Assembly: GCA_020341775.1 (NCBI GenBank)
Contig: CP070835.1
Coordinates: 1,513,189-1,552,691, forward strand
Length of the DNA stretch: 39,503 nucleotides
Reading direction: 5' to 3'
From: Candidatus Bathyarchaeota archaeon
GTDB taxonomy: Archaea; Thermoproteota; Bathyarchaeia; Bathyarchaeales; SOJC01
This document shows positions 1 to 39,503 of the stretch, in pieces. The notes under the pieces were generated by a model. The model had not been told where the DNA came from. It was given only the letters and a program-made list of their open reading frames with translations, and ran no database searches. Position numbers and translations under genes: made by a program. Within the stretch, counting starts at the first letter, position 1; each line of letters starts with the position of its first letter.

Positions 1-2
1 AC

Positions 3-383
3 ACACGAGGACACGTTAGCCAAAACCTATTCAGGATCATGCATTCAGGAAGAAACAAGCAAGTCAGAGTATTAGCGATAACCACAGACTTGGCGTTAAT
101 AGACCCTTCTTTCATCCGACTATGCGGACAACGCTATCATGCAAGGTTAGGAATAGAAGAAAACAGCAAACGGAAATATCGGTCATACTATGGCAAGCAA
201 TGGCTTGAAACAACAGAGAACTTAGAGACAGGACAATTCGTTTATCTCAATGTCAACGAACTTAGCCTCATAAGTGTGCCATTATTTGAGTCCAAGTGTA
301 AGCCTAAAGACTACATTGAATACAATTCTTCACAATCACAAACTAAACGAAGCCTAATTAATAGAATATTGAGGAGACAATAA
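3..383 (+). CDS. C-terminal part of a mobile-element protein, possibly a P-loop ATPase (5' truncated by window edge)
   Basis: The reading frame is open from the first bases of the window to a TAA at 381-383, so the gene probably starts outside; the first ATG is at 39. The visible 126 or so residues are basic and hydrophilic with no membrane segment. A stretch reading MHSGRNKQVRVLAITTD is followed by FIRLCGQRYHARLG, which recalls the C-terminal part of HerA/VirD4/Zot-like ATPases of archaeal plasmids and proviruses, but no Walker motif is visible, so this is only a guess. Its stop is followed directly by GAGGAG and the next reading frame at 385, suggesting one transcript. Context (the tRNA 3'-end copy 80 bases downstream) argues that it belongs to an integrated element. 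Confidence 0.5.
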   Translation, partial: TRGHVSQNLFRIMHSGRNKQVRVLAITTDLALIDPSFIRLCGQRYHARLGIEENSKRKYRSYYGKQWLETTENLETGQFVYLNVNELSLISVPLFESKCKPKDYIEYNSSQSQTKRSLINRILRRQ

Positions 384-462
384 AATGAGTATCCAATCAG
401 CGCATCGTGGAGACTGCAAGACGAAGTCTGTGAGCGAAACGAGCAAAGCGAGTGAAGCGAAA

Positions 463-488
463 GGGTTCAAATCCCGCCCCGTCCACCA
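463..488 (+). other. Copy of a tRNA gene 3' end (T-loop, acceptor strand, CCA): probable attachment site
   Basis: The 26 bases contain GGG-TTCAAAT-CCC (inner T stem and T loop) followed by GCCCCGTCC, a discriminator A and CCA. The two outer T-stem pairs are lost upstream (AA opposite GC) and no GGACGGG 5' acceptor strand is found in the window, so this is a 3' fragment, not a functional tRNA. Such fragments typically mark one border of an element that integrated into a tRNA gene. Confidence 0.6.
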
Positions 489-505
489 CACCTTCCTTTG
501 GAGGA

Positions 506-517
506 GCGCGCACGCGT
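506..517. repeat. Alternating purine-pyrimidine tract
   Basis: GCGCGCACGCGT, a perfect 12-base purine-pyrimidine alternation just past the att-like site and 16 bases beyond the 3' end of the flavodoxin gene. It is a member of the recurrent border tracts described in the findings. Confidence 0.6.
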
Positions 518-532
518 TCAAGATGTAGGCGA

Positions 533-961
533 TCATGCGTCACTTATCTTTTTGAGGTCATTAGCAAATGCGCGTGCATTTTCAAGGTCCTTCTCATTCG
601 GATGGCTCCAATTGAAGAAGAGGAACCGCCCCCGGCACTTGAAGCTGGAAACAACCATGTAGCCCTTTGCTTCTAAAGCCCTTTTAAGGACATAGACAAC
701 TTTGGGGTTGGGCCCTGCTGCAGTAGCGAAAACAGCTGCTTTGCTTTTGTTACTTGGCTGCAGTCCATCGAGAAAACTTTGGAGTGTTTTATGAAGCTTG
801 CCAAGGTACTCACTGCTACCTACTATGAGAAGCTCCACGCCTGCGACATCAGGAGCCTCTTTTTCTACATCAACCGCCTCGCATTCAAGTTGCTTGGCGA
901 TTGCCTCGGCCACCTTTCTCGTCTTTCCACCTCTTGAGAAGTAAACGACTAAGAATTTCAT
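533..961 (-). CDS. Flavodoxin family protein
   Basis: About 142 residues from the ATG at 961. The N-terminus MKFLVVYFSRGGKTRKVAEAI is the first beta strand and phosphate-binding loop of flavodoxins that hold FMN. VGSSEYLGKLHKTLQSFLDGL corresponds to the second flavin loop and the following helix, and FATAAGPNPK to the third. The length is normal for a single-domain flavodoxin. An in-frame ATG eight codons upstream is ignored because the family begins at MKFLVVYFS and a TATA-like TTTAATATTT centres 27 bases before 961, giving a leaderless message. Expected role: cytosolic one- or two-electron carrier. No partner oxidoreductase lies alongside, so the redox partner is unknown. Confidence 0.85.
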   Translation of the reverse strand: MKFLVVYFSRGGKTRKVAEAIAKQLECEAVDVEKEAPDVAGVELLIVGSSEYLGKLHKTLQSFLDGLQPSNKSKAAVFATAAGPNPKVVYVLKRALEAKGYMVVSSFKCRGRFLFFNWSHPNEKDLENARAFANDLKKISDA

Positions 962-983
962 GATTTGAATCCAATAGACTTGC

Positions 984-993
984 AAATATTAAA
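984..993 (-). promoter_or_regulatory. TATA-like box for the flavodoxin gene
   Basis: TTTAATATTT on the minus strand, centred about 27 bases before the ATG at 961, the spacing expected for a leaderless archaeal transcript. Confidence 0.45.
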
Positions 994-999
994 TGTTTG

Positions 1000-1012
1000 G
1001 CGCGTGTGCACA
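1000..1012. repeat. Alternating purine-pyrimidine tract
   Basis: GCGCGTGTGCACA, 13 bases of perfect alternation between the flavodoxin promoter and the end of the methyltransferase gene. Confidence 0.6.
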
Positions 1013-1083
1013 ATCACCTATCTAGTGCGAGTGTAGGTGAGTAACGTAAAACGAAATTTGTACGCTGATTAGAAAACATTGAA

Positions 1084-1098
1084 GTGGTGCCTTACCAC
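1084..1098 (-). terminator. Weak hairpin after the methyltransferase gene
   Basis: GTGGT-AAGGC-ACCAC on the minus strand about 30 bases after the stop, followed by a short T-containing stretch (TTCAATGTTTTC). Only a five-pair stem, so a terminator role is tentative. Confidence 0.25.
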
Positions 1099-1128
1099 CT
1101 TTCCTTCCTGACTCATCTCTTTTCTATT

Positions 1129-1941
1129 CTAAAAGCCACTTTCAAGAGCTTTTCTTCCGATCGCAAATAAGACAGAAGGAGGAGCATTGCCGAACTTTCT
1201 ATTCCTTTCTTTCAATTCTTCGCCCATCTTTCCAAGTCTGACGCGAGCTTCTGGATCCGCTATTTCCTTCAACCTTTTAAGATTGCTATCAATCTCTCTG
1301 ATTGATCCGTCAATTCGCTCTTGGTTTTTCGGATCTTCTATGCATTCAATCTTTTTTTTGCAGAATAGGCATTCCACTGGATGGGCGGATTCTAATATCT
1401 CAACTGGTTTAAGCTGCAGATTGCCGATGATTTCTTCGATTTTGTGTTTAGTTAAAGTTGTCTTATGAGTCTCACCTAGCAAGGAATCGATTTGTGCTTC
1501 CCAAGCATGTTGTAGTAGGTTTGTTTTCTGTGCTTCAGTCTGGTTTCCATCGAAGAACTCTTCTTGAATGATGAAGTTTCCGCCAGGTTTTAAGACTCGG
1601 CGCATCTCAGCTAGTACTTTATCTGTTCTTTCAAGATGATGTAACGAATATGCCATGCACGTCACATCAAAGGAATTATCGTCGAACTCCAGAGATTCTG
1701 CATTCATCTCCATTAGTTTGACAGGTTTGTCTCTGAACCTTTTCTTCGCGGACTCCAGATCCTTTTTGGAGATATCAACGCCGACAAAACAGTCATATTC
1801 TTTCAACGTTTTCATTAAGGTATCAATGAAGTCACCCGTGCCAGTTGCGACATCCAAGACTTTTCCGCCAGAAATGGAACCTAGCTCAGATCGAGCTTTT
1901 AGAGCACCTGATGTTGCCAATCTTTTAGGCACGTTCTCCAA
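1129..1941 (-). CDS. Class I SAM-dependent methyltransferase
   Basis: 270 residues from a TTG at 1941. Motif I is VLDVATGTGDF (residues about 29-39), the acidic end of strand 2 is FVGVDISKKDL, and the motif 4 and post-4 region reads FDDNSFDVTCMAYSLHHLERTDKVLAEMRRVLKPGGNFIIQEEF, which is the Methyltransf_11/UbiE-like fold. A C-terminal part of about 120 residues carries a CLFC pair and a charged helical tail and is not part of the common core; the two cysteines could bind metal. The substrate cannot be told. The frame continues upstream to a TAA at 1999-2001 without an ATG or GTG, so the start is uncertain by up to 19 codons. Confidence 0.85.
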   Translation of the reverse strand: MENVPKRLATSGALKARSELGSISGGKVLDVATGTGDFIDTLMKTLKEYDCFVGVDISKKDLESAKKRFRDKPVKLMEMNAESLEFDDNSFDVTCMAYSLHHLERTDKVLAEMRRVLKPGGNFIIQEEFFDGNQTEAQKTNLLQHAWEAQIDSLLGETHKTTLTKHKIEEIIGNLQLKPVEILESAHPVECLFCKKKIECIEDPKNQERIDGSIREIDSNLKRLKEIADPEARVRLGKMGEELKERNRKFGNAPPSVLFAIGRKALESGF

Positions 1942-2020
1942 TTCAATGTCCGCCTCTAGATTGTTTGGTTTCTCCGCAAACTCATAAGTTTTGTCATATT
2001 ATTAGGCGTTTTTAAAGCCC

Positions 2021-2176
2021 ATGAAATCGTGGTGGAATACAGTTAGAATGCGTGCACGCGTCTACTTCGAGAAAGACGGCAAGATCGACATCCGAGATGT
2101 CGCTTTGGTGGCTTCTCCATTTTGGAGAAGCCTAGCAAGACTCTCTCCTTGTATTGCAGAAAACGTTAACACTTGA
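2021..2176 (+). pseudogene. 51-codon frame with one dockerin-like calcium loop; remnant of a surface protein gene
   Basis: ATG at 2021, TGA at 2174-2176. Residues 18-31 read KDGKIDIRDVALVA, the second half of a type I dockerin repeat; the intact dockerin pair in the large surface protein at 24.2-27.0 kb has DGKIDIKDIAIVAKNFG at the same place. The first Asp-containing half of the loop and the rest of the pair are missing, and what follows is not dockerin-like. The most economical reading is a decayed 3' fragment of a dockerin-bearing protein. A real microprotein is possible but there is no clear Shine-Dalgarno. Confidence 0.4.
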
Positions 2177-2262
2177 GGGATGGGTTGCGCAAATGGGGGC
2201 GCAATGGGTTGGGAAAGGCATGTTTTATGCAGTTATTTAATAGTCCAACCAGAGATGCTCAT

Positions 2263-2290
2263 TATACGCATGCATGCTCGCGCACGCGTG
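2263..2290. repeat. Double alternating purine-pyrimidine tract
   Basis: Two perfect alternating runs separated by a single base (2263-2277, 15 bases; 2279-2290, 12 bases, CGCGCACGCGTG), about 55 bases past the 3' end of the next minus-strand gene. Confidence 0.65.
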
Positions 2291-2343
2291 AAGTGGTAGC
2301 ATTTTTGGATGATGGTTCTGTTGGAAAAAAGAAGAGAGGATGG

Positions 2344-2811
2344 TTATTGGGGTGCTTGTGGCGCTTTCTCTCTTTTCGTTATTTCGCTGTAGAGGTATTC
2401 GAAATATCTGCCATAATTTGGTAAATTGAGTCGTCTTCTAGCATCGCAAAGAGGAGGCTTTGCTTTTTCCCACATTAGCTTGATTGATTCTCTGAAGAGG
2501 TCGTCTACGACTTCAATGTCTACAAGTTTCCTGTGCAGAAGGACACCTATCCCTTCAAAGAATCCCCCAATCGTGCGTAATCTGAATAGATGCCCTTTTC
2601 GCACAACCTCGTTGTAGTCCTCAAAATCTGTTGTCCACATCGTCTCATATGCATCTTGAAATTCCCGTGTTATAAAAGTTGAATACAGTCTCATGATGAG
2701 TTCCATTTGTCTGGTCTTCGTTATGTTTCTAAGTTCCAGTATGGCGAGGACAACACCTGCTATCACGCCTCCAGCTGCCACCATTGCTGAAATCGAAGCT
2801 ACATCCAACAT
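2344..2811 (-). CDS. Membrane-anchored protein resembling DUF4760
   Basis: 155 residues from the ATG at 2811, chosen over an ATG seven codons earlier because GGTGA sits four bases before it. Residues about 5-27 form one hydrophobic N-terminal segment rich in Ala, Gly and Val. The rest is a soluble helical domain (ELRNITKTRQMELIMRLYSTF, then an FEDY/WTTDF region and WEKAKPPLC) resembling the DUF4760 family of single-pass proteins, whose function is unknown. The C-terminus is a charged tail. It lies 150 bases downstream of the zinc-ribbon protein on the same strand and could be cotranscribed. Family assignment by eye only. Confidence 0.6.
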   Translation of the reverse strand: MLDVASISAMVAAGGVIAGVVLAILELRNITKTRQMELIMRLYSTFITREFQDAYETMWTTDFEDYNEVVRKGHLFRLRTIGGFFEGIGVLLHRKLVDIEVVDDLFRESIKLMWEKAKPPLCDARRRLNLPNYGRYFEYLYSEITKREKAPQAPQ

Positions 2812-2960
2812 TTTCACCGGTAGAGAGGTCAATCACTTCGAGTTTTATGACTTGCGGCAGAAGAGTCGCGAAGGCTCTGTCTGCTATCGTTTTCTCTGAT
2901 GCGACCGCGTATAAATCAGCATTCTCCACGTTCTTAGCAGGTATTGTGGCTTGCACACGC

Positions 2961-3284
2961 CTATAATATCACGGCGGCGAACATGCCTAAGAATATGCCG
3001 ATTATCATGAATGTGACACCAAGAACGATTGTAATCCAGCCAAGAGACTTCTGGTCTTCGGAGGCTTTGCTCAATGCATAAGCACCTAACAGGACAGCAA
3101 GTATGCCGAATAGCGGTGGAAAGAAAAGCAGACTAATGAAAGCGCAGATTATTCCAACGATGGCAATTGGCGTTATGTCTGTTTGTTTTTGGACTGTAGG
3201 CACCATTGTCAAAGGAGTTGTACAATAAGCGCAATAAACCGCATCGTCTGCGTTTTGTTTTCCGCATTTTGAGCAAACGGGCAA
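2961..3284 (-). CDS. Zinc-ribbon membrane protein
   Basis: 107 residues from a TTG at 3284, supported by GAGGGGAG about six bases upstream. The N-terminus has CSKCGKQNADDAVYCAYC, a CxxC...CxxC zinc ribbon (residues 4-21), followed by a short linker and two hydrophobic segments (about 40-66 and 80-107) joined by a basic/acidic loop ASEDQKSLG. The layout, a cytosolic ribbon tethered to two membrane helices (DUF4190-like), is common among archaeal small membrane proteins of unknown role. A second protein of the same general plan is at 12292-12678. Confidence 0.75.
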   Translation of the reverse strand: MPVCSKCGKQNADDAVYCAYCTTPLTMVPTVQKQTDITPIAIVGIICAFISLLFFPPLFGILAVLLGAYALSKASEDQKSLGWITIVLGVTFMIIGIFLGMFAAVIL

Positions 3285-3346
3285 ACAGACTCCCCTCAGA
3301 GAATTATAGTAGAATAGGCTAATATAGTGTAGTCTTTTTCAGTAAA

Positions 3347-3356
3347 GCGCACGCGC
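3347..3356. repeat. Alternating purine-pyrimidine tract
   Basis: GCGCACGCGC, 10 bases, between the end of the UbiA gene and the start of the zinc-ribbon gene. Confidence 0.5.
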
Positions 3357-3362
3357 CAAGAA

Positions 3363-4337
3363 TCAGAAGATGAATTTGCTGACTAGAAGCATAATCGATA
3401 ATATGGTATAGGTTTGAGTAACCAGCATTATCCACCTTGGATTGTCTGAGGACAAATTTACGATCTTCTCTTCCAAGTTACTTCGGTTTTGATCTTTTGA
3501 GGTTTCATATTCTTTTGAGAGAGAATATAGTTTCCTAAATTTTGATTGAACAAACACTACCGGTATTATTATCACCGGAATAAATATGACAAACCATAAC
3601 TGTTCGCTAAAAAGCCATTCCAAAAAAAGTGCTGTTCCAGTTAATGCTGCACCTGCACTTAAGAGGATGATCCCTAACGAAGTAGCCCTAGAGAGTCCCA
3701 AGCGAACGGTCATAGTTATGATGTTCATGGCCTTGTCTCCGAAATAATCTCGAATCTCAGTGGGAATAATAACACCATATATTGTTAGAGCTAGACCACC
3801 AAGAGAAATAAGGAAAAAAGAGTTGATTTCAAAGGTGAAAGTGTAAAAGGCAAATAACACAGGAAATATCGCTAGAACTAGTATTAGGGAGACTGGTGCG
3901 ACCCATGATCTTGATTTTAACCTTAAAGGAGGAGCAGAATACACAATTCCTAAGAAAATACCGACGATCCACAAAGGAAGCAATATCAACTTTTGCTGTA
4001 TAACCATAAATATCGAAACTAAAACAAGAGCCAAACAGAATTCAATAATCAGAACTATCTTAACGTTTCTATGCCCAAAGGAATCTAACGCCTTGACCAG
4101 CTCTTTCTTGCGTTCATCTTTCAAGTCTAACTCATAGTCAGAAAGCGTGTTCGCTTGAGCACCTATCGCAGAACTGAGGTTTATTATAGAAAAAGATAGA
4201 ACTATCAAGACTAATCCATCGATCAAACCTAAAGGTGGACTCGCCCCCCATGCAAGTCCCATTATTAGTGAACCTAGGTTTGGTAATAGAAACTCAGACC
4301 TAGATATGATAGCTAGCAATTTCACAGCATTAGACAT
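3363..4337 (-). CDS. UbiA-family prenyltransferase
   Basis: 324 residues with eight or nine hydrophobic segments. The first Asp motif is N63-TLS-D67-YEL-D71, the NxxxDxxxD signature that binds prenyl diphosphate through magnesium; the second is D197-YFG-D201. These two loops define the UbiA superfamily, integral membrane enzymes that move a prenyl chain onto an acceptor (quinone ring, heme, glycerol phosphate, or the ends of lycopene). The acceptor cannot be read from sequence. Because the window also holds a carotenoid group 26 kb away, a lycopene-elongase role is one option, but archaeal lipid synthesis (DGGGP synthase) or quinone synthesis are equally possible. A charged C-terminal loop (KEYETSKDQNRSNLEEK) precedes the last helix. 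Confidence 0.85.
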   Translation of the reverse strand: MSNAVKLLAIISRSEFLLPNLGSLIMGLAWGASPPLGLIDGLVLIVLSFSIINLSSAIGAQANTLSDYELDLKDERKKELVKALDSFGHRNVKIVLIIEFCLALVLVSIFMVIQQKLILLPLWIVGIFLGIVYSAPPLRLKSRSWVAPVSLILVLAIFPVLFAFYTFTFEINSFFLISLGGLALTIYGVIIPTEIRDYFGDKAMNIITMTVRLGLSRATSLGIILLSAGAALTGTALFLEWLFSEQLWFVIFIPVIIIPVVFVQSKFRKLYSLSKEYETSKDQNRSNLEEKIVNLSSDNPRWIMLVTQTYTILSIMLLVSKFIF

Positions 4338-4360
4338 GGTGCAGGAACTAATCCAGCATC

Positions 4361-4370
4361 AATATAAAAC
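4361..4370 (-). promoter_or_regulatory. TATA box for the UbiA gene
   Basis: GTTTTATATT on the minus strand, centred about 28 bases before the ATG at 4337, giving a near-leaderless message; no Shine-Dalgarno is present. Confidence 0.6.
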
Positions 4371-4561
4371 CATTATGCGCGTAACAATAGTGCTACTGAC
4401 TTTCTGACGGAGTTTTAGCAACTCTTACATCATGGCCGCAGGTTATTATGATGAGTGCGCGCATAAACAGACGGACAAACACGACCTCCCCCAGAGAATG
4501 ATTGCAAGATTGGTTAACATAGCGTTGTCCTATTTAGCGAGATAATAGGATAAATTGCCTT

Positions 4562-4663
4562 CTAAATTAAATGTGCGTGAACATTCGCTGTCCTAGCTGA
4601 CACATTCAGCAGTTCAACTAATACAATGATTAAAACTAGGGAGTTGACAAGCTGCTTTCTCAT
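4562..4663 (-). CDS. 33-residue signal-peptide-like microprotein or remnant of a secreted protein
   Basis: ATG at 4663 with GGTGA five bases upstream, TAG at 4562-4564. The sequence is a classic secretion signal: basic MRKQ start, hydrophobic core LVNSLVLIIVLVELL, then polar residues with small-residue cleavage options (NVSA, NVHA), and it ends only a few residues later. Either a secretory gene has been cut short right after its signal peptide, or a very short peptide is exported. No homology can be judged at this length. The Shine-Dalgarno plus a perfect signal architecture makes a chance frame less likely. Confidence 0.4.
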   Translation of the reverse strand: MRKQLVNSLVLIIVLVELLNVSARTANVHAHLI

Positions 4664-4912
4664 TGGTTTCACCAAACTAAATCTAGCGTACAGTCTCTAA
4701 GCAGCTGAAGTTCTTATGAGTTATGGAAGAAGAGCGATCTGAACACCTTCATATTTCCCTGTCATAGATATTCTCCGCACCAAACGTGGTTTTGCGCAAG
4801 CTTTCTTTTCCATTGCTCGCGTGTGAGCCGAAAGTCGCAAGCAAGATTACTTTTGTAGGAATACATGCGTTAGAAAAAGGGGAAAAGAGCTACTGGTCCA
4901 ATGCGTCAGAGG

Positions 4913-6859
4913 TTACGGTAGCTCTATCTGTCCAATCTCGATGAGTGTATCTAAGCTGTTTATCATTATCTTCTTCTCGGACAACGTGTAAAGCTCATTG
5001 TCGATGTAAAGTGTCCTGCTGACGGAGTAGGGAGAATAATAGTAATAGCTGCTCTGCAGATCAGCGCCATCTTCAATATGAGTGATTGTGCCTTTTAGCT
5101 CTAGACCTTCCAAGGTTATCTGGTAAACGTAGACACCTTGCCAAACAAAATCTCCGTAGGCATTTGCTGGAGGCTCACCGAGATACTTTGTTTCATCAAT
5201 GTCCGCAACTAGCACAGGAATCGCTAGAAGTTGTCTTTCTTTGTCAAATAGGAAGGCTTTGTGGTCCCTCAAAACAGGGGAGTCTGTTCCTCTGTCACCT
5301 ATCTCGGTCTTATCTAACTCCACAGGCTTCACTGGGTCGCTTACATCGAAGAGAGAGATTTTAACACCCTGATACCAAGAGAAGTCGCCCTCGTCAGCTG
5401 CGACGGTCTCCTTTCCCACGCCGATGAGGTGGGTGTCGTCATAGGGATGAAGATAGTCCGAATATCCAGTGACTTTCAACTCACCAAGAACATAGGGGTC
5501 CTCGGGATTCTGCAAATCGATCACGAATAAGGGATCAACTTTTCGGAAGGTCACCAAGTAGAATTTTGTGCCCAGGAATCTGGCAGAGTAGATGCTCTCG
5601 CCCTCAGCCAATCCTTCTAATCGTCCAACAACGTCGAGGCTCATGTTAAGACAGAACACGTGGTTGCTGGATCCTCCACTCCAAAGAGAGCCGGTAGTGG
5701 TTGCGATTCTGAAATGGTCGCCAAATTCGTCCATTGAGAACTGATTCAGAATTCGTCCAGGAACTTCGCCATCAGCAGCGATCGTTATGTCATTGTCCTC
5801 AACTTGAATTCTGTAGATCAGTGTGCTTTCCGCGTTTGAGACATTGAAGCGTCTTGGAAGGGTGATGTAAATGTTGTTGAGAGAGACATACATATTCCGC
5901 GTTGCGCCCACCATTATTGTTTTGACGTTGGGCATCTCAACATCGTTTTGAATGTTCACAGCGATGATAGTGGTGAACGTGTATCCATAATCTGTTGTAT
6001 TAGAGTAGTAGATGTCAGTGGCAGAGATCTCACGCAGTTGACCATTAGAATAGATGCTGGGCAATTTTACGTTGGTTTCATTGAGCCAAGCTGGTTCGAT
6101 TACCAGAGCATAGACGTAGCTGCCAATCATTCTAGAGTTGAAGTAGGAACCATCCAACGTGATGTTTCTCGTGGATATAGGTGACAGTCGATTCGAAACA
6201 TCAAAAACTCCGATGTAGGTCTTTGGGAGCGCAACAAGCCAATAGGGCATCTGGTCCGCAAAAGGTAAGGCGTCGCCTCCACGTAACGTTTGATGGTTGT
6301 TAGACCAGAAGACGACCAGTTTGTCTCCGTTTATGAAGATTCCATTCACGGTTCCGTTAAGATTGATTTGCGAAAGGATTCGGAGGTCCGCTGAATCAGC
6401 CTTTACGATATAGACAGTTTGGTTCGACACTACGTAAAGATGTTCTCCATCAGTCTTCACGACATCAGCTTCATCCACTCCTACAACTTGAATGTTGGTC
6501 GTTGAGTAGTCTGAAATGGCTGATGGAGAGTTGCCCGCGTCTAATGAAAACGTTACTTGCCCACGTTCATCAAATTCATAAGGATAATATGTTTGAGAGC
6601 TTGTGTTCACGAAACTCACTAGTTCCTCGTACGAAGAGAACCTCAGGAGAGGCTGCCCTGCCACCGTTAAAGGAGGGACTTGGACGATGTTTAGCAGAAT
6701 GCCACCTATCAGAAGGCCGCTCATGAAGGCAATCAAAGCAGTTGCTAAAATCTTCTTTCCACCAAAAAAACTTCTAATGCCTAAGTTGCGAAAGTTCAAT
6801 GCACTCACACTAACAACTACGTCGGAGCAGCTCTTAATCCTACGTTTTAGAACAACCAT
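4913..6859 (-). CDS. Membrane-anchored beta-propeller domain protein (COG4880-type)
   Basis: 648 residues. A basic N-terminus leads to one hydrophobic segment (about 37-60, ILATALIAFMSGLLIGGILL), so the bulk is outside the cell. After about residue 75 comes a long all-beta domain whose opening YSTTNIQVVGVDEADVVKTDGEHLYVV is characteristic of the secreted C-terminal beta-propeller family (Pfam Beta_propel, COG4880, distantly WD40-like). Propeller blades recur to the C-terminus with hallmark phrases such as FYLVTFRKVDPLFVIDL and GYSDYLHPYDDTHLIGVG. Length is usual for the family. The role is unknown, probably protein binding at the cell surface. Its ATG abuts the TGA of the upstream winged-helix gene (stop and start are adjacent), so the two are very likely translated from one message. 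Confidence 0.85.
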   Translation of the reverse strand: MVVLKRRIKSCSDVVVSVSALNFRNLGIRSFFGGKKILATALIAFMSGLLIGGILLNIVQVPPLTVAGQPLLRFSSYEELVSFVNTSSQTYYPYEFDERGQVTFSLDAGNSPSAISDYSTTNIQVVGVDEADVVKTDGEHLYVVSNQTVYIVKADSADLRILSQINLNGTVNGIFINGDKLVVFWSNNHQTLRGGDALPFADQMPYWLVALPKTYIGVFDVSNRLSPISTRNITLDGSYFNSRMIGSYVYALVIEPAWLNETNVKLPSIYSNGQLREISATDIYYSNTTDYGYTFTTIIAVNIQNDVEMPNVKTIMVGATRNMYVSLNNIYITLPRRFNVSNAESTLIYRIQVEDNDITIAADGEVPGRILNQFSMDEFGDHFRIATTTGSLWSGGSSNHVFCLNMSLDVVGRLEGLAEGESIYSARFLGTKFYLVTFRKVDPLFVIDLQNPEDPYVLGELKVTGYSDYLHPYDDTHLIGVGKETVAADEGDFSWYQGVKISLFDVSDPVKPVELDKTEIGDRGTDSPVLRDHKAFLFDKERQLLAIPVLVADIDETKYLGEPPANAYGDFVWQGVYVYQITLEGLELKGTITHIEDGADLQSSYYYYSPYSVSRTLYIDNELYTLSEKKIMINSLDTLIEIGQIELP

Positions 6860-7348
6860 TCAAATCCTTTGAACAGCAGCCGCCAGGCTTCTGACTTGGA
6901 TGTAGGCTTCAAAAAAGAAGGCAAAGATGCTGAACACAGAAACTGCCAGAAAGAAGAGATCCGGGAAATTCCATTCTAAAGGCTTAAAGACCAGGTACGC
7001 TGCGAGGACACCGGCTATGAGAGCTCCATAAAAGACCAACCTTGGCACAAGCTTGCCTTTCAACAGCACAAAGCTTCGCAACGCTTCGATTTTTTCGTTT
7101 TCCTTCACGGAATACTTGCCATCTTTTGTATGAACCAGTAGCTCCATGTCAAGCAGTTTGTTGATATGGTATTGGGCGAGGCTGGGGCTTGAGAGCTTTA
7201 GGGTTCTCCAAACATCTCTCACTCCCACAGGTTCGTTTGAGGTTAGAATGTGGAGATAAATATCCCATGTGGTGCCCGAAATGTGCCTTTTCTTTGGTTC
7301 GCCTTTTTGGATACCTAGGCCCCCAAGGAAAAATTGCGTTTTCGCCAT
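6860..7348 (-). CDS. Membrane-bound winged-helix transcriptional regulator
   Basis: 162 residues. Residues about 22-85 (TWDIYLHILTSNEPVGVRDVWRTLKLSSPSLAQYHINKLLDMELL...DGKYSV) form a winged-helix domain with recognition helix SPSLAQYHINKL. Two hydrophobic segments follow (about 100-118 and 123-146), so the DNA-binding head faces the cytosol from a membrane anchor. It is fused translationally to the beta-propeller gene, which suggests that the regulator senses or controls the surface propeller. An 18-base inverted repeat lies nine bases before its ATG, a candidate site for autoregulation. No Shine-Dalgarno is evident. Confidence 0.8.
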   Translation of the reverse strand: MAKTQFFLGGLGIQKGEPKKRHISGTTWDIYLHILTSNEPVGVRDVWRTLKLSSPSLAQYHINKLLDMELLVHTKDGKYSVKENEKIEALRSFVLLKGKLVPRLVFYGALIAGVLAAYLVFKPLEWNFPDLFFLAVSVFSIFAFFFEAYIQVRSLAAAVQRI

Positions 7349-7350
7349 AA

Positions 7351-7376
7351 ATATGTATGCGCGAGCACGCGCATGT
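7351..7376. promoter_or_regulatory. Inverted repeat and alternating tract upstream of the winged-helix gene
   Basis: ATGCGCG-AGCA-CGCGCAT at 7357-7374 is a perfect 7-base inverted repeat with a 4-base spacer, directly upstream of the regulator's start codon at 7348. The flanks are alternating purine-pyrimidine runs of 13 (7351-7363) and 12 bases (7365-7376). It could be an operator, a terminator hairpin of the gene ending at 7406, or both. Confidence 0.45.
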
Positions 7377-7405
7377 CTTGGAATATGAGGCTTTTGTGAG
7401 CTTCG

Positions 7406-7666
7406 TCAGAGGTAGGTGGCCTTACGTGCAAGCTCGATAGCCTTGTACCGCTTTTTTGTAAGCCATAGCCTGTACCTTTCTAGGGCTTTCTTCTCTTCAC
7501 GGCTCAGCACATGAACAAGGGCGTTGGGTCTGCGAGTTGAGGGAGTCAGCGGATTCAGCATCGATAGAGCCTTTGAGAATCCATCATGTCCGGCTTCGGC
7601 TCTATGTACGGTTCCGTCCTCTTCTGTTCTATACATTACTCTTTTCCGTGGATTGGTCTTTTTCAT
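7406..7666 (-). CDS. Small basic protein of unknown function
   Basis: 86 residues, strongly basic, no membrane segment. The ATG at 7666 has a clear Shine-Dalgarno (AGGGGAA, spacing about four to five), so the gene is probably real. The N-terminal half is Lys/Arg-rich (MKKTNPRKRVMYRT), the C-terminal half is a charged helix (SREEKKALERYRLWLTKKRYKAIELARKA). It could bind nucleic acid, but no family is recognised. It is divergent from the Bat-type regulator, with a 10-base palindrome between them. Confidence 0.6.
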   Translation of the reverse strand: MKKTNPRKRVMYRTEEDGTVHRAEAGHDGFSKALSMLNPLTPSTRRPNALVHVLSREEKKALERYRLWLTKKRYKAIELARKATYL

Positions 7667-7697
7667 TTGTTTCCCCTAACCATAGGGGGGAGGGAGT

Positions 7698-7707
7698 GTC
7701 ATATGAC
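7698..7707. promoter_or_regulatory. Palindrome between divergent genes
   Basis: GTCATATGAC, a perfect 10-base palindrome 50 bases upstream of the TATA box of the Bat-type regulator and 32 bases before the start of the divergent small basic protein; candidate operator. Confidence 0.3.
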
Positions 7708-7757
7708 GGTTGTGGCGGCAGGTGACCATTGTAGATACACGTCACACGACTGCTCAA

Positions 7758-7767
7758 CATATAAAAG
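7758..7767 (+). promoter_or_regulatory. TATA box for the Bat-type regulator
   Basis: CATATAAAAG centred 26 bases before the ATG at 7789, preceding a leaderless or nearly leaderless message. Confidence 0.65.
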
Positions 7768-7788
7768 GGAGAAAGAGGATTTCCAGTT

Positions 7789-8502
7789 ATGGCACTCTTT
7801 GAGATTGTGCTGAGGATTACGCATAACTCGCCTTACATTGAAATTTCTCGCAGATTTCCATCTGTCAAGATGTTTTTTTGGTGTAATGGCGAACAAGACG
7901 TCGTTGAAATAGTCATTGGTAATCCCGAAGAGTATCCACTCGTGATGAAGCAATTACCTAAAATCGGTGGAATGATTGAAGAATCAACCGATTGCACCAA
8001 AATTCACTTGATTATACAGAAATGTGCTTGCACAAGAAAGAACTCGGTGGACGTGCTCATTGGAAAACTCAATCTGCTTCACGTGTCTCCAGTCGCGTTG
8101 GAACGCGGATGGGAATACCATCGCATTGTCGCATTCAAACATGAAGATTTTGAGGAGCTTCTGCAACGATTTGAAGAAGCAGGGTGGGCGTTTGAGATTT
8201 TGCGGAAGGCTCCTTTTGACGGGTTTATTGCCAGTTCATTGGCGCTAACCGCGGATGCTTTATTCTCCGACTTGACTCAGAAACAGATAGATGCTGTATT
8301 GACAGCTCATAGACATGGTTACTACACGCGACCGAGGAGAAGCGATGTTCAAACCATCGCTGCCAAGAAACGTGTGCCGAGAACAACCTTTCAGGAACAC
8401 CTCAAGAAAGCTGAAAACAAGCTCGTTATTTCCCTTATTCCATACATGCACCTCTACAACTACACGCCAGGAAGAAGAAAGGAAACTCTCAAGATAAAGT
8501 AG
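7789..8502 (+). CDS. Bacterio-opsin activator (Bat) type HTH regulator
   Basis: 237 residues. The C-terminal 55 residues (LTQKQIDAVLTAHRHGYYTRPRRSDVQTIAAKKRVPRTTFQEHLKKAENKLV) are the HTH_10 domain first described in the bacterio-opsin activator Bat of haloarchaea: 'LT..Q...L..A...GYY..PR' and a recognition helix with 'S/T TF.EHL..AE.K'. The N-terminal 175 residues are an uncharacterised alpha/beta input region with two cysteines (KCAC at about 82-85). No PAS or GAF domain is seen. Such proteins are common archaeal activators. A link to the carotenoid genes 22 kb away is attractive, because Bat controls retinal and carotenoid genes in Halobacterium, but nothing in the sequence ties them together. 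Confidence 0.85.
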   Translation: MALFEIVLRITHNSPYIEISRRFPSVKMFFWCNGEQDVVEIVIGNPEEYPLVMKQLPKIGGMIEESTDCTKIHLIIQKCACTRKNSVDVLIGKLNLLHVSPVALERGWEYHRIVAFKHEDFEELLQRFEEAGWAFEILRKAPFDGFIASSLALTADALFSDLTQKQIDAVLTAHRHGYYTRPRRSDVQTIAAKKRVPRTTFQEHLKKAENKLVISLIPYMHLYNYTPGRRKETLKIK

Positions 8503-8542
8503 AACGGTGTATTATGGGCAGCCGAGCCTGTGGGCATGTAAA

Positions 8543-8551
8543 GCTTATATG
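8543..8551 (+). promoter_or_regulatory. TATA box before the VIT1-like gene
   Basis: GCTTATATG, followed by about 75 bases to the TTG start, so this message would carry a leader of roughly 50 bases, unlike its leaderless neighbours. Confidence 0.45.
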
Positions 8552-8624
8552 GCGCCAAGCATATTTCGACAGTGCGAAAGAGTGGCTGTGATGCGAAACA
8601 CCATCTTTTTGGCGTGGTCAGGTT

Positions 8625-9224
8625 TTGATAGAGCGGATTAAAGGTTTCTTCCATAAGATTAGAATGTATCTTCAGATTACGCAGATGAGCCCGATTGCTA
8701 GACGATACTTCGTTAAGAACGGGTTCGACGGGTCAATGACCATGCTTGGCATCATCGCAGGCTCTTGGATCGTGGCGGTGGAGGAACCTCGAATAATTGT
8801 CACCGCAGGGTTAGGCGCGTGTGTCGCCATGGGAATTTCAGGTCTTTTTGGCGCCTATATGACTGAAAGGGCGGAAAGGAAAAGACATATCAAATCCCTC
8901 GAAGCGGCTATGATTACCGACCTGCACAACTCGGTACTGAATGATGCTTCTGACTTTGTATCTGTGTATGCAGCAATCGTTGATGGAGCTTCCCCTATTG
9001 TGACAGCCATTTTTTCACTGATTCCCTTCTTCTTGACCCTGGCGGGAACTATCTCGATCTGGAGTGCCTACGTTGCATCTTTCGTCCTCTCCCTCGCAAC
9101 ATTGTTTTCTTTAGGCCTTTATCTCGGTCGGATCGCAAAGGAGAATATTCTAATTTACGGCATTCAAACGCTTGCTGCCGGAGTCATCACCGTGGCCATA
9201 GCCCTTCTTCTTGGTGGCATTTGA
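8625..9224 (+). CDS. VIT1/CCC1-family divalent metal transporter
   Basis: 199 residues with five hydrophobic segments. RRYFVKNGFDGSMTMLGIIAGSW is the family signature of VIT1/CCC1 (DUF125), the first helix carrying the conserved Asp; a cytoplasmic charged segment (MTERAERKRHIKSLEAAMITDLHNSVL) follows helix 2, as expected. Plant and yeast members carry iron or manganese into vacuoles; prokaryotic members export Fe or Mn. The start is a TTG at 8625 with a weak AGGT; an in-frame stop 36 bases upstream leaves no better choice. Substrate not determinable. Confidence 0.8.
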   Translation: MIERIKGFFHKIRMYLQITQMSPIARRYFVKNGFDGSMTMLGIIAGSWIVAVEEPRIIVTAGLGACVAMGISGLFGAYMTERAERKRHIKSLEAAMITDLHNSVLNDASDFVSVYAAIVDGASPIVTAIFSLIPFFLTLAGTISIWSAYVASFVLSLATLFSLGLYLGRIAKENILIYGIQTLAAGVITVAIALLLGGI

Positions 9225-9375
9225 TCCTCATACAACCATCAAAAAATAACACTCTTTTCCTCAGTGACACTTCAAATGCAGAGTGCTCTATCCCAATTGA
9301 ATAGTCATGCCATGGATTTAAAGGAAGATGCCCACGTGGGCGTTTCAGGATTGACAGGTACGCGCTGCATTTTTT

Positions 9376-11268
9376 CTATTCGCTTCCTTTCAGCCATTCA
9401 CGAATTCCTAAATCCTTCCCTTTGGTGGTTTGGCGATCGCTCCTTTCTCGAAGGTTGACTTCTGTTTTCCGGATCATCCGCTCCAGTAGCTTTTCTAGTT
9501 TCGTCAAATCAATCATCTCTTGTTTTGAGGGCTGCTGTTCAATGATGTTCGCCCACTGGTGCAATTTTGATTGGAGCAAATCACGCTCCTGCCCTACCGT
9601 GCGAGCCAACGCTTTCAAACCTTTCTCCTGAGCTATGCTATGGGCCACCCTCAAGAGCTTCCTTGCTCGACCTAGGTCTAGTTCTATTAGTGCGAGTTTT
9701 GATTGGAGTAAATAAGTCTCTGCTCGAAGTGAGGGAGAAGCCTGTTTCTCGGCGATTTCAAGAAGTTGGGAGGTTAAATCTTTGATTTCTTTAAATAATT
9801 CCTCGTCTCGCGTCATCTTCAGTTCAAAGAGTAACAAGTCACATAGGTGAATCATGGCAATGACTGTTAACGAGTGATCACCAACTTCTTCTCCAACCAC
9901 TTGTTCCAGGATTTCTGCGGCTTTCATCTTGCTTCGGGTTCGCTTGCTGGCTTTAAGCGAGAGGGCCATGGCAACGCGGTATCGTTGGTCAATGATCCGA
10001 TTGTCCGCTCGTTCTGTGATCTGCTCGAGCTCTTGGAGGTGTTGCTGCGCCAAGGCGTGTTCTTCCTGTTCCAGAGCGATCACCATAAGATCAAAGAGGA
10101 CAATCGCAACCAACGGGTCATTCCCTGTTTCCTTATAAATGGCTAAGCTCTGCTGGTAGCTCTCCAGTGCTTTTTTTAAGTTGCCTTTTTTCAGATAGGT
10201 CTCCCCGACGTTGGCAAGAGCCATTGCGACTGCTTGCTTGATACCCAATTCTCTGTAAATTATTAGACTTCGCTGGTAATACTCCAACGCTTGATCAAGG
10301 TCGCCTCTTAGCAGATAAATTCCGCCCAGATTGTTGACGCCAAGAGCGATGCCCTGTTTTGCACCAAGTGCCTCATTAATCGCCAAGCTCCCTTGGTAGT
10401 GCTCGACCGCTTGGTCAAGGTCGCCTCTCTTTTCGTAAACAACTCCAATGTTGACAAGGGATTGAGCGATGTCTTGTCTGCGACCGAGCCCCTCCCTGAT
10501 CGACAAACTCCGTTCGTAATACTCCAACGCTTTGTCTAGGTCGCCCTTAGATGTGAAAACAATGCCAATGTTGTTGAGTGATGTGGCAACGTTCCACTTG
10601 TTGCCTAGCTCTTCACTGATCGACAAACTCCGCTCGTAATATTCTGTGGCCTTGTCCAAGTTGCCTTTAGACACCAAAACGAGACCCAAGTTGTTAAGCG
10701 AATCGGCCATTCCCTGCTGGTTTCCCAACTTCTCTTTTATTTTCAGACTTCGTTGGTGACATTCTGATGCCCCGTCTAAGTCGCCGCTATACCAAAGAAG
10801 GGTGCCTTTCTGATGTAGTAGCTCACTTTTCGTCCAGTTGATTCGGTCGTCCAAGTTCCCCTCATGTTTAAGTTCCAATCTCGCAAGCAACTCTTCTCCT
10901 TCCTCCACCGATTGAAGGCCTTCCTTAAATTCGCCTGAACGCCAAGAAACCTCAGCTCTAATCGTCAACGCTTGGACAGCCACCAGGTGATCATCACTTC
11001 CACGAGCTGTCTGCACAGCCTCATCAACCAGCGCGAGAGCCCTTCGCAACTCGCCCAACTTGACTCTGAGCCGGCCTTCCAGCAGTCGCCACGCAAGACT
11101 GTCATCGATAGTCAATCCTCCACGCGTTGCAGCGGCCTCCACCAACTTGAGTGAGGCTCTGTACTCGCCCCTCTCCAGCAACACCTTTGCCCTGAAAAGC
11201 TCGTCACAAGTGCTTCCAGTCAATCCCCTGTCTTCCTCAGTGGTGGTCACGCAGAACCCTGCACACAC
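9376..11268 (-). CDS. Tetratricopeptide-repeat protein
   Basis: 630 residues from a GTG (an alternative GTG lies at 11250). Residues about 155-400 contain at least six 40-residue TPR_12-type units of the form SLNNLGLVLVSKGNLDKATEYYERSLSIxEELGN. The 40-residue spacing includes a conserved LGN/LGxxQ linker, as in Rapsyn/LGN and kinesin light-chain-like TPRs. N- and C-terminal regions are more diverged helical repeats, ending in a charged tail. No enzyme domain, signal or membrane segment. The role is protein-protein interaction in the cytosol. The near-identical DNA units mean the number of repeats could vary between strains. Confidence 0.9.
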   Translation of the reverse strand: MCAGFCVTTTEEDRGLTGSTCDELFRAKVLLERGEYRASLKLVEAAATRGGLTIDDSLAWRLLEGRLRVKLGELRRALALVDEAVQTARGSDDHLVAVQALTIRAEVSWRSGEFKEGLQSVEEGEELLARLELKHEGNLDDRINWTKSELLHQKGTLLWYSGDLDGASECHQRSLKIKEKLGNQQGMADSLNNLGLVLVSKGNLDKATEYYERSLSISEELGNKWNVATSLNNIGIVFTSKGDLDKALEYYERSLSIREGLGRRQDIAQSLVNIGVVYEKRGDLDQAVEHYQGSLAINEALGAKQGIALGVNNLGGIYLLRGDLDQALEYYQRSLIIYRELGIKQAVAMALANVGETYLKKGNLKKALESYQQSLAIYKETGNDPLVAIVLFDLMVIALEQEEHALAQQHLQELEQITERADNRIIDQRYRVAMALSLKASKRTRSKMKAAEILEQVVGEEVGDHSLTVIAMIHLCDLLLFELKMTRDEELFKEIKDLTSQLLEIAEKQASPSLRAETYLLQSKLALIELDLGRARKLLRVAHSIAQEKGLKALARTVGQERDLLQSKLHQWANIIEQQPSKQEMIDLTKLEKLLERMIRKTEVNLRERSDRQTTKGKDLGIREWLKGSE

Positions 11269-11453
11269 GCCCCTAGCACCTGGTCTGCGTCCAGTTCACT
11301 CTACGTTAGAATATTATATCTATCTATCGCCATTCGTATGCGCAGAAACACGCGAATTTTCTTTACCGTTCCTTGAAGGTTTTCTGCTCTGGACTAAGTA
11401 TGATATAGAAGAAGAATCTGAATTTCCAATCGTCCATGTGAATCTCAATTCCC

Positions 11454-11463
11454 ATAATATTTA
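11454..11463 (+). promoter_or_regulatory. TATA box for the PKD protein
   Basis: TAATATTTAA-type box about 51 bases before the ATG at 11510; the message would carry a short leader containing the Shine-Dalgarno GAGAGGAG. Confidence 0.5.
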
Positions 11464-11509
11464 ACTTGCAGCACTAGCTTGATAAGAAGAAGAGAGAGGA
11501 GTCGGCGCG

Positions 11510-12244
11510 ATGCGAGCCTGGGTTTTGCGTCTCATAATAGTAGCTAGTTTTCTTCTGCTTAGCACTGCGGGTGTAGCGCAAACGAGCCAGCCTCCCGTAG
11601 CGGATGCTGGTCCAGATCTCTTTGAACTCGTAGGAATCCCTGTCACCCTCGACGGCTCAAACTCAGCCGACCTTGATGGCACCATAATCAGCTTTGAATG
11701 GGACTTTGGCGACAGCAGTCCACCCTATGCTGAAACCTCAGCCAGCGCGCCAGATGGCCTGTTTGACGGTTTGACTACACATATCTATCCATTTGGAGGC
11801 TATACTGTGACGCTGACGGTTACCGATGACGATGGACTGACGGATGCTGACGCCGCAGCTGTGATGGTGGCGAACCAAGCTCCTGTAGCTGATGCTGGCG
11901 GCCCCTACAGTGGCGTAGTGGGATATCCAGTAACATTGGATGGTTCCGGCTCATACGATCCAGACAGCACCATAATCAGTTGGGAATGGGACTTGGACAA
12001 CGACGGGCAATTTGACGATGGGGCTGGTGTCACCATAGACGTTGCCTTCAACGTGGGAACTCACGTCGTTGGCATAAAAGTTACAGACGACTATGGAGAC
12101 ACAGACACGGACACGTCAATTGTAACGATAATCGAGGCTGCAGGAGTCCCCGAATCACCCTTACAACTCCCAATATTGGTGTCGATTATTGCAGCAGGCT
12201 ACTTAATCCTTCGTAGACGCGGAAAAGAGAGCGCGCGCGGATAG
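11510..12244 (+). CDS. Secreted two-PKD-domain surface protein with C-terminal anchor
   Basis: 244 residues. A signal peptide covers residues 1-24 (LRLIIVASFLLLSTAGVAQT). Two PKD domains follow at about 27-124 and 125-212; each opens with PPVADAG/APVADAG, has the WDFGD-like core (FEWDFGDSS; WEWDLDNDG) and closes with VTLTVTDDDG/VGIKVTDDYG. The C-terminus (VPESPLQLPILVSIIAAGYLILRRRGKE) is a proline-led hydrophobic helix with an arginine cluster, similar in layout to the PEF-CTERM tails processed by archaeosortases. Role: exposed adhesive or structural module. The Shine-Dalgarno GAGAGGAG fixes the start. Confidence 0.88.
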   Translation: MRAWVLRLIIVASFLLLSTAGVAQTSQPPVADAGPDLFELVGIPVTLDGSNSADLDGTIISFEWDFGDSSPPYAETSASAPDGLFDGLTTHIYPFGGYTVTLTVTDDDGLTDADAAAVMVANQAPVADAGGPYSGVVGYPVTLDGSGSYDPDSTIISWEWDLDNDGQFDDGAGVTIDVAFNVGTHVVGIKVTDDYGDTDTDTSIVTIIEAAGVPESPLQLPILVSIIAAGYLILRRRGKESARG

Positions 12245-12291
12245 AATGGTTTTTATGTGAAGAGAGAAGTGAACATGAGCGGGAATTATTC

Positions 12292-12678
12292 ATGGTTTAT
12301 TGCAGCAAATGTGGCGCTAAAAACGACGACGGAGATTCCTACTGCAGCCAATGCGGTGCAACCTTAGAGGCAGCACGAGAGAACCACCTCGAGAGACGCG
12401 CAAAAGAGTGGGGAGAAGACTTGGAAAGACGGGTAGAGAAATGGGGTGAACAATTCGGAAAGCGTGCAGAAGAAGAATGTTTCGGACTCCCACACGGCGG
12501 TGCCATCGTAGGACTAATCTTTGGGATAATACTAATAATCGTAGCGATCTCTTGGATACCTGGATTGATTCCGCCCGAAGTAAGAGAAGTGGCGGATCCA
12601 CTCTTCTGGCCAGTCATAATAATCGTCGTGGGAATATTGATGGTCGCAGGCGTCCTGTATCAATATAGTCGCCGATAA
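12292..12678 (+). CDS. Zinc-ribbon protein with hendecad helix and two membrane segments
   Basis: 128 residues. CSKCGAKNDDGDSYCSQC (residues 4-21) is a CxxC...CxxC ribbon. It is followed by three 11-residue helical units (RRAKEWGEDLE, RRVEKWGEQFG, KRAEEECFGLP) and two membrane helices (about 70-90 and 103-124). The hendecad spacing would support a coiled coil or an amphipathic helix lying on the membrane. Function unknown. It follows the PKD gene on the same strand 47 bases later and could be cotranscribed. Confidence 0.75.
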   Translation: MVYCSKCGAKNDDGDSYCSQCGATLEAARENHLERRAKEWGEDLERRVEKWGEQFGKRAEEECFGLPHGGAIVGLIFGIILIIVAISWIPGLIPPEVREVADPLFWPVIIIVVGILMVAGVLYQYSRR

Positions 12679-12753
12679 TCTGCGCCTCGTTTTCTGGAGC
12701 TTTCTCCGGAGTCTTAGCAGACACGCTCGGACGCAAGTAGAAGTTTCATTGAA

Positions 12754-13455
12754 TCAGAGGAGAATCGTTTCTGTTACGTTTTTTCTTGGGATTAAGACGG
12801 TTGTGTCCGGCAGTTTTCGCTTTACAAGCGCTTTGAAACTATTCATCTGAGCTGGGGTGCCATGCATTGCAACTGCCACGCGCGGGTTGAGGTCCAGAGT
12901 GAATCTAAAGGCACTCTCTGGAGAGCAAGAGGGGGAAGGTACGCCCGTTGGGAGAAACGCTAATTGTGCCGGGAAATCCTTAACCGAGCTGTATCCTGAG
13001 TCTCCACCATGGAAAACACCAAGTCTGCCTTTCTTAACTCTGTAGACGTTTATTGGTCGCGGGTGGACTCCGTTGATCGCTACGACCTCAAGGCCACCTA
13101 CGCTAAAAGGGCTCCTGTGTTCTGCGATCGTCAATCTGTCTAATTGCGCGCCACCTAGGTCTTCCGCTACTTGCTTTTGAGCCACGATGTGAGCAGCAGT
13201 GTCCTTTAGGATTCGCCGCGCACGAGCCCGATTATAGTGATCACCATGGTTATGCGTAAAAACTAGAAGGTCAAGCCTTTCAAAGGCGGCGATCGCACTA
13301 TTCTCTAGAAGATTCGCAACATCGAACGCCATCACTGTGTCTTCTAATCGCAGAACAATTCCCGCATACCCCAAATACACGAAAGCAACCTCTCCCGTCG
13401 CTAAGGGGCGCGAGAACAAATCTCGGATTAATTCGCAGCCTTTTTGCGCAGACAT
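12754..13455 (-). CDS. MBL-fold metal-dependent hydrolase (UlaG-like)
   Basis: 233 residues from the ATG at 13455. The metal site is THNHGDHYN (HxHxDH), with further ligands in NGVHP, FHGGDSGY and AMHGTP; the compact length and YLGYAGIVLRLEDTVMAFD opening match the Lactamase_B_3/UlaG-like group, which includes lactonases and phosphodiesterases. The substrate is unknown. A GTG 29 codons upstream (13542) would extend the frame, but a strong TATA box (13498-13505) lies inside that extension and 20 bases of leader with GTGAG precede 13455, so the shorter form is preferred. Confidence 0.8.
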   Translation of the reverse strand: MSAQKGCELIRDLFSRPLATGEVAFVYLGYAGIVLRLEDTVMAFDVANLLENSAIAAFERLDLLVFTHNHGDHYNRARARRILKDTAAHIVAQKQVAEDLGGAQLDRLTIAEHRSPFSVGGLEVVAINGVHPRPINVYRVKKGRLGVFHGGDSGYSSVKDFPAQLAFLPTGVPSPSCSPESAFRFTLDLNPRVAVAMHGTPAQMNSFKALVKRKLPDTTVLIPRKNVTETILL

Positions 13456-13494
13456 AAGATACTCACTTCGAAGTACCTTCCCACATTCAAATCT

Positions 13495-13517
13495 AAACTT
13501 ATAAACCTGCACGTGCA
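13495..13517 (-). promoter_or_regulatory. TATA box with adjoining palindrome for the MBL hydrolase
   Basis: GTTTATAAGTTT (13495-13506) on the minus strand, with the perfect palindrome TGCACGTGCA (13508-13517) immediately upstream in the BRE position, where a regulator could block or assist TFB. Confidence 0.5.
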
Positions 13518-13641
13518 GCTCTGCTTTTGATTCCGAATTCACAAATAGGAAAGAGGGCGATGGCCCGAGTCATGCATGTTCATGGCCTGTCGATGGAAAC
13601 CGTTTTGGCGCGGTTGTGCTTAAAAAGATGTGGGTAGAGAG

Positions 13642-15318
13642 CTACTTAGGCCTTGTTCTTCGCATTGCCTGCACATGAATTATTATAAGGTATATTGCGC
13701 CCACTCCCGCGATCAAAGCAAATACTAGACCCGCATACGACGGAATCGTAAGAGCTTCCTGATTTCTCTCAACTTCTGATATTTGCGTCACAATTGTGCC
13801 GATAGTGGTGTCGATCGTCGCCGTGTCTCCTTTGATTGATGTAACTTGTCCCTCCAATGTACCTAAGCTTGTTTCGATAGAGACAACATTCCCGTGGATG
13901 ATTGAAACATTTAGCAGAATGTCAGCAACATTTGCCTGCAAGAGCCCCAGTTTGGAATCGATGGTCACGGTGGATCCTTCAATCGCTACTAATTTGGCAT
14001 CGATTGAGGTCAAATTTTCTTTGATGATGCCCAGATTTGGAATAATGATTGTCGCGATCTTGTCCTTAATCTCGACTAGGAGCGCGTTCTCACCTATTGT
14101 GATGGGCGCTGAGGCCAATTCTTCTCCCGTTGTCAGTCCAGGGCCAGCTAGGCTATAGGCAACCACATTGTAGATCCCGGGTTCGCCTACGGGGACAATG
14201 AAGGAATACTCGTAGACACCATCCTCGTTGGCATACAACGCTTCAGATACGATCATCAAATCAACAATGTTAACTAACATTTGACTTTCCAGATACAGAA
14301 TCACTGGCTGCTTTGGCGGGAACCCCATACCTCTTGCGGTGACCAGTGAGTTTCCTATAGCTGTGGCGGGATCTAAAACGAGTAGAGGAGCAGGCACTAA
14401 GAAGTTAGCAGCGGCTGAGTTTCCAGTTTCATCAGTTGCGTTAACGATATATTCTCCGTCGGGCACGTCGGGGACAAAGAAAAGCTGCATAAAGGATCCG
14501 TTCAAATCGGTGGGAAAAGTTGGATACATTGTCACGTTGAATTTACCATGCCCATGCGGGTGGTGCTCGCTAAATTCAATTGACACGGAGGCGCTCGGTG
14601 CAAATCCTGTGCCATTGACTAGAACGGTGGTGGCGAGTGGACCACTGGTTGGACTTAGCATCACCTTGGGAATCACAGTATACTTAGTTGCAGCGTAGTA
14701 TACGCCATCGCTTGCGTCGATCTCGTAGGTTCCTTCAGGGATGCAAGGAATTCTAATTGTAGTCGTGAATGACCCGAAACCATCTGTTCGAGGTTGAGGC
14801 CAAGTGGGCGTAACGTCAACTCCGTTGAATGTCAATGTTACGGGCGCCTCAGAACTGAAGCCTTGACCTTGCACAGCCACCTCGTCATTACATGAACCTT
14901 TGATAGCGTCGACTGCGATGTTGCTTCGAATAGTGAATGAAGCGAAAGCATCATCCCCAGTCGTTATGTCTCGTACAAGTATCGCGTGGGATCCAGAGGG
15001 GAGGGCGGGCACTGTGACGTTAACTGCATATTCTCCCGCTTGGTCCGCAGTCGTCGTTTCCATGAAAAGGCTGAAGAAAAGGACAGACAGGTAGACTCGC
15101 ACCTCTCCGTGTGGGGTAGCATCTGCTCCAGAAACTAGTACAACGGCTCCCACAAGTCCATTGTCCGGTGAAACTGCGACCACTATTGGATTTGCGTTGA
15201 CTGGCACAATTAACCAAGCGGCTGCAAGTAGAACCCACGCAAAGATAGATACGCAAATTAGCGAGGAGGCTTTTTTCCAAGGATGTAGTTGATTGAACAT
15301 TTCTTCCGACCTTGACAT
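13642..15318 (-). CDS. Membrane-anchored TIG-like repeat protein with coiled-coil stalk
   Basis: 558 residues (ATG at 15300 is an alternative with a better upstream GGTCGG). A signal/anchor spans about 17-42. Residues 43-410 hold four or five immunoglobulin-like (IPT/TIG-type) units with the pattern 'G..V.V.G.GF....PV.L.F' and closing IPEGTYEI or VPDGEYIV phrases. Residues about 412-523 are a heptad-based coiled coil built from repeats such as IHGNVVSIETSLGTLEGQV. A single membrane helix (about 528-548) and a short basic tail end the protein. The plan is a head on a stalk outside the cell. The subtilisin gene downstream on the same strand carries the same kind of stalk and anchor. No catalytic motif. 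Confidence 0.8.
   Translation of the reverse strand: MSRSEEMFNQLHPWKKASSLICVSIFAWVLLAAAWLIVPVNANPIVVAVSPDNGLVGAVVLVSGADATPHGEVRVYLSVLFFSLFMETTTADQAGEYAVNVTVPALPSGSHAILVRDITTGDDAFASFTIRSNIAVDAIKGSCNDEVAVQGQGFSSEAPVTLTFNGVDVTPTWPQPRTDGFGSFTTTIRIPCIPEGTYEIDASDGVYYAATKYTVIPKVMLSPTSGPLATTVLVNGTGFAPSASVSIEFSEHHPHGHGKFNVTMYPTFPTDLNGSFMQLFFVPDVPDGEYIVNATDETGNSAAANFLVPAPLLVLDPATAIGNSLVTARGMGFPPKQPVILYLESQMLVNIVDLMIVSEALYANEDGVYEYSFIVPVGEPGIYNVVAYSLAGPGLTTGEELASAPITIGENALLVEIKDKIATIIIPNLGIIKENLTSIDAKLVAIEGSTVTIDSKLGLLQANVADILLNVSIIHGNVVSIETSLGTLEGQVTSIKGDTATIDTTIGTIVTQISEVERNQEALTIPSYAGLVFALIAGVGAIYLIIIHVQAMRRTRPK
13750..14085 (-). repeat. Coiled-coil stalk repeats (four units) in the TIG protein
   Basis: Units beginning IKDKIAT, IEGSTVT, IHGNVVS and IKGDTAT recur at spacings that are multiples of seven residues (28 and 21 for the last three), each with a central LG or IG. 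Related in sequence and spacing to the stalk of the protease at 16.3-16.8 kb. Confidence 0.7.
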
Positions 15319-15383
15319 TCAGAAGAATTCTAAATCTAGTTAAGAATTATGAAGGCTGAATCAGTATTCAAAACAGAGATCGC

Positions 15384-15397
15384 TGCATGCGTGCGCA
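15384..15397. repeat. Alternating purine-pyrimidine tract
   Basis: TGCATGCGTGCGCA, 14 bases of perfect alternation, upstream of the TIG protein gene and beyond the end of the DUF5752 gene. Confidence 0.6.
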
Positions 15398-15519
15398 GGC
15401 GACTGAAACTGACTGATGAAAGCAGGCGAGGCGGCCTGGAAGCGTAATTTTGCGAGGTCTAAGTTTCCAAAAGTGTTGGCGAGTCGCAGCCTCGAACAAT
15501 GATCCTGTGGGAAGCAGTC

Positions 15520-15927
15520 CTATGCAGTGGAAGCAGCAACGAATTTTTCGTTCACAGAAAGCGTGATGTGTGCTCCTTTTCGTAGTTCCTTGAGGTGCTC
15601 TTCGATAGTCGAATGAATTCGTGTTCGCATGTTGTCATCATTGGGCTTGCGCATTCTCTCAACTTTCCTAGCTAGTTCTGAGTCGCCAATAGTTTTCCGC
15701 AGCCAATTTTGGAAGTCCTTTCTCTGAAGATGGAATTCTAAGCTTTCCAACTTGACAGTCTTTATCTTTTCTAAGAAGTCGAGAAGACTAGTGGCTCTTT
15801 CGCCAGTTGGCTGGCCAACTGCTTCATAGAAATGGAAGGCTTCTTCGCTCTTTACGGTTCTCAAGACCTTGGCAGTTTTCATGTCGACCTTCAACTGCCG
15901 GTTTTTTTGACGAGTTTTTCTGGGCAC
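15520..15927 (-). CDS. DUF5752 family protein
   Basis: 135 residues from a GTG at 15927 with GGTGG four bases upstream. The core EAFHFYEAVGQPTGERATSLLDFLEKIKTVKLESLEFHLQRKDFQNWLRKTIGDSELARKVERM matches the DUF5752 pattern 'FHFY...G.PTG..A.SL..FL.KI..V..ESLEFH..R.DF..W....G...LA'. The family is small, cytosolic, helical and of unknown function. The C-terminal 35 residues (LKELRKGAHITLSVNEKF) are outside the common core. It sits alone between the two stalked surface proteins on the same strand. Confidence 0.75.
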   Translation of the reverse strand: MPRKTRQKNRQLKVDMKTAKVLRTVKSEEAFHFYEAVGQPTGERATSLLDFLEKIKTVKLESLEFHLQRKDFQNWLRKTIGDSELARKVERMRKPNDDNMRTRIHSTIEEHLKELRKGAHITLSVNEKFVAASTA

Positions 15928-16131
15928 ATAACCACCGCTATGTATTAAGATATACGAAACGTATTAAGCATTGCCATTCTTAATAAATCTTCGTGCGTAC
16001 TTGTTCTACAATAATACAGCGGCGCTGACACATCCCAGGCAACGGAGCACAGTGTAGGAGTGGAAAATCACCAGCTTTCAGCGGCCAGGGTATCCTTTCG
16101 GTGCATCGCCTGTATTCTTGCAGATGTACCG

Positions 16132-19100
16132 CTAACTTGGAGGTTTGGGGCGGATGGCAACATAACTCCAAGTCAAGATGAAGGCAATTATTATAATTCC
16201 GCCAAAGAACATTAAAATCGCCATCTGAGCCATCGAGCCCTGTGCTGAATCGGTAGCTCCAGCAAAATTTGGTAAATTCACCTTGATTTGACCCAAATCC
16301 GTTTCAATCATCGCCACGCCATCACGGACAGAGCTGACTGCCCCTTTGATCTCGCCAATCGCAGTCTTCAATGTAGCTATGTCGCCTTCTATTTTGATAA
16401 GCGTCCTACTGCCGTTCTCAATGACCGATCTGGCGTAGTCGAGGTCGACTTTAATTTGGCCAACGTCTGTTAGAATTATTGCGATGTCATCTTCTACTTT
16501 CACCACGTTGGCGTTGACAAATGTAAGATTCGCTTGTATTTGGCCTATTTCAGTTTGAAGGGTGGCGATCCCACCTCTGATTTCAACCAGTGACGTATTG
16601 AAGCTTTCAACTAGCGATTGAATCAAATTGAGATCAGCCCTCATTTCCCCGATATCTGTTTTGACGACAACCATGTCGTCTAGAATCAAGTTGATTTCTG
16701 CGTTGATCTGTGTGAAATTCGTCTTGATTAAACCCAGATCGGTCTGGATAATGGCTAAATCGTCATGGATCGCCAGAAAAACTGCATTCCAAGTGGTCAA
16801 TGTGGGGCTAACTAAGAAACTGCTGATTGCAGACCCATTGATGCCTCCCCGACTTGCTTGAACTCTCAAAGCGTATGTTCCATTGGGTGCATCGAAGGGT
16901 ATGTTAAAAGATACTGTGTATAATCCTATGTCGATTTGTTCATTAACCAGCGTGTAAGACGTTCGATCAGGCAGGAAGATACTCGCAACTAGACTGTTGA
17001 CGTTTATGGGAATTCCGTTGATGGTAGTGTGTACATAGAATTCGGCTCTTTCGCCAGTTACATGTATTGACCCAGCGGTGACTTTCACCGTTAAGGTGTC
17101 CTTGTCAACTGATCCGGGATTAATTGTGAAGGGCAACGTGGCCTGATTGTCCAAACTATCCAAAGCTTTTATTGTATGAATTCCAGCTTCTGCGAGAGGT
17201 ATGTTAAAGATGGCGGAGAAACTTCCATTCCCGTCAGCTTTTACCGCTGCAATGAGTGTGTCATCGAATTTAACAAAGATGTCCGAGTCTTCAGCGAATC
17301 CGGATCCATTGACAGCTACCTTTGTTCCAACCACCCCCATGTTGGGAGTAGCCGATATCAAGACAGGAGGTAGCGGGGTCGGATTGCTAGCCCACATCAC
17401 TGCCGCTCTGTAAATTCCTTTTGCATCGTCTGTCCAAGCATTGTCAATGTTTGTATAAGTGTTCTGTGAGAGCCCGCAAAGGAGTACGTGTACATTTCCG
17501 TTGGTGCGTGCGGTGTAGGCGATGCCACCGCCTAGCACGCCAAGTACATCACAGCCAATATCAGCTATCGTCATGCCTGAATAACGATAAAACCATGCAA
17601 AATCGTCGTCTCCGCCATTAATAAGAAGTATTTTGTCACCAACATTATAGTCTTCAAAAATCGGGTGATTCAGCTCTACAGTGTAGTAGACCGTCCCACC
17701 CCAAAACGCATGATAAGAGCCTTCAGGATCACCTGCATATTTTTGAAGCAGCGAAATTCCGTAAGATGTCCAGGGTCCCGGATAGGTGTTAGCGAAAACC
17801 AGACTCACCCCGTACTGATCTGCAGCTGCAATCAAATCTAGGAAAGCCTGCTCGCCGGGATCTGAGGGAACGTTCACTATAACAACGTCGTAGAGGTAGA
17901 TTTCCTGGATTAAATCCCAATCCCTGCCTTGGGCACTGATGTTTCTCATCAACAAATCGACAACTTGACCCCTGAAATCGCCTAAAACAGCAACTTTTAT
18001 TGTTGCATTAAGCTTGGCGTCAATTGCTAAAGTTTGATTCTCCGATATCGCCACGTCTCGAAATATCGCCGGTTTATAGCTCCAAGCCCAAAAGTCGACA
18101 TCATAAGCGCCCACGGGCACTTCCACCTCATAATGACCCGTCTCGTTTGTGGCTACAGCCATTAGCGGCGTTTCAAGTAACTTCACAGTAGCATTTGCTA
18201 TAGCGGAGTTTTCTCTCATGTCTGTGACACGCCCGAAAATTGAGCCACGTGCCGTTGGCGTGAGGCTGAAATTCAGTTCGGTCCACTGATCTGCAAAGAT
18301 GGTTGCTGAAGAGTTTTCGTCCACATATCCGAAAGCGGTTGCCGCCACAGTGTAGGTATCAGGATGCAGCCAAATTCTAAACGAACCATCATCGCCCGTA
18401 CGCTCGCTTCCCCACGCGACACCCAAGACCTGAACATGAGCGGCCCATGTGAGTGGTAATAGTGTCGCTGCATCGGACACATATCCCTTCACGCCGCAAT
18501 TGTGTTCTGCGAGAGCCACCGCATCGTGGGCGTTGATCACGCCCCAACCATACCTAACATCCTTACCGGAGACGCCAAGATCATCGACAGCTGCCCTCAA
18601 CATTAGATAAACATCATTTACAGTGAGGTTCCGGTTGGCCTCAAGCATTAATGCGACGGCTCCTGCTACATGAGGGGCTGCCATCGACGTACCTGAACCG
18701 AAATCCCAGCCCGAAGGAACAGAAGAGTAGACGTTCACGCCAGGCGCACTGAAGTCAGGCTTGACATAGGTTTCTGGATGCGACGCTGGCCAATCGACCA
18801 CTTCCCCACTGCTGAATCCTGCCACCAAGTCAGATGCATCAGTGGCGCCCACTGCAATGCTTCCAAAAACGTTACCCGGGCTTCCCGAAAAGCCTTGTCC
18901 ACTATTGCCTATCGACGCAACAGGAACCCCACCAGCTGCCTCCATGTTTTCAATTGGCTCGATCATCTCATCATAATATCCGCTTGAACCCCAAGACATG
19001 CTCACAACGTCGGCTCTTTCGCCCGCTGGAATTCCATGTTGATCAAATGGGTCAACTGCCCATTGCATTCCAGCTATGCACTGAGCAAATGAACCGGAAC

Positions 19101-20016
19101 CACCCGGCAAGATTAACCCGTGCATCAACCAAGCAGCCGGAGCGACTCCAATGGCAACACCACTCCAGTTACCTCCCACGACCGTTCCCGACGTGTGCGT
19201 CCCATGACCATCCGAGTCGTAGGGAGTAGAGCCAGAGATCACGTTGCCTGACCAGTCAAATTCGATCCACCCGCCCGGAAAGGTGGGGTCGGATGGGTCG
19301 TCAGTCCACATCTTCCCATCAAGGTCTGGATGACTAATATCCGCGCCAGTGTCAAGAACACACGCCCGTACTCCAGAGCCATTATACCCCAACCCCCAAG
19401 CCTCTGGAGCATCGATTCTATCTAGACCCCAGGTCACTCCATCAGCGTACGGATCCATACCGGAACTGCTAGCCAATTCATCTGTCTTATTAAAAGGTTC
19501 AGAAACCACAATCTCAAAGTTCTCGAAGACTTTATTCACCGAGCTCAGACTAGCTAACCTCTGTAACGTGGCAATAGTCACATTTGCTAACACCGCGTTC
19601 GTAATCCAAAAACTGTTCAGAACCTGAGCACCCTTCTCACTTCTTAAAAAAGTCAACACTGAGTGTTGACTCCCTGCTGCATGAGATTTGAGCCTATCCA
19701 CCACCAATCCATGTTCATCATCGACAGAATCGGCGCGCTCCAACTTTATGACCACCACAGCAGTGTCATTGAGCTCGCCATCGTACAGGCTCTGGCGAAG
19801 CAATGGGCTCAATTTACTTAGATGAGAGAGCCCACTTTCGTGCACGTTACTTAAAGAAAGGGAGGCCTGAATCACCATCAGCGCTAGCATTCCCACGAAC
19901 AGACTTTTAGTGTACTTACGCCTTTTCGGAACCAAATGTAGGACCCGCCAAGAAGTGTGCCTTAATGAGATATCGTACGATTTCATTCTAAAACACAAAA
20001 AAGTGTTACGAATCAC
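16132..20016 (-). CDS. Stalked, membrane-anchored subtilisin-like protease
   Basis: 1294 residues; GTG at 20016 or ATG at 19986 (the latter fits the TATA-like AATAATTAGG at 20031-20040 better). Signal segment about 38-56, then an inhibitor-like propeptide to about 175. The peptidase S8 domain has Asp222 (VLDTGADISHPDL), His271 (DSDGHGTHTSG), oxyanion Asn371 (ASIGNSG) and Ser444 (GTSMAAPHVAG), all present, so it should be active. After it come carboxypeptidase-regulatory-like beta domains (about 505-665), a GATase-like alpha/beta domain (about 670-865), a TIG domain (about 875-960), an MG2-like domain (about 965-1060), a heptad stalk (1079-1248), and one membrane helix (about 1262-1284). Role: surface protein degradation or processing of surface proteins. 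The archaeal precedent for a stalk-associated subtilisin is the tetrabrachion/STABLE complex of Staphylothermus, although there protease and stalk are separate chains. Confidence 0.9.
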   Translation of the reverse strand: MIRNTFLCFRMKSYDISLRHTSWRVLHLVPKRRKYTKSLFVGMLALMVIQASLSLSNVHESGLSHLSKLSPLLRQSLYDGELNDTAVVVIKLERADSVDDEHGLVVDRLKSHAAGSQHSVLTFLRSEKGAQVLNSFWITNAVLANVTIATLQRLASLSSVNKVFENFEIVVSEPFNKTDELASSSGMDPYADGVTWGLDRIDAPEAWGLGYNGSGVRACVLDTGADISHPDLDGKMWTDDPSDPTFPGGWIEFDWSGNVISGSTPYDSDGHGTHTSGTVVGGNWSGVAIGVAPAAWLMHGLILPGGSGSFAQCIAGMQWAVDPFDQHGIPAGERADVVSMSWGSSGYYDEMIEPIENMEAAGGVPVASIGNSGQGFSGSPGNVFGSIAVGATDASDLVAGFSSGEVVDWPASHPETYVKPDFSAPGVNVYSSVPSGWDFGSGTSMAAPHVAGAVALMLEANRNLTVNDVYLMLRAAVDDLGVSGKDVRYGWGVINAHDAVALAEHNCGVKGYVSDAATLLPLTWAAHVQVLGVAWGSERTGDDGSFRIWLHPDTYTVAATAFGYVDENSSATIFADQWTELNFSLTPTARGSIFGRVTDMRENSAIANATVKLLETPLMAVATNETGHYEVEVPVGAYDVDFWAWSYKPAIFRDVAISENQTLAIDAKLNATIKVAVLGDFRGQVVDLLMRNISAQGRDWDLIQEIYLYDVVIVNVPSDPGEQAFLDLIAAADQYGVSLVFANTYPGPWTSYGISLLQKYAGDPEGSYHAFWGGTVYYTVELNHPIFEDYNVGDKILLINGGDDDFAWFYRYSGMTIADIGCDVLGVLGGGIAYTARTNGNVHVLLCGLSQNTYTNIDNAWTDDAKGIYRAAVMWASNPTPLPPVLISATPNMGVVGTKVAVNGSGFAEDSDIFVKFDDTLIAAVKADGNGSFSAIFNIPLAEAGIHTIKALDSLDNQATLPFTINPGSVDKDTLTVKVTAGSIHVTGERAEFYVHTTINGIPINVNSLVASIFLPDRTSYTLVNEQIDIGLYTVSFNIPFDAPNGTYALRVQASRGGINGSAISSFLVSPTLTTWNAVFLAIHDDLAIIQTDLGLIKTNFTQINAEINLILDDMVVVKTDIGEMRADLNLIQSLVESFNTSLVEIRGGIATLQTEIGQIQANLTFVNANVVKVEDDIAIILTDVGQIKVDLDYARSVIENGSRTLIKIEGDIATLKTAIGEIKGAVSSVRDGVAMIETDLGQIKVNLPNFAGATDSAQGSMAQMAILMFFGGIIIIAFILTWSYVAIRPKPPS
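16273..16770 (-). repeat. Coiled-coil stalk repeats (six units) in the protease
   Basis: Six units of the form I-x-G/D-D-I-A-x-x-x-T-x-I-G-x-I-K (e.g. IEGDIATLKTAIGEIKGAV) start 28, 35, 28, 35 and 21 residues apart, all multiples of seven, so the phase of a heptad coiled coil is unbroken over about 165 residues. Confidence 0.75.
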
Positions 20017-20093
20017 TAATACGATTCACGCCTAATTATTTCAAAGAATAGCCATAACCAACAAACATCAAACCAGCCAGTTTTATTCAGTCC

Positions 20094-20103
20094 CACGCGC
20101 GCA
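20094..20103. repeat. Alternating purine-pyrimidine tract
   Basis: CACGCGCGCA, 10 bases, in the gap between the divergent protease and MFS genes. Confidence 0.5.
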
Positions 20104-20153
20104 GTGTGCTCAAAACGTGGGTCCTGCAAATCATCGAAGCAGTGACGCCCCAG

Positions 20154-20163
20154 TCTTTATATC
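20154..20163 (+). promoter_or_regulatory. TATA box for the MFS transporter
   Basis: TCTTTATATC. It lies inside the longest possible frame of the transporter (GTG at 20117), which argues that translation starts downstream, at the TTG at 20213. Confidence 0.5.
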
Positions 20164-20212
20164 TCTCTCATCTGTGTCTTTACAGAAACTCGAACGCGGC
20201 GGAAATCACACA

Positions 20213-21511
20213 TTGAAATTCCTCGAGAACCTCCAAGACCAGTTTTCGTTTATCAGAGGTAACTACTTAATACTGATCATCAGCTGGATTCTAATGGATT
20301 TCGCAGGAGAACTCCCCGGAACCTATTATCCAGATTATGTAATCCAACTAGGCGGGAGCGCCACCATCATCGGATTAATCTCTCTTGTCTCAATGTTGTG
20401 TCTTGCGTCTGTCCAATTTCCCGGAGGCTATTTCGCTGACAAGTACGGCAGACGTTGGCTCGTCTCGACATTGACATTCGGAGTAGCTCTTTCATACGTT
20501 TTCTACGCAGCCGCTCCAAGTTGGCACTTAATTCTCATTGGAGCCGCAATACAAAACCTCTGCCTTCTTTATCAACCCGCATTGATGGCGATGATGGCGG
20601 ACTCGCTGCCCCCCGAAAAAAGAGGGATGGGTTTCTCCATCCTCAACCTCATAATGAGTGTAGCAACCACTCCAGCACCCATCGTAGCTCTATTCTTAGT
20701 TTCCACCTATGGCTCAAACATCGGCATGCGAATCGCATACGCTATTGTCACCATATTTTTCATCGTCGCAGCCATCATCCGACTGAAGCTGACTGAAAGC
20801 ATGAAAGGGACGGATAAGATCACCTTAAACGACATGTTACATTCCTACCCGGAATCTCTTAAGCAGGGAATCAAAGTGTGGAAGACTGTTCCACGTTCAA
20901 CGCTGTCTCTGTTCTTCTCCACGATCCTCACGCGAGCATCATTTGCCATGGTAATGGGGCTCTTCCTAGTCTACTCGTTCTATGTTCTGCAAATAGGCGG
21001 CGCACCACAGCCACACATCTACTCACCAGAAACAGATCCTGCGCTCTTGAACGCACGCCCCCTCTGGGGCTACGTCATGATCATCCTGTTCTTATCCATG
21101 ATCATCGCCTCAATCCCCGTAGGAAGGCTGCTCGACAAAGCAGGCAGAAAACTCCCTATAGTAATGTCTGTTCTTCTAACATTCCCCTCCATCCTGCTCT
21201 TCATCTACGGAAACTACTCCACCCTCTTCGTAGTTATGCCTCTAATAGGACTCGCACAGCTGCTCGGGTTCTCAGCCTATCAAGCCTTGTTTGCAGACCT
21301 CGTGCCACAAGCGCAGCGAGGAAAAGTCACCGGCTCCATGCACTTTTTCACGTACGTCTTCATGGCTATCGGTGGACTGGCGGGGGGGCTCTTATACGAC
21401 ACCGTGTCCCCGCAGACGCCGTTTCTAGTCATGCTCATCTTGAATATCCCGTCGGTTCTCATAGCCATCTTCTACATTAAAGAGCCTAAACCTGAAGAAA
21501 GGGAAGCGTAA
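20213..21511 (+). CDS. Major facilitator superfamily transporter
   Basis: 432 residues from the TTG at 20213; the frame extends 32 codons further to a GTG at 20117 but that part would precede transcription. Twelve hydrophobic segments; the loop between helices 2 and 3 has the MFS signature GGYFADKYGRRWLV, repeated in degenerate form between 8 and 9 (GRLLDKAGRKLPIV). The central cytosolic loop is about 50 residues. The MFS_1 family covers drug, sugar and metabolite antiporters; the substrate is not predictable. A short insertion after helix 7 (GGAPQPHIYSPETDPALLNARPLW) is unusual in length. Confidence 0.85.
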   Translation: MKFLENLQDQFSFIRGNYLILIISWILMDFAGELPGTYYPDYVIQLGGSATIIGLISLVSMLCLASVQFPGGYFADKYGRRWLVSTLTFGVALSYVFYAAAPSWHLILIGAAIQNLCLLYQPALMAMMADSLPPEKRGMGFSILNLIMSVATTPAPIVALFLVSTYGSNIGMRIAYAIVTIFFIVAAIIRLKLTESMKGTDKITLNDMLHSYPESLKQGIKVWKTVPRSTLSLFFSTILTRASFAMVMGLFLVYSFYVLQIGGAPQPHIYSPETDPALLNARPLWGYVMIILFLSMIIASIPVGRLLDKAGRKLPIVMSVLLTFPSILLFIYGNYSTLFVVMPLIGLAQLLGFSAYQALFADLVPQAQRGKVTGSMHFFTYVFMAIGGLAGGLLYDTVSPQTPFLVMLILNIPSVLIAIFYIKEPKPEEREA

Positions 21512-21550
21512 TCGTAGTTTCACACGTCTTTGGCAGAGCAAGCATTCAGG

Positions 21551-21709
21551 TCATTTCTTCTTCTTTTTTTCTTCTCCTTTGACTCCCTTCATCAGCCCTT
21601 TTCCAAGGCCCTTTGTAATCCCCCACCCTTTCTTAATGCCTTTGCCGACGGCTTTACCTGCTTTCTCAGCAGCATCTTCCGCCTTTTCAGTCTCTTTTTT
21701 CTTTCCCAT
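21551..21709 (-). CDS. 52-residue Lys/Gly-rich basic microprotein
   Basis: ATG at 21709 preceded by GGTGAGGGC (strong Shine-Dalgarno, spacing about three) and TGA at 21551-21553. The protein begins MGKKKETEKAEDAAEKAGKA, has a middle of the form GKGIKKGWGITKGLGKGL and ends in EEKKKKK. About one third of the residues are lysine, none cysteine. The periodic K-G spacing and Ala-rich first half suggest an amphipathic helix followed by a flexible basic tail; it may bind nucleic acid or acidic membranes. No family recognised. Convergent with the MFS gene and divergent from the Fpg-like gene. Confidence 0.6.
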   Translation of the reverse strand: MGKKKETEKAEDAAEKAGKAVGKGIKKGWGITKGLGKGLMKGVKGEEKKKKK

Positions 21710-21866
21710 GCCCTCACCTCACCACATATTGTCTACTTCTATAGTATGACTTGGCGGTGGAAATATTTATCTGCAGATCACAAGAAGATTTGCGCTTATC
21801 GAAGCAGAGGGACAAACGCTTGCATCTGAAAGAAGAGCCCCCCAACGCGCAGAGCGGAGCGAAGCC

Positions 21867-22703
21867 ATGATCGAATTGCCTGAAGCAGTCATAATTGCGC
21901 GGCAGATCAGCAAAGAACTGAAGGGAAAAAAGATTGTGTCCGGCGTGCGTGGTAGTTCGCCTCACAAATTCGCCTTCACTGGCAAACACACTGATGAAGA
22001 ATTCGCCACAATCATCAAAGGCAAAACCGTAGGACTGGCCAGAGCGGATGGATCAGTCATCCTAGTTGACGTGGAGCCCAGCTACGTGCTGAGCCTAGGC
22101 TGCGGTGGCGAGCGAATCTTGTATCACACCAAAAACGAAACGCTGCCCAAGAAACACCAGCTCCTCTTAAACTTTCAGGACCACACCTACCTAACGGTCA
22201 CGGTTTCAGGGTGGGGTGAGGTTCGACTTCTTGAACAGCTTGACCTTCCCAACCACCCCCACATAAAGAAGAACGCGGTCTCCCCCCTCAGCGACGCGTT
22301 CACACTCACCCACTATAAGAACTTGTTCAAGACCCTTCCAAACAACAAGCGAGTGAGCACAAAATACTTCATCATCAGCCAGCCAGGCATCTGGGGAATC
22401 GGCAATGGCTGCCTACAGGACATTCTATACAGGGCTAAGATCCACCCCAAACGCCCAATAACAAGCTTATCTGACGCAGAAAGAGAGACGCTGTACCACG
22501 CGATAAAACAAACACTCGCCGAAATGGTGAAGCGCGGCGGAAGAAGCAGTGAGCGCGATCTCTACAACAAGACGGGCAGTTACCAACAATTCCTGCACAG
22601 CAAAGCAGTAGGACGCCCCTGCAGCGAATGTGGAACACCAATCAAAAAGATTCAATATCTTGGCGGTGCCGCATACTTCTGCCCCTCATGTCAAGTAGAG
22701 TAG
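21867..22703 (+). CDS. Formamidopyrimidine-DNA glycosylase (Fpg/Nei) family protein lacking the catalytic Pro2
   Basis: 278 residues. The N-terminus is MIELPEAVIIARQI; Fpg and Nei enzymes need Pro2 (MPELPE) as the nucleophile that forms a Schiff base with the damaged base's sugar, and here residue 2 is Ile, while Glu3 is kept. The helix-two-turn-helix is present (GIWGIGNGCLQDILYRAKIHP) and so is the C-terminal zinc finger CSECG...FCPSCQ. DNA binding is therefore likely, but base-excision chemistry by the classic route is not. Proteins with MIE(L/I)PE starts occur as a separate branch of the family in my recollection; their activity is uncertain to me. Upstream GCGGAGCG may act as ribosome binding site. 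Confidence 0.85.
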   Translation: MIELPEAVIIARQISKELKGKKIVSGVRGSSPHKFAFTGKHTDEEFATIIKGKTVGLARADGSVILVDVEPSYVLSLGCGGERILYHTKNETLPKKHQLLLNFQDHTYLTVTVSGWGEVRLLEQLDLPNHPHIKKNAVSPLSDAFTLTHYKNLFKTLPNNKRVSTKYFIISQPGIWGIGNGCLQDILYRAKIHPKRPITSLSDAERETLYHAIKQTLAEMVKRGGRSSERDLYNKTGSYQQFLHSKAVGRPCSECGTPIKKIQYLGGAAYFCPSCQVE

Positions 22704-22766
22704 CGGCCCTTACGGACACAGCGCCCGCGAATTTTGGACCCGCTCCATGAGCCACGATTTTTGTCA

Positions 22767-22776
22767 GCACGCGCAC
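22767..22776. repeat. Alternating purine-pyrimidine tract
   Basis: GCACGCGCAC, 10 bases, 64 bases past the end of the Fpg-like gene. Confidence 0.5.
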
Positions 22777-22944
22777 CGACCGAGCACAGTCGTACAGACA
22801 GCAACACGAAGAATGCGTATATTAGCGAGGTATACATTAGAACCCGAATGTTTCCAATGGAAACGCAAAAAGCATCCGCATTTAATGCATACAAGTGGGA
22901 ACGTCGTCAAGCCTTCAAAAGGCGGGAGTGCACAGCATTCACAC

Positions 22945-23469
22945 CTAAACACGGAGGCGACTTCGCAACTCTATATGAACATGATTAACATCTATGACGA
23001 GGATTCCTGCATGTTGACGATGTTGCGTCCACCTTATCTTGGTTCTTGTAGGGTGGACCACGTTTTCAAGGTGGCTCATCAACGCCAAAACTCCGATAAA
23101 CAGAGTTACTGCAGACATGACAGCGAGAATGCCCAAATAGCTTCTTCTTGCCAACCAAAGCAGTAGACCAAAAACGCCCAACGAAAACGCAGGTAGCAAT
23201 AAGAGCTCTTCTACAACCTGCAATTCACGCGGCATGCATGAAACAGTCAAGCCCCTCTCAACAATGCCCCCCCGCACTCCTTTGATCCATTGTTTCCTTC
23301 TCCTCACAAACTCTGAGTAATCTTCAGTCTCGAGGAAATCTCGGCAATAGGGACAGAGAAAAGACAGGTTGAGCTCATAGTACGCTTTCGTTTCTCTGCT
23401 TTTTTCCTTCCTGCTTAGACGCTTGGCAATCTCAAGCTGTCGCTCAGAAAAATCCACGCCCGACTCCAC
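22945..23469 (-). CDS. Membrane protein with a CPYC pair, unknown function
   Basis: 174 residues from a GTG at 23469 that lies 25 bases after the TATA-like GGTTTATTAGG, so leaderless. N-terminal 80 residues are charged and cytosolic, containing a LCPYC motif (about 38-42), and a second cysteine at about 79. Two hydrophobic segments follow (about 92-107 and 110-130). The C-terminal 40 residues (RTKIRWTQHRQHAG...) look poorly conserved and may be read-through into formerly noncoding DNA. No family recognised; a single CxxC without a partner pair could be a redox or metal site. Confidence 0.55.
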   Translation of the reverse strand: MESGVDFSERQLEIAKRLSRKEKSRETKAYYELNLSFLCPYCRDFLETEDYSEFVRRRKQWIKGVRGGIVERGLTVSCMPRELQVVEELLLLPAFSLGVFGLLLWLARRSYLGILAVMSAVTLFIGVLALMSHLENVVHPTRTKIRWTQHRQHAGILVIDVNHVHIELRSRLRV

Positions 23470-23512
23470 AAAACAGGGCTAAGCCACACCTAATAAACCT
23501 CTTGCCTACTTT

Positions 23513-24121
23513 CTACGACAAAGCCTCCGTGGCTTTGAATAGTCCGCTATTCCACTTCATCACGTCGCTGAGCGCTCTCTTCGGAACGTGCAACACCCCG
23601 TTTCTGTCAAGCCAATATTTGACGTCTCCATTCTTCACCGTTTCAGCGATCGGGTGCTCAGCTGGATATCCAAGAGCCACGGCCACAATTATCTCAAGAT
23701 GCAGTGGAATCTTGAAGATTCTGCGTAGCTCTGCTCTGTCTATTGCACCTAGTATGCAAGAGCCCACCCCGTGGTCATGAGCAACCATGGAGATGCTCAT
23801 TGCTGCGATACCAGCGTCATGTCCGGGGTTCTGGCGGATCTGCGTGTCCAACAAGATCAGCACATACGCGCGAGGCATCTCTTCCAGGTTCGGTTCATAA
23901 TCGGGCAGGTATCCCGCCCAACGTGTTGTGGCAAACACGTCTGTCACCAACTCCCCATCGTCGACGAGGACGAATTTCAGAGGCTGCCGATTCATACCTG
24001 ATGGCGAAAGCCTTGCAGCATCCACACATTGGACCAAGACATTCTTTGGAATCGAGTCTTTCACAAATTTTCTGATTGTCCTTCGCCGGACTATTTTCTC
24101 ATAGATCATTTCGCCAATCAC
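23513..24121 (-). CDS. Nitroreductase family protein
   Basis: 202 residues (GTG at 24121 or ATG at 24109). The FMN-binding N-terminal motif RRRTIRKFVKDSIPKNVL is followed by AARLSPSGMNRQPLKFVLV, then the central GIAAMSISMVAHDHGVGSCILGAI and the C-terminal VAVALGYPAEHP, all hallmarks of the nitroreductase fold. Members are flavin-dependent oxidoreductases acting as homodimers on nitroaromatics, quinones or flavins; this one's substrate is unknown. The TATA-like GTTTTAAGAA (about 24145-24154) and a 16-base palindrome just upstream (24161-24176) suggest regulated expression. Confidence 0.88.
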   Translation of the reverse strand: MIGEMIYEKIVRRRTIRKFVKDSIPKNVLVQCVDAARLSPSGMNRQPLKFVLVDDGELVTDVFATTRWAGYLPDYEPNLEEMPRAYVLILLDTQIRQNPGHDAGIAAMSISMVAHDHGVGSCILGAIDRAELRRIFKIPLHLEIIVAVALGYPAEHPIAETVKNGDVKYWLDRNGVLHVPKRALSDVMKWNSGLFKATEALS

Positions 24122-24160
24122 ACCGAAGAAACCATGAAAGCAGCTTCTTAAAACTTCAGG

Positions 24161-24176
24161 TCACATCCGCATGTGA
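24161..24176. promoter_or_regulatory. Palindrome upstream of the nitroreductase TATA box
   Basis: TCACAT-CCGC-ATGTGA, perfect six-base arms, lying seven bases upstream of the TATA-like box; a typical position for an activator or repressor dimer. Confidence 0.4.
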
Positions 24177-24204
24177 GTGCGTTGCGTTTTGGACAAGTTT
24201 CTCT

Positions 24205-27027
24205 TTAGGGTTCTTGGTATGTGAAGAGGGTCCAGTCTTCAAGCGTCTTGATATGAGTCCTCAGCCCTATGTAGTCTCTCAGCCAATCCACGAACATGAT
24301 TCCGTAGTTGATTCGCAGAATGACTTTAAATCGTACGAAGTTGGGTTCACCCCATCGTATCGTGATAGGCACGGCAAGTTCAGCCTCAATAAATGGGCCA
24401 GCAACACCGTACAGTAGTAAGGCAAGTCGGCAGGCAACACTGGGGGTTATTGTGAATTCTGCGCCGCCTCGGAACGCAGATCCAAAGTGGTAGCCTGCTT
24501 CGGGTTCCCATATCAAACTCCAACCATCTCCCTTCTCCCATTTCACACCCACTTTGAACTCTGCCTCTGCCCTGCCAGTCAGCTCTAGCCACATTTCGAC
24601 ATCGAGCTCCAACGTTAGCCTGGCCATGACAAACAGTTTCAGTGTAGCTGTTACTGGTATGCAGGTTACCCAAAATACGAAGCCAGCAATTTTCCATTCT
24701 CCTATGGGATATTCAAGGAGGGGTTCACGGGAGTGTTCTGTGATTGTTGCGTCTGCTTTAGCTTCTATCCAGGGGTTGATTTTAATCCATGTATAGAACT
24801 TTTTTAGTTTGAAACTTAGGGGGTTAAGGATTCCCCCCCATTTGAAACGCCATCCGATTTTCCATTCTACCAGAAGCTCTGGACGCACTCGCAGATTCGC
24901 TGTGAGGGGGCCTCGAGTCCAACGCTTTCTGAAGGTTCCAGGGGATATTGGCCATCTCCACTTCTCCGACCAGTCTTCATATATACAACTGTCGTTCGCC
25001 CCTGTGTTCGCGGCGTTGCTAGGTAAGCTGGAGAGGAAATAGTCTATTTTGAATATTCTGTATTGAGTGTAGGCCTCTGCAAGATACGCTTCAGATGCGG
25101 TGATGTTCTGTTCTGTCACCACCATCGTTTCTGTAACGATGACTCTGGGCAAAATTGTGTCCAAGGTGACGTTGGCTTCCATATAGGTTCCTCCACCAAA
25201 ATCCACCGTCCAGTTCAAGCCAACCAGCTCACCAGCATTTATTATCGAAGCTGTGGAGGGTAGTTCAAAAACGATCTGCCACGTAGATTGGAAGACTTGG
25301 TCTCCAGCTAGCTTTCTAAGAAACATCTGCTTAAACTGAAGATCCGTAAACATAAGATCGGAAGCCATGTCGGTGGCGTTCTCGTCTTGTGGTCCAACGT
25401 TGATCCGCCAGAATGAAATGAACTCAGCGACAAGGGGGGAGTAGGCATTCACCGAAACCATGGTCACATTTCCGGTGCCCCAAGGCACAATCTTCGATTC
25501 TGTTACATCAACCACGAAGCCTAATAGCACCAACTGCTCAATCATCACTCCCAGATGAAACTGCTCCCTAACAGGAATGACTGGCTGCTGCATTGGCGGT
25601 CTCTCGATTCCCCCGAAGTCTAGTTGGGCGTAGCTTGTCTCCTGCGCTGTAATGTTGACAGCGGTGCTGCGCTGTGTCATGTTATGTGTTCCATAAACGG
25701 TGTATAAGCCTGGATAGAGGCCAAACCATGTATAGACACCTGATGTATTGATCGGCGGAGAAGCTCCCCCCGGTCCAACATAATATAAGTTTGCGCAGCT
25801 CACACCTGTACCATTATAGTAGCACGCGACGTTCAGATGCCCCGTATTCTCGCGTGTCTTGCCAAAGTTTTTGGCAACTATTGCGATGTCTTTTATGTCG
25901 ATCTTTCCATCCCAGTTGATGTCTGCGTCAAAATCCCACCCATCGTCCCCAAGAAGCAACCCAAAGCAGATGGCGGTCTTGGCAACGTCTTTTATGTCAG
26001 TTTTCCCATCCGCGTCTATGTCTCCTGGCAACGTGGTGTCCTCAACTTCTTCCTCCAACTCAAGAGTGGCATGCAGCGTCTTAGTCTCAGGCACTTCATA
26101 TTCGACTCCTGTTTCGAGAGCCGACGCGTTTTCAAAGAAAGATTGCCTATACAAGTCTGCAAGAGAAGACTCGGGGATAGTGAATGTGAAGGCCATAGAG
26201 GCGCTTCCGTCGAGCGCAACTGCAATGTCCTGCTTTCTAGATATTTCAACTTGAGGCTCAACTATTTGGACTTCAGCTCTCACTAACACCTCTCCTCTTC
26301 CAGCGGCTGCTGTGGCTTCAAAAGCCATTTCAGACTCAAAGGTGAGAGAGCACAAAGGATGCCCATGCGTTGGGTAGTAGTTGTTGTTCACAACGTAGAA
26401 AGTATCATTGTGAGCTTGTGTGGTCACTATCCCACTGCCTAATCCCATCTCATCGGTCTGTGCAGCGGAAACGGTCAGAAATGGAATCTCGGAATCGATG
26501 ATGTTTATAGAATCATACCCTGTCGTATTCCAATAGATCACCAAATCGAAATCGTCATAATACTCGGATGGCAAGCCTTCAGCATCACTGTGGTTACGTA
26601 CATCTATGTTCAAGGCGTCATATCCGCTGCCAACCAGCCAACCATATACTACAGCTGAATCATCAGCAGGCTGCATACGCGCAAAAAAAACAATTCTAGT
26701 CTCGTTCGGCAGCAAATAACCAGCTGCCCACAATATGGTCCTGTTTAGAAGTTCCCACCCGGTGGAAGGCATTTGAGATGCTCTGAACCACCCGAAATAA
26801 GCATATCTCTGTGGGTAGCTTATGATCAGAACGTCCTTTGCCACTGCCGTCTCAGCGGCTTCAAATTTCTTCGTAACAGCTTCCTTCTCCTCTACCAATT
26901 GTATAGGCTCAGCAGCATCAATGTTTAGGGTCAACAGCATCATCAGGATTAGCGTCATTCCGATAATCTGCCTACCTCTCAACCTTATGCTCCCTCGGAA
27001 TAAATTCAGCAATTCACGTATCGACAT
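24205..27027 (-). CDS. Large secreted surface protein with dockerin pair and Trp-rich C-terminal domain
   Basis: 940 residues (ATG at 27027; a TTG at 26982 with GAGGGAG seven bases upstream gives a tidier signal peptide, MRGRQIIGMTLILMMLLTL). Residues about 62-225 form an alpha/beta GATase-like domain (KDVLIISYPQRYAYFGW...). A type I dockerin pair with two calcium loops sits at about 335-390 (DIDADGKTDIKDVAKTA; DINWDGKIDIKDIAIVAKNFG). A carboxypeptidase-regulatory-like beta domain follows (HLNVACYYNGTGVSC...). Residues about 490-940 are a large, Trp-rich, mostly beta domain with no known family; it recurs in the truncated protein at the right end of the window. No C-terminal anchor, so it may be held by cohesin-like partners or released. 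Confidence 0.75.
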   Translation of the reverse strand: MSIRELLNLFRGSIRLRGRQIIGMTLILMMLLTLNIDAAEPIQLVEEKEAVTKKFEAAETAVAKDVLIISYPQRYAYFGWFRASQMPSTGWELLNRTILWAAGYLLPNETRIVFFARMQPADDSAVVYGWLVGSGYDALNIDVRNHSDAEGLPSEYYDDFDLVIYWNTTGYDSINIIDSEIPFLTVSAAQTDEMGLGSGIVTTQAHNDTFYVVNNNYYPTHGHPLCSLTFESEMAFEATAAAGRGEVLVRAEVQIVEPQVEISRKQDIAVALDGSASMAFTFTIPESSLADLYRQSFFENASALETGVEYEVPETKTLHATLELEEEVEDTTLPGDIDADGKTDIKDVAKTAICFGLLLGDDGWDFDADINWDGKIDIKDIAIVAKNFGKTRENTGHLNVACYYNGTGVSCANLYYVGPGGASPPINTSGVYTWFGLYPGLYTVYGTHNMTQRSTAVNITAQETSYAQLDFGGIERPPMQQPVIPVREQFHLGVMIEQLVLLGFVVDVTESKIVPWGTGNVTMVSVNAYSPLVAEFISFWRINVGPQDENATDMASDLMFTDLQFKQMFLRKLAGDQVFQSTWQIVFELPSTASIINAGELVGLNWTVDFGGGTYMEANVTLDTILPRVIVTETMVVTEQNITASEAYLAEAYTQYRIFKIDYFLSSLPSNAANTGANDSCIYEDWSEKWRWPISPGTFRKRWTRGPLTANLRVRPELLVEWKIGWRFKWGGILNPLSFKLKKFYTWIKINPWIEAKADATITEHSREPLLEYPIGEWKIAGFVFWVTCIPVTATLKLFVMARLTLELDVEMWLELTGRAEAEFKVGVKWEKGDGWSLIWEPEAGYHFGSAFRGGAEFTITPSVACRLALLLYGVAGPFIEAELAVPITIRWGEPNFVRFKVILRINYGIMFVDWLRDYIGLRTHIKTLEDWTLFTYQEP

Positions 27028-27089
27028 CTAGCGATATAATTTTTCTGGAAGTAAGTACTAGAGCAGACTGCACATACTCCTCAAAGCTC

Positions 27090-27106
27090 TGCGCACGCGC
27101 ACACGC
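27090..27106. repeat. Alternating purine-pyrimidine tract
   Basis: TGCGCACGCGCACACGC, 17 bases of perfect alternation, in the 94-base gap between the dockerin protein and the DUF362 gene. Confidence 0.7.
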
Positions 27107-27121
27107 TGCCATGTCTGTTCG

Positions 27122-29032
27122 TCAAGTTCGTGATGCAAGGCGGGTCTTTTTCTTTAGAAGAAGGATTGCCGCGAGTGTTAACAACACGAGCAGCGCTGTG
27201 ATGAGGAACGAGGGAAACTCTGGAATCACTTGGTAAGTGCAGGCGGGGTCATTTCCGTCTCTGGTGGCTACTTGTCCAGCGGCGTCGTAAGCCACAATCT
27301 TGAATTTCACGCAGATTCCAGGCTCTTGGCTGGGAATCGTAGCTTCGTAGAGGCCCGTGGAAGCGTTAAGAGTCATGGTTTGGTGGTTCCAAGCGGTTCC
27401 GTTGTTTATAGTGTAGGATAGCGTGACGTTTTTCACTCCGTCGTCAGCGTCCGTGACAGTTACGGAGACCTTCACCGTGTTGCCTGTCATCACCTGGTCC
27501 TTCGGAGGTGTTTGAGAGGGCACGCCTATTTCGGGGGGCATTCCCTCGCTCTTCACGTAAATGTTCATGTGGGTTTCTTCAGTGGTGGCGTGGTGTCCGC
27601 CTGCAATGATCTCGTCTTTGGTTAGTTTCAGCCAGACGCCGAACGCAGCGTTGGACACTCCGCTTTTGTTGGTGTTATCGGGGTCGATGGAGTGGATGTC
27701 GGTGTATCCAATTAAGGTGGCAGCTTGACTGAGTACGTGTTTTGCAGCCCAGTAGTCGAGGGCAACAGGGTCGATGCTGGCCAAGAGCACGTTGACCCGC
27801 GTGGCGTGGGAGTAGGGCGTACTTGGCCCATCGAACGGTGAAGACGGCGGGTTGGCGTTCACCCAGATGGCGTCAATGATGTTCAAGGTTGGCAGCCCTG
27901 TCTCAACCATCAGCGTTCCCATGCCGCCAGTTGCGATTGTGGAATGACCATTGGCGAGTCCTCCACCCCCTTCTCCTTGTGATTGAACGCCCATGTAATG
28001 CTTAAGAGAAGCCGTGACGCCGTAAGAGCCATGTGACTTCAGAACGGGCAGGTTGATTACTTTCAGTCGCCGCTCGTATCCTGTTCCGTTCCATATGCCA
28101 TTCTTGAAGCTAATTCGCGTTCCAAACGTCGTTTGGAATTTAGGATAAGAGACGTGGATTCCCGTTTCAGGGTCAGCAGTGTCGTAAAGCCGGTAGCCGT
28201 CAGCCATGTCGCCGTCAACGTACTCGTCTACCTCAGTGCCTCTTATCGGGATCCAACTGTAGGTCGAAACGTTGTAGTTTGGCGAGAACAGGTCAACTAC
28301 GTCCTGAGTTGACTGGGTGATGTCTTCGGCGTTGCTCTCCGGCCAATCCATGCTGCCCTGCCACTGCCCATTGTCCGCCACTACGATTTCGCCGATAAAC
28401 CCGTCAGGATGGTCCACGATGACTTGGATGAGCTCTTTCAAGACGTCAGTGTTTGTGCCTCCGCGGCAGGGCCACTCCTCATTAATTTTGAGGAGAACCA
28501 CGTCGTCGCGGGCGATTAATCCACTCCCCCCTTGATGAGGTCCAACTCCGTCAGACGCGTAGAAGAACAGGCCATGAGAACCCATGAGTGCAACAAGGTC
28601 GCCAATGTGCGCAGAGGCGCGTCCATTCACGACGTAAATTTCCGACGTCGGGGAGGCTGACGCATTTCTGGATTCGAGGGTCAGCTGAATTTCTTGGTTA
28701 GGAGTGACTGCTACAACCGTTTGAGTGTTTCCCCAAAGTCGTCCACTGCCGCACAGCAGGCCTGCCGCCAACACGAACAAAGCCAAAACCAAGCCTCTTC
28801 TGGACCAGAGCTTCCTCGCCTTTGTCAACGCCGCGGTCAATGAGGCTGGGACAAGGAGAACCAGAAACATGGAACTACTCGTCAAAGCTGCTCGCTGACA
28901 AGGATACACTATTCTCGATGGCTTTGTACCTGTCCGAAACATGAACCATAGAAGGCTCGCCAAACCAAGCAGGAGTAGATCCCAATTGCTGCTCTTGCTT
29001 GTGCTCGCCATTCTCACACAATGTTTTTTCAT
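27122..29032 (-). CDS. Secreted DUF362-domain protein with PEFP C-terminal anchor
   Basis: 636 residues. The N-terminal 100 residues contain three hydrophobic segments separated by GTKPSRIVYPCQRAAL, then the DUF362 core with NLPVLKSHGSYGVTASLKHYMGV (about residues 330-350) and INPxxLDYWAAK-like region ASIDPVALDYWAAKHVL. A C-terminal Ig-like domain (SVTVTDADDGVKNVTLSYTIN) is followed by VIPEFPSFLITALLVLLTLAAILLLKKK, which matches the PEF-CTERM pattern of archaeosortase substrates or a plain membrane anchor. Many DUF362 proteins carry iron-sulfur clusters; no ferredoxin cysteines are seen here, so this is an exported variant of unknown activity. Confidence 0.8.
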   Translation of the reverse strand: MKKHCVRMASTSKSSNWDLLLLGLASLLWFMFRTGTKPSRIVYPCQRAALTSSSMFLVLLVPASLTAALTKARKLWSRRGLVLALFVLAAGLLCGSGRLWGNTQTVVAVTPNQEIQLTLESRNASASPTSEIYVVNGRASAHIGDLVALMGSHGLFFYASDGVGPHQGGSGLIARDDVVLLKINEEWPCRGGTNTDVLKELIQVIVDHPDGFIGEIVVADNGQWQGSMDWPESNAEDITQSTQDVVDLFSPNYNVSTYSWIPIRGTEVDEYVDGDMADGYRLYDTADPETGIHVSYPKFQTTFGTRISFKNGIWNGTGYERRLKVINLPVLKSHGSYGVTASLKHYMGVQSQGEGGGGLANGHSTIATGGMGTLMVETGLPTLNIIDAIWVNANPPSSPFDGPSTPYSHATRVNVLLASIDPVALDYWAAKHVLSQAATLIGYTDIHSIDPDNTNKSGVSNAAFGVWLKLTKDEIIAGGHHATTEETHMNIYVKSEGMPPEIGVPSQTPPKDQVMTGNTVKVSVTVTDADDGVKNVTLSYTINNGTAWNHQTMTLNASTGLYEATIPSQEPGICVKFKIVAYDAAGQVATRDGNDPACTYQVIPEFPSFLITALLVLLTLAAILLLKKKTRLASRT

Positions 29033-29357
29033 TCTGCTAGCCTTAGTAATGCATACGCAGGCTGATACAAGAGCTTTTCTTTACATACACACATGCGCGC
29101 CCATAGAGAAGGGAAGTGGCTTGTCAACGATAAAAAGGGTGTAGGCAAAGAGCGGAGGTTGACTGGGACTCTAGCCTCTATCAGGCTTTGTATCCAGAAC
29201 TGTTTTCCGTTCGTTGCCCTTCGCGGGCGCGTCTAGATTCAGCAAATCGGACTTAAAGGTTGAGAGGCTGCAAGTCTTTATATGCCTACTCTGGGCTGGC
29301 TAAGAGAGCAGCAATTTGGAGCCAAGCGTGTGCTCTGGAGAATCAAACTGCTGAGTC
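29033..29357. other. 325-base intergenic stretch with an orphan TATA box
   Basis: Contains the promoter area of the DUF362 gene, the longest alternating tract of the window (29082-29100) and a plus-strand TATA-like CTTTATATG (29276-29284) that points into the end of the opposite-strand acetyltransferase gene. No reading frame with a ribosome binding site follows it; an AGAGCA...TGCTCT stem can form about 30 bases after the expected start, so a small RNA is possible. Confidence 0.35.
29082..29100. repeat. Longest alternating purine-pyrimidine tract
   Basis: TACATACACACATGCGCGC, 19 bases without a break in alternation, 50 bases upstream of the DUF362 start codon. Confidence 0.7.
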
Positions 29358-30305
29358 TCAGACCTTGCAGAACCAATAATGCCGTGTTCCTTCATTGACA
29401 AACCCCACTGATTCATAAAGCTGCCGAGCGCTTTCAGTTGAAGCTGCCCCAAGGATGACTACTGCGGATGGCTTATACTTCTCGAGGCGCTTGAGGCTTT
29501 CACAGACCACGGCTTTTGCGATTCCCAGCCTTCGATAGTCCGGATGGGTTCCAACGGGTTCGAGTTCGGCAATTCTGCTCGAAGGATCGATTCGTGCTGT
29601 GCAAAATGCTGCAAAATTGCCATCCGGACCTACAGCAACGATGTCAAGATCTTCTCTGTAGAAAGATGCTGTGCTGTACAGCAATAGTTGTTCCTTGGAC
29701 ATGCTCACTATGTGGGAAAAAACAGCCATTTGGACTTCACGGTACTTCAGGAAGTCCTGTTCGATGACAGCGTTGCGTATCTTGAACCCCTCAGGGAGGC
29801 TGTATGTTGGAATTGGCGAGTCTATTGGTCGTACCTGCTTATCTCCTTCAACCTCGCCCCTTCTAAACCCTAAATCAGAGAGCAATCGAATGAATTCCAC
29901 GTCATCGTCATCAACAACAAGACTCATTTTCACTCTTTCTGCTTGATTCCCCTTCATCTCGCGTACTCGACTCCGCATCCATAACACGATCTCTCGAGCA
30001 GCAGATGCATAGCGTGGGTGGAGGGAGAGCCAACAGCTTCCGGGAGGCTTCACATAAGATACTGCAATAGTCGTCAACGTGACGCGTTGAGCTTCATCGA
30101 ATATCTCCCAGACCTTCAGGTACTCGTCCTCAGCATCAAGGTATTCGGTTCCTCCTGGGCCGAATTTTAGATTCTCTAGCTGCGATGGTATCCAGTTGGT
30201 ATAGGCTTTCCTGATGTTGAATATTTCTGCAAGGAATCTTCGTACAGACTCGAAGTCTCGCTCCCAAAGAAATTCTCGCATGCGGACCGCCAAGGTTTTC
30301 TTCAC
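29358..30305 (-). CDS. GNAT-family N-acetyltransferase
   Basis: 315 residues. The C-terminal GNAT domain (about 180-315) has the acetyl-CoA binding motif A, PVGTHPDYRRLGIAKAVVCESLKRL, and motif B ILGAASTESARQLYESVGF. The N-terminal 150 residues resemble a second, degenerate GNAT half (about 40-150), ending with FIRLLSDLGFRRGE, as in two-domain GNATs such as mycothiol-synthase-like proteins. The substrate is unknown. It stands alone, convergent to no gene with a known partner. Confidence 0.85.
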   Translation of the reverse strand: MKKTLAVRMREFLWERDFESVRRFLAEIFNIRKAYTNWIPSQLENLKFGPGGTEYLDAEDEYLKVWEIFDEAQRVTLTTIAVSYVKPPGSCWLSLHPRYASAAREIVLWMRSRVREMKGNQAERVKMSLVVDDDDVEFIRLLSDLGFRRGEVEGDKQVRPIDSPIPTYSLPEGFKIRNAVIEQDFLKYREVQMAVFSHIVSMSKEQLLLYSTASFYREDLDIVAVGPDGNFAAFCTARIDPSSRIAELEPVGTHPDYRRLGIAKAVVCESLKRLEKYKPSAVVILGAASTESARQLYESVGFVNEGTRHYWFCKV

Positions 30306-30420
30306 ACTCTGCTGTTAAGATATGTCATCTAGCGTGTTTCTGTAGTTATTCTCTCGGTAATTTATGACAGGCGCCTCTTGATGGAGCACAGCCACGAATC
30401 GCTCTTTAGGATTTGCATAG

Positions 30421-30429
30421 CTTTTATAG
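30421..30429 (+). promoter_or_regulatory. TATA box for the lycopene cyclase gene
   Basis: CTTTTATAG centred about 28 bases before the ATG at 30454, consistent with a leaderless message. Confidence 0.6.
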
Positions 30430-30453
30430 ATGCGCCTATAACTAATGTGAAGC

Positions 30454-31128
30454 ATGAGCTTTTATCTTTACTTGAATTTACTCATCATCGCCTTTCCCCT
30501 CGCCTTTTCCTTTGAACGAAGGCTGAAATTCTATTCTAAGCTTAAGCCCGTCCTGATTGCCTTGCTTTCAGTTGGATGCATATTTGTTGCCTGGGACGTT
30601 TTCGCCACTTCTCGGAGCCACTGGGCATTCAATCCCGCTTATGTGGGTAAAGCTCACTTTCTAGGTCTTCCATTGGAAGAATTCCTGTTTTTCGTCACTG
30701 TGCCCTACAGCTGTCTATTTGTTTTCGTGTCAATCGACAGTTTTCTAGGGGACACAAAGCTTTTTTCTCCTCGCAAGAAGTTGTTTGCCAGTATAGGTGC
30801 ATTGGTGGCTGCTCTATCATTCGCATTTCTCCCCATGGAATATACGTTTCTGGCGGTTCTCTCAGTCGGTCTAACAATTTTCTGTGTTTCAATAGTTAAT
30901 GTCGATATTTTCAGTTCGCGGGCATATTGGACTTATGTTGCCGTGACGCTTGTTCTTTTCTTGGGGTCTAATTTTATCCTTACCTCCCTTCCTGTAGTCG
31001 AATACTCTTCGTCGGCAATTTGCAACATACGTTTTTCCACGATACCGCTAGAAGACTTTCTTTTTAATTTCTCAATGCTGACCGCGTATCTAACTGTATA
31101 CCTCTGGGCTTCTGATCTTCAAAAGTGA
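30454..31128 (+). CDS. crtY: Fused heterodimer-type lycopene beta-cyclase
   Basis: 224 residues with six or seven membrane helices. Two halves each contain the lycopene cyclase domain motif, LGLPLEEFLFFVTVPY (about 69-84) and IPLEDFLFNFSML (about 197-210), i.e. the PLEE(D)FLF signature of the CrtYc and CrtYd subunits of actinobacteria fused into one chain, as in haloarchaeal CrtY and the cyclase half of fungal CarRP. Reaction: cyclisation of lycopene ends to beta rings, giving beta-carotene, in the membrane. Its last ten bases overlap the 3' end of the opposite-strand CrtI-type gene, so the two are convergent and cannot share a message. Confidence 0.85.
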   Translation: MSFYLYLNLLIIAFPLAFSFERRLKFYSKLKPVLIALLSVGCIFVAWDVFATSRSHWAFNPAYVGKAHFLGLPLEEFLFFVTVPYSCLFVFVSIDSFLGDTKLFSPRKKLFASIGALVAALSFAFLPMEYTFLAVLSVGLTIFCVSIVNVDIFSSRAYWTYVAVTLVLFLGSNFILTSLPVVEYSSSAICNIRFSTIPLEDFLFNFSMLTAYLTVYLWASDLQK

Positions 31129-32723
31129 CTACACGCATGTGCATTCCTACTTTTTGTGGCTTGAAGTCCATACTTTTTCATTATGAGTCTCGCGGTCACG
31201 AGGCCTGAAATATATATTGTTGGCAGCCCGCTTCCCGGATGGGTTCCTCCACCGACTAGATATAGGTTCTTGAGCTCTTCGAATCTATTGTGAGGTCGGA
31301 AATAGAGCATTTGAGAAAGATTATGCGCGAGGTTGAATGTTGCGCCCTCGTATACATTATAATCATGTTCCCATTGATAGGGAGTGATGATCTCTTCTAC
31401 CTCAATGTGATCCCGAATGTCGTCCATTGGCGTTCTCTTTTCCACCGCTTCCAGCAAGTTTTCCGTGAATGCCTCCTTCTCTCTGCCCCAATCGATTTGG
31501 CTGAAATTGTTGGGCACCGGTACCAATAAATAGATGGTTGCCTTGCCAGGCGGGGCGAGAGTGTCATCGGTGACACTCGCATTTTGCATATAAAACGAAT
31601 ACTCTTTTGAGAGGCTCCCACTATAAATGTCGTCAAGGTTTGCACGGTAATCTTCTGCGATTATTATGTTGTGGTGAGGGGCCGTGTATTTCTTATTGAC
31701 TCCCAGATACATCATAAACGTAGAGCATGAGAACCGTTTTTTCCTGATGTTATTAGGAGAATATTTGCTGAGTAGCGCTGGCTTGATGAGTTTGGTCATT
31801 GCATAGCCGAAATCTGCATTCACGACTAGTTCATCAAACCAGACAGTGTCGCCGCCCTTAAGCTGGATGCCGTTGGCTGTTCTGCCACGTGTTACGATTT
31901 TTTCGACTTCCCTATTGGTGAGTACCGTTCCCCCCTCTTCTTCAATGACCGTGGCCATCGCCTTCGATATCTGGTTTAAACCACCGATGACATGGTATAT
32001 GCCAAACTCATGCTCGACAAAAGGGATCATGGTAAAGGCAGCGGGGCACTCCCAAGGGGACATTCCCAGATACTTGGACTGAAAAGTGAAGCAAATCCGC
32101 AGCCTTTCATCCTCAAAATATCTTCCCAAGTTGTCGTAAATTGACCCACTAAAGAATAGAGAAGGGAGCGCGGCAATCAGTTTCGGGGATAGATAGGATA
32201 GCAGGCTCGAGTAGTCCCTGTACAGGTTTCGCATGATTTTCTGGTATCTCTTACTTTCTCGGGAGTAGAAGTGTTCAAGCCCTTTTTCGTTCCCTGGAAA
32301 GACTCTATTGAGCTCATTTTTCATTTTCTCCTTGTTGCTGCTCATTAGAATGTTAAAATCTGGAAAACTAAGTTGGTACATTGGATCAAGAAGACGAAAT
32401 TTTAGGTAGTCGGTACTTTTTCGACCGCAGAGTTTGAAAAGCTCATCAAGAACAAACTTCATCATTAAGAAAGTAGGACCTACATCAAACCTGAAATTTC
32501 CCGCTTTGAGAAGAGCATTTCTTCCTCCCACGTCCTCTCTCTTCTCAAGCAGTGTGACATCAAACCCATTGTGGGCTAGCAGCATTCCACAAGCTAATCC
32601 TCCGGGTCCACCGCCGACGATTCCAATTTTCGGTGGTTGATTATTGAAGTTCTTGTTTTGCATAGGAGATCCGATCATGGTGAACATTTGCCACCCCCCA
32701 CTTTTAGGTTTTTCCAGCGCCAT
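31119..32723 (-). CDS. crtI: CrtI-type phytoene desaturase / carotenoid oxidoreductase
   Basis: 534 residues. The FAD dinucleotide fold starts at about residue 32, GIVGGGPGGLACGMLLAHNGFDVTLLEKREDVGGRN, and the C-terminal signature is LYLVGGGTHPGSGLPTIYISGLVTARLI, both typical of CrtI-like enzymes. The length fits the family. Expected reaction: stepwise desaturation of phytoene towards lycopene with FAD, at the membrane. CrtI relatives also do hydration-isomerisation or ketolation, so the exact step is inferred from the neighbouring cyclase and hydroxylase. Starts 13 bases from the divergent DUF116 gene; a shared control region with a palindrome and a TATA box lies within the first codons of that neighbour. 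Confidence 0.85.
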   Translation of the reverse strand: MALEKPKSGGWQMFTMIGSPMQNKNFNNQPPKIGIVGGGPGGLACGMLLAHNGFDVTLLEKREDVGGRNALLKAGNFRFDVGPTFLMMKFVLDELFKLCGRKSTDYLKFRLLDPMYQLSFPDFNILMSSNKEKMKNELNRVFPGNEKGLEHFYSRESKRYQKIMRNLYRDYSSLLSYLSPKLIAALPSLFFSGSIYDNLGRYFEDERLRICFTFQSKYLGMSPWECPAAFTMIPFVEHEFGIYHVIGGLNQISKAMATVIEEEGGTVLTNREVEKIVTRGRTANGIQLKGGDTVWFDELVVNADFGYAMTKLIKPALLSKYSPNNIRKKRFSCSTFMMYLGVNKKYTAPHHNIIIAEDYRANLDDIYSGSLSKEYSFYMQNASVTDDTLAPPGKATIYLLVPVPNNFSQIDWGREKEAFTENLLEAVEKRTPMDDIRDHIEVEEIITPYQWEHDYNVYEGATFNLAHNLSQMLYFRPHNRFEELKNLYLVGGGTHPGSGLPTIYISGLVTARLIMKKYGLQATKSRNAHACSHF

Positions 32724-32736
32724 TTTTTGAATTAGT

Positions 32737-33417
32737 ATGCGGACGTCAACATTTAAATATGACGGACGTCATGCTACGTTTGTATCTCCAGGTGACAGAA
32801 CATTGCCCTACAGCTTTATCTATGATCTGACACGCATCCCCCAAAGAGTGTCAAAACAGCTCTTTGAATCAGCGTACGAGGTTGGGTTGCATAAAGTAGT
32901 GGGGAGCCAGGTTAAAAGGGTCGTCAAAGCCTTCAAGGTGGACGAAGCTACAGGGCTGAATCTGGTTGACACCATTGCCCTGATAGAAGACCTCATCAGC
33001 GTACAAGCAGCAAATAGAATCCAGCGAGACAGGTTTGATAAAGCTCAGCGAAAAGCATTACTTCTCCCCCACTGCGCGAGAAAGCACATGGACAGACAAT
33101 GCATGGCAGATTTTAAGGCAGATATCCCCACCTACGAATGCAAAAATTGTCAAGAAAGCTGCCTTATTAATCAAGCTACGACACTCGGTGAAGCGAAAGG
33201 ATACGATGTTTATGTTCTCCCAGGTGGAGCCTGTGCCGAGAAAATCCTGAGAAATGGAAAGTACGATGGAGTTGTAGGCGTGGCTTGCGGAATGGAGTTA
33301 AAGATGGCACTCAGTCTTTTGGAGAGCCTCGACATAGCAGGTCAAGGCGTTTTCCTGACGAAGAATGGCTGCTCCAACACAAATCTTAATCTCCAGAGCC
33401 TAGCAAGAATACTGTAA
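32737..33417 (+). CDS. DUF116 cysteine-rich protein
   Basis: 226 residues. The C-terminal 130 residues are DUF116, with CARKHMDRQC, YECKNCQESC, GGACAEK, GVACGME and KNGCSNT; the nine or so conserved cysteines could bind one or two iron-sulfur clusters or zinc. The N-terminal part is helical. DUF116 has no established function to my knowledge; it is sometimes found beside or fused to polyprenyl synthases. It is divergent from crtI, and crtZ follows 82 bases downstream on the same strand, so it is part of the carotenoid group by position. The TATA box at 32751-32760 lies inside its first codons, so the true start may be further in. Confidence 0.75.
   Translation: MRTSTFKYDGRHATFVSPGDRTLPYSFIYDLTRIPQRVSKQLFESAYEVGLHKVVGSQVKRVVKAFKVDEATGLNLVDTIALIEDLISVQAANRIQRDRFDKAQRKALLLPHCARKHMDRQCMADFKADIPTYECKNCQESCLINQATTLGEAKGYDVYVLPGGACAEKILRNGKYDGVVGVACGMELKMALSLLESLDIAGQGVFLTKNGCSNTNLNLQSLARIL
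32741..32772. promoter_or_regulatory. TATA box flanked by two GGACGTCA boxes, carotenoid divergent promoter
   Basis: ATTTAAATAT (32751-32760) is centred about 33 bases before the CrtI start on the minus strand. GGACGTCA occurs at 32741-32748 and again at 32764-32771, 23 bases apart (about two helical turns), one on each side of the TATA box. The second copy is part of a perfect inverted repeat ATGACG-GA-CGTCAT (32759-32772). This arrangement looks like an operator for a dimeric regulator. Confidence 0.5.
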
Positions 33418-33499
33418 CTCACTGCTTGATTATCAAGTAATGGGCAAAAACGGACTCAAATAATCTAAACCTACCCACCGCCTTGGCGAGGAACACTAC

Positions 33500-33949
33500 A
33501 TGACAATAAACCTCCTGATTCATTCCTCAATCATTACAATCGCTTTTGTTTCGATGGAAGGAGTAGCATGGTTCCTTCACAAGTATGTCATGCACGGCCT
33601 GGGATGGTACATCCACGAGGATCATCATCGTCCTCGAAAAGGACGGTTTGAGAAGAACGATGTTTTCGGCCTATTTTTTGCCACGATCTCATTTCTTTTT
33701 ATCCTTTCAGGAGTGCTTTCAGGATTCGACATCAGATTAGCAGTGGGCTTAGGTGTAATGTTCTACGGTGTCGGGTATATCCTAGTGCATGATGTCTTCT
33801 TTCATAAACGAATCAGAATTAAATATCAGCCAAAAAACAGATACATAAAGCGAATCTTGCATGCCCATGCAGTACACCACCAAGTTAGCACCTCAAACAG
33901 TGGCGCATGTTTTGGGTTCTTATACGCAGACAAGAAGTACGCTATCTGA
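33500..33949 (+). CDS. crtZ: Beta-carotene hydroxylase (CrtZ-type di-iron hydroxylase)
   Basis: 149 residues with four hydrophobic segments. All histidine boxes of the fatty-acid-hydroxylase/CrtZ group are present: HKYVMH (27-32), HEDHH (39-43), HDVFFH (97-102) and HAHAVHH (121-127). CrtZ enzymes use a di-iron centre, oxygen and ferredoxin to hydroxylate the 3 and 3' carbons of beta rings, giving zeaxanthin via cryptoxanthin. The length is close to bacterial CrtZ. GCGAGGAA seven bases before the ATG is the ribosome binding site. Its requirement for oxygen suggests that this organism meets at least microaerobic conditions, unless the enzyme has another role. Confidence 0.85.
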   Translation: MTINLLIHSSIITIAFVSMEGVAWFLHKYVMHGLGWYIHEDHHRPRKGRFEKNDVFGLFFATISFLFILSGVLSGFDIRLAVGLGVMFYGVGYILVHDVFFHKRIRIKYQPKNRYIKRILHAHAVHHQVSTSNSGACFGFLYADKKYAI

Positions 33950-33962
33950 AGCCCAAGCCCAG

Positions 33963-34970
33963 CTAAAAAGCATTTGTCCCAGTTTTTTCTAGGATGATCA
34001 TGTCTCCATCCCATTCAGGCACGAAGAGACAGTTGTCAAAGTAATCTAGGCTGCATATTTTAGGCAAGTTGAGTTTTAGCGGATCTCTCTGCTGAGGGTC
34101 ATTTCTCACATGGGGCTCAGAGTAGTGCCTTCCCGCAATCGTTGATATGATATTTGTCTTTCGTTCAATCATGCGGAGAACGTGATTCTGAGTGTCACCA
34201 ATGTAGATGTTACAGCCTTCATCCAGCGAAAGAGAGTAAGGTCCATCAAAATGCTCATCCGGATTTGATCCTAGCGTGGCGCTGAGTGCGTCACCACCAT
34301 CCCCTGAATAGCCGGGTTGACCTGTTCCCGCGACTAAGCTGACCCTCTCGTTGAGCAGATCAATCATCCGGACGGAGAAATTTTTGCTGTCCAACACGTA
34401 GATGTTTCCATCTATGCCCACTCGGAGATCATATATCCAGCTGAAGAGAACCTTGTCAAACGTCGTTGGACCTTTTTGGAAGCCAGGCTTGCCTTGGCCT
34501 AAGACCTTCTTCGTATGACCTTCAGAATCAAATTGCCAAATTCGACACCCTGTGATCTCGTTGACCCAAAGATTTCCATCCAGATCATATTCGCAGTTTC
34601 CTATGTCCTTCACGCCCAGTTTTCCAGTATCGATGAAGAGTTTGGCCGATCGTTTCTCTGGAAAGATCTTGAAAATCTTGTTGGTGCCACCGCTTGAAAC
34701 CACAGTGGCTCCGTCATCAGGAGCCGTTGTAATATAATGAGGATTCTTAAGATTGACTGGAATGTGCGTCTTGCTCACGCCAGGATCAGTTAAGCCCGCT
34801 GTCCACAGAAAGCTGTCGCGAGAGCAGAATACTCCTATCCAATGCTGGGTATATTCTTGAAAGTAGACTTCACCGGTGGGGAGTTTGTCATGGAAACCGC
34901 CAAAGCAAAAGCCGCTTCCCCAAGCTTTCTCATCAGAGTAGTTGAAGATGTGCTTTATCTTCCACTGCAT
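33963..34970 (-). CDS. NHL-repeat beta-propeller protein
   Basis: 335 residues with no signal peptide. NHL-type repeats: CEYDLDGNLWVNEITGCRIWQFD, LRVGIDGNIYVLDSKNFSVRMID and LSLDEGCNIYIGDTQNHVLRMIE, each about 45-60 residues apart, with the connecting AGTGQPGYSGDGGDA typical of bacterial and archaeal NHL proteins. Related proteins include SMP-30-like lactonases and scaffold propellers, so the role is open. Start fixed by GGAGGAG six bases before the ATG. It ends 13 bases from the convergent crtZ gene. Confidence 0.8.
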   Translation of the reverse strand: MQWKIKHIFNYSDEKAWGSGFCFGGFHDKLPTGEVYFQEYTQHWIGVFCSRDSFLWTAGLTDPGVSKTHIPVNLKNPHYITTAPDDGATVVSSGGTNKIFKIFPEKRSAKLFIDTGKLGVKDIGNCEYDLDGNLWVNEITGCRIWQFDSEGHTKKVLGQGKPGFQKGPTTFDKVLFSWIYDLRVGIDGNIYVLDSKNFSVRMIDLLNERVSLVAGTGQPGYSGDGGDALSATLGSNPDEHFDGPYSLSLDEGCNIYIGDTQNHVLRMIERKTNIISTIAGRHYSEPHVRNDPQQRDPLKLNLPKICSLDYFDNCLFVPEWDGDMIILEKTGTNAF

Positions 34971-35022
34971 TCAAACTCCTCCACTAGGCATGATCATGAC
35001 TGCATAGTAGGTATACATGCGA

Positions 35023-35147
35023 CTATTCACTTCCAAATTTCTCGAACACGAGTATTCCAGTGAGCACGACTGCGATGCTGACGATATGCATGCATAGAGC
35101 GCCTTCTTATCAAGTTGTTCAAGCAGTCGCTTAACATCAGAGGGCAA
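35023..35147 (-). pseudogene. Small membrane protein gene with an apparent frameshift
   Basis: A TTG at 35147 follows GAGAGGAG by six bases and begins MPSDVKRLLEQLDKKALY. Continuing in frame gives a Ser/Cys-rich run without hydrophobic character, but shifting by one base at about 35085-35096 gives MHIVSIAVVLTGILVFEKFGSE and a TAG at 35023-35025, a clean membrane helix. The composite is about 40 residues, a short helix plus one membrane segment. The shift falls on a 13-base alternating tract (ATATGCATGCATA, 35084-35096). A TATA-like CATATATTTG lies about 55 bases upstream of the TTG. The shift may be a mutation, an assembly error or programmed. Confidence 0.5.
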
Positions 35148-35195
35148 GCAAATCTCCTCTCGCGGATGAGGATTGCTGTCTATTAAAGGCGGCAA

Positions 35196-35543
35196 ATATA
35201 TGGTTTTAGATACGCACGCAAGGCGAGTTTCACAGCATCACGCTGACAGGGAGGGCAGTCACGTTCAGTGGCAGCCACATTTATCGATTCGAGCAGGCAA
35301 ACTTTCCGAGACTTTGCAACTCTACGACGTTGCTGGTTTTCTGCGTCCGATTGGGGCTTTAACCTTCTAGACACTCCCATGGGCTTTCGCTGCAGGGTTG
35401 GTGAGTGGAATCTGGATGGGCAGCAGACAAAGAGGATCTGCAATAGGTGTTGGCGGTTAAGCGCGGCGGCCCAAAAACACAGTTGCAATCAGCAATTTTT
35501 TTAATTGACTTCAACCTCTACTAGATTAGCGAGGTGAGAGTTT
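35196..35543. other. 348-base stretch before the Hsp20 gene
   Basis: Holds an 11-base alternating tract (35210-35220), a T-run (about 35499-35505) and the Hsp20 leader with its Shine-Dalgarno. Reading frames on both strands are Arg/Cys-rich without ribosome binding sites and look non-coding. No RNA gene is recognised. Confidence 0.4.
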
Positions 35544-36170
35544 ATGGCTTGGGACGATTTTCCCGAATGGTTTAGAAGAAGAATGCGGCGTAATCCACTC
35601 TTTAGAAGCTGGTTCTTCGGAGACATAGAAGAGATGATGAGGGACATGGAAAAGATTATGGAGAGAGAGTTCAAAGAGTTGAAAACGCGTGTTCCGAAAG
35701 ACTTGGTCCGGGAACGCAGACTTCCAGACGGCTCAATCAAGCGTGAGTGGGGTCCTTTCGTTTACGGGTATAGCATGACTATTGGTCCAGATGGAAAGCC
35801 GAAGATCAGCGAGTTCGGCAACGTGAAGCCTTCGCGTAAACCTGAAGCCTTCGGCTTCACCCGACCCGGCCTAGACATCAAGAAGGAACGTGAACCTCTC
35901 GTAGATGTCATCAGCACTGAAGGTGAAATCAGAGTCGTAGCTGAACTACCGGGCGTTGAAAAAGAAGACGTCAAACTGCATGGAACAACAGACACCTTGA
36001 CAGTCTCTGTTGACACACCTGACCGCAAATACTTCAAAGAAGTTATGATGCCAGCGAAGATTGATCCTAAAAAGGCCAAAACCGCGTACAGGAACGGTGT
36101 ACTCGAGGTTACAATCCCCAAAATCAAGGATGAAAAGAAGCCCCGCGGAGAACCAATAAACCTTGAATAG
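35544..36170 (+). CDS. Hsp20/alpha-crystallin family small heat-shock protein
   Basis: 208 residues. The alpha-crystallin domain (about 113-200) starts EPLVDVISTEGEIRVVAELPGVEKEDVKLHG and ends NGVLEVTIPK, with the usual G-x-L motif. The N-terminal 110 residues are longer than usual and contain a charged segment (EWFRRRMRRNPLFRSWFFGDIEEMMRDMEKIMEREFKEL) followed by a 'GPFVYGYSMTIGPDGKPKISEFGNV' stretch seen in many archaeal Hsp20s. No I-x-I/V tail is obvious after the domain. Role: ATP-independent holdase against aggregation. Start fixed by AGGTGA six bases before the ATG. Confidence 0.9.
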   Translation: MAWDDFPEWFRRRMRRNPLFRSWFFGDIEEMMRDMEKIMEREFKELKTRVPKDLVRERRLPDGSIKREWGPFVYGYSMTIGPDGKPKISEFGNVKPSRKPEAFGFTRPGLDIKKEREPLVDVISTEGEIRVVAELPGVEKEDVKLHGTTDTLTVSVDTPDRKYFKEVMMPAKIDPKKAKTAYRNGVLEVTIPKIKDEKKPRGEPINLE

Positions 36171-36215
36171 AACGAGAAGGTTGCCACCTGCGCTGAAACA
36201 AAGACGCTAGGAATT

Positions 36216-36237
36216 CACGTATGCGTAGCACACATGC
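36216..36237. repeat. Alternating purine-pyrimidine tracts between convergent genes
   Basis: Two perfect runs, CACGTATGCGTA (36216-36227) and GCACACATGC (36228-36237), between the ends of the Hsp20 and pyruvate kinase genes. Confidence 0.6.
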
Positions 36238-36252
36238 TATGGCCGTGAATGC

Positions 36253-37629
36253 CTATTTTTCCATGAAGCTCATGAGCTCGCCCACGTTGTGGATCTCAAC
36301 TAGGTTACTAGCATGCTTCTTATTGGTCCTCGACGCTGCAGTAAACAAAACAATGTCTTCGTCGTGAATCAAACCCATGGATCGAAGCTTCTCTCCGATG
36401 GTCAATATTCGATCTTCTTCTAGACGATAGTCCAAGTGTACAGGGTACACGCCAAAAGTCAGCTCGAGCTGTTTCCTGACTCTCTGCTCCGGAGTGACTG
36501 CAATTATCGGAGGCGCAACCTTGAATCGCGCTATCATCTTTGCGGTGTAACCAGACCTCGTCAACGTGACGATTTTGTCAATAGGCGCGGTCTGGCATGT
36601 CCTCTCGATTGACTTGCTCACCGCGTCAGAAATGTTAGTGAACTCTCGTTCTTCAATTTGACTTCTCACAGCTACTTCGGTCTCTTTTGCGATTCGAGAC
36701 ATCATCGCAACAGAATCCACCGGATAGCTGCCTATCGAGGTTTCCCCTGAAAGCATCATTGCGTCGGTTCCATCTAATATCGAGTTAGCTACGTCACTAA
36801 CTTCAGCTCTAGTTGGGGCTGAACAGCGCATCATCGATTCCAGCATTTCTGTGGCTGTCACAACAGTTGTGCCTTTTTGGTTGCACGCTCTAATCAAAGA
36901 CTTCTGAACTAACGGAACTTTTTCAGGACTTATTTCAACACCCAAGTCACCTCGCGCCACCATAATACATTCCACGCTGCCCAAAATTCCTTCAAAATTC
37001 TCGACGCCTTCAGAATTTTCGATCTTAGCAATCAGTGCCCCCTCAAACCCCTGAGCGTTAGATTTTAATATATCCACATCTTGAGCGCTCCTTGTAAAGG
37101 AAAGTGCAATGTACTCAACGTCCTGCTTCTTGGCGAATTCGATGATTTCCAGATCCTTCTCCGAAAGCGTGGGAACCGAAAGCTGCTTCTTGGGAATATT
37201 AACGCCTTTGCCATCACTGATTTCCCCATCATTCATCACCGATAACCGCAACACGCCATCGTTCTTTTCAACAACCTCGGCTCTAATCTTACCATTATCG
37301 ATGAGGACGCTGTCTGCCACGCGCATCTTCGCATAGAAGTTATGGTTGAAACTAATCTCTTCCTGATCGAAACCGACCTCGAGGACGTCTCCCTTCCGAA
37401 CCCTCCTCTCTCGCTTAACGTGGAGCCTGATCTCAGGCCCCTTGATGTCAATAATTATTGGGATGGCAGCTGTTTCTCGAACATTGTTCACGATGCGTTT
37501 GTACTGATCAAGATTTCCATACGCAGTGTTTATTCGGGCGCCGTTCATCCCTGCCTCATACATCTGCTTCAGTGTCTCCGGTTGAAGACTGGCAGGGCCA
37601 ATTGTACAGATAACCTTGGTTTTCTTCAC
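36253..37629 (-). CDS. pyk: Pyruvate kinase
   Basis: 458 residues from a GTG. The A domain begins KVICTIGPAS, with Arg32 and Asn34 of the active site; the B domain lid covers about 70-160; IAKIENSEGVENF, MVARGDLGVE and TATEMLESM with PTRAEVSDVANSILDGTDAMMLSGETSIGSYP are the catalytic signatures. The C domain ends LVEIHNVGELMSFMEK. Reaction: phosphoenolpyruvate plus ADP to pyruvate plus ATP. Two of the residues that bind potassium in the classic enzyme are altered: the usual NFSHG reads NTAYG (Ser to Ala) and DTKGPE reads DIKGPE (Thr to Ile), while Glu66 is kept. The TATA-like TAGCTTAAAA (37681-37690) lies about 55 bases upstream. Confidence 0.93.
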   Translation of the reverse strand: MKKTKVICTIGPASLQPETLKQMYEAGMNGARINTAYGNLDQYKRIVNNVRETAAIPIIIDIKGPEIRLHVKRERRVRKGDVLEVGFDQEEISFNHNFYAKMRVADSVLIDNGKIRAEVVEKNDGVLRLSVMNDGEISDGKGVNIPKKQLSVPTLSEKDLEIIEFAKKQDVEYIALSFTRSAQDVDILKSNAQGFEGALIAKIENSEGVENFEGILGSVECIMVARGDLGVEISPEKVPLVQKSLIRACNQKGTTVVTATEMLESMMRCSAPTRAEVSDVANSILDGTDAMMLSGETSIGSYPVDSVAMMSRIAKETEVAVRSQIEEREFTNISDAVSKSIERTCQTAPIDKIVTLTRSGYTAKMIARFKVAPPIIAVTPEQRVRKQLELTFGVYPVHLDYRLEEDRILTIGEKLRSMGLIHDEDIVLFTAASRTNKKHASNLVEIHNVGELMSFMEK

Positions 37630-37680
37630 CGATTCATCTTCCGCACAGCTTTTCTAGTTAACAATATGAGTGCCATTCTG

Positions 37681-37690
37681 TTTTAAGCTA
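37681..37690 (-). promoter_or_regulatory. TATA-like box for pyruvate kinase
   Basis: TAGCTTAAAA on the minus strand, centred about 56 bases before the GTG at 37629; a 12-base alternating tract (GCACGTGCACGT, 37691-37702) adjoins it upstream. Confidence 0.45.
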
Positions 37691-37829
37691 GCACGTGCAC
37701 GTCAAGTCGCGGCCGCCCTTTTGAAGCAAAGAGGCTAAAAATGTTTCAGCTGAAGAAGAAACTTAAGGTTTTTAGCTCAGCCACGCAAGAATGTTCAGGT
37801 GCACTTCGTGAAACAGCACAGTGAAGATT

Positions 37830-38351
37830 ATGCCGCCAACGCTATTCCACGTCGTTTCTGCATTAGCCCTAGGCTTGGTTTTGCTCAAGTACCTAGACTT
37901 CCCCACGCTACTTGTGGCAAGCGTAATTCCCGACCTTGCCGAACCCTTTCTGTTCCTCCTGTTTGATCACCACGATCCCCTTGTGGTTGGTCTCTCCCAC
38001 AGGTTTTTTCATTCCCTCCCCGGAACTACGATGTTGGCTGTCCTAACGGCGATCATCCTTTACGCTTTGAGAAGGTGGCTGAATGACCCCCTGAAAAAAT
38101 TCAATCTTCAACAAGAAATTTCGGTGATACGGATTTCATACACGGCCATCCTAGGTGCATACTTCCATGCACTTCTCGATGCGGTAGGATATTCTCCTAC
38201 ACTCGCGGCTTACTTGCTGCTCTTCCTCTTTGACGCAATATTGCTCTATTTGAGGTTCAAAGAAAACTTCAAATGCAAATCGCTTGGCGTAGTCTTAACA
38301 TCACCAACTTCCGCTCCAAGACAAGAGAGTCCAGTCCGCCAGTGTTCTTGA
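37830..38351 (+). CDS. YdjM/DUF457-like membrane protein
   Basis: 173 residues from the ATG at 37830 (a GTG three codons earlier is possible). Four or five hydrophobic segments with conserved polar groups characteristic of the YdjM-like (LexA-regulated, membrane-bound metal-dependent hydrolase) family: HVVSALALG, SVIPDLAEP, SHRFFHSLPG and GAYFHALLDAVG. The histidines and Asp are placed to bind metal within the membrane. Actual activity is not established for the family. The C-terminal 20 residues are polar and overlap by 51 bases the 3' end of the opposite-strand surface-protein gene, so that tail is unlikely to be functionally constrained. Confidence 0.75.
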   Translation: MPPTLFHVVSALALGLVLLKYLDFPTLLVASVIPDLAEPFLFLLFDHHDPLVVGLSHRFFHSLPGTTMLAVLTAIILYALRRWLNDPLKKFNLQQEISVIRISYTAILGAYFHALLDAVGYSPTLAAYLLLFLFDAILLYLRFKENFKCKSLGVVLTSPTSAPRQESPVRQCS

Positions 38352-39503
38352 ATAGTCTCTAAGTTTAACGACTTTTCTCAGCCATCCTGCGAAGGTGACT
38401 CCTGCTCTGATTTTGAACTTGAGTCTTATGGACCAGGTGTTAGGTTGATACAGGTAGTAGCGGATTGTTATGGGTGCGTACGGTATGGCTTCAACGAAGG
38501 GCCCAGCAACGTCGTAGAACAGAAAGACGACTCTGCATGTCGCCTTGGAGGTGACGCTGAGACCTGCCGATCCTGATAATGTGGGGCCGCTGCGTTTGGC
38601 TCCCCACCCATTTTGCCAAATTGTCCTCCAAACTTTTCCCCTTTCCCATTTGACGCCGGCCTTATACCAAGCCTCAGCTTTGACCCACGTTGAAAGCGAT
38701 ATTTTGCCATACGCACTCACAGTGACGCTTCCAGTGACTTTCAGTTTGAGGTTTGCCCACACCGGTACTGGGCCCACCCAGAAATAGAATCTGCGAGACC
38801 ATGTCCAGAACGTGTGCGACCACGTTTTGCTGTAGCTGGCTGAAGCACTCACTGAAGCCTCAACTTTTATGGACGGTGTTATTTTCATCCACGTTTCGAA
38901 TTTTGTTAATCTAAGTTTCCACCATTTTCTTTTGTGTTTCCATCCCACATACCATTGTGCCGATAGCCGCGGAGTTACTTTGATGGTTGCTTTCAACGGT
39001 CCTCTCGACCACGTCTTCACAAAAGTGCCCGGGTAGATGTACCGCGTCCACGTCTTCGACCAATCGTCAAGTTTGCAGGCGCCTTCGATGTCATACGTTT
39101 GGCCTAGCGCAGGACCTGGAATACCAACATAGTCGATCTTGAACAGTTTGTATTCAGCTAAGGCTTCGTAGAGATATTCATCTGATGCAGTGATGTTCTG
39201 TTCAGTCACCAACATTGTTTCGTTTACCAGAACCCGCTGGAAATCAGTTGACACGTTGGCTTGCATGAAAGTGCCTCCGCCAAAGTCTACTGCCCAATTC
39301 GATCCGTCAAGTTCCGGTCCATTCAGAAGTGTGGCGCCAAAAGGAAGCTCGATCGCTAGTTGCCAATTAAACAGGTAGATTTGTTCGCCGTGCAACGAGC
39401 GAAGCATCTGCTTCATGTACTGAATCTTCGTGAAGACATGTTCAGAAGCGACTTCTGTTGCGTTTTCAACTGTTGCATTGGAAGGCCCAACACTAATTCG
39501 CCA
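38301..39503 (-). CDS. Trp-rich surface protein, C-terminal part (5' truncated by window end)
   Basis: At least 400 residues; the frame stays open to the window edge, beginning WRISVGPSNATVENATEVASEH. Throughout its length it aligns by eye with the C-terminal half of the dockerin protein at 24.2-27.0 kb: WRINVGP, VDFGGGT, VTEQNITAS, KLFKIDY, PGTFVKTWSRGPL, VAGPFVEA and LADWTLL all recur in order. Frequent Trp and Tyr and alternating polar/hydrophobic patterns suggest a large beta structure. No anchor at the C-terminus. The two copies are on the same strand about 11 kb apart. Function unknown; probably a cell-surface or secreted module. Whether this copy has a dockerin cannot be seen here. Confidence 0.75.
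   Translation of the reverse strand, partial: WRISVGPSNATVENATEVASEHVFTKIQYMKQMLRSLHGEQIYLFNWQLAIELPFGATLLNGPELDGSNWAVDFGGGTFMQANVSTDFQRVLVNETMLVTEQNITASDEYLYEALAEYKLFKIDYVGIPGPALGQTYDIEGACKLDDWSKTWTRYIYPGTFVKTWSRGPLKATIKVTPRLSAQWYVGWKHKRKWWKLRLTKFETWMKITPSIKVEASVSASASYSKTWSHTFWTWSRRFYFWVGPVPVWANLKLKVTGSVTVSAYGKISLSTWVKAEAWYKAGVKWERGKVWRTIWQNGWGAKRSGPTLSGSAGLSVTSKATCRVVFLFYDVAGPFVEAIPYAPITIRYYLYQPNTWSIRLKFKIRAGVTFAGWLRKVVKLRDYSRTLADWTLLSWSGSW

Follow-up and report, generated by a model that had tools for sequence, protein, structure and literature searches.

Two neighbouring proteins of a Bathyarchaeota archaeon, one of them a subtilase, share a predicted stalk-type membrane anchor

Introduction

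Two neighbouring genes of a Candidatus Bathyarchaeota archaeon encode a protein with tandem immunoglobulin-like domains and a subtilisin-family protease, each ending in a repetitive stalk and a membrane helix, which raises the question of whether the two products act as one complex or have only their anchor type in common. The window, the 39,503-nucleotide stretch analysed here, belongs to a genome (G000) of 1.92 Mb in one contig, estimated to be 86% complete. Its minus strand encodes a TIG/Ig-type stalked surface protein of 558 residues (13642–15318; an open reading frame with orthologues in five genomes), a DUF5752-family protein of 135 residues (15520–15927) and a stalked subtilase of 1,294 residues (16132–20016; orthologues in genomes G066 and G081). 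The open reading frames thus agree with the first-pass annotation, which placed both stalk genes on the same strand with the DUF5752 gene alone between them. The genome has two S8 genes, the other being an 808-residue open frame elsewhere. A small PKD-repeat protein with two PKD domains is encoded near the stalk genes on the plus strand (11510–12244), and a relative of it adjoins a stalk gene in genome G011 (L081:11872–14331).

Results

Architecture of the stalked subtilase

The subtilase, encoded throughout on the minus strand, matches Peptidase_S8 (PF00082) with an E-value of 1.9e-42. It begins with a hydrophobic segment, a putative signal peptide, at residues 38–56 (19849–19905; hydropathy and orthologue start). 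The GTG start at 20016 gives an unusually long N-terminus, and comparison with orthologues suggests that the true start may be downstream, for example at the TTG at residue 28. The catalytic domain (residues 213–492, 18541–19380; profile match and orthologue alignment) contains D222, H271 and S444, which are invariant across the three protease orthologues and make up a full, intact Asp/His/Ser triad; the orthologues in G066 and G081 are 53–54% identical to the window's protein. There are two CarboxypepD_reg domains, the second identified by profile match at residues 592–669 (18010–18243).

A conserved domain of about 210 residues follows (672–879, 17380–18003), which has no Pfam match and whose profile found nothing meaningful in the PDB. 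This domain is also fused to, or encoded directly after, S8 domains at three other Bathyarchaeota loci (L092, L093 and L094); the named records matching it come from Candidatus Bathyarchaeota MAGs or from an uncultured archaeon, and a scan of viral contigs found none. Beyond it lie a TIG/PGS Ig-like domain (residues 884–950, 17167–17367), sub-threshold here and above the cut-off in orthologues, an MG2-like (macroglobulin-like) pre-stalk domain (residues 965–1076, 16789–17124), the stalk (residues 1079–1250, 16267–16782; assigned from register, periodicity and orthologues) and a C-terminal membrane helix at a hydropathy peak (residues 1262–1282, 16171–16233). An AF2 model of residues 501–1294 had a mean pLDDT of 41 and was set aside. 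In its full S8 domain and conserved triad the protein resembles those subtilases of family S8 that carry CarboxypepD_reg and TIG domains, but it adds to them the domain at residues 672–879, the macroglobulin-like domain, a predicted coiled-coil stalk and the membrane helix.

Architecture of the TIG/Ig-type protein

The smaller protein, likewise encoded on the minus strand, starts with a hydrophobic segment, a putative signal peptide or anchor (residues 20–38, 15205–15261; hydropathy, with an AF2 helix at 4–35), followed by four tandem Ig-like β-domains of TIG/PGS type (residues 43–405, 14104–15192; AF2 and weak TIG/PGS profile hits), the stalk (residues 412–523, 13750–14085; register and periodicity) and a C-terminal membrane helix (residues 529–549, 13672–13734; hydropathy, with an AF2 helix at 529–553). 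The AF2 model was relied on for the Ig domains only, where pLDDT is mostly 75–94, the stalk part being mostly below 65; Foldseek searches with it returned generic Ig-chain matches with TM-scores of about 0.2. The TIG profile, weak in the window's own copy, exceeds the cut-off in an orthologue, and the orthologues in five genomes are 61, 45, 43, 40 and 34% identical. The earlier description of a single membrane helix with a basic tail holds fully for this protein, whose tail (MRRTRPK) is basic, and for the helix of the protease, but the protease tail (RPKPPS) is only mildly basic.

Register and growth of the stalk repeats

The heptad register is unbroken in both stalks, over 24 heptads in the protease and about 15 in the TIG protein, with mostly Ile at d positions and Leu, Ile or Val at a positions. 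Hydropathy power at a period of 3.5 residues is 155 in the protease stalk, where shuffled sequences average 11 (0 of 2,000 shuffles reach 155), and 56 in the TIG stalk against a mean of 10.5 (8 of 2,000 shuffles reach 56). The best period is 3.505–3.515, with little power at 3.667. Superimposed on the heptads are units of the type IxxDIGxIK, the unit glycines of the protease being residues 1095, 1123, 1158, 1186, 1221 and 1242 (spacings of 28, 35, 28, 35 and 21) and those of the TIG protein 430, 458, 486 and 507 (spacings of 28, 28 and 21). The related heptad-type repeats first reported, six units in one protein and four in the other at multiples of seven residues, are therefore present in both stalks.

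Whether the two stalks would pair in register, as had also been suggested, is a separate matter. With the unit nearest the membrane set to 0, those of the protease lie at 0, 21, 56, 84, 119 and 147 and those of the TIG protein at 0, 21, 49 and 77, so that they coincide at the first two positions and are then offset by one heptad; the heptad register could match, but the unit register does not.

Within the protease stalk, a block of 63 residues (nine heptads) is an internal duplication: 35 of 109 positions are identical at lag 63 where about 8.2 are expected, and in the alignment the orthologues of G066 and G081 have a gap of exactly 63 columns at this place, from which it follows that stalk length evolves by whole heptads. 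Another case of whole-heptad growth is a stalk with near-exact tandem 35-residue (five-heptad) blocks in genome G009 (L079:11280–13292, minus strand).

The stalk as a reusable anchor

Matches to the stalk query (E ≤ 1e-3) were found in 35 of 101 relatives, and stalk-type C-termini at E ≤ 1e-6 in 45 of the 257 genomes of the class Bathyarchaeia. The heads that precede them are S8, PKD, PKD with CARDB, cohesin with PKD, Ig/TIG, or none recognised. In 18 proteins the stalk is immediately preceded by a domain related to protease residues 965–1076; the TIG-type proteins of G048 and G021 have it, the window's TIG protein does not. Since pre-stalk domain and stalk recur under such varied heads, the anchor behaves as a reusable cassette: judged from these domain combinations, archaea of the Bathyarchaeia type use it as a modular anchor at the C-terminus. 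No description of a stalked surface protein from Bathyarchaeota, or of a stalked subtilase from archaea, turned up in the titles and abstracts listed by a literature search.

We consider it probable that the stalk is a general modular trimeric-coil anchor and that the window's two proteins are separate, sharing this anchor type and adjacent by chance. Directly established for this reading are the domains, the intact catalytic triad, the heptad register, the membrane helix, the modular reuse and the lack of co-occurrence described below. Against chance adjacency stands the estimate, rough and made post hoc, that two random genes would fall within 3 kb on the same strand with a probability of about 0.0016; such an arrangement is unlikely to arise by chance.

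Other stalk loci vary in content. A headless form consists of a signal peptide, the pre-stalk domain, a stalk of about 300 residues and a membrane helix (L072:14157–15566, plus strand). Surface-protein genes also cluster in G009, where two stalk-anchored PKD proteins flank two surface-type proteins encoded on the opposite strand with a C-terminal membrane helix (L079:4467–13292). At L073, L074, L075, L077, L104 and L110 the stalk gene is followed on the same strand by the gene of a conserved soluble protein of 229–261 residues with a motif like LSLRQLRxGEVxFYK.

A four-helix membrane protein encoded downstream of stalk genes

In G066 and G081 a membrane protein of 133–147 residues with about four hydrophobic segments is encoded less than 10 nt downstream of the stalked protease. 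A genome-wide single-sequence search, unrestricted in place, found eight members of this family in 7 of 101 genomes, and a profile search, some of whose profile rows came from stalk neighbourhoods, found ten in 9 of the 257 genomes of the class. Of these ten, nine immediately follow a stalk gene on the same strand, at distances from less than 10 nt to about 260 nt, and the tenth (G125) lies 3.6 kb downstream of one, with small open reading frames between. Examples are L068:9743–10183, L138:6072–6503 and L139:5950–6336 on the plus strand, and L067:2396–2794 and L079:3900–4364 on the minus strand. Pfam and NCBIfam gave no convincing family match, 398 genomes sampled across the phylum added no members to those known, and neither single-sequence nor profile search found one in the window's genome, which is incomplete.

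By its position, the four-helix protein is a better candidate partner for the stalk genes than DUF5752. A bolder proposal, which we hold tentatively and place a little short of even, is that these genes form an undescribed two-gene display module of Bathyarchaeia: a swappable head, macroglobulin-like domain, stalk and membrane helix in one protein, together with a dedicated four-helix protein that would help the stalk to insert, trimerise or anchor. The module would include the stalked protease, and its partner would have been lost or replaced in the window's genome.

Possible processing of the neighbouring protein

Another way to connect the two neighbours requires no shared stalk: the protease might process or degrade coat proteins, including the TIG protein, in coat maturation or quality control. 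The closeness of the two genes in this genome fits this, as does the like role suggested for STABLE and tetrabrachion (PMC5744192), but orthologues of either protein exist without the other and no processing site was identified, and we regard it as rather unlikely.

Fold and oligomeric state of the stalk

AF2 predicted mostly short β-strands of low confidence (pLDDT about 23–63) and no long helices in both stalks. A bias of AF2 towards β-strands in repeats is documented (PMC11795689), and because of this bias and the low confidence the strands were not relied on; equally, the known bias is no proof that the stalk is helical. Hydropathy periodicity was rejected as a test of helix versus strand, as its harmonics do not discriminate: in many stalks the 2.33-residue harmonic exceeds that at 3.5, so periodicity alone is no proof of a helix.

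The closest solved sequences are mostly trimeric helical coiled coils, with matches to a P22-type gp26 needle (E = 7e-4), reovirus σ1 and a trimeric autotransporter fragment, although coiled-coil matches of this kind do not show homology. A core rich in Ile at d and in Leu, Ile or Val at a is expected for trimers or tetramers. The stalk of one relative, 300 residues long, matched residues 346–448 of 8QOX chain B (E = 0.0014), a chain of 475 residues, equal in length to SlaB of Sulfolobus acidocaldarius; 8QOX is the SlaA/SlaB model and that SlaB has 475 residues (PMC10903991). The stalk is thus, on sequence grounds, most likely a homotrimeric, left-handed heptad coiled coil. Its repeat chemistry is very similar to that of the trimeric fibres (gp26 needle, reovirus σ1 and trimeric autotransporter adhesins), but this resemblance is of low complexity only, with no head or anchor in common.

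Beta-rich rods, either a solenoid or a triple β-spiral, would account for the AF2 strands, the many Thr, Val, Ile and Gly residues and the strong 2.33-residue harmonic, but they are improbable given the low confidence and known bias of the models, the helical coiled coils among the closest solved sequences, and unit spacings of 21, 28 and 35 that vary freely by whole heptads, unlike the coils of a solenoid.

Co-occurrence of the two forms and linkage to DUF5752

The first-pass annotation had proposed a two-component surface proteolysis system with the DUF5752 protein as a possible cytosolic partner. Among the 163 genomes of the order, close TIG-head relatives (E ≤ 1e-60) occur in six (G000, G002, G009, G012, G021 and G048) and the protease-specific domain with a stalk in three (G000, G066 and G081). 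The two stalked forms meet in the window's genome only, an overlap of at least one having a chance probability of 0.107, so that TIG-head and S8-head forms show essentially no co-occurrence. In G048 the TIG gene is about 358 kb away from a distant S8 homologue that has no stalk. No separate S8 gene was found beside the other fetched stalk loci (stretches of 4–20 kb, small contigs being only partly informative), where S8 occurs only as the stalk protein's own head.

The 135-residue protein matches DUF5752 (PF19027, E = 3.6e-9, 36.7 bits against a gathering cut-off of 23) over part of the profile, positions 101–156 of 208. Of 101 relatives, 95 encode the family, in several copies, and the best relatives of this copy (in G009, G079, G090, G005 and G008) are not adjacent to stalk genes; that in G009 lies about 9 kb from one, within chance given several copies per genome. 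By this comparison the trio of stalk, DUF5752 and stalk genes is local to the window's genome, and DUF5752 was rejected as a conserved partner of the stalk pair.

A single complex held together by hetero-oligomeric stalks, with DUF5752 as its cytosolic partner, is accordingly very improbable: the genes are adjacent on the same strand, their stalks are similar in chemistry, both in heptad register and the sole two stalk matches of this genome at E ≤ 1e-3, but the two heads fail to co-occur in other genomes, other stalk loci have no separate S8 gene alongside, unit spacing differs past the second unit, one stalk is about 60 residues longer than the other, each is most similar to the stalks of its own orthologues, and the DUF5752 linkage is not conserved.

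Comparison with SlaB and tetrabrachion

SlaB of the Sulfolobales (8QOX) is a trimer that consists of a signal peptide, Ig domains, a coiled coil with glycosylation sequons and one membrane helix (PMC10903991). The TIG protein shares with it, in the same order, a putative signal peptide, the tandem Ig-like domains, the C-terminal stalk, predicted to be helical, and the membrane helix, and the sequence matches suggest that it may be a trimer too. A profile of six TIG proteins, searched against PDB sequences, found no SlaB chain up to E = 1, which gives no sign of homology between the heads. We know of no protease version of SlaB.

The likeness to tetrabrachion and STABLE of Staphylothermus marinus that was first noted consists in a stalked surface protein of an archaeon together with a cell-surface protease of the subtilisin family, but SlaB is closer. 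The tetrabrachion stalk is a right-handed four-helix coil of 11-residue repeats, to which STABLE docks as a separate protein (PMC5744192). The window's stalks are instead heptad-based, with a period of 3.505–3.515, and membership of the tetrabrachion group was rejected on this ground. The protease, as recognised from the outset and unlike STABLE, has a stalk of its own, 172 residues long, and its own membrane helix.

Discussion

We infer trimerisation, cell-surface position and substrates of the stalked proteins as follows. The stalk would trimerise and be anchored by three membrane helices with short tails after them, raising the fused head, of whatever kind, above the membrane. If fully helical (0.1485 nm per residue), the rods would be about 26 nm long in the protease and about 17 nm in the TIG protein. 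The Sulfolobus S-layer assembly is about 30–35 nm thick (PMC10903991), and rods of 17–26 nm would be comparable to the space under an S-layer of that type. The subtilase probably works as a digestive protease at the cell coat or outside it; it may break down proteins near the cell for peptide uptake, which we favour, or it may trim coat proteins. The TIG protein is probably a structural or adhesive coat protein, similar in role to SlaB.

The shared stalk design is real, and the anchor is widespread and hence ordinary; the interest lies in the stalked protease variant and in the linked four-helix gene, whose position after many stalk genes offers a concrete, testable partner. The stalk is a swappable anchor, not part of one coat protein, and this helps to predict which Bathyarchaeota proteins are displayed at the surface. 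Such prediction matters because counts of predicted extracellular peptidases failed to predict which archaea degrade protein (PMC9123169). A stalked subtilase would be one way for uncultured archaea of sediments to keep a digestive enzyme at a set distance from their cells.
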